Shown here: in pieces, positions 1-31,295 of the stretch
How positions within the stretch are numbered: the stretch's first letter is position 1
How the letters are laid out: every line of letters begins with the position of its first letter
Virus record (IMG/VR): IMGVR_UViG_3300001450_000150
Coordinates: 1 to 31,295 of that record
Length of the DNA: 31,295 nucleotides
Source: a virus
Reading direction: 5' to 3' (one strand)
Made by a program: the position numbers and the translations under genes
The notes under the pieces: model-generated
The model's input: only the letters and a program-made list of their open reading frames with translations
Databases searched by the model: none
What the model was told of the DNA's origin: nothing

Positions 1-1
1 T

Positions 2-220
2 GTTGTTGAGATAGATAAGATGAGAGATATGAATGAAAATACAATTAACGTGGCGAAGGGAATCTTTGGATTTGTCTTCGAGAACAGAGACAAGCTTGAC
101 ACAAATGTCTTCAGGACATTGACGCATGATCTCGGGATCATCATTCGTGGTGATGATATGGCAATGCCATACACAGCTGGGAACCAGCATATGATGGACG
201 AGCTGGTAGCTGGAAATTAA
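2..220 (+). CDS. Partial CDS, 3' end of an unknown phage protein
   Basis: The reading frame is open from the first complete codon of the window (position 2) to a TAA at 218-220, so the gene probably begins upstream and only about 72 C-terminal residues are visible. An in-frame ATG lies at position 20, but no promoter or ribosome binding site is seen in the few bases before it. The visible part is soluble and mixed in charge, with an FGFVFENRDKLD stretch and a C-terminal MMDELVAGN. I do not recognise the family. A sigma-70-like promoter for the next gene begins 4 nt after its stop codon, so this gene ends a transcription unit or is read through. Confidence 0.6.
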   Translation, partial: VVEIDKMRDMNENTINVAKGIFGFVFENRDKLDTNVFRTLTHDLGIIIRGDDMAMPYTAGNQHMMDELVAGN

Positions 221-223
221 AGC

Positions 224-251
224 TTGACGATTCTAGAAAAGCATATATAAT
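224..251 (+). promoter_or_regulatory. Sigma-70-like promoter, leaderless spacing
   Basis: A -35 element TTGACG (224-229) and a perfect -10 element TATAAT (246-251) are separated by 16 bp. The expected initiation base is about 258, which is the A of the ATG of the next small gene, so the transcript would have essentially no 5' leader. There is no Shine-Dalgarno sequence between the -10 and the ATG. Confidence 0.75.
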
Positions 252-257
252 ATTGGA

Positions 258-407
258 ATGAACGCTGATTGCGACATACAAATGAACGAGAAACAAATTG
301 CGAACCTCAATGCTTGGAAGCGATGGGGAGCAATGATGAAGATGTTGAAGGCTATCCATCGTGAGATTGAGCCACAGAAGCAGTTTTTGAAAAAAGCTTT
401 AAACTAA
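258..407 (+). CDS. Small basic protein, 49 aa, unknown
   Basis: This short ORF runs from ATG 258 to TAA 405-407. It encodes a basic, Trp- and Met-rich peptide with the central motif NLNAWKRWGAMMKMLKAIH, which could form an amphipathic helix. The start was chosen because a good TTGACG/TATAAT promoter sits immediately upstream with initiation predicted at the ATG itself; an in-frame ATG at 282 is an alternative. The next gene follows 21 nt later and has its own Shine-Dalgarno, so the two probably share a transcript. The family is not recognised. Confidence 0.6.
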   Translation: MNADCDIQMNEKQIANLNAWKRWGAMMKMLKAIHREIEPQKQFLKKALN

Positions 408-428
408 AAAAAGAAAGGAATTAATATT

Positions 429-878
429 ATGGCAGTTAAGAAAAACCCAGCCCCCGTCCTCGCATGTGTCATTTCTGGTCAATCTAGAAAGACATCACAC
501 AACTACTTAAATGATAAGGCAAAGCGTCTTGGAGTTAGTAGTGATTGGTTGCTTACCAACTATGTAAGCAAGTACGTATGTAGTCAGCTTCGTGCTGGTA
601 GATCGCTAAGTGATCTTAAGAATACAGACAATGCTATTAGTGATGAGCAGCTTAAAGAGTTACTTCAGAAGAATAGTAAGAGCCGTGTTACTAACTTCTG
701 GTTTGAAGATGGAGTATATAACACAGCTAAACCTGCACCTAAGAAGAGAGAAGAGATGCCAGTAACAATCGATGATGTAGTATCGAAGGCAGAGAAGAAG
801 ATGGAAGTTAAACCAGAGCCAGTTAAGGCTGCTACCTTCGACGAAGCATTGGCTGAACTACAAGAGGTGCAAGCTTAA
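429..878 (+). CDS. Unknown phage protein, 149 aa
   Basis: The gene has the clearest Shine-Dalgarno in the plus-strand block: AAAGGA at 414-419, 9 nt before the ATG. The N-terminal half is compact, with CVISGQSRKTSHNYL around residues 13-27 followed by KAKRLGVSSDWLLTNYVSK. This resembles a short helical or zinc-knuckle-like fold, but only one Cys is in the motif, so metal binding is not supported. The second half is Lys/Glu/Pro-rich and probably disordered (KPAPKKREEMP, then a KPEPVKAATFDEALAEL tail). It is likely co-transcribed with the 49-residue gene upstream from the promoter at 224-251. I do not assign a function. Confidence 0.75.
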   Translation: MAVKKNPAPVLACVISGQSRKTSHNYLNDKAKRLGVSSDWLLTNYVSKYVCSQLRAGRSLSDLKNTDNAISDEQLKELLQKNSKSRVTNFWFEDGVYNTAKPAPKKREEMPVTIDDVVSKAEKKMEVKPEPVKAATFDEALAELQEVQA

Positions 879-921
879 TCCCCCCACAACAACAAGGATA
901 GTTTAGAGCTATCTATTAATT

Positions 922-952
922 GAGACTATATAGTATTGAGCTATATAGTCTC
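922..952. repeat. 12-bp perfect inverted repeat (hairpin)
   Basis: The arms GAGACTATATAG (922-933) and CTATATAGTCTC (941-952) are perfectly complementary with a 7-nt loop, TATTGAG. No T-tract follows, only CT repeats, so it is not a standard intrinsic terminator. It could be an RNA 3'-end structure, a processing site or a protein-binding palindrome. Confidence 0.7.
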
Positions 953-975
953 TCTCTCTATACTCTCTCTCTATA
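950..975. repeat. Two tandem copies of a 13-nt CT-rich unit
   Basis: CTCTCTCTCTATA occurs at 950-962 and again, identically, at 963-975. The first copy overlaps the 3' arm of the adjacent inverted repeat. Confidence 0.8.
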
Positions 976-1047
976 GAGTTAAGTACGAGAATCCGGTATA
1001 TATAGAGGTACCGTAAACCGGGGTCTGAGGTGCATGGGAAATATTTT

Positions 1048-1075
1048 TTGCAAAACTCTCTCGAGAAGCTATAAT
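1048..1075 (+). promoter_or_regulatory. Sigma-70-like promoter
   Basis: TTGCAA (1048-1053) and TATAAT (1070-1075) are spaced by 16 bp. Predicted initiation is near 1082, leaving a leader of only about 5 nt before ATG 1087. It probably also drives the tRNA-Cys-like gene that starts 2 nt after the coding region. Confidence 0.7.
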
Positions 1076-1086
1076 AGGTTTTTACG

Positions 1087-1308
1087 ATGATGATACGCAA
1101 AGCCATGTTAGAGTTCAAGTTAGAATACGCAATCGATTTAGATGACTCAGGTATGGTAGAGAGAGGTTCTCATTTAATAGAACAAGAATTAGAGCGAATC
1201 CTGGATAATGGAAATATAGGTGACTATATAAAGATCAACGAAGAGGTAGATGTAACAGAGGAGCAAGTTGAGTCAACATATACCCATCTTAATATCGCAG
1301 GATTATAA
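1087..1308 (+). CDS. Small acidic protein, 73 aa, unknown
   Basis: This acidic, probably helical protein begins MMIRKAML and has a Glu/Asp-rich body (IEQELERILDN around residues 32-42; EEVDVTEEQVEST near the C terminus). Two consecutive ATG codons (1087, 1090) could serve as start. The first is 5 nt after the transcription start predicted from the promoter at 1048-1075, so no room exists for a Shine-Dalgarno. The stop codon is 2 nt before the tRNA-like gene, suggesting a joint transcript processed at the tRNA 5' end. No family is recognised. Confidence 0.6.
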   Translation: MMIRKAMLEFKLEYAIDLDDSGMVERGSHLIEQELERILDNGNIGDYIKINEEVDVTEEQVESTYTHLNIAGL

Positions 1309-1309
1309 T

Positions 1310-1385
1310 GCACGTCGACCGAGCAAGTGAACGGGGTGGTCTGCAAAACCATTGAAGCAGGGGGCGGTACCCTGGACGTGCTCCA
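1310..1385 (+). tRNA. tRNA-Cys-like gene (anticodon GCA), encoded CCA
   Basis: The 76-nt element folds as a full cloverleaf. It has a perfect 7-bp acceptor stem (GCACGTC 1310-1316 with GACGTGC 1375-1381), a 3-bp D stem (1319-1321 with 1332-1334), a 5-bp anticodon stem (1336-1340 with 1348-1352), the loop CTGCAAA with anticodon GCA at 1343-1345, a 5-nt variable loop, and a perfect 5-bp T stem (1358-1362 with 1370-1374). It ends TCCA, with discriminator T and encoded CCA, as expected of tRNA-Cys. Some core bases are odd: the T-loop is GGCGGTA rather than TTCGANN, position 8 is G not T, and the D-loop lacks the G18-G19 pair. It is tRNA-derived with high confidence; whether it is a functional Cys acceptor is less sure. 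Confidence 0.8.
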
Positions 1386-1408
1386 ATTTTACTAAATACT
1401 TAGATACA

Positions 1409-1570
1409 ATGGATACATATGAACAAGACGAACGACAGGAGCTCCTAGCTACATGGAAATCTTTAAAAGAACCTAAGCCTGGGTGGGAGGCTTTCAAGAG
1501 GTTATCAGTATTTTCAAAAGGAGATATAAAGAAAGCAATAGATATATGGAGAAGAACAAAGAACAGCTAA
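1409..1570 (+). CDS. Small protein, 53 aa, unknown
   Basis: This ORF is open further upstream, to a TTG inside the tRNA-like gene, but the first ATG after the tRNA, at 1409, is the sensible start. It gives a charged, helical protein beginning MDTYEQDERQELLATWKSL and ending IDIWRRTKNS. A late-promoter-like CTAAATA (1392-1398) lies 10 nt upstream, between the tRNA 3' end and the ATG. The gene overlaps the next small membrane-protein ORF by 25 nt in another frame. The function is unknown. Confidence 0.55.
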   Translation: MDTYEQDERQELLATWKSLKEPKPGWEAFKRLSVFSKGDIKKAIDIWRRTKNS

Positions 1571-1728
1571 TCGATCGCCCAGTTAATCCATTTTTTATCT
1601 TGATCGCATTGCCAATAGCGTTATTTGTGACAGTGTTGAGTTATATATGTGTATTATTTGGATGTAACATGAAGAAGACTATAAAGGGAGTCAATAAAGT
1701 GCTAGTATTGATTTTAATTATAGGTTAA
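1546..1728 (+). CDS. Small membrane protein, 60 aa
   Basis: From ATG 1546 the product starts with a charged segment (MEKNKEQLIDRP), followed by a long hydrophobic helix at about residues 16-38 (FFILIALPIALFVTVLSYI), a short basic loop (KKTIKG) and a second, short hydrophobic stretch at the C terminus (VLVLILIIG). This predicts one clear and one marginal membrane segment. A longer reading from GTG 1483 is possible but overlaps the preceding gene by 88 nt. Small two-helix phage membrane proteins include holins and superinfection-exclusion proteins, but no lysis genes are adjacent, so I do not name it. Confidence 0.5.
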   Translation: MEKNKEQLIDRPVNPFFILIALPIALFVTVLSYICVLFGCNMKKTIKGVNKVLVLILIIG

Positions 1729-1741
1729 GGACGAGCAAAGT

Positions 1742-1749
1742 TATAAATA
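1742..1749 (+). promoter_or_regulatory. T4-type late promoter TATAAATA
   Basis: This is an exact match to the T4 late promoter -10 octamer. It lies 3 nt before ATG 1753 and 9 nt before a second in-frame ATG at 1759. The predicted start of transcription falls between the two ATGs, so the second could be the codon used on this transcript. Confidence 0.6.
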
Positions 1750-1752
1750 TTA

Positions 1753-2271
1753 ATGTATATGACATTTGAAGAGAAGCTACTTAAGGAATCTAAGAGTAAA
1801 GAGGCTAAATTACTTAGAGCTGCTAAAGTTGCTGCTAAGTCACCCGATACAGGAGTTAAGATACTCAAGAAAGGTGCATATTATGTAATTAGAGACTGTG
1901 CGAAGATCACAGAACTATATTTACCGCATTTAATATACTCACAATTAAAGAATCCTATACAAATGCTAGAAGGTGTGTTCTCGAAGGCAGATTGCACAGG
2001 CTTAATAGCAAGGGCTAAGAAAGACTTAGTTACTAATCAATTATTAAATTTAATTATCCTAGACATTAAGAAGCAGAACATACTAGAGTCTGCCTCTACT
2101 GCAGTATCACCAATCCTAGATACAAGTATATTCGACGAAGAAGACGGAGATGACATATATGGGGATTATGATTCTACAGGAGTCACAGAGGCCGCCGAAC
2201 CAGAGGTAGTAGTGGAAGTGGAGAAAGATACATTACAATTATTACTCGATGCCTTCAACGTCACGAAATAA
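1753..2271 (+). CDS. Unknown protein, 172 aa, acidic C-terminus
   Basis: This is the first gene of a tightly overlapping five-gene operon that runs to the glycosyltransferases. The N-terminal 50 residues are strongly basic and Ala/Lys-rich (EEKLLKESKSKEAKLLRAAK). The middle is helical with a few Cys residues, and the C-terminal 50 residues are strongly acidic (FDEEDGDDIYGDYD, then EPEVVVEVEKD). Polarised basic-acidic layouts occur in phage scaffold or DNA-associated proteins, but nothing here proves either. An ATG at 1759 is an alternative start given the late-type promoter. The family is unrecognised. Confidence 0.7.
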   Translation: MYMTFEEKLLKESKSKEAKLLRAAKVAAKSPDTGVKILKKGAYYVIRDCAKITELYLPHLIYSQLKNPIQMLEGVFSKADCTGLIARAKKDLVTNQLLNLIILDIKKQNILESASTAVSPILDTSIFDEEDGDDIYGDYDSTGVTEAAEPEVVVEVEKDTLQLLLDAFNVTK

Positions 2272-2467
2272 ACAAGATTATAAGTGTTTCTACATGGATT
2301 TAGCAAATATGCTAATCTATCACGGAACAGAGCTAGTTTCAGCTAATGATCCGGAAGCGATCCGGGAGATCAACGTAAAAGTCGTTGCAGAAGCCAAGAA
2401 ATTGATTGGTAGACTAGATCCACCAGTACCCGAACCTAAGCTTAAAGATATATCTAAATCTACATGA
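2249..2467 (+). CDS. Small protein, 72 aa, unknown
   Basis: The ORF overlaps the end of the preceding gene by 23 nt and its stop overlaps the next start as ATGA (2464-2467), the usual sign of translational coupling. It has a short helical core (YMDLANMLIYHGTEL and AIREINVKVVAEAKKLIGR) and a Pro-rich tail (DPPVPEPKL). An internal ATG at residue 16 (MDLANM) would avoid the overlap with the gene upstream. The function is unknown; the context links it to the sugar-nucleotide/glycosyltransferase genes. Confidence 0.6.
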   Translation: MPSTSRNKQDYKCFYMDLANMLIYHGTELVSANDPEAIREINVKVVAEAKKLIGRLDPPVPEPKLKDISKST

Positions 2468-2967
2468 CGGGCCGGAGTGTGTTAGTTGATTTAGGCTTGC
2501 CAGATAGTATTACTGGTGTAGAAGATATTATAAAATTCCGGGAGGTACATGCCGGAAAGAAGATAGTTGCAACAAACGGGTGCTTTGACATTCTTCATGC
2601 CGGGCATGTATCCTATCTCGAGCTAGCCAGAGAGTTAGGCGACATATTAGTAGTTGGTGTGAATGACGACGAAACTGTGAGAGACCTAAAGGGACAAGGG
2701 AGACCCATTAATCATCTTGAGGATCGAGTCAAGGTATTGTCAAGTATTAGATATGTTGACTTAGTAGTAATATTCCATGAGAAAAGAGTTTCCAATTTTA
2801 TAGAAGCGATCAAGCCAGACGTCTACGTTAAAGGTGGAGATTATTCATTAGATGCCTTGCCGGAATGTGAGCGCGCGGTTTTAGAAGAGCATACATTAGA
2901 TATTCAGATCTTGCCGGAGTTGACCGGGAGATCGACTACGAATATCATCCAGAGAATAAACTCGTGA
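2464..2967 (+). CDS. hldE: D-glycero-beta-D-manno-heptose 1-phosphate adenylyltransferase-like (HldE C-terminal domain)
   Basis: This cytidylyltransferase-fold nucleotidyltransferase closely resembles the C-terminal domain of bacterial HldE/RfaE. Seen: TNGCFDILHAGHVSYLELAR (residues 37-56) with the catalytic HxGH at 45-48, KGQGRPINHLEDRV (76-89), VKGGDYS (122-128) and the terminal RSTTNII signature (156-162). The known HldE-C reaction joins AMP from ATP to heptose 1-phosphate, giving ADP-heptose for LPS inner core. The protein has no N-terminal ribokinase-like domain (167 aa in all), so it would rely on host or other phage enzymes for the substrate. It is coupled by ATGA and GTGA overlaps to its neighbours and is followed by two glycosyltransferases. 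The exact sugar is inferred; a related glycerol- or other sugar-phosphate substrate is possible. Confidence 0.85.
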   Translation: MTGRSVLVDLGLPDSITGVEDIIKFREVHAGKKIVATNGCFDILHAGHVSYLELARELGDILVVGVNDDETVRDLKGQGRPINHLEDRVKVLSSIRYVDLVVIFHEKRVSNFIEAIKPDVYVKGGDYSLDALPECERAVLEEHTLDIQILPELTGRSTTNIIQRINS

Positions 2968-3584
2968 GTGTAGGTATATATAGTTTTGCTCGAACAGATT
3001 TAAATAAAGAGATATTATATTATCAGAAGGAAGTTTTCCGTAAGTTTGATTTAAATATAACCCAAATTGTTGCAGATTGTGATGAGTATGGTCATGGAGA
3101 AATATTAAACAAAATAATACAAGACTCTACTAATGATTATATAGTTATTTTTGATATTGACTGTATACCGCTTGATAGTTCCTTTTATACTATATTATTA
3201 CGTCAGATTAAAGATGGTAATACATTAAGTGGAGCTAAAGGGTGCGCTCTTCATATAGATAAACACACAGCATATATTCATCCATGTTTTTTCGGGTTTA
3301 AACGGTCATTATATTATGACTGTAATTCTCCTAATTTAATGTCTGATAAAAATGCAGATACTGGTCAAAATTTCACTCATCAGTGTCGTAAGCTAGGGAA
3401 AACATTAAAATTTTGGGATGTAACTCAAAGTAATGATATTACCTGGGAAAGCCCTTCTTTAGATTTAAAATTTGGTCATGGTACTGTTTTCGAAGATACA
3501 GTATACCATCAATATCAAATTAGACTAACAGAACAACAAGTACCATTTATAAATAAATGTAAGCAGATCTTAAATGTTAGCTAA
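2964..3584 (+). CDS. Glycosyltransferase-like protein (GT-A type)
   Basis: The 206-residue protein begins at a GTG that overlaps the stop of the adenylyltransferase gene (GTGA). It has a GT-A-like pattern: an N-terminal beta-strand/helix region, then YIVIFDIDCIPL (residues 59-70), in which DID at 64-66 fits the metal- and nucleotide-sugar-binding DxD motif. Later Trp/His-rich segments (KFWDVTQSNDITWESP, FGHGTVFEDTVYHQYQ) could form the acceptor side. Its position between HldE-C and a GT25 protein supports a glycan role. The specific family and acceptor cannot be read from the sequence. The 3' end overlaps the next gene by 11 nt. Confidence 0.6.
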   Translation: MSVGIYSFARTDLNKEILYYQKEVFRKFDLNITQIVADCDEYGHGEILNKIIQDSTNDYIVIFDIDCIPLDSSFYTILLRQIKDGNTLSGAKGCALHIDKHTAYIHPCFFGFKRSLYYDCNSPNLMSDKNADTGQNFTHQCRKLGKTLKFWDVTQSNDITWESPSLDLKFGHGTVFEDTVYHQYQIRLTEQQVPFINKCKQILNVS

Positions 3585-4284
3585 ATGTTATATAATTACA
3601 ATTAATACAAATACTGAATCAGTATTAGCTGCGAAAAGGTGTATATCCACAGGTAATAAATTCGGGCTATATATTAATACATTTGAGGCGTATACCCCTA
3701 CTCATAACCCATTAAAAATATTAAAAAATAAAGGAATTAATATTAATGGGTTTAAAGACATAGAACAACACAGTCATGGAGATGCTGCAGCTGGGTGTTT
3801 TCTCTCTCATCTCACATTGTGGGAGAAATCTATAGAATTAAACATACCTATACTTATATTTGAACATGATGCAGTTATAATTGATGAAATACCTTCTTAT
3901 ATATTAGATGGTACAGGATTCAATCAATTAGTTAATATAGGTGTACCTGGACATGATGAGTATAAAATACCTAAGTTTACAGGTGTAGATTTACTATTTT
4001 CGTCCGGGGGTCAATTCAAAGGTACCCATGCATATGCAATAAAACCTGTTGGAGCTAGAGCCCTTATAGAGCAAGCAAAGAGAACCACTACAGCCGCTGA
4101 TATGTTTTTAAAGACCAATACCTTTCCGTTTCTTGAAGAGTTATATCCATGGCCTGTATCCGTAGACCCGAGATTTACAACAATCCAACGAGGTACAGGG
4201 CATAACGGTACAGGGACCCCTAGAGCCACTGGTGAAAGTGGTCCATTCGTTAGACTTGACGAGTTCGGTGTAACTAGAGAGTAA
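3574..4284 (+). CDS. Glycosyltransferase family 25 (LPS biosynthesis) protein
   Basis: The motif GCFLSHLTLWEKSIELNIPI (residues 74-93) followed by LIFEHDAV (94-101) is the hallmark of GT25 enzymes (normally GC-SH---W followed by an E-DD-like acidic motif). EHD at 97-99 takes the place of the usual EDD/DxD. The N-terminal YIITINTNTE strand is also typical. Known family members transfer galactose or glucose to LPS core or collagen-like acceptors. The 236-residue length fits. It is the last gene of the 1753-4284 operon and overlaps the preceding transferase. With HldE-C it probably modifies host surface glycan or virion glycoproteins; the acceptor is unknown. Confidence 0.8.
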   Translation: MLAKCYIITINTNTESVLAAKRCISTGNKFGLYINTFEAYTPTHNPLKILKNKGININGFKDIEQHSHGDAAAGCFLSHLTLWEKSIELNIPILIFEHDAVIIDEIPSYILDGTGFNQLVNIGVPGHDEYKIPKFTGVDLLFSSGGQFKGTHAYAIKPVGARALIEQAKRTTTAADMFLKTNTFPFLEELYPWPVSVDPRFTTIQRGTGHNGTGTPRATGESGPFVRLDEFGVTRE

Positions 4285-4288
4285 AAGC

Positions 4289-4317
4289 TTGACTGTCTTC
4301 ATATAAATACCTATAAT
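4289..4317 (+). promoter_or_regulatory. Sigma-70-like promoter
   Basis: TTGACT (4289-4294) and TATAAT (4312-4317) are spaced by 17 bp. Initiation is predicted at about 4324. This excludes the in-frame ATG at 4319 and leaves about 4 nt before ATG 4328. Confidence 0.75.
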
Positions 4318-4327
4318 AATGTCTGTT

Positions 4328-4456
4328 ATGGCAGTAAAAATGAAAATTACGCAATTCACCGACGGATACCGCATAAGAGTATGGAAAGATGAAAAAACCA
4401 AGAGCAATAATAAGGTTCAACACAGGAACCCGGGTTCATTCACCAAAAAAGGGTAA
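4328..4456 (+). CDS. Small basic protein, 42 aa
   Basis: This short ORF lies directly behind a consensus-like promoter. Its product begins MAVKMKITQFTDGYRIRV and is basic, with a possible beta-hairpin (KITQF...YRIRVWKD) and a Lys/Asn tail. The start at 4328 rather than 4319 follows from the promoter position. The second half overlaps another small ORF (4389-4499) in a different frame. It is unrecognised; given its size and early-type promoter it may be a host-takeover peptide, which is inference only. Confidence 0.5.
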   Translation: MAVKMKITQFTDGYRIRVWKDEKTKSNNKVQHRNPGSFTKKG

Positions 4457-4499
4457 AGGCTCCTATATCCGGAAGAAAAGGAGTTGCAAAGAAGAGTAA
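4389..4499 (+). CDS. Very small basic protein, 36 aa
   Basis: ATG 4389 follows a purine-rich GGAAAG directly upstream and overlaps the 42-residue ORF by 68 nt. The peptide is very basic, with GTRVHSPKKGKGSYIRKKRS in its middle. It resembles in style the short Lys/Arg-rich peptides with a His and a KK pair that many tailed phages encode, but this is general similarity only. The promoter of the DUF932 gene overlaps its last codons. Confidence 0.4.
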   Translation: MKKPRAIIRFNTGTRVHSPKKGKGSYIRKKRSCKEE

Positions 4500-4512
4500 G
4501 ACAGTCTATAAT
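4484..4512 (+). promoter_or_regulatory. Sigma-70-like promoter of the DUF932 gene
   Basis: TTGCAA (4484-4489) and TATAAT (4507-4512) are spaced by 17 bp. Predicted initiation is near 4519, 3 nt before ATG 4522. A GGAG lies just before the ATG but would be mostly upstream of the transcript start. Confidence 0.7.
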
Positions 4513-4521
4513 AATGGAGTT

Positions 4522-5547
4522 ATGAGAATCAACGATAGAAACGTAGCATTACAGGACATTAACGAACATTCAGCCATAGCAGTGGAAGGTGTTCATCAGA
4601 TCTCAAATAAAAAAGAGCTTTTCACTAAAGCTGGACTAGATTTTGAGGTAGAGCAGGTAAATCTTGGAGAAGCAACCGGAGATGAAGGTTTCAAGAGGTT
4701 TTACGGTTTGCGTAATAGTAGAACCAAAGATATATATACTGTTACAGGTAAAAAGTATACTCCCATCCAGAACGAGGAATTAATCGATGCATTTGATGAA
4801 GTTCGTAAGATGTATGGTGGAGAATATAAAGCTGCTGGTGTTATGCGCGGTGGTAGTCGTATTTGGGTGCAAGCTGAGTTACCTAAAGATTATACCTTTG
4901 AGTTACCTAACCGTCAAGGTGATAAAATTAACTCAATGATTACAATGTTGATCGGCCATGATGGCATTATATCAAATTGTATTTTCCCGACATCAATGCG
5001 AGGTGCATGTAATAATCAGTTCGTAGCAATGACTAAAGAGTCTACAAGAGATTATCGAATTCAGCATTTTTCGAATTACAGTAATAGGTTAGATCTTGTT
5101 AAGGATGTATTCGCTAAGAATATTGATAGTTTGAAGAACATGTATACTGATTTTGCTAAACTTGATAGTACAGTAATTACTAAAGAGCAGCTCTACAACT
5201 TCTTGGGTGAACTATATCCGATGAAGAATGATGAAGATGAGCGTACAGTAAATCGTCACAATGATATTGCTACTCTATTTAGCCGAGGAGATGGTAATCT
5301 CGGAAAATCGCGCTGGGATGCATTTAATGCAGTAACCGAATATGTAGATCACCATCAGCATGCTGCTAGAATGGCTAATGCGATTGAGAATAAGAATCAC
5401 ACTTATATCCAGAACCGAATTGGTAGCTTGAATACCCCAGGTGGTCAGATGGATAGGTTTAAACGCCGGGCATTAAATTTGCTTACAGGTACACCTACGT
5501 TCAAGAAACCGGTTGTCAAATCAGCTGAAATTACCTTCGCAGGGTAA
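4522..5547 (+). CDS. DUF932 (phage/plasmid-like) protein
   Basis: The 341-residue protein has the layout of the DUF932/TIGR03299 phage-plasmid family. Seen: a TGKKYTPIQNEELIDAFD segment near residues 74-91, RGGSRIWVQAEL, then IGHDGIISNCIFPTSMRGAC and NNQFVAM in the middle, and a C-terminal SRWDAFNAVTEYVDHHQHAA helix. The biochemical role of this family is not established; members are common in phages and conjugative plasmids. The gene forms its own unit, with a dedicated TTGCAA/TATAAT promoter directly before the ATG and a strong intrinsic terminator 20 nt after the stop. This suggests strong early-type expression independent of the late programme. Confidence 0.8.
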   Translation: MRINDRNVALQDINEHSAIAVEGVHQISNKKELFTKAGLDFEVEQVNLGEATGDEGFKRFYGLRNSRTKDIYTVTGKKYTPIQNEELIDAFDEVRKMYGGEYKAAGVMRGGSRIWVQAELPKDYTFELPNRQGDKINSMITMLIGHDGIISNCIFPTSMRGACNNQFVAMTKESTRDYRIQHFSNYSNRLDLVKDVFAKNIDSLKNMYTDFAKLDSTVITKEQLYNFLGELYPMKNDEDERTVNRHNDIATLFSRGDGNLGKSRWDAFNAVTEYVDHHQHAARMANAIENKNHTYIQNRIGSLNTPGGQMDRFKRRALNLLTGTPTFKKPVVKSAEITFAG

Positions 5548-5567
5548 TAAATCTCATAACGTCTAGC

Positions 5568-5592
5568 AACCCCCGGAAACGGGGGTTTTTTT
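5568..5592 (+). terminator. Rho-independent terminator
   Basis: Eight base pairs (AACCCCCG 5568-5575 with CGGGGGTT 5580-5587) close a GAAA tetraloop and are followed by a T-tract to 5592. It ends the DUF932 transcript and is the strongest terminator in the window. Confidence 0.95.
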
Positions 5593-5683
5593 GTCCCCAA
5601 ATCCTATATAGGTTAATGTTTTAAATAGGACAGAGCCTTTGGGAAACGCAGTATGATATGTAATAATAAACTAGTTGACTCGA

Positions 5684-5690
5684 CTAAATA
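5684..5690 (+). promoter_or_regulatory. Late-type promoter CTAAATA
   Basis: CTAAATA is followed by 5 nt and then ATG 5696. The same motif and spacing precede several late genes in the window, which supports ATG 5696 over the upstream TTG at 5675 as the start of the next gene. Confidence 0.55.
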
Positions 5691-5695
5691 TTTAC

Positions 5696-6184
5696 ATGAT
5701 TTCGGTGGAGTTGAGAGCAAAACCAAAAGTCAAAAAGTGGTTAAAATTGCATGATATAAATTTTAAGGTTGTAGAAAAATGTTTAAATATATTTCTCAAC
5801 TCTATTCGCGATTTTGATATACCAGATACAACTCGAATACAAATTATGAATTGTGACCATTATAGTAGTGGTTACTATTTTGGTTTCGACGAATTACATA
5901 TCACCAAATATTTAAACCAAGCTGGATGGAGTAGAGAGAAAAAAATGGATACCTTCGTTGGACACTTACTACATGAAATGAGACATTGGATACAAGATAA
6001 TATGCTCAACGTAGATGAAGGTAAATTAAATTACACAGATGAAGACTGTGAGAAATTTCGCCCTAAATATTATTACAATAAATGGGAAGTTGATGCTCGT
6101 AGATTTGAGCGTCGTTACAAAAAAGAATTTATAGATTTATATAATGTGCTTGATAAATTATCCGACAAACCTGACTTGAAATAA
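5696..6184 (+). CDS. Putative zinc metallopeptidase-like protein
   Basis: The 162-residue protein carries GHLLHEMRHWIQD (residues 89-101) with HEMRH at 93-97, matching the zincin HExxH motif. A downstream NKWEVDARRFE segment has E131 and an ExxA pattern that could supply the third zinc ligand. The YYFGFDELHITKYL strand before the motif also fits a small zincin fold. It has no signal peptide. The start is placed at ATG 5696 because of the CTAAATA late-type element 5 nt upstream; a TTG at 5675 would add 7 residues. Role unknown: processing of virion or host proteins is plausible. It is a prediction from motifs only. Confidence 0.65.
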   Translation: MISVELRAKPKVKKWLKLHDINFKVVEKCLNIFLNSIRDFDIPDTTRIQIMNCDHYSSGYYFGFDELHITKYLNQAGWSREKKMDTFVGHLLHEMRHWIQDNMLNVDEGKLNYTDEDCEKFRPKYYYNKWEVDARRFERRYKKEFIDLYNVLDKLSDKPDLK

Positions 6185-6203
6185 GTTCAGGATATAATAT
6201 AAT
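6176..6203 (+). promoter_or_regulatory. Sigma-70-like promoter
   Basis: TTGAAA (6176-6181) overlaps the end of the metallopeptidase-like gene. TATAAT (6198-6203) follows after 16 bp. Predicted initiation is about 6210, 5 nt before ATG 6215. Confidence 0.6.
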
Positions 6204-6214
6204 AATAAAAATTT

Positions 6215-6427
6215 ATGAACCCATCAGAATTCGAAAGAACCAAACCTACTCAAACATATGCTGCACTAGACAGCGCTATAGCTAAGTATCGTCAAATGGT
6301 CACAGAACATACTTACAACGGTCAACAATTAATAATGGAGAGTGCAGATGCGCAACGCATTGCATTAGCACAACAAATGGTTGCTGATCTTGAGAATATA
6401 AAAAGAGTATTTATTACTGGTAATTAG
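6215..6427 (+). CDS. Small protein, 70 aa, unknown
   Basis: This short helical protein begins MNPSEFERTKPTQTYAAL and continues with AIAKYRQMVTEHTYNG and AQRIALAQQMVADLENIKR, consistent with a helical hairpin. It has its own TTGAAA/TATAAT promoter directly upstream and converges with the long minus-strand late block, whose last stop codon is 14 nt away. A short AT-only inverted repeat (6443-6450 with 6453-6460) lies just past its end; it is a weak terminator candidate at best. No family recognised. Confidence 0.6.
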   Translation: MNPSEFERTKPTQTYAALDSAIAKYRQMVTEHTYNGQQLIMESADAQRIALAQQMVADLENIKRVFITGN

Positions 6428-6440
6428 TCTGTTACTTTGG

Positions 6441-9400
6441 TTAAGATATTACAATATCTTTTACCTCATCAAAATATGGAGTTATTTTCTGTAACTCTTC
6501 AGTAATTCTATCCTTAAGCTTGTCTTTGAGTTTATCGTCTGTAATGCCAGTATTTTCGATTTCAACTTTATAGTTATTAGTAATTTTTTCTGGGTAGTTA
6601 AACTTCATTAACTTATCAATTGTATCTACATATGTGCGTTGCCCGATTGGATAAGACCAGATTAAATTTTTATCTTCAAAGTGATAATTGTAATGAGCTA
6701 ACATATCAAAGTATGTCATTACTTTATTATACATTTTAAAACTCTTTATTTTAGCATTCTTAATAAAGTACTTCTTCGGTTGTAATAATCTATTAGCAAG
6801 AGTTAAGTAGAACGGAGTACTTACAGCACCAATATAAGTACCTGTTCCTAAAACATTATCTAAAGCAAATACCCCTGCAGGAAATTCTACTTTACTGTAA
6901 CGTTTACTATTAACATATAATTCCATATAACCTTTCCGTACAGATACATTAACAAAGAAATGGTTGTAACCTGGGTTTAATTGGCTATAATCAAAGTCAA
7001 TTTCAGTCTTTGTTCTTGGTATTACCCCAGAAGAAGAGAATTGAGGTTTAGTTTTTAATAAAACTTTTAATCTATTTTTGTTCGCGCCAACCTTCCTGAG
7101 ATAATAAAATGAAGTAATAGATTTAGTTAATTTTAAACTTGCAAGATTAAGGTCTTTAAATTTCTTGGTAGAGATAATTTTTAATTTATCATTAATTTTT
7201 GTTAACCGGAACCCGTCATTATACTCTTGAACAAAAAGAATATATTTTTTATATACTCCGTCTTCAAAATCATATATCATATCTAGATATGATTGCTGGA
7301 ATGGATAATTTTCTAACTGACAAAATTCTCTTGTCCTTTTCAAAATACGATTACTGTCTAGGATAGAGATAATATTATTATCATGTAATACAATTGTATT
7401 GTTATCATCATCTATCTGTACTCCGTTAATTTTAGATTCTAAATTTAAACCAGATTTTATTAGGTTATTATTATTATCATAATCAAGAGTATTGCTAGGG
7501 GATATTTTTTGTAAATAATTACGAGTATCTCCTATTGCAGATTTATTACTTTGTCTCACTGCATATGCCTCACTAGAATTATTAAAAGACATTTCATTAC
7601 CAAAACCGGTTTTTGAATCTACAGAATAAAAAGTATGACCTGAGCTTGTTTCAACTACTTTGCCCTTTTCTCCTATTTTATCAACATACGTACTAGATAC
7701 CGCGCCGCTGGTTGTATTATTTTTAAAGTTATAGGTAAAGCAGTTGGGGTTAGATTGAATTGGATTAAACAATACATGCAGCTTATCCTCTCCAACTTCG
7801 AAGTCATCTATTGTAGATGTATTATCTTTTAAATTATCAATCTGACCGATTAAATTATTATTCGCATTATAAACATATATAATATAATTACTACCTAACA
7901 CATAAAATTCAGAAAAATTATCTTTACGTCCAATACCTAGTATTTCTATTTCTGTAGGACCATCCATGACAATAACTTCGTCATATATCTCAAAGTCATT
8001 ATTAAGGAATAATAATTTACTAGTTAGTCCAGAGTCTATATTTTCTACTGGAAGAATAATATTAGGAGTAACTAGATCAGTATTAAAAATGCCAAACCCT
8101 TCTTCAAAATAATTACCTGCGATTTGGTAACCAAATGGTTGGGTATTATCTGTATTGTATAACCAGAAGCTAGTACTAAAATCTCCTGTAATATCAGTAT
8201 TAAATTTACCGAAATTCTCTCCATTTAAAATTAATTCATCTTCTTCTTTTACTTTGTTAGGGGTTGTAGGTACTCCTTTAAAATTTTTATACTCCACTCC
8301 TGATGCAACATTATAAACTGTATTATATGCTTTAAATAAATTTTGATAATCATTACTACCTATATGATAGAAAATATAATCATTATTAGGTTCAAAAGTT
8401 AAGCTAGAAGATACATCAAATGTTTCAGTAGATTCAGCTCCTGCAGCAGTTACAACATTATAAAAAGATGTACCAGAAAGCGCGTTTGCAAAATTAGAAA
8501 CATAAGCATTATAATATCTATCTACCCATCTTGTATCTCCTATATCATTACCAGATAACCAACTACATAAATAGACCGGATCAGTATTATCACTGTACGA
8601 ATTATTTTTTACATCCTCACGGCGCTTAAAAACTTTATCCGACATTAATGGATTATCTCCTGCAACAGTTCCTAGATTTTCTATTTTTGCATCTTTTATA
8701 TTTAAAACTGTATAAGGAGACATTGAGTCAGGGGTAGTAAAATATGTAAGTTTGTTTGGTTTAAATACTATGTCGTATGTACCGATATTATAAGATAAAC
8801 CTATTTTATCATAACCGCGTTGCTGGTTTGTTCCAGCGTTTACTTTTTCGTAAACTCGATTTAAATGAGCAGGTTGAGAGTTAAAATGATTATTCTCTGA
8901 ATAATATTCGTGCAAAGTAGCTTGGTTCTTTAACGGGAAGAAATCAGCATGCGCTTTTATTTTATTCTCATTGCTACTAGTCTTACTATCATAAAAATTG
9001 TAATTATTAGTAAATACAAAATAATTATTACTTATATGGTCTACAACAGTAGATGTGTTTAAGTCAACTGTATCTGTATTATATGAGGAAATATATTTAG
9101 TATAACTATTAGGTATAGTTTTAAAAGCTTTAGTTAATACGTTTCTAGTAATATCAAAACTAGCTGTACTTAAAGCTGCAGCAGTAGTAAATGAACCAGG
9201 AGAAGTAGACAAGCTTAAAACATCATCAAGGTCTGTATATAGACCACTATTTATACATATTTTTGAGGCAAACCCAGATGCTGGGTTTAATAGAGTAATT
9301 TTATTATCTGCGATACCATATCTAAAATAACATTGTTCTTTTAAACTATCTGTTGATGTCCATTTTGCAACAGTATTGGTTGCTGATAACGCTACTAGAT

Positions 9401-9905
9401 AATATGTAGTAGCACCAGAAACAGTACTTACTAAAATTCTATCTTCACTACCTTGTTTGTTAGTAGGTATACTACCGCTAAGAGTACTTGATTTAGCAGT
9501 AGCAGGAACTGATGTTAATGTAAAAGTAAATAAAAATTCACTACTAATAGGGTCAAATTCCGACGAGGCAACAAACATACTACTTAAATAGTTCGCACTT
9601 AATGTATTAAATGTTTTTAAATATTTACCTCCGTGTTGTACCGGAGAAGAAAATACATTTACAACTGATTCAGTAAATGGAATATCTAATTCTGCTATTG
9701 TAGATAAAGAGTTTAACTCAGTAAGAGTATATTGAGTATTGTAATTAGTTTTTTTGTCTTTTGCATCTTGATTAAAATAATATTGATCAACTGTCAAACC
9801 AAAATCGAAGTTCTCTCTATATTTACGAAACAGAATTTTAGCATCGTGAGTATGGCTATATTCAACTGGTACAATATTTTCTGTATCTATAGAATTAACT
9901 TTCAT
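6441..9905 (-). CDS. Large structural/adhesin-like protein with LamG-like and propeller-like regions, 1154 aa
   Basis: This is the distal gene of the minus-strand late block. The first 550 residues are Ser/Thr/Asn-rich beta structure. A DFSTSFWLY strand at about residue 570 looks like the start of a concanavalin A/LamG domain, and RKGYMELYVNSKRYSKV near residue 990 looks like its end. Between them are repeated beta-strand blades (IIYVYNANNNLIGQID, ISILDSNRILKRTREF) of propeller character. The last 100 residues are charged and helical. These features fit a tail fibre, baseplate-peripheral or host-recognition protein. No enzymatic motif is seen. The TAAATA motif abuts its ATG, and its start is 3 nt past the preceding gene. 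Confidence 0.75.
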   Translation of the reverse strand: MKVNSIDTENIVPVEYSHTHDAKILFRKYRENFDFGLTVDQYYFNQDAKDKKTNYNTQYTLTELNSLSTIAELDIPFTESVVNVFSSPVQHGGKYLKTFNTLSANYLSSMFVASSEFDPISSEFLFTFTLTSVPATAKSSTLSGSIPTNKQGSEDRILVSTVSGATTYYLVALSATNTVAKWTSTDSLKEQCYFRYGIADNKITLLNPASGFASKICINSGLYTDLDDVLSLSTSPGSFTTAAALSTASFDITRNVLTKAFKTIPNSYTKYISSYNTDTVDLNTSTVVDHISNNYFVFTNNYNFYDSKTSSNENKIKAHADFFPLKNQATLHEYYSENNHFNSQPAHLNRVYEKVNAGTNQQRGYDKIGLSYNIGTYDIVFKPNKLTYFTTPDSMSPYTVLNIKDAKIENLGTVAGDNPLMSDKVFKRREDVKNNSYSDNTDPVYLCSWLSGNDIGDTRWVDRYYNAYVSNFANALSGTSFYNVVTAAGAESTETFDVSSSLTFEPNNDYIFYHIGSNDYQNLFKAYNTVYNVASGVEYKNFKGVPTTPNKVKEEDELILNGENFGKFNTDITGDFSTSFWLYNTDNTQPFGYQIAGNYFEEGFGIFNTDLVTPNIILPVENIDSGLTSKLLFLNNDFEIYDEVIVMDGPTEIEILGIGRKDNFSEFYVLGSNYIIYVYNANNNLIGQIDNLKDNTSTIDDFEVGEDKLHVLFNPIQSNPNCFTYNFKNNTTSGAVSSTYVDKIGEKGKVVETSSGHTFYSVDSKTGFGNEMSFNNSSEAYAVRQSNKSAIGDTRNYLQKISPSNTLDYDNNNNLIKSGLNLESKINGVQIDDDNNTIVLHDNNIISILDSNRILKRTREFCQLENYPFQQSYLDMIYDFEDGVYKKYILFVQEYNDGFRLTKINDKLKIISTKKFKDLNLASLKLTKSITSFYYLRKVGANKNRLKVLLKTKPQFSSSGVIPRTKTEIDFDYSQLNPGYNHFFVNVSVRKGYMELYVNSKRYSKVEFPAGVFALDNVLGTGTYIGAVSTPFYLTLANRLLQPKKYFIKNAKIKSFKMYNKVMTYFDMLAHYNYHFEDKNLIWSYPIGQRTYVDTIDKLMKFNYPEKITNNYKVEIENTGITDDKLKDKLKDRITEELQKITPYFDEVKDIVIS

Positions 9906-9912
9906 TATTTAT
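9906..9912 (-). promoter_or_regulatory. Late-type promoter motif ATAAATA
   Basis: On the minus strand ATAAATA directly abuts ATG 9905. This spacing (0 nt) differs from the 5-7 nt at other genes, so it is the weakest of the set; it might act as AU-rich start context only. Confidence 0.35.
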
Positions 9913-10772
9913 GAGAATCTTATACCTGAAAAGTTAGAACCATCTTCTAAGGCTGCATCCTTATTAAAAGCAAGTGTTACTGTCTGTCCTCTTTTAACAT
10001 ATAAAGCTTTATTTATAGTAGCTTTCGAGACACCGGCTCCAAAAAAATCTGCCTCAGCTACTGTATCACCGTCGAGTAGTAAATATATTTTCATGTCCGC
10101 GGATGTCCCCTGACCACCGAGAAAGGCTTCTAATATAAATAAAACAAAACCATCGGCATACGTACCGGATGCTGCTGATGGGTATGTGATTTTGAACGGA
10201 CTGTTTGCAAATGATACGTTAGAGTTTGTGGTTGTAGGATCAAGAGTCTTGTCAGTGAAGACCGGAGAGGGACCGAAAGTACCAGCTCCATTTTGAGTAA
10301 CTATAAAGTTTACAGGCTTAGTAATTAAGGAAATAGTATTTAATGCATCATTATCAGTACTAGCCAGGAGCGACTGTATCTTCGCGATCTCGATATTTGC
10401 GTCACCTATAGCAAGTTGGTTAGCTGTTATTGTAGTAGATAATCCAGCAAATTCTGTTGCTGCAATATAATTAAATCTCCCTAGTTCTACAGTACCGCTA
10501 ATATCAGAATACTTCGTTACATGGCCAGCTGTAGTATCTGATGTTAATATATTATAACCTTCTACTAGATCAGTATCCATAGTAGACTTACCTGACCGGG
10601 CACCTTGCACTAGTTTATCTTTAAACGTAATATTCTCTTCACCAATAACTAAGTCTTTAAAAGCTAGTAGTTTGGTCCCGTTATTGGTCTCAATAATGAG
10701 CTTATCGTTGTTTAGTATTTCAGTACCAACATCAATATCTGATATATTAATAATTTCGTCTTCTATGGCCAT
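9909..10772 (-). CDS. Tail fibre-like structural protein with C-terminal jelly-roll-like domain, 287 aa
   Basis: The N terminus (EIINISDIDVGTEILNNDKL) has the short beta/turn pattern common to attachment domains of phage fibre and neck proteins. A helix-poor middle contains a putative coiled segment (ITANQLAIGDANIEIAKIQS). The last 130 residues look like a C1q/TNF-type jelly roll: ADGFVLFILEAF, KIYLLLDGDTVAEADFF, ALYVKRGQTVTLAF and a terminal GSNFSGIRFS. Such domains form trimeric receptor-binding tips. The start is supported by an ATAAATA motif 5 nt upstream. Identification as a fibre is inference from architecture and position. Confidence 0.6.
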   Translation of the reverse strand: MAIEDEIINISDIDVGTEILNNDKLIIETNNGTKLLAFKDLVIGEENITFKDKLVQGARSGKSTMDTDLVEGYNILTSDTTAGHVTKYSDISGTVELGRFNYIAATEFAGLSTTITANQLAIGDANIEIAKIQSLLASTDNDALNTISLITKPVNFIVTQNGAGTFGPSPVFTDKTLDPTTTNSNVSFANSPFKITYPSAASGTYADGFVLFILEAFLGGQGTSADMKIYLLLDGDTVAEADFFGAGVSKATINKALYVKRGQTVTLAFNKDAALEDGSNFSGIRFS

Positions 10773-10777
10773 ATAAT

Positions 10778-10784
10778 TATTTAT
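10778..10784 (-). promoter_or_regulatory. Late-type promoter ATAAATA
   Basis: On the minus strand ATAAATA ATTAT ATGGCC: the motif ends 5 nt before ATG 10772. The 15-nt stretch up to the ATG is almost identical to that before the genes starting at 30150 and 22119. Confidence 0.6.
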
Positions 10785-10789
10785 TTCAA

Positions 10790-11875
10790 TTAGTAATTTA
10801 CAAACGCTGTAATTGTACTTGTTGTTGTTGTTATTGAGTCACATCCTGTAACATCATATAAATCTAAGTAAAAATATCCTCCAGATGCTAACCCTGTCAT
10901 TGATGTACCGACCCCTGTATTAACATTAGTAAAATAATAATCAGTTAATGAAGTCTTAGTACCTGTAATATCTATAAGAGGTATCGTTATTGTCTTAGTA
11001 GTTAAATCTATATCCTTCATTATATCACTACAATTCCAAGTCAAGAAACCGCTTAAGTGTATAAAGCTGGAATTAGCAGTTAATGGTACATAAAATAAAT
11101 GAGGGTTGTTAGGTAAATTTACTACTGCATTACTATTACCTGATTCTGCAGTCTCCGGGGCTCTTGTTCTATATTTAAAAGAGATTTTTCCATTATCTTT
11201 AGGCAAACCTGTGTTAGGGTTAATAGTATCTCCTAGACTTACTTGAATTGTATTACCTGTATTAGATTCTGATGCGTGAGTATGTATATAATCAGTTGTA
11301 AACCCTACAGTAAATGAATTGGTACTAGTACTTTGACTAGTTGTAAGAGATGGATCATAACCAGCTTTCCCTGGTACATTAATATCTAATAAACTTAAAC
11401 CTAATACTTCAGGGTTTTTATTAATAAATGTTAATAGTAATTTTTCATTATCTACATCATTATTAAAGTAGTCAGTTTTTAATAAGTTTACATCTTCGTA
11501 AGTAGTAATAGGGGGTTTAAACATTGTAAACTTCAGATCTATTACATCTACTTTTTGATCGTCTCTGTAAAGGGTAAAGTATACATGTCTTTTTGCTTGG
11601 TCGGTAAAGTCTGTTTGTATTACATGATTAAAGGCTTCACTAGATAAAGATGCAATAGTTGTACCTGATAAAGATCTGGTTAAAACTAATTCCTTACCGT
11701 CATCAAAATCAACAACAACCTTATTTATTTTATAGTCATTGTTAACTTCGTATAAAGTGTTTAATCCAGATAAGGAAAATGTTACATCAGTGGTACCTGT
11801 TAAAGACTGAGATTTAGTCTTTGTACCGCCTTCGGCTGCTGGGGTTGCTGTTAATGTGTACGTAAAGGTATTCAT
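10790..11875 (-). CDS. Beta-rich structural protein, 361 aa
   Basis: The product is dominated by Thr/Ser/Asn-rich beta strands. The N-terminal 120 residues read as one or two immunoglobulin-like domains (NTFTYTLTATPAAEGG, INKVVVDFDDGKELVLTRSL, RHVYFTLYRDDQKVDVIDL), with DFDDGK recalling the DFGDG signature of PKD domains. The C-terminal 200 residues include TGLASGGYFYLDLYDVTGCD. The start overlaps the stop of the 908-residue gene by 1 nt (TAATG), indicating coupled translation. It probably belongs to the baseplate/fibre periphery; no specific T4 counterpart is visible. Confidence 0.6.
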   Translation of the reverse strand: MNTFTYTLTATPAAEGGTKTKSQSLTGTTDVTFSLSGLNTLYEVNNDYKINKVVVDFDDGKELVLTRSLSGTTIASLSSEAFNHVIQTDFTDQAKRHVYFTLYRDDQKVDVIDLKFTMFKPPITTYEDVNLLKTDYFNNDVDNEKLLLTFINKNPEVLGLSLLDINVPGKAGYDPSLTTSQSTSTNSFTVGFTTDYIHTHASESNTGNTIQVSLGDTINPNTGLPKDNGKISFKYRTRAPETAESGNSNAVVNLPNNPHLFYVPLTANSSFIHLSGFLTWNCSDIMKDIDLTTKTITIPLIDITGTKTSLTDYYFTNVNTGVGTSMTGLASGGYFYLDLYDVTGCDSITTTTSTITAFVNY

Positions 11876-14601
11876 TACGCGCCTCCTCCCTCACCAGTTT
11901 CGGCGATACCGGTGTATGAGAATTTAATTTTATTTGTACCAGCCTCTGAGACATAGACACCATACTCATCATTTTCATATTCAATCTCAATACATGTTAT
12001 GCCTTTTGGAGTACCGAAGAAAGTGGTTCCCAACTCCTTTAATCTCTTCTCGTCGACCCCGTGCCTATCCAACTCATCCCCTAACGGAGCAAAATCCCAA
12101 TTATCTACATCTTTAGTATAAAATTTTGTTAAATCTATGTCGGTACCGTATTTACCTCCCGTGTTTTTCCAGCCCCGGGTTATTCCTATCCCACCCATGT
12201 TTTGTTGTATTTCCCAGTATTTCTTGTACTCAACGCCCGGAGTAGTTACTAATTGTATAAATCTATTCTCTATTTTTTTTCTATTCTCAGGCTTGAATAA
12301 AATAGTTGATGTACTTTTATCTTTTTTCCACCCTTGGTTTGATTTTGTACCCGTACCATGATATACAAGACTATCTATAAAGAGATAATAATCTTTATTA
12401 TTAATTGTTATTTTATTACTTCTCAACCACACAAAAGCTGGTATATCACTTTCACGATCGAAAATGTTCTTATCAAATCTTGAACGACAGTGAGCAGTTA
12501 ATTCTGTAATAAGATTAACTGGTGGATTAATAATAATCGGTTCCGGTACTGTTATTGTATCTCCTGTAATATTTCTTCCATCCTTTTTAATAGCCGTTAC
12601 TGAGCCTGGGATTTTAAGGTTACCTCCAAGTTCAGCGACTTCAATTGTTTTATCAATTTGATTAGGGTTTAGTTTTGTAATCCTTATATCTACATCCTGT
12701 TCAATTATTTCTGGATTATTATCATCACATAATGTGATTTCAGGGTCTGATATTTCAGAGACCGCTTTCGCTATTCTCGATTTTGCAGGAATCACCATTT
12801 CTATATCTACTGTGCTTGTTCCAGCTTTATACTCATTAGTATCTCCAATATCAACATTAATTAATTTCTTGCGTAAATTTTTTGAAGACTCTTGTAAATA
12901 ATCTATTTTTTCAGTTACTGTTTCTTCTCTAAGTTTTGGAAGAACACTAGCCCATGGGTTATGTACTTTAACTCCTGTAACTTCGAACTTATGGAGTTCA
13001 AATTGACTAGCTTTATCACTTGTAGTAAAAGATAAACCTACATTCAGAGGAGGTAATTCTTCATTTTTTATTTGTTGGTTATTTTGAAAACCTCTCCATG
13101 CGTTATATTTTTCTCCTGTAGTATTACTTACTCCAACTTCGGCATTCAGCCTTAATTCTAATATTGTATTATAATCTGTTTCACTAGTAAGTTTATTGTA
13201 AATTGTTACTTTCGTACCTCTATTAGTCAAATCAACTCTATAATCTACAAACTGAGCTGACATTGCAGAAGTATGCATTGGTACTGCTGCACCTGCTGTA
13301 GCGCTCATGTCTACAGATGTGAGTATCTGAGTATCGTAAAACTTACTACCTCTTATACCTACCGAGCATGGAGAAATTGTAGCAGTAGTACCGTCATACC
13401 ATCCAGTTTTATCTTCTGATGTATATGCAAAGTTACCACCAATATCAAAACCAACCCCTAGGAAACTATCTGCAGGAGAACCTTCTCCTTGCTGACCTAC
13501 ATTACCAATCCCCATATCAATAGTTGCCCCGGAGGGAAGGCTACCCGTATACCCAGTATTTGGGTTCCAATTCTTTCGCTTGAACAATCCAACTGTCGAA
13601 TGCGCTGTACCAGCTACCTCATTAGGGCTAAAATCTGCTATAGCATAACCTAGAGTAGAACCTATACCATTAGGAATTACAAACGAATTTCTTTCTGGGT
13701 TTCTAAAGAACGAAAGACAGAACCCTTCTCCTGCTCCTGCAGGGGCCCATTGTTGTACCCATCTCGTAGCGCTAACGCCTACAGATTGAGTTCCACCATA
13801 TGCAGTTGGACTTGGTACATTAAACGATCTTGCTCTAAAATCTACCCGTATTGTATACTCTGGATCAAATGCAACGTATTTTGGATTATATGTTATAAAT
13901 CCTCCACTGTACAACATTGGGTAAAATTTATCTCCTGTAATGGCGTCTATAGTAGTGTTTGTTTGGTCAAGTACTAAATTAAAACCTAAACTACTTGTAG
14001 ATTGTACGTGCATAGGTCCGATTGAGTAGTCAGGAGATCTTTCTATCTCAGCTCCGGTACTAGGGTTGAACCATGATGGTTTACCATTCCGAACAGTATT
14101 ACCTACAATATATAAATCAGAATTTAAATGACCAGATTCAAATGTAAATTGATCATCAGTAAATTTATCTTTGGGGATATAAATTTTTGAATCAAGTAAA
14201 TGGAAATATGAATTTACATCTTCAAATATAAAATTATTAAGACCAAGACCGTCTGAGTCAGAAGTATATCTTCCTAAGAATGTTACTGAATATCTTGATG
14301 TAGTTTTATTATAATTAATAAGAGGTTTTGTTATGGAATCAAAATTTGTACCTTCAGGGCAAGTTGGGGTTACTGCAAATAGATCAGAATTAGAACTCAA
14401 ACTAAATGATGTCAAGTCTTTAGGATATACTCTACTTTTATAATTAGTGTTTTTATCTATTTTGTATATTAAAGGAACAGCTCCATATACAATTTCTGAG
14501 GTACCATCACATCTATCAGCAGAGAGAGAGCTCACAGTACAAACAAACATTTCTTTTGTTTCGTCGTTGTAAAATACGTCTGATTGTTTAGTACTGAACA
14601 T
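11875..14601 (-). CDS. Structural/adhesin protein with L-type-lectin-like domain, 908 aa
   Basis: Three parts are visible. Residues 1-170 are beta-rich and propeller-like (DVFYNDETKEMFVCTV, LIYKIDKNTNYKS). Residues about 245-520 resemble an L-type lectin or concanavalin A fold: YTIRVDFRARS, GEGFCLSFF, GSTLGYAIADF, SFLGVGFDIGGNFAY, SVGIRG and VDYRVDLTNRGTKVTIYNKL. A short charged helix (EKIDYLQESSKNLRKKL, around residue 565) then leads to a C-terminal region with FVWLRSNKITINNKDYYLF and a Gly-rich end (ETGEGGGA). This points to a glycan-binding tail protein. A GTAAATA late motif lies 6 nt before the ATG. Confidence 0.65.
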   Translation of the reverse strand: MFSTKQSDVFYNDETKEMFVCTVSSLSADRCDGTSEIVYGAVPLIYKIDKNTNYKSRVYPKDLTSFSLSSNSDLFAVTPTCPEGTNFDSITKPLINYNKTTSRYSVTFLGRYTSDSDGLGLNNFIFEDVNSYFHLLDSKIYIPKDKFTDDQFTFESGHLNSDLYIVGNTVRNGKPSWFNPSTGAEIERSPDYSIGPMHVQSTSSLGFNLVLDQTNTTIDAITGDKFYPMLYSGGFITYNPKYVAFDPEYTIRVDFRARSFNVPSPTAYGGTQSVGVSATRWVQQWAPAGAGEGFCLSFFRNPERNSFVIPNGIGSTLGYAIADFSPNEVAGTAHSTVGLFKRKNWNPNTGYTGSLPSGATIDMGIGNVGQQGEGSPADSFLGVGFDIGGNFAYTSEDKTGWYDGTTATISPCSVGIRGSKFYDTQILTSVDMSATAGAAVPMHTSAMSAQFVDYRVDLTNRGTKVTIYNKLTSETDYNTILELRLNAEVGVSNTTGEKYNAWRGFQNNQQIKNEELPPLNVGLSFTTSDKASQFELHKFEVTGVKVHNPWASVLPKLREETVTEKIDYLQESSKNLRKKLINVDIGDTNEYKAGTSTVDIEMVIPAKSRIAKAVSEISDPEITLCDDNNPEIIEQDVDIRITKLNPNQIDKTIEVAELGGNLKIPGSVTAIKKDGRNITGDTITVPEPIIINPPVNLITELTAHCRSRFDKNIFDRESDIPAFVWLRSNKITINNKDYYLFIDSLVYHGTGTKSNQGWKKDKSTSTILFKPENRKKIENRFIQLVTTPGVEYKKYWEIQQNMGGIGITRGWKNTGGKYGTDIDLTKFYTKDVDNWDFAPLGDELDRHGVDEKRLKELGTTFFGTPKGITCIEIEYENDEYGVYVSEAGTNKIKFSYTGIAETGEGGGA

Positions 14602-14607
14602 ATAAAT

Positions 14608-14614
14608 TATTTAC
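14608..14614 (-). promoter_or_regulatory. Late-type promoter GTAAATA
   Basis: On the minus strand GTAAATA ends 6 nt before ATG 14601 and lies mostly in the 12-nt gap after the previous gene. Confidence 0.55.
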
Positions 14615-16917
14615 TACGTTATTATGGATTTCGAACTAGCTTTATTTTTAAATGTACCATCTACAAAATCATATAATTCTGTTACTGTCTCTGCTGACGT
14701 TTGCACATAAATTGTATTTTCGATAATATCAAAATCTAATATATTACTTGTTGTAAGTATATTAGCTTTAGTAAGACCTGTTGTGTGTTTATTAAACACT
14801 GTTGCAAAGGCTGTTGAAAGTGGATCTACCGTTTGAGTATGTATATTTCTAACAAATACTTCACCGGCGCTGATAAACTGTTGATCAAACAATTTTACAG
14901 TGGTTGTTGTTGGATCGTTAGTTGCTGACGCTTCATATGTAGTAGTAGAGTTTGTATATATAGCGGAAGTATCAATTGTTAAATATGGTATTGTAGTTTC
15001 CGTAAAATAATGAGTTACTAGTTCACTACCCACTCCAGGGTGTCCAGCAAATGGCCCACCATCAACAGCAGACACTGCAGAAACTGAACCACAAGACAAA
15101 GCTTGACTATGCAAATCAGAACACGAAAAGTCTGTTAGAGGAGCTAAGAATGTTGCTGATTCTGCTGTACCTGCGACATCACATAATGTAGAATCATTAA
15201 CTATAAACTCATCATACATACCAGTAACACTAGAATACAAAGTTCCTGTAGCTATATACTCAGCTGCAGATATTGCAGACAGTAAAGGTTCAAAAAACAA
15301 ACCATCATAATATTCTGCAGCTGTTATACAACTAGTTGAGGTACTTGAATCTGATGTACTGCTTATATATGTGGTTCCTGCGTATCTCTTTGGGTATACC
15401 GGCTTTATAAAATAAAACTCATTACCATATATGTCACTCCGTAATTTGATGCCAGTCTTGTTAGTTATCAACAAATCCGTAAGTCTTTGAGATTCAGGAT
15501 ATATGTTTAAAACGCTTATTGGGTATGTGTCAGTATTCTTCCAATCTATATGACCAATTTCATCTTCCCAGAAACTAATATTATCTTCTCTTTTGTTAAT
15601 ACCTGTAGAAGAGTACTCTAAGCTATTTTCTTGACTTTGATATCCATAATTTCGTAATATTTTATTATTGTAAAAACCTATAGAAGCACTTTGATCATTG
15701 TTTTTGTATTCGTTTGTTTTTGCTTTAAAAATAAGCGGAGTTCTTTGTTTTATTTTTATATTACGAAGAATCTCTCCAGTATTGCTATTTTTAATATAAC
15801 CAACACATTTAATACCAGGTTCATATTTATTAGGGTTGGGAACTACATAATCTGTTCCATTGAACGCAGATAAATCTATATTAAATGTTAACCCATAAGA
15901 ATAAAAATTAGTTGTTCCAGTATTTTTAAAGGATAATTGATACGGGTAAATTTCTGTACTTTTTATGTTAACAGGTTTGTTGTATAAATTCGGATTATAT
16001 CTTTGATTTAAACTATTTGTAGGGTTAGTATTATTAAACAGCTGTTCTACTTTTGCAGATTGTTTATTACCAGATACATGATATAAATCATTTGCTAAAT
16101 ATTTTTCTATTAATCCCTTTTCGTACGTAAATTTTAAATTTTTTAATGTTTTTTCTTCTCCTCTAAAGTACCTACCAGGTAACCTTTCAAAATTTGTAAA
16201 CGGTTGATTAATGCTCAATATACTTTCTGGAGTTGATATATTGTTGGTTTCTATTTTTAGTTTCTTACCATCTTTGTTTATTGATATTGCCTGTAAAACA
16301 TTAGGTACTTCGTTAAGTACCTTGCGGGTAACACTTAAAATTAAATCTTTGTCTATTGTGTGGATGTTATACAAAAACTCATCAGAAACATAACTCTTTA
16401 AATTTATTTCTATATTGTTCGCTATTTTTTGTATGTTAATATCTTCTATAGCGGTGTTAGTATTTTCTTTTACAAATTCCTTACTACTAAGTAATCTAGC
16501 TATATAATTTTTTAAATATTTTTGTATACCTGCTTTTGAAGTTTTAAGTTTATTTTTTGATGTAGAAAACTTAACCTCTTCTCTTAAATCTCGAACATTA
16601 GTTAATTGGTTTTGTATTATTTCAATAAAATAGTGAACTGATAATTCTAGTTCATATACATCATCGGTATCTATTCTCTCGAGAAACCGCTGTACATTAG
16701 TATCTAAAGTTGATAAATTTAAATTCTTTAAAAATTGTATGTAAATGTTTTTAGTATAATCGTTATTATAATTAGTATTTGTCTCTTTTTGGTTTTTCCA
16801 CTCAATAAGATAGTTATTGTAAATTACAGGTAGCTCAGTAGCGCTAGAAACATCTTCATAATAAGCTTTCCATTCAATAAAAGATAATGGGTTAGTTGTA
16901 TTTAAATCTATCGTCAT
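14614..16917 (-). CDS. Baseplate-associated structural protein with Ser/Ala/Cys-rich segment, 767 aa
   Basis: The N-terminal 260 residues are helical and Asn/Lys-rich (FIEWKAYYEDVSSATELP, YLIEWKNQKETN), unlike the beta-rich neighbours. The middle (about 260-510) is beta-rich with Asn/Tyr. Residues about 515-660 switch abruptly to Ser/Ala/Thr-rich sequence with several Cys (STSDSSTSTSCITAAEYYDG, DSTLCDVAGTAES, DFSCSDLHSQALSCGSVSAV). The end is again ordinary. The ATG overlaps the stop of the 961-residue gene as ATGA, with AAAGGA about 7-10 nt upstream, a rare Shine-Dalgarno in this block. Position two genes after gp6 suggests a gp7/gp8-like wedge role, but no similarity to those can be shown. 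Confidence 0.65.
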   Translation of the reverse strand: MTIDLNTTNPLSFIEWKAYYEDVSSATELPVIYNNYLIEWKNQKETNTNYNNDYTKNIYIQFLKNLNLSTLDTNVQRFLERIDTDDVYELELSVHYFIEIIQNQLTNVRDLREEVKFSTSKNKLKTSKAGIQKYLKNYIARLLSSKEFVKENTNTAIEDINIQKIANNIEINLKSYVSDEFLYNIHTIDKDLILSVTRKVLNEVPNVLQAISINKDGKKLKIETNNISTPESILSINQPFTNFERLPGRYFRGEEKTLKNLKFTYEKGLIEKYLANDLYHVSGNKQSAKVEQLFNNTNPTNSLNQRYNPNLYNKPVNIKSTEIYPYQLSFKNTGTTNFYSYGLTFNIDLSAFNGTDYVVPNPNKYEPGIKCVGYIKNSNTGEILRNIKIKQRTPLIFKAKTNEYKNNDQSASIGFYNNKILRNYGYQSQENSLEYSSTGINKREDNISFWEDEIGHIDWKNTDTYPISVLNIYPESQRLTDLLITNKTGIKLRSDIYGNEFYFIKPVYPKRYAGTTYISSTSDSSTSTSCITAAEYYDGLFFEPLLSAISAAEYIATGTLYSSVTGMYDEFIVNDSTLCDVAGTAESATFLAPLTDFSCSDLHSQALSCGSVSAVSAVDGGPFAGHPGVGSELVTHYFTETTIPYLTIDTSAIYTNSTTTYEASATNDPTTTTVKLFDQQFISAGEVFVRNIHTQTVDPLSTAFATVFNKHTTGLTKANILTTSNILDFDIIENTIYVQTSAETVTELYDFVDGTFKNKASSKSIIT

Positions 16918-19799
16918 ATATTAAGTCCTTTCCGGATTTGATAATCCACATTTTTATATACAATGCCACCTGTATTATCCCAATTAGCGCTCAGGGAAGA
17001 ATTTCCACGAGTTATAGACGTATATGTATTATTAAAATCTACAATACTGTTTTTTATATTTTCATCTGCCGATGTAGTGTCATATGTCGTATAAGGATAA
17101 AAGTCATAAAAACTATCTAAACCACTAGCACCTGATACAGAAGTATCTAACGACCAACCCCAGTTACTATATTTATTATAAGCTGAAAGAGGATATTGAT
17201 TTGAAATTAATTCTTGTATAATAATGTTATCTATATTACCGTTGAAGTCTTGACTTACTTCCAATGAAAGGGTATCATAAATTCCTGTGTTTGTTATCGT
17301 TACAGAATGAGTTCCATTATTAGTAACCCCTCCTGTTTGAGGTAATGCAACCCCGTTACTATGTTGCCCTATTATTACTCTTAATGTACCGGCTGTACAG
17401 CTTGCGACAGTTACAGTAACCTTATAGCTAGAATTTGATTTAGCGTTTATAGCTTGAAATAAATTATTTGTGGCTGGGGTACCAGTATATGGGTTATGTC
17501 CTGCAACAGAACCAGTAAGTACCCAACCACTTATTGGAGAGCTACCAGTTTCGTTTATTTGATCTGATACAGTAGCTTGCCAGCCAGTTGTAGTCGCGAA
17601 ATTTAAATTCGTTGTAGTTAAGTCCCAAAGCTCATTTGCTGTTTGGAAAGATAAGCTAGCAATTTTTTGAGGTTTAATTAAAACAAACTCATTGTTAAAT
17701 TTTTGTCTTGCTACAATATTAGTATAGGCAGTAACCGTATAAGTGGAAGTATCTATTTTATTATTAAAGTCTACGTTCCGTCCATTAGCAGAATTAGTAT
17801 AAAAGTCTGTAGTTAATCGCTCATTATTTTGTTCATATCCTCCTAATAATTTTGTTATTTTTATACTAAACAAATCATACAATCGCTTCAGCTCTGGTGG
17901 TGGGGTCGGTAATACAATATCTATATCTTCATTGAAGAAATCATAGAAGGATTGTAAGTTATCTAGATTACAATAATCTACATCGTTATTATTTGCAACA
18001 AAGTTTGCTATCTTTTCAAAAACCGTTTTACCAAAAACAGTAGGACTTGAGCTCGCTTCACCAACAAACGAAGTAAATATACCGTCAAATAAATTATCAT
18101 ACTCATGTAAAAATGATTGGAATCTGTAACCTTTTATTGTTTGAGAATAATCTATATCCTCATTTATTTTATAAATTTCCACATCATTTGTAGAAGGTAA
18201 GACTGTAAACGTATATGACCCTTCTATAATATTACCCCCGGAGGCAGTTAATGAAACCGGACCTAAAGGACCTGAACCATCGTAATCAATTATGGCGTTA
18301 TACCCGGAAACTCCAATTGCTGATGTAAAAGAATCTATTCTTCCAGTAACATTTAATGTCCATGTTCCGGCACTTAATGGATTTATATTAGTATATAGAA
18401 AACTACTTAAATTTGTTTTACCTGTAGAAGTATCGTACGGAAACTTATTTGTACTAATACTACTTATGTTAGAAGTTGTTGTTGTAGTACCATCAGTCCA
18501 TTCTAAGTAAAATTGATTATCTTGAGCAGGATTTTGACTTGAAGACCATAAATATTGAGGATAATATTTAGCAATATTTAACTCCCTATCTGCTAGTGCT
18601 ATAAACAATTGAAATTTATCTCCTTGTCTTTTATATTGTATACCAGACATTTCTTTCATACCTGTAGATGTGAAAGAGAGTCTCGTAGTAGTTGGTTTAG
18701 ATATTTTTATCGGGTAACCAATCTCTGTAGTTGTATTACCTACAAATGCTCCTACTTGATTTGTTTCTAAAAAAGTTAACCCACTACTGTTAATATCTGA
18801 ATCGATACCATCTACATAAAAATTTCTTACTTTATGTTTACTTGTATCAAGCTTAAACAATAATCTCACTCCCGGGTCGATATTAGGTATATCATCATAA
18901 TATATAAATGCTGGTATATCATGGGCGGATACAGAATATGGCTTCCCTGGTCGCATTGATGTAACTCCAGCTGAATTTGTAGATGTATTATCATAACCTT
19001 GGAACGTACTAACTGTAGCTCCTAACAAATAAGGAGTCATTCCAACTGCAGTAAACTCTTCTACTTTATCTTCTAAAATTGGTTCTATTTTATTAGTAGA
19101 AGGATTGACTACATAATACTGATTGTTTAATTTAAAATTTAAACCTTCCACACTATTAATCAGATTACCATCTTGTGGATTGTAAAAAGCATTATACGGT
19201 ACTAAGTGAGCATATTTACTTTTAGTATCATATGGTTTAGCTTTACTACCGCTCGCTGTGAGATACAAAGTAAATTTGCCATCCTCTGGTATATCTTGCC
19301 ATGAAGCAGAAACACCAGCATTAAACGAATTGTTTTTTGTTCCGGCTGGGAATTGCGCAGCTGAAACAGAAGCAACAAAATTATTACTAATAGCTACATT
19401 TGTTGGTACATAATTATAAACTGATACTGACTTAGTAACTGTATTAAGATGGGTGTTTCCTTCTTCATTGAAGAAATACATTGACACTTTATATATACCT
19501 GGTACTCTATATCTATGGGTAGTTGTAGTACTATTAGCAGCACTAAGAGTATAACCATCTCCAAAATCCCATACCGCTTTAGTATTAGATATTTTAGGTT
19601 CAAAATTATCTATAATACTATAAACTGTACCAGTTAAATCTGCAGTAAAAGTAAAATTAGATATATTAGTAAAACCAGCTTGGGAAGCAGATAATAAGTG
19701 CACATTCTCAACCAATGGAGGTACAGAAACTGATGTATCAACAGTAACTGTTACTGGTACTGGTATACTATCTGGAGTGTTAGTTATTGGTTCAGACAT
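16914..19799 (-). CDS. Large baseplate structural protein with PKD domain, 961 aa
   Basis: A PKD domain is clear at about residues 45-128: KAVWDFGDGYTLSAANS with WDFGDG at 77-82, THRYRVPGIYKVSMYFF, and a closing VTKSVSVYNY. Long beta-rich stretches follow. Around residues 730-865 a segment reads like a carbohydrate-binding jelly roll (NLNFATTTGWQATVSDQ, SSYKVTVTVASCTAGTLRVI, TNTGIYDTLSLEV, DFNGNIDNIIIQEL). The C-terminal part contains YPLSAYNKYSNWGWSLD. Its size and place after gp6 match T4 gp7 (about 1030 aa), the wedge scaffold, but that is positional inference. Its start shares 1 nt with the gp6 stop (TAATG). Confidence 0.7.
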   Translation of the reverse strand: MSEPITNTPDSIPVPVTVTVDTSVSVPPLVENVHLLSASQAGFTNISNFTFTADLTGTVYSIIDNFEPKISNTKAVWDFGDGYTLSAANSTTTTHRYRVPGIYKVSMYFFNEEGNTHLNTVTKSVSVYNYVPTNVAISNNFVASVSAAQFPAGTKNNSFNAGVSASWQDIPEDGKFTLYLTASGSKAKPYDTKSKYAHLVPYNAFYNPQDGNLINSVEGLNFKLNNQYYVVNPSTNKIEPILEDKVEEFTAVGMTPYLLGATVSTFQGYDNTSTNSAGVTSMRPGKPYSVSAHDIPAFIYYDDIPNIDPGVRLLFKLDTSKHKVRNFYVDGIDSDINSSGLTFLETNQVGAFVGNTTTEIGYPIKISKPTTTRLSFTSTGMKEMSGIQYKRQGDKFQLFIALADRELNIAKYYPQYLWSSSQNPAQDNQFYLEWTDGTTTTTSNISSISTNKFPYDTSTGKTNLSSFLYTNINPLSAGTWTLNVTGRIDSFTSAIGVSGYNAIIDYDGSGPLGPVSLTASGGNIIEGSYTFTVLPSTNDVEIYKINEDIDYSQTIKGYRFQSFLHEYDNLFDGIFTSFVGEASSSPTVFGKTVFEKIANFVANNNDVDYCNLDNLQSFYDFFNEDIDIVLPTPPPELKRLYDLFSIKITKLLGGYEQNNERLTTDFYTNSANGRNVDFNNKIDTSTYTVTAYTNIVARQKFNNEFVLIKPQKIASLSFQTANELWDLTTTNLNFATTTGWQATVSDQINETGSSPISGWVLTGSVAGHNPYTGTPATNNLFQAINAKSNSSYKVTVTVASCTAGTLRVIIGQHSNGVALPQTGGVTNNGTHSVTITNTGIYDTLSLEVSQDFNGNIDNIIIQELISNQYPLSAYNKYSNWGWSLDTSVSGASGLDSFYDFYPYTTYDTTSADENIKNSIVDFNNTYTSITRGNSSLSANWDNTGGIVYKNVDYQIRKGLNI

Positions 19800-21634
19800 T
19801 AATATTCAACGACTCTATTGTTACTAGTTAAGGGTTTAACTTTAATTTTATTTTTAAATAAAGTGGAATTTTCAATATAAGGTATTTGATATGGTTTTAA
19901 CTGATATCTAGTATCGATACTTTTAATATCCCTCCCATTATATATTGGATTAAAAATGCATAAAGAAAGACCAGGAACGCCGAGGTTTTCTACATCAGTT
20001 CTTATTGTTTCTATTTTTTCAATACCTTTAATTTTTTCAAGTTCGTTATTTAAAAACCTCACATCTATTAAGCCTCCAAGCTTTATAGAATTAATATAGT
20101 TTGTTATAGTATTAAATACTTTTGTTTTTAAATCTTCTTCGTTTATTAGAGAACGGGAACTTCTGCTTATTTCTAGGCATGTGTAATCTTTATAAGATGT
20201 TTTATTTATCTCACCAGAGAATGACAAAGATAAATCTAAGTTTAAGTATACTGGATCAATGAAAGCAATTTCGCTGTTAAGTAATTTATAATCTTCAATC
20301 TCACTCCGTATTTTTTCTTTTAGAGAATTAGAAAGATAATTAGAACGAGTGACTACTGTTTTATTTTTACGCAAATTCGGTACAATAGTTAGATATATGT
20401 TGTTTGCGTCTGCGCTATCAGCAAAATAAAATTGATTAAAAAGGGCGTTTGTATCTAATGTATAATCTGTTAGACCTAACTCTTCATTAACATATTTTAA
20501 ATAATCATTAGTATAATCACTATTATTTTGTACAGTTACATCGTAAATTAAGTTTTTATAGTTTCGTTGTATAAAACTTTTATAATCTCCTTTCGTAGTT
20601 AGTTTGTATTCTGAACTAAAAAATCGAGGTGCGTTTTGTTTTATTTCTGATACCTTTTCTTCTTCTCCAAAGTTTGTACTGTCTTCAGTATTATTAATAT
20701 TAACATTCGGAGCAGTTTCGATAGCAAGATAATTTAAGGATGTATCTTTTATATCAGCCCATATGGTGTCATATTGAGATGTATTAAAAATATTAATTCC
20801 ACTATCTACAAAAGTGTTTTTAGTTACCTTACCAGACTCCCCAGTTGATTTAATATAATAGATAGCAACTTGATCCCCGTCATTTAACTTTTTACCATTT
20901 ACACTATTACCAAATTTAAATTCATAGTTTTTATTTTCATTATATCGGATTTCAAAAACTCTTTCATTTGCATTTGCTAAAAATATACTTGGAACTCTTT
21001 TCCATTCATACCACTTATCATCTTCGTTTGTTTCTTTTACGTAAGCAAATATATTAAAGTGATCAATTATTACATCCCCTCCTGGGAGAAGATTTATTGT
21101 TTCAAATTTTTCACCGATAGGATTAATAACTGGATATTCTTCTACTGTACCTTCATATAATAATTGGTTACCAGTTGCTGTTATAGTTTCAGTTTCAGAT
21201 GTTATTTTTTCAAACGTGAGATCATTAGTAAATGTAAATGTCTTACCACCAGAGCTTGCGAATGTAAATTTAGGTATTGTATAATAACCAGCAGACAAAT
21301 CAGAGGTACCTTTTATGTTTACGGGTAACACACTTGACTGCTTACCTACAGGTTTATAATCAATAAGTTTTACTATACGGTTTATATTTTCATACAACTC
21401 TGCATCATTAAAATTACTCTCTGAACTAGTTTGATTTAAGTAGAATAATAAAGTATGGTATGAGTAGGAAATAATATCTATAAGAGCAGAGATGTTACTA
21501 CCTTCGAAATTTTGATCTGTAAAATTAATGTTCGTGTCTTTATTAATTCTAGATATGATTAGATCGCGCAAGCTTTGGGCATCAAAGCTTGCATATGCAT
21601 CTGTCGGTAAATCGAATTGTGTATATTTTGCCAT
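19799..21634 (-). CDS. Baseplate wedge protein gp6-like (baseplate J family)
   Basis: The 611-residue protein, close to T4 gp6 (660), has the gp6/baseplate-J pattern. Seen: an N-terminal helical region with GSNISALIDIISYSYHTLLF and NINRIVKLIDYKPVG (about residues 45-98), a beta-rich section with FEIRYNENKNYEFKFGNSVN and GDQVAIYYIKS near 240-275, and a C-terminal domain with YLNLDLSLSFSGEI, LINEEDLKTKVFNTITNYI and LGGLIDVRFLNNELEKI. In T4, gp6 dimers link neighbouring wedges into the baseplate ring. It lies 2 nt after the gp25-like gene, a conserved pairing. There is no Shine-Dalgarno; AT-rich sequence precedes the ATG. Confidence 0.9.
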   Translation of the reverse strand: MAKYTQFDLPTDAYASFDAQSLRDLIISRINKDTNINFTDQNFEGSNISALIDIISYSYHTLLFYLNQTSSESNFNDAELYENINRIVKLIDYKPVGKQSSVLPVNIKGTSDLSAGYYTIPKFTFASSGGKTFTFTNDLTFEKITSETETITATGNQLLYEGTVEEYPVINPIGEKFETINLLPGGDVIIDHFNIFAYVKETNEDDKWYEWKRVPSIFLANANERVFEIRYNENKNYEFKFGNSVNGKKLNDGDQVAIYYIKSTGESGKVTKNTFVDSGINIFNTSQYDTIWADIKDTSLNYLAIETAPNVNINNTEDSTNFGEEEKVSEIKQNAPRFFSSEYKLTTKGDYKSFIQRNYKNLIYDVTVQNNSDYTNDYLKYVNEELGLTDYTLDTNALFNQFYFADSADANNIYLTIVPNLRKNKTVVTRSNYLSNSLKEKIRSEIEDYKLLNSEIAFIDPVYLNLDLSLSFSGEINKTSYKDYTCLEISRSSRSLINEEDLKTKVFNTITNYINSIKLGGLIDVRFLNNELEKIKGIEKIETIRTDVENLGVPGLSLCIFNPIYNGRDIKSIDTRYQLKPYQIPYIENSTLFKNKIKVKPLTSNNRVVEY

Positions 21635-21636
21635 TT

Positions 21637-22119
21637 TTATGTGTACGTAAACCCTGTTGCTGTTAGTAATCCGTTAGCAGTCCCTTTTTTATTATTTAAT
21701 GATGGTATTGTGATAGATATACTAATTTTATATTCGTTTTGATCAGGTCGTGCAATTATATCTACACTATTCACTATAACTCGAGGCTCATACAACGCTA
21801 ACTCTTCATAAATTGTAGTACCTATTAAATCTCCATTATCTTTTGATATATTCTCAAACAAATACTGTTCTAGATCTAATCCAAAATTAGGGTTTAGTAT
21901 TTTTTGTCCTTTTTTAGTATTAAAAGTGTTTCTTATAGAGTTGTAAATAGCGGATTCATCATAACTTAATTTCAAATCTTGCTTATTTTTCTCTGCCCCA
22001 ACAGTTTTATCAGAGAGAAAACTATTAAGTTCTATATCTAAATGTAAGTCTGCATAAGAATAATTACGGTAACTATCCCTATTCTTTACATCTTTTAGGA
22101 TATCTAATTTAAGAGCCAT
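21637..22119 (-). CDS. Baseplate wedge protein gp25-like (GPW/gp25 family)
   Basis: The 160-residue protein shows the gp25 core: DESAIYNSIRNTFNTKKGQ (about 73-91), ILNPNFGLDLEQYLFENI (about 94-111), then TIYEELALYEPRVIVNSVDI and ISISITIPSLNN. T4 gp25 (132 aa) sits at the wedge core and resembles sheath-initiating lysozyme-fold homologues without enzymatic activity. An N-terminal extension of about 40 residues is present. It is the first gene of the gp25-gp6 late operon. A TTAAATA motif lies 7 nt before the ATG, in the spacer shared with a divergent plus-strand gene. Confidence 0.9.
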   Translation of the reverse strand: MALKLDILKDVKNRDSYRNYSYADLHLDIELNSFLSDKTVGAEKNKQDLKLSYDESAIYNSIRNTFNTKKGQKILNPNFGLDLEQYLFENISKDNGDLIGTTIYEELALYEPRVIVNSVDIIARPDQNEYKISISITIPSLNNKKGTANGLLTATGFTYT

Positions 22120-22126
22120 GTATAAT

Positions 22127-22133
22127 TATTTAA
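22127..22133 (-). promoter_or_regulatory. Late-type promoter TTAAATA for the gp25-gp6 operon
   Basis: On the minus strand TTAAATA ends 7 nt before ATG 22119. The 46-nt divergent spacer (22120-22165) also carries the plus-strand late motif at 22153-22159, so both genes start from adjacent, opposed late-type promoters. Confidence 0.6.
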
Positions 22134-22152
22134 TTTTAAAAGGCTTAATAGA

Positions 22153-22159
22153 ATAAATA
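22153..22159 (+). promoter_or_regulatory. Late-type promoter ATAAATA
   Basis: ATAAATA ends 6 nt before ATG 22166. This is the same motif and spacing as on the opposite strand of this spacer. Confidence 0.6.
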
Positions 22160-22165
22160 ATTTAA

Positions 22166-22663
22166 ATGAGTAAATTCGATACTATATTTGAACAACAAAT
22201 TGGTCGATTTGTAAAATCCGGGCCTATCGCTGGTGATTATGTTAAGATCAAAGGCAACTGCGAATCTTCAGATTGGTATAAATCTCTTGATGAAGCTAGA
22301 CAAAACTATATACAAGAGGTAAAAACTTTATCAGAGCAAGGTAAACCTCTTATGTTATCTACTATTAAAAAAGCTGTATATGAGACTGGTACAACAGATT
22401 CTCAAGCTCAATTAGCAGATATTGCAGTAGAATATGCTCCTGGTTTATATCAAAATAACTTAACTATTCCCTTAGAACTATTAGAGTTTGATATATCTTC
22501 TGCAGATGCTCGTGGTACTCAAAAAGATCCAACTAATGATCAAAAAGATCCTACTACATTGAAGCCAGAAGAAGTAGAAGACGTAGCTACTGATGTTGGT
22601 CAACCAACTAAAGTACCTAACGGAGATTATAAGTTAACTACTGCGAAGTATTTAAACGCTTAA
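22166..22663 (+). CDS. Unknown protein, 165 aa, probably late
   Basis: The protein begins MSKFDTIFEQQIGRFVKSG and has a compact N-terminal two-thirds with helical and short beta segments (LDEARQNYIQEVKTLSEQ, LMLSTIKKAVYETG, TIPLELLEFDIS). The C-terminal third is polar and includes an imperfect duplication, QKDPTND then QKDPTT, followed by KPEEVEDVATDVG. It is transcribed against the surrounding block from its own late-type promoter, and its 3' end overlaps the clamp-loader gene by 12 nt. Its placement within tail genes suggests a virion or assembly role, but I do not recognise it. Confidence 0.65.
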   Translation: MSKFDTIFEQQIGRFVKSGPIAGDYVKIKGNCESSDWYKSLDEARQNYIQEVKTLSEQGKPLMLSTIKKAVYETGTTDSQAQLADIAVEYAPGLYQNNLTIPLELLEFDISSADARGTQKDPTNDQKDPTTLKPEEVEDVATDVGQPTKVPNGDYKLTTAKYLNA

Positions 22664-23560
22664 TTCAAGGATACAAGAATAGAAGTTGATCTCCTGATCA
22701 ATACATTGACTATTCTGATAAAAATATCTAGAGACTGTTAAAAGACAGTCTTTCTTTTTGTCTACATCTATAGAAGATTCAAATATATAATCAAATAACT
22801 TTTTAAATAAAACATCATAATCGTTATTAAAGACAGTTTCATTCTCGATAATAAACTTTCTTATAGCTGTATATTTTTTATTTCGTAGAAGATCTATTAA
22901 ACCATCGAAAAGTTCAGATATATCTCCAAATATACCTTCTTTTCCTCCTGATAAAGCATACTTTTGTAGAGCGTTAATACCTCTTCTAAAATCTGGATAA
23001 CAACTATTAACAATATTAGTGAAATCTTCTTTATTAATCTTTACTTCTTCAGCTTTAACAATTGATATCAACTTAGTAATATACTCGTTTTTATCATGAT
23101 TGAGATCAAATAGTTGACATCTACTCTGAAGAGCTGGAATAATCTTATGTTTATAGTTAGCTGTAAGTACAAATCGAGTTAAGTCGTGATACTCTTCTAT
23201 AGAATTACGGAGAGCTTTTTGAGCATCAATAGACAAACCATCGCACTCATCAAGTATTATAACCTTAATGCTCCCAAAGAGACTCTTTGTCTGCGCGAAG
23301 TTTAGAACTTTTGTACGTATAGTATCTATTCCGTTCTCATCCGACGCATTGATGTAGAGATACTGGCAATTGAGAACATCAGATACTATAATCTTTGCTA
23401 AAGAAGTTTTACCAATACCAGGTCTTCCAACGAACATAACATTAGGTATGTTCTTATCCTCTCGTACTTTATTAAAGTAATTACGAGTACTTGGATTGAG
23501 TACTATTTCTTCTAAAGTACTTGGTCTGTACTTCTCACACCATATATCAGATACGTTCAT
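22652..23560 (-). CDS. 44: Sliding-clamp loader large subunit, gp44-like AAA+ ATPase
   Basis: The 302-residue protein (T4 gp44 is 319) has all clamp-loader motifs. Seen: WCEKYRPSTLEEIV (7-20), Walker A GRPGIGKTS (45-53), Walker B VIILDECD (100-107), sensor 1 VLTANY (131-136) and the SRC arginine-finger motif QSRCQ (145-149). A C-terminal helical collar domain follows. In T4, gp44 with gp62 loads the gp45 clamp for replication and for late transcription. The start overlaps the dut stop as ATGA, so both are read from the promoter upstream of dut. A gp62-like small subunit is not in the window. Confidence 0.92.
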   Translation of the reverse strand: MNVSDIWCEKYRPSTLEEIVLNPSTRNYFNKVREDKNIPNVMFVGRPGIGKTSLAKIIVSDVLNCQYLYINASDENGIDTIRTKVLNFAQTKSLFGSIKVIILDECDGLSIDAQKALRNSIEEYHDLTRFVLTANYKHKIIPALQSRCQLFDLNHDKNEYITKLISIVKAEEVKINKEDFTNIVNSCYPDFRRGINALQKYALSGGKEGIFGDISELFDGLIDLLRNKKYTAIRKFIIENETVFNNDYDVLFKKLFDYIFESSIDVDKKKDCLLTVSRYFYQNSQCIDQEINFYSCILELSV

Positions 23561-24063
23561 GCAGACGGGTATTCTTTAAAATTATCATAAATTGACATTT
23601 TATCAGTATCCATATCTGATTTATAATCAGTAGAACCGAAACCAGCATCCCCTCGATCAGCTTCAACGACTTCATCAATAAAACTTACTTCAGCTGTTAT
23701 ATGAGGATATAAAACCAATTGTGCAATTTTTGTACCTTTATTTAAAGTAATATTAACATTACTGAAGTTATATAACTTTACTCCTAGATCTCCTCTATAA
23801 CCATTATCAATGATTCCTAAGTGAGGTTGTAAGTTATGTTTGAACCCTAAACCACTTCTAGGTTCAACACGGAACCACCAACCTGGAGTCAAATAACCAA
23901 GAGTTAAACCAACAGGAACTACAACTGACCCATCCCCAGGAACAATAACTTCTGATACACTATATAGATCATATCCTGAATCACTATCATGGGCTCGTTC
24001 CGGGAGTTTTGCGTCAGTGTGGGTCTTTACAAACTTCATACTAAGCTGTTCTTTTGAACTCAT
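23557..24063 (-). CDS. dut: dUTP diphosphatase (trimeric dUTPase)
   Basis: All five trimeric dUTPase motifs are present in order: I, DSDSGYDLYS (26-35); II, PRSGLG (68-73); III, GIIDNGYRGD (83-92) with the catalytic Asp; IV, GTKIAQLVL (110-118); and V, RGDAGFGST (137-145), the glycine-rich nucleotide-covering tail. The enzyme hydrolyses dUTP to dUMP and pyrophosphate, keeping uracil out of DNA and supplying dTMP synthesis. Residues 146-168 form an extra C-terminal tail (KSDMDTDKMSIYDNFKEYP) beyond motif V. It is coupled to the clamp-loader gene and preceded by a sigma-70-like promoter whose predicted start is the ATG. Confidence 0.95.
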   Translation of the reverse strand: MSSKEQLSMKFVKTHTDAKLPERAHDSDSGYDLYSVSEVIVPGDGSVVVPVGLTLGYLTPGWWFRVEPRSGLGFKHNLQPHLGIIDNGYRGDLGVKLYNFSNVNITLNKGTKIAQLVLYPHITAEVSFIDEVVEADRGDAGFGSTDYKSDMDTDKMSIYDNFKEYPSA

Positions 24064-24069
24064 ACATAA

Positions 24070-24097
24070 AATATAGTATATAATAGAGATTTTTCAA
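24070..24097 (-). promoter_or_regulatory. Sigma-70-like promoter of dut-gp44, leaderless spacing
   Basis: On the minus strand TTGAAA (24097-24092), 16 bp, TATATT (24075-24070), then 6 nt to ATG 24063. Predicted initiation is the A of the ATG. It would give early expression of two replication genes inside a late cluster. Confidence 0.6.
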
Positions 24098-24104
24098 GTA
24101 AATA
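24098..24104 (+). promoter_or_regulatory. Late-type promoter GTAAATA
   Basis: GTAAATA ends 5 nt before ATG 24110. It is immediately adjacent to the -35 hexamer of the divergent dut promoter, so the two polymerase forms may compete for this 46-bp spacer. Confidence 0.55.
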
Positions 24105-24109
24105 TTTTT

Positions 24110-24583
24110 ATGGATGATATTAACCCGGATGATTTAATTTCGCAACTTAAGTCTATACCTGCAGATAGTAAAATGTTAGAACGAGCTGCTCAAGATCATC
24201 CAGAATTGAATAAAGAAGATGTAGAGGAGTTTGTTATTAAAAAATCTTCGAAGTTAATTCAAGATAGTCTAGAGTTAATCGACAATATGAAAGAAGTGGT
24301 TCATCATATGCCAGAAGCAGAAAATATATCATCCCTTGCGGAGTTAATTAAAGCATCTTCTGGAGCTATAGAAACATTAAACAAAATTGTTATACAAGAT
24401 AAAAAGTCTAATACTACTATTGCATCAAAGAAAATGGATATTGAATCTAGGAGAGAACTTCAAACTGCAGATCAAAGTCATGCGTTAACTATGAGTAGGG
24501 AAGAAATTATGGCTAAACTTATAAATGATAAATCTGTTATAAATGTTGATGCAGAAGTTAATGATCCAGAAAAACTTAACTAA
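24110..24583 (+). CDS. Helical protein, possible gp16-like terminase small subunit
   Basis: The 157-residue protein is acidic and almost entirely helical. Residues about 50-100 read as a helical hairpin (SSKLIQDSLELIDNMKEVV, then ISSLAELIKASSGAIETLNK), comparable in pattern and position to the central helices of T4 gp16 (164 aa). In T4, gp16 forms rings that regulate the large terminase during DNA packaging. A Lys/Arg-rich helix follows and the end is polar. No HTH or enzyme motif is seen. It is transcribed from its own late-type promoter, and its 3' end overlaps the convergent 358-residue gene by 8 nt. The assignment is tentative; any small helical assembly protein would look similar. Confidence 0.45.
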   Translation: MDDINPDDLISQLKSIPADSKMLERAAQDHPELNKEDVEEFVIKKSSKLIQDSLELIDNMKEVVHHMPEAENISSLAELIKASSGAIETLNKIVIQDKKSNTTIASKKMDIESRRELQTADQSHALTMSREEIMAKLINDKSVINVDAEVNDPEKLN

Positions 24584-25652
24584 GTATATCCATACTAAAC
24601 GGACGTTTAAGAGTTTGAATCTTATTTAAAAGTAAGTCTACTTCTTCTTTTGAATTTTCTACAACTAACTCAAATACTCCAGGTACAGTCTTTTGTTTGT
24701 TACTTACTTTATTTGTAGTTAGCCAACCTAGTAAGTTAAATGCCCCGCCTAACGTAACGCTTATAACTTCGCTTATTTCAGACTGATTTTCTTTTAATCG
24801 TTTGTAGTAAAAATGATCAGTTACTAAGTTTTCTTTATGAGCCGAATCTCCAAGATCTGTAGTATTAATTACTTGTTGTATATTTCTTTTGAAAATTGAT
24901 TCAGTTCTCCGACTTAAACCTAAGATATTTTTTCGAGTATCTAATTCCAATTTGTCATCTATAATACTATTAAATGGGTAAGGAGTTGGGTCTGAATCTT
25001 CATCTGCATAATGCATATATCTTCCTTGAGGGGTGAGATATTGATAAGAGATAAAACCTATGCTTTCAGATATTTCTTGTAGAATTGTATCTTCAATATT
25101 AAGTTTTGTTTGTAATACTTCTTTAACTTTATTATGAGACTTACGATACTTATCTAACCACCATGCTATAAATTCTCCATTTTGATCTTCGCTAGCGATA
25201 TCAAAAGAAGTCTTTATCTCAGATAACTGTTCATTTACTTTATCAGTATCATCTTTAGTAAGAGGTATCTCTCTACCTTCAGTTGTTTCTGCTATTAAGT
25301 TACCAGCTGCACTTATATAAACTAACGGGTCACCATTTTCAGTTAACTTTAAAAACTCTCCATCGTTTAATTCTAACTGTAGCCGAGATAGATATTTTGT
25401 AGCTTTAGGGTTCTTAGCGAAGGTTTGTAAATTTATATTAGAGTTTGCTAATTGTTCCCAGAACGTTGCTTCAGCTGTAATCGGGTCAGCTTCATATTTT
25501 AAACTGTCATAGTACTTACTAAGAGCTAGAAAGTTAATATATGATCTTAATATAGAGTTAAAGTTTGTTGAGGCAATATGAAAATCTACTGTATTTGTTA
25601 ATTTACTATTAACAATATCTGGTACTCCTGTTTTAGATGGTATTGCGCTCAT
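24576..25652 (-). CDS. Unknown tail/baseplate-region protein, 358 aa
   Basis: The protein is largely helical, with Asn/Lys/Glu-rich segments: NFNSILRSYINFLALSKYYD, NEQLSEIKTSFDIASE and FIAWWLDKYRKSHNKVKEVL. A short Gly-containing hydrophobic stretch (SVTLGGAFNLLGWLTT) lies near residue 305. The N terminus begins MSAIPSKTGVPDIVNSKL. Its ATG overlaps the stop of the hub candidate by 4 nt, so it is co-translated with the central baseplate genes. It has no recognised domain; a baseplate hub, assembly or chaperone role is guessed from context only. Confidence 0.6.
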   Translation of the reverse strand: MSAIPSKTGVPDIVNSKLTNTVDFHIASTNFNSILRSYINFLALSKYYDSLKYEADPITAEATFWEQLANSNINLQTFAKNPKATKYLSRLQLELNDGEFLKLTENGDPLVYISAAGNLIAETTEGREIPLTKDDTDKVNEQLSEIKTSFDIASEDQNGEFIAWWLDKYRKSHNKVKEVLQTKLNIEDTILQEISESIGFISYQYLTPQGRYMHYADEDSDPTPYPFNSIIDDKLELDTRKNILGLSRRTESIFKRNIQQVINTTDLGDSAHKENLVTDHFYYKRLKENQSEISEVISVTLGGAFNLLGWLTTNKVSNKQKTVPGVFELVVENSKEEVDLLLNKIQTLKRPFSMDILS

Positions 25653-27085
25653 TTCGGTTTATCTAATTTCACACATTCTATTGCACTTGAAAATTGACTT
25701 GCACTTATAGTTGTAAGGTTTTTAGTTACATACCAAAACCCTGGTATTTTATTAGCAAATTTATTTCTAGTATTTAAATCTAATGTCATATAAATAAACT
25801 TGTTTGCCGCTATATTAATATCTCCAAAACAACTAAAATTAGCTTTAGTTAAACTATTTAGTAATTGTTTTTGTAATTGGATAGTCCCATGATACCTTGT
25901 TGTACTTTCATCCGCCATTGTGAAAATTTTAGTTTTAGTATTATTGAATTTTTTATTTTCATCAATATTTAATTGAATATTTTCTCCATCTGGTAAAGAC
26001 TCAACACCACTTCTGGCTTGTACAGCAGGTATTGTGCCTTGGTCGCTATGAATTGTAATTTGTTTTGCTTCAGCGTCAAATTGTATTATTTCTTTTTTGT
26101 CTAGCTCTTCTAATGTAGCGTTGAAGTTAACATCTGTAAATAGTATCTCATTAATATCTATAGGTATATAAGAGTAATAATTACCTAATATAGAGCTTGC
26201 TTCTTTATTTGTATAACTTACTCTATTATCTCCTGAAGACACCTTAAAACCTCCTGCAAAGTTATCACCTAGTATTGTTTGAGGTATACCTGGATGTTTA
26301 TTAGTACTTTTAAAAATTTTATTTGTTTTACTTCTTATAGATTGTAGTTGAAATTGTCCGTTATAATATGTAAGTACTCCTCCGCTTTCGTCTGATGAAA
26401 CATATGTTTTCATTATTTCTTCTATAGCAGTAAGAGCTGGTTCACCAGCTGGTAAAGAATAATAAACAGTACCTATACCATCATCCCAATTTTTCTCATC
26501 TATAATATTAGGGTCATCAGAAAAGTATGTAAGAACATCTTTAAGAGCTCTACCAGAGTTTACTTTATCTCGCCCTGTATTAATTATAACTTTTTGTTGT
26601 AATTTTTCATTTAATAAATCTGTAGTCCATATTTTTCTCTTATTGGCAAAATGAGAATAAACTACATCTATAAAAAAATACACAGTAAGTTTATTATTAT
26701 CTTGTACTGTTTTTTCACTGTTAGTTATAATAAATATTTTTTCTAATATTTTTTGATTATTAGATTTAATTAATATTTTTATAAATTCTTCTCCATCTCC
26801 GTAGCTGTTTATCTCAGACAAAGCTGCGGCGTTAGGGCCAAAATCTACTTTGTTAATAGTGGTTGAATTTTGCTCATCGTTTATTGACACGCTCCCTAAT
26901 AGGAAAGGAGTATCGTGGTTTGTTTCTAGTACTATTTGAAATAAAGAAGTAGAGTCTATATACCTAGCTTCTCCTCTACTATTAAACAGAAAAACTGTAA
27001 CTTCATATTCTGTACCATTTGCATTAATAGATACAAAAGGAAAGTCAGTTGCTGCTTTCATTTTTGCTTGAGGTATATTAGCCAT
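25649..27085 (-). CDS. Probable baseplate hub protein (gp27-like candidate), 478 aa
   Basis: The protein is rich in beta strands, with FVSINANGTEYEVTVFLFNS at the N terminus, a YGDGEEFIKILIKSNNQKI strand pair, a central VNSGRALKDVLTYFSDDP helix and EPALTAIEEIMKTYVSS. It ends IPGFWYVTKNLTTISASQFS, a closing pattern seen in gp27/gpD-type hub proteins that carry two tube-like beta domains. In T4, gp27 (391 aa) forms the trimeric hub beneath the tube. The gene lies between the gp53-like gene and an unknown one, with 8-nt and 4-nt overlaps. The assignment rests on architecture and neighbourhood, not on a decisive motif. Confidence 0.5.
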   Translation of the reverse strand: MANIPQAKMKAATDFPFVSINANGTEYEVTVFLFNSRGEARYIDSTSLFQIVLETNHDTPFLLGSVSINDEQNSTTINKVDFGPNAAALSEINSYGDGEEFIKILIKSNNQKILEKIFIITNSEKTVQDNNKLTVYFFIDVVYSHFANKRKIWTTDLLNEKLQQKVIINTGRDKVNSGRALKDVLTYFSDDPNIIDEKNWDDGIGTVYYSLPAGEPALTAIEEIMKTYVSSDESGGVLTYYNGQFQLQSIRSKTNKIFKSTNKHPGIPQTILGDNFAGGFKVSSGDNRVSYTNKEASSILGNYYSYIPIDINEILFTDVNFNATLEELDKKEIIQFDAEAKQITIHSDQGTIPAVQARSGVESLPDGENIQLNIDENKKFNNTKTKIFTMADESTTRYHGTIQLQKQLLNSLTKANFSCFGDINIAANKFIYMTLDLNTRNKFANKIPGFWYVTKNLTTISASQFSSAIECVKLDKPK

Positions 27086-27449
27086 TAGTAAGTCTTTTTA
27101 TTTCTGCTAAAATAGGGTTAACAAAATCGGGTCTTATTATTTTATATACAGCTCCTAATTCAGGGTTACCTATAGGGTTAAAGACATTATTTACTAAACA
27201 AATCAACCACCATAAATCTTGAGTACCATATACATCATTCGATAAAGTTGTCCATGGTTTTTTGCTGTTAATTCTTAATTCATAATAAACATCTGACTGT
27301 AAATCATCTGGTATAGATATCTTTTTTGTAATATTATAGAAGAAGAATTTGTCTGACTTCGCAACTTTAAAAATATTTTCATATCTTACATCTTCTAAAT
27401 TAGGTAAATCTTTTATTTGATTTTGATATTGTTCTAAGTCTGTAATCAT
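27078..27449 (-). CDS. Baseplate wedge protein gp53-like
   Basis: The 123-residue protein has the gp53-type core: FYNITKKISIPDDLQSD, then PWTTLSNDVYGTQDLWWLIC (about 65-84) and LVNNVFNPIGNPELG, with the diagnostic DxYG-x3-WW pattern also seen in LysM-like tail proteins. T4 gp53 (196 aa) joins adjacent wedges around the hub; this version is shorter and lacks the extended N terminus. It is tightly packed between the tube-initiator candidate (2-nt gap) and the hub candidate (8-nt overlap). No Shine-Dalgarno precedes ATG 27449. Confidence 0.7.
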   Translation of the reverse strand: MITDLEQYQNQIKDLPNLEDVRYENIFKVAKSDKFFFYNITKKISIPDDLQSDVYYELRINSKKPWTTLSNDVYGTQDLWWLICLVNNVFNPIGNPELGAVYKIIRPDFVNPILAEIKRLTNG

Positions 27450-27451
27450 AA

Positions 27452-28561
27452 TTATACTTGGGTTGAAAATACAGGGTTATTTACTGCATCAAAATATAAG
27501 TTTTGGGTTTCTGGTACTAAGCTCTTTAAAGTAAGGGTTACTTCATAACCTTCGGGTATAACTGCTTGAACACTCTTATTGTTCTCTGTATTAATAAAAC
27601 CGGAGATTGTTTTATTTTTACGAGTACCTATCATGTTTACTGCTAAACTACTCAAAAAACTATATCTATAACTAAACACCCCTGGTAATTTAGCTCTATA
27701 AATTACAGGTGGAGTTAAAGCAACTCGATTTAATTTATTAGGCATATTTTGATATAACAATAAGAAAATTAAACGATAGTTCATCTCGTACATATTATTA
27801 CCATATTCAGAGTCTCTTGTATTATCTAGAAAAAATGACATGGTATGCTCAGGTCCAGAATTATCGTAATTAAACGATTTAGAAAAATCAATACCTACTC
27901 CAGGAGCTGCTAAACTACCAAGTAAATTTGTTAATGAAGAAACACCATCTGTTATTGCTGTAGAAAGAGTACCACCACCCATTTGCCAGTTGTTTGATAT
28001 ACTTTTATATTTGTCTTCTAAATATGGTAATTTGTAAATAAAATTAGTTCTTTTTACACCGTATAGTTCTTCATAAGATTTAAGATACTGTGGCATTTTC
28101 ATCGTTTCAACACCAAATTGTGCTCGAGCCTTATCTATGGTACCTTGAGCTGTAGAACTAACCTTACTCCCTGCATCTTTAACTACAGTTGTTACACTCT
28201 CTCCTTCACCTGCTATTTTAGTTATTTGATCTAACAATCCACCTATTCCTTTACCTGCAGAATCAGCTATTTGTTTTGCTACATTTAAATTACTATAAAA
28301 AGCTGGTAGAGCAACTTGAAACTCTTGTAATTCTAAAGTAGGGGTATTTTCTCTACCAACACTATTTCTTTTAGTTTTTGTCCACTTAAAATTCTTTACT
28401 ACATCTATTACTTTACCACCATCTGGTACTAGTCGATCACTTTTACCCTCAACAGTTGCTGACGCTGCGGCTGCTGCAACTCCGAATGTTCGGTCAACAT
28501 CGTCTCCTCCTATCCCTATTTGAGATTGTTCATCTCTTACAAATTTAAATAATTTATTCAT
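27452..28561 (-). CDS. Possible baseplate tail-tube initiator (gp48/gp54-like), 369 aa
   Basis: Length is close to T4 gp48 (364) and gp54 (320). The protein has an Ala-rich segment (FGVAAAAASATVEG), a Gly/Ser-rich low-complexity middle, and a C-terminal beta-rich domain with HTMSFFLDNTRDSEYGNN, NYRLIFLLLYQNMPNKLN and the closing IPEGYEVTLTLKSLVPETQN, similar in style to tube-initiator and tube-cap proteins. It sits between the tape-measure-like gene and gp53, as expected for a gene acting at the hub-tube junction. The assignment is by length, end pattern and order; motif evidence is limited. Confidence 0.5.
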   Translation of the reverse strand: MNKLFKFVRDEQSQIGIGGDDVDRTFGVAAAAASATVEGKSDRLVPDGGKVIDVVKNFKWTKTKRNSVGRENTPTLELQEFQVALPAFYSNLNVAKQIADSAGKGIGGLLDQITKIAGEGESVTTVVKDAGSKVSSTAQGTIDKARAQFGVETMKMPQYLKSYEELYGVKRTNFIYKLPYLEDKYKSISNNWQMGGGTLSTAITDGVSSLTNLLGSLAAPGVGIDFSKSFNYDNSGPEHTMSFFLDNTRDSEYGNNMYEMNYRLIFLLLYQNMPNKLNRVALTPPVIYRAKLPGVFSYRYSFLSSLAVNMIGTRKNKTISGFINTENNKSVQAVIPEGYEVTLTLKSLVPETQNLYFDAVNNPVFSTQV

Positions 28562-28578
28562 TTATTAATATCTTAATG

Positions 28579-30150
28579 TTAACGTCTCCTGTATCTACGA
28601 GAAGGTGCGGATGGTGCAACGTATGTATTTACTTGAGTTTGGTTTACAGTGCTTTGATTTGGTGCGAGACCAAATGCCTTGTTTATTATTTCTTTATCTA
28701 TCTGTTCTAACGTTGGTAATTTTTCTGGCTGATTTATAGGAGTAGCATCTTTTAATAACTGATTGTCCATTTCTTTAAGCTGCTGTTTTAATGCAGGTAA
28801 ATCACCCGTGTCAGCTTTTTGCTCTGCTCTTAGCATTGCTTCTCTATCTCCCTTATAGACATCTGATAATTTCTTTTTAATATCGTTTCTTAATTTATTC
28901 TTTTCTCCACCAGGGTCTGGATCAGTTGTTAACCCAAGAGAGGATTTTATCTTTTCCCTTATACCAAAAGTTTCTGGTAAATTGTCTACTATTGATAATA
29001 TCATATCTGCTATGTTATCTTGTACAGTGTTAATTGTATTTTTTATAAAATCAAATACTGAAGTAAACATATCTTTAACAGGGGTAATTATATAATCCTC
29101 TACTTTATTATATAACCATCCAAAAAGTTTTTGAGGGTTACCACTTTTATCTGTAAGACCTAAAACTGAACTTGCATCGTTCAGCATAGACAATGCAGTT
29201 ATAAGCGGCATAAGAGGTCCATATGCTAAGTGACCTGCAAAAGCTCCAAGTGTTTCCAAACTTGGGTTATCCCAAATAGCAGAGAATTTAGTTCCTAGCT
29301 CTGCCATCCATTTAATCATAGGAGTTTCAGATAAATAATCGATCAATTTCTCATACATACTTCCAAAGAAACTTGTATCTCCACTTTCTTTTTTAAATTC
29401 ATCAGCTTTGTTTTTGAGGAAGTATTGTAATACGTCTATACCAATACCAATACCAGTTCCAAGACCAGGTACCGCATAAGCAAAACCAGCAGCTAAATCC
29501 ATCAAACCAAATATAGTATTATCAATACCACCAGCCTTAATCTTTTTGTATGCTTCGTAAAATGAAAATAGAGAACCAAGAATTGGTATCCTCCTCAGTA
29601 CTGGGCCAGTAAACTTAAATATCTTACCGGCAACTTTAGCTAGTAAACCAGCAGTACCACCAGCGGCTCCTATACCTAATACTTTACTAAGCTCACCAAG
29701 AGCACCTACTGCAAACAATCCACCTAACCAACCCATCGCTGTTTTTGAACCAGAGTCCATTGATTCTCCTAGCTTTTCTGTTACTGAATCCTTTGTACCT
29801 GGAGGTGTTGATATTTTATCTTTAAAATTACTCTCAGGGCCCTTCTTAAACGTTTCCACAAGGAAATCTTTTATATCTTTTAAATGAGATGATATACTGT
29901 CTAATGGGTTCTCACCAATTTGGGCTTGCGCTGTACCATCAGTTGTTTTTCCTTTTTCTTTTGACCCGATTACCGCGATGGACAGATTTGTTTTTAGAAG
30001 CTCCCGAATATTCGTGCTGATATCCCCTAACCTGTGAATAATCGCGGGTATATCTTGTTGACGGAATTCTTCCATCTGAGATCTATTAGCCTCAAGGCTC
30101 GCTTGGTTACCCATTAAAGCCTTGAGTTGTTCTGCAGTTAACTCTGCCAT
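28579..30150 (-). CDS. Tape-measure-like protein (gp29-like), 523 aa
   Basis: The layout is that of a short tape measure. A charged N-terminal helix comes first (TAEQLKALMGNQASLEANRS). Then come Gly/Ala-rich hydrophobic segments that suit a DNA-ejection channel or membrane insertion (GWLGGLFAVGALGELSKVLG, about 140-160; AAGFAYAVPGLGTGIGIGID, about 220-240; FAGHLAYGPLMPLITALSML, about 305-325). A long helical region follows, with a basic end (SAPSRRYRRR). T4 gp29 is 590 residues. It has no enzyme motif. A TTAAATA late motif ends 5 nt before the ATG. Order relative to the gp48/gp53-like genes supports the call. Confidence 0.6.
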   Translation of the reverse strand: MAELTAEQLKALMGNQASLEANRSQMEEFRQQDIPAIIHRLGDISTNIRELLKTNLSIAVIGSKEKGKTTDGTAQAQIGENPLDSISSHLKDIKDFLVETFKKGPESNFKDKISTPPGTKDSVTEKLGESMDSGSKTAMGWLGGLFAVGALGELSKVLGIGAAGGTAGLLAKVAGKIFKFTGPVLRRIPILGSLFSFYEAYKKIKAGGIDNTIFGLMDLAAGFAYAVPGLGTGIGIGIDVLQYFLKNKADEFKKESGDTSFFGSMYEKLIDYLSETPMIKWMAELGTKFSAIWDNPSLETLGAFAGHLAYGPLMPLITALSMLNDASSVLGLTDKSGNPQKLFGWLYNKVEDYIITPVKDMFTSVFDFIKNTINTVQDNIADMILSIVDNLPETFGIREKIKSSLGLTTDPDPGGEKNKLRNDIKKKLSDVYKGDREAMLRAEQKADTGDLPALKQQLKEMDNQLLKDATPINQPEKLPTLEQIDKEIINKAFGLAPNQSTVNQTQVNTYVAPSAPSRRYRRR

Positions 30151-30155
30151 ATAAT

Positions 30156-30162
30156 TATTTAA
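30156..30162 (-). promoter_or_regulatory. Late-type promoter TTAAATA of the central tail genes
   Basis: On the minus strand TTAAATA ends 5 nt before ATG 30150; the sequence through the start codon (TTAAATAATTATATGGC) nearly repeats that at 10784-10769 and 22133-22116. It overlaps the 3' end of the preceding gene's spacer. Confidence 0.6.
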
Positions 30163-30165
30163 TTA

Positions 30166-30810
30166 TTAGGCAAAGAATACACGTGGATCTACTTCGAAGT
30201 TTCTTACAGGTTGTATTGGTTCTAGAGCTTTATCTATGTGATTAGTGATAGATGTTATCTTATTCATACTCAAATACCTGTATAAAGTCTCAGCAGTTTC
30301 AATATCTTCTGCTTTCAACTCATCGGTATCTACTTCAATTGTATGTACAAATCTAAAAATAAAATAAAATAAGGCATCAACAGACTTCATTTCGTCTTTT
30401 TTTGTTTCAATAATATATTTTAAATATGCTAATTCTTTCGCTATCTCTGGTAGTTCAAATTTAAATATAAAGTCAGCTCCTTCTATAGTAAGAGTGTAAT
30501 CTGGTATTTGAATGTCAGTAATTTCGCACTCTACTTGTTCATCAGGCTTTACGTCATTAAACCATTGTTGTAATATATATAGTTTATCTAAATACCCGAT
30601 ATTTCCTTTTGCTTCTCTCCGTATATGGTTATTAATAAACTGTAGATATTTCGTACTAGCTGTTAGTTGATTATCTACGCTCCTCGCAAAATCTTCAAAC
30701 TTAGATTGTAGTTCTAAGTTAATCTTACTGATTTCAACAGACTGATTACTAATAGGTAAAGTAAAATTTAATTTACTTAACTCACTGAGTTTCTGGATTA
30801 TTGCGTTCAT
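30166..30810 (-). CDS. Possible gp26-like baseplate hub assembly protein, 214 aa
   Basis: The 214-residue length matches T4 gp26 (208), a hub assembly protein encoded upstream of the hub and tape-measure genes. Seen: an N-terminal FTLPISNQSVEISKIN strand pair, a long helical section (LQSKFEDFARSVDNQL), an acidic beta region (VECEITDIQIPDYTLTIEG), then IAKELAYLKYIIETKKDEM and a second helical bundle ending NFEVDPRVFFA. The start overlaps the upstream gene by 29 nt. No catalytic motif is visible. The call is mostly from size and order and could be wrong. Confidence 0.4.
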   Translation of the reverse strand: MNAIIQKLSELSKLNFTLPISNQSVEISKINLELQSKFEDFARSVDNQLTASTKYLQFINNHIRREAKGNIGYLDKLYILQQWFNDVKPDEQVECEITDIQIPDYTLTIEGADFIFKFELPEIAKELAYLKYIIETKKDEMKSVDALFYFIFRFVHTIEVDTDELKAEDIETAETLYRYLSMNKITSITNHIDKALEPIQPVRNFEVDPRVFFA

Positions 30811-31295
30811 TAATTAGTTTAATACCTTTTGTTAAATATTGTTTAGCTTGTAGGAAAGAAATTTTATCAAAAGCTTCATACGTAAAATTATATTCTTTCA
30901 TTAAAAACAACCGCTCATCAATTATATTTTTGAACGAAGTAACAAAAGCTAAATATATTATTTTAATTATTAACTCAATATCTAGTATAAATCCACTAGT
31001 CACAGGGCCTACTTCATATATTAAAGTTTTATTTAACTCTTGTATATATGGATTTATATAAGGTTGTAATTGATCATATAAAGTTTTAGGTATTAAATTA
31101 AAATCATCATTAGTTTTTATATAATGAATGTCATTTTGATATTGTATACTCTTAATACAATGCATTGGTTTACATGTATAATCTATTATATTTGGATAAT
31201 CTAATGCAAATTCAAAATCCCCTACTGTACATGTTGTAGGGTTTGGTTCTGGTAGGTTTAAAATAAAATTTTCTTTGAAGATGAGTAGCTCTTTG
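30782..31295 (-). CDS. Partial CDS at window end, unknown baseplate-region protein
   Basis: An ATG at 31165 is in frame, but the frame stays open to the window edge and reads as convincing protein (KELLIFKENFILNLPEPN, then CTVGDFEFALDYPNIIDYTC), so the true start is probably beyond 31295. At least 171 residues are visible. They include an acidic beta-rich N-terminal part and a helical hydrophobic section (FILDIELIIKIIYLAFVTSF), ending in a polar helix (KQYLTKGIKLINERNNPE). It overlaps the next gene by 29 nt. By position it is a candidate for a gp26- or gp51-type hub assembly factor, without motif proof. Confidence 0.6.
   Translation of the reverse strand, partial: KELLIFKENFILNLPEPNPTTCTVGDFEFALDYPNIIDYTCKPMHCIKSIQYQNDIHYIKTNDDFNLIPKTLYDQLQPYINPYIQELNKTLIYEVGPVTSGFILDIELIIKIIYLAFVTSFKNIIDERLFLMKEYNFTYEAFDKISFLQAKQYLTKGIKLINERNNPETQ

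Follow-up and report, generated by a model that had tools for sequence, protein, structure and literature searches.

The pair between G18 and Psi55 is a near-universal element of the tRNA elbow, and few tertiary features in biology are as strongly conserved as the D-loop/T-loop contact at the elbow. The ribosome, RNase P, RNase Z and modification enzymes all recognise this contact (PMC4810234). Here we describe a phage gene that is very probably a functional translation tRNA-Cys(GCA) of a structural subclass with an A18:G55 elbow and rewired core contacts. With canonical bacterial tRNA-Cys it shares the 7/5 acceptor-T branch, the GCA anticodon, U73, CCA and an atypical 15:48 combination (G15:G48 in E. 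coli tRNA-Cys, PMC9976931), but it lacks U8, G18G19 and T54/U55/A58, carries C15:G48 and has rewired 16:59 and 54:58 contacts. In E. coli tRNA-Sec, C16 contacts C59 (PMC7609411), and these two positions covary in the phage class; unlike that class, however, tRNA-Sec retains the canonical D/T-loop contacts, and its long variable arm, UCA anticodon and long acceptor-T branch are absent from our tRNA. The tRNA-Pyl of Desulfitobacterium hafniense is similar in having G8 and in the loss of G18, G19 and T-Psi-C (PMC7609411), but differs by a short D-loop, a single linker base, an elongated anticodon stem and a CUA anticodon.

In Type II mitochondrial tRNAs the D- and T-loop consensus is not conserved either, but these lose the D/T-loop contact, whereas the phage class appears to replace it with conserved, coupled ones. 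The specialised tRNA-Gly of Staphylococcus aureus is a possible analogue as a tRNA set apart from the normal translation factors; it is, however, confined to glycine and to a cell-wall role, whereas the phage class spans nine or more isotypes and is complementary to canonical sets. Phage tRNAs known to escape anticodon nucleases (PMC10264068, PMC11555353, PMC12409363) are also phage-encoded and altered relative to host tRNAs, but the changes described lie mainly in the anticodon arm or at single D-loop bases and do not amount to a coupled elbow replacement. A coupled change at 54:58 and 15:48 is known from eukaryotic tRNA-Ala with A54/A58 and R15/A48 (PMC7566577), although the abstract mentions no G18:Psi55 change and gives those pairs as absent from bacteria and archaea.

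The window, that is the whole stretch of DNA analysed, comes from a virus record and comprises 31,295 bases of a phage of the contractile-tailed, T4-like kind; baseplate wedge subunits, a clamp loader and a dUTPase are recognisable in it. The tRNA gene, its parts and its upstream surroundings are:

1047..1075, plus strand: sigma-70-like promoter (TTTGCA, 17 nt, TATAAT), upstream of the ORF at 1087-1308 and of the tRNA
1087..1308, plus strand: ORF of 73 aa that stops 1 nt before the tRNA
1310..1385, plus strand: elbow-variant tRNA-Cys(GCA) gene with encoded CCA; cloverleaf in the sequence, conserved in relatives, ARAGORN-negative
1310..1316, plus strand: 5' strand of the acceptor stem (positions 1-7); GCACGTC pairs with GACGTGC at 1375-1381, 7/7
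1317..1318, plus strand: positions 8-9, GA, the canonical U8 being replaced; position 8 is G in 70, A in 16 and T in 4 of 90 distinct members
1319..1334, plus strand: D-arm; stem CCG/CGG of 3 bp, A13.A22 mismatch, loop motif CWAGNGAA common to nine isotypes
1336..1352, plus strand: anticodon arm; stem GTGGT (1336-1340) with ACCAT (1348-1352), 5/5, one G-U
1353..1357, plus strand: variable loop TGAAG of 5 nt, last base G48; proposed reversed Levitt pair C15:G48
1358..1374, plus strand: T-arm; stem CAGGG (1358-1362) with CCCTG (1370-1374), 5/5
1375..1385, plus strand: 3' strand of the acceptor stem, discriminator U73 (1382) and CCA (1383-1385); U73 in 17/17 Cys members

The stretch 1310-1385 thus has the 7-5-5 stems, the 7-nt anticodon loop with U33 and the 3' CCA of a general tRNA cloverleaf, together with the anticodon GCA (1343-1345) and discriminator U73 of a tRNA-Cys; its anticodon loop, CTGCAAA, is identical in all aligned Cys members. 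An earlier sequence-only reading of this DNA had described fully paired acceptor, anticodon and T stems, a 3' end TCCA, the anticodon GCA, a T-loop GGCGGTA, a G at position 8 and a D-loop without GG, and all of this is indeed found. The D-loop, AGCAAGTGAA, is numbered A13 G14 C15 A16 A18 G19 T20 G20a A21 A22, with position 17 absent, and the T-loop at 1363-1369 reads G54 G55 C56 G57 G58 T59 A60. From the elbow consensus of G18G19 with T54-U55-C56 only C56 and G19 are kept. Instead, A18-G19 occurs with G55-C56, the combination that defines the elbow variant, and A16/T59, G54/G58 and C15/G48 follow the pattern of the class (16:59 complementary, 54:58 either AU or GG, C15 with G48). The window contains a single perfect 7/3/5/5 cloverleaf with U33, and none arose in 60 dinucleotide shuffles; the folding energy of the tRNA alone is unremarkable (z -0.96) and uninformative.

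The gene lies between the 73-aa ORF on its 5' side, for which no PHROG match was found, and the next ORF on its 3' side; the 73-aa ORF and the tRNA probably share one transcript. The upstream part that is conserved in relatives is the stretch 1001-1083, which contains the promoter-like site, and in one related contig (L017) its counterpart sits just before a tRNA-Met followed by the tRNA-Cys. Elsewhere in the window, the region 2464-2967 encodes a nucleotidyltransferase that resembles heptose 1-phosphate adenyltransferase (phrog_7878) and lies next to glycosyltransferase-like ORFs, which suggests phage-encoded sugar metabolism.

Standard gene finders miss the gene. ARAGORN, which the sequence-only reading had named as a check, calls no tRNA in the window, and Rfam at gathering thresholds reports nothing there; at relaxed thresholds the best match in the tRNA clan, to tRNA-Sec, reaches 25.6 bits, the cut-off being 47. 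We rejected an assignment to tRNA-Sec (RF01852) on that score and on the GCA instead of UCA anticodon, the 5-nt variable loop and the 7/5 branch. Allo-tRNAs (8/4 or 9/3) were likewise rejected, given the 7/5 lengths and the stem covariation.

The gene has many relatives. When IMG/VR was scanned with the D-arm alone, leaving the T-loop free, more than 119 contigs matched, mostly with the anticodon GTT (Asn) and the Asn discriminator G73, and the T-loops of these Asn matches read GGCAGTA, GGCGGTA or AGCGTTA. Scans with additional patterns recovered members for Val(TAC), Ile(GAT), Phe(GAA), Glu(TTC), Gln(TTG), Met(CAT) and His(GTG), so that, with Cys and Asn, the same D-loop/T-loop type spans nine isotypes, although its invariance is partly by construction at the several loop positions that the D-loop baits fixed. 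The variable loop of the Ile members is one base longer than that of Cys and Val, and CCA is encoded in about half of the members. An alignment of 70 distinct members has 97.1% paired cells against 57.0% after shuffling and 422 double-change cells against 119, which count sequences and not evolutionary events, kinship making them overstate the number of independent changes. The covariation score is 0.97 versus 0.20 in shuffles, and the signal vanishes when the partner columns are shifted by one to three positions. The acceptor and T stems are 99.7-99.8% paired (the acceptor helix 99.8%, with many compensatory changes), and covariation is seen at all seven acceptor pairs and at three of the five T-stem pairs.

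Coupling extends to the elbow. Among 1088 distinct cloverleafs, U55 goes with G18 (as GG) in 892 of 896 cases and G55 with A18 in 186 of 187, the test for the string 'AG' being a loose one, as AG can arise in the loop by chance. Outside the D-loop type that was searched for, G55 occurs with A18G19 in 96 of 97 tRNAs of the same loci. Near-minimal pairs show the same switch: for tRNA-Phe, AATCAGGTGAA with ATCGTTA (LR745206) against AATCAAGTGAA with AGCGTTA (L255), and for tRNA-Met, GTGGTC with TTCGAAT in phage D3 against GTAGTA with TGCAAAT in L079, a Mesorhizobium phage tRNA-Met being like that of phage D3 (GG/TTC versus AG/TGC in L079). From the coupling of U55 to G18 and of G55 to A18 it therefore appears that the elbow pair G18:Psi55 has been replaced by A18:G55 with G19:C56 kept, a geometry that we deduce from the coupling.

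Other core contacts seem to have been rewired together with this pair. Position 16 pairs with 59 in nearly all of the 70 members (A-U in 41, U-A in 28, other in 1), both states occurring within Val, Phe and Glu, whereas only 28% of the canonical tRNAs at these loci have a Watson-Crick combination at 16:59. With few exceptions 54:58 is G-G or A-U, in place of T54:A58, and nearly all members have the T-loop GGCRGWA or AGCRTWA. G48, which was part of no search pattern, accompanies C15 in all 90 members, so that the usual Levitt pair is reversed, whereas position 48 is mostly C or U in the canonical tRNAs compared. The elbow thus appears not simply to have been lost but to have been rebuilt with other coupled contacts (A18:G55, 16:59, 54:58 and C15:G48), through which the tRNA would fold into its L-shape.

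Among the 97 G55 tRNAs outside the searched D-loop type we also observed a second, simpler class, found for instance in L165, L298, L305, L058 and L306, with T54-G55-C56-R57-A58 and A18G19 but otherwise canonical loops; nearly all amino acids are represented when this class and the other G55 tRNAs are combined. A numbering of the D-loop of our tRNA as A17-G18 was rejected, as A18-G19 with position 17 absent fits better in comparison with this T54-G55 class. A tRNA in L028 combines A18 with U55 (D-arm ACTCAGATAGTAGAGT, T-loop TTCAATC) and is possibly an intermediate between the two elbow types.

If hundreds of phage tRNAs of many isotypes do have such a natural, coupled replacement, this would show that the elbow can be rewritten without loss of function. 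The tRNA would be charged with cysteine and used at Cys codons. Since it has neither U54 nor U55, and other bases stand in place of U8 and of most uridines in the D-loop, it should carry no rT54, Psi55 or s4U8. A possible benefit, and the most likely one, would be a stable tRNA that does not rely on the elbow-modification enzymes of the host. The same changes may also weaken recognition by host factors or by tRNA-targeting nucleases that read the D-loop or the elbow; AriB, for instance, reads U16-U17 of the D-loop (PMC12409363). Both freedom from host modification and weaker recognition by tRNA-targeting defences are plausible. The tRNA may be adapted to evade modification or cleavage, as the sequence-only reading suggested, escape from modification being the part that follows from the replacement of rT54, Psi55, s4U8 and most D bases. 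As a broader and tentative idea, the class may represent a parallel phage tRNA architecture, with A18:G55 as a second elbow code that is transferable between isotypes, independent of Psi55, rT54 and s4U8, poorly seen by elbow-reading host factors and defence nucleases, and yet serving the ribosome. It would offer a direct test of why phages carry tRNAs, whether because of dependence on host modification or as an escape from tRNA-targeting defence.

The strongest competing explanation, less likely but a serious alternative, is that these are translational tRNAs whose elbow was changed by drift alone and was spread by gene exchange between phages, with no benefit regarding modification or nucleases. 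Coupled swaps can arise neutrally, and elbow variants stand beside canonical tRNAs in the same clusters, so the phages do not need variants throughout. However, both variant classes are without U55 and G18, and the class of the window replaces U8, U54 and most D-loop uridines as well, which is a consistent direction.

That the variants serve translation is indicated by their identity bases and by the tRNA sets in which they occur. The discriminators are isotype-correct (G73 in 25/25 Asn, U73 in 17/17 Cys, A73 in 18/18 Val, 7/7 Ile and 16/16 Phe members), and those of the Asn, Cys, Ile and Phe variants match the published identity table (PMC9976931). In 104 distinct loci that have five or more canonical isotypes each, span at most about 15 kb and take their canonical genes from ARAGORN calls only, the isotype of a variant was also present as a canonical gene in just 5 of 110 cases, while permuting the variant sets among loci gave a mean overlap of 38.5 and a minimum of 24 in 10,000 permutations. 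For instance, Asn is the one amino acid without a canonical gene in L025, and Phe the one in L199, and each locus has a variant for it; in L308 canonical Asn, Val and Tyr are missing, the first two being present as variants, and L314, with no canonical Phe or Ile, has a G55 tRNA for each of them. Translational tRNAs would show such complementarity, and decoys, regulators or side-pathway tRNAs would not. The reading of our gene as a functional tRNA-Cys is based on these identity bases and this complementarity, on the covariation of stems and elbow and on the conservation of the gene.

A chargeable tRNA that escapes EF-Tu through its odd elbow and feeds a reaction other than translation has a precedent in the specialised tRNA-Gly isoacceptor for cell-wall synthesis in Staphylococcus aureus (PMC4810233), and the tRNA-Cys is the sole tRNA found in some relatives; three related contigs (75, 122 and 132 kb) carry the variant and have no Rfam-tRNA match at all. 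Such a role is improbable, since a side pathway would not predict that nine isotypes replace canonical isoacceptors in near-complete sets, and no candidate transferase was identified among the lightly annotated neighbours of the tRNA. Even less credit can be given to a decoy or regulatory mimic, a role also raised in the sequence-only reading, that would bind a synthetase, a nuclease or modification enzymes without decoding. The elbow does depart at the positions that most tRNA-binding factors read, but the encoded CCA in part of the members, the correct discriminators and the complementarity to canonical sets, in which the relatives replace exactly the isotypes missing among the canonical tRNAs of a locus, all speak against it.

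In at least seven related phage contigs, reached via the neighbouring proteins, the tRNA-Cys is kept at 86-95% identity while the flanks have diverged and no longer align well. The anticodon loop, U73 and CCA are invariant in these Cys relatives, and the acceptor stem varies with compensation. In L014 and L017 the tRNA-Cys begins directly after the CCA of a canonical tRNA-Met, and two other relatives, 119 and 200 kb long, carry a small number of canonical tRNAs (Met, Thr, Arg and Leu, or Leu and Thr) but no canonical Cys. In favour of a decaying gene with intact stems, or of a sequencing error, one could cite that the loop is off the tRNA consensus and that ARAGORN and Rfam miss the gene. Both explanations are excluded: close relatives have the same odd T-loop, stems and elbow covary in the 70 distinct relatives, hundreds of contigs and several isotypes show the conserved, coupled loop sequence, and the flanks are less conserved than the gene.

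Together with the tRNA-Cys of the window, the members apparently form a large phage tRNA class that has so far escaped description; our search of open-access papers turned up no account of A18:G55 or of the class. ARAGORN calls only 4 of 226 copies, which would mean, if the elbow replacement is true, that phage tRNA sets are systematically under-counted. Bacteria carry the class rarely, in tRNA arrays and mostly in Verrucomicrobiota, and no match was found in the plasmids searched. We rejected bacteria as its main home: of 145 genomes drawn from the phylum of one Verrucomicrobiota match, the class is present in just one, which is the very genome that served as the centre. In two of six bacterial genomes checked the pattern match reads as a canonical tRNA-Cys. 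Three Verrucomicrobiota MAG contigs (L293, L298 and L305) have arrays of 6-14 tRNAs in which canonical and elbow-variant genes are mixed; the array of L293 is flanked by bacterial-looking genes (sulfatase-like and lipoate ligase-like) and may be a mobile or a chromosomal array.

Cultured carriers make the class testable, among them Synechococcus phage S-N03 and relatives and Microcystis phage Mwe-JY26. In S-N03 an unannotated elbow-variant tRNA-Val is found at L320:9001-9073, and it is also present in five related records. The GenBank record of Mwe-JY26 (L140, PP438418.1) has an unannotated Asn member in a cluster without an annotated Asn; four unannotated G55 tRNA-like genes were found in this genome (at 837, 3424, 3996 and 4531), with Pro, Thr, Asn and Glu anticodons. 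An unannotated G55 tRNA-Pro-like gene also lies within the annotated tRNA cluster of Mesorhizobium phage Cp1R7A-A1 (L323:3246). Two further observations concern viral contigs with tRNA genes. On a 200-kb contig ARAGORN calls a tmRNA gene with the tag ANDEQFALAA beside the tRNA cluster (L314:4183-4598, minus strand), and on a 359-kb contig (L312:10370-10447) we found a tRNA with a CTA anticodon, Pyl according to ARAGORN, that is possibly an amber suppressor.
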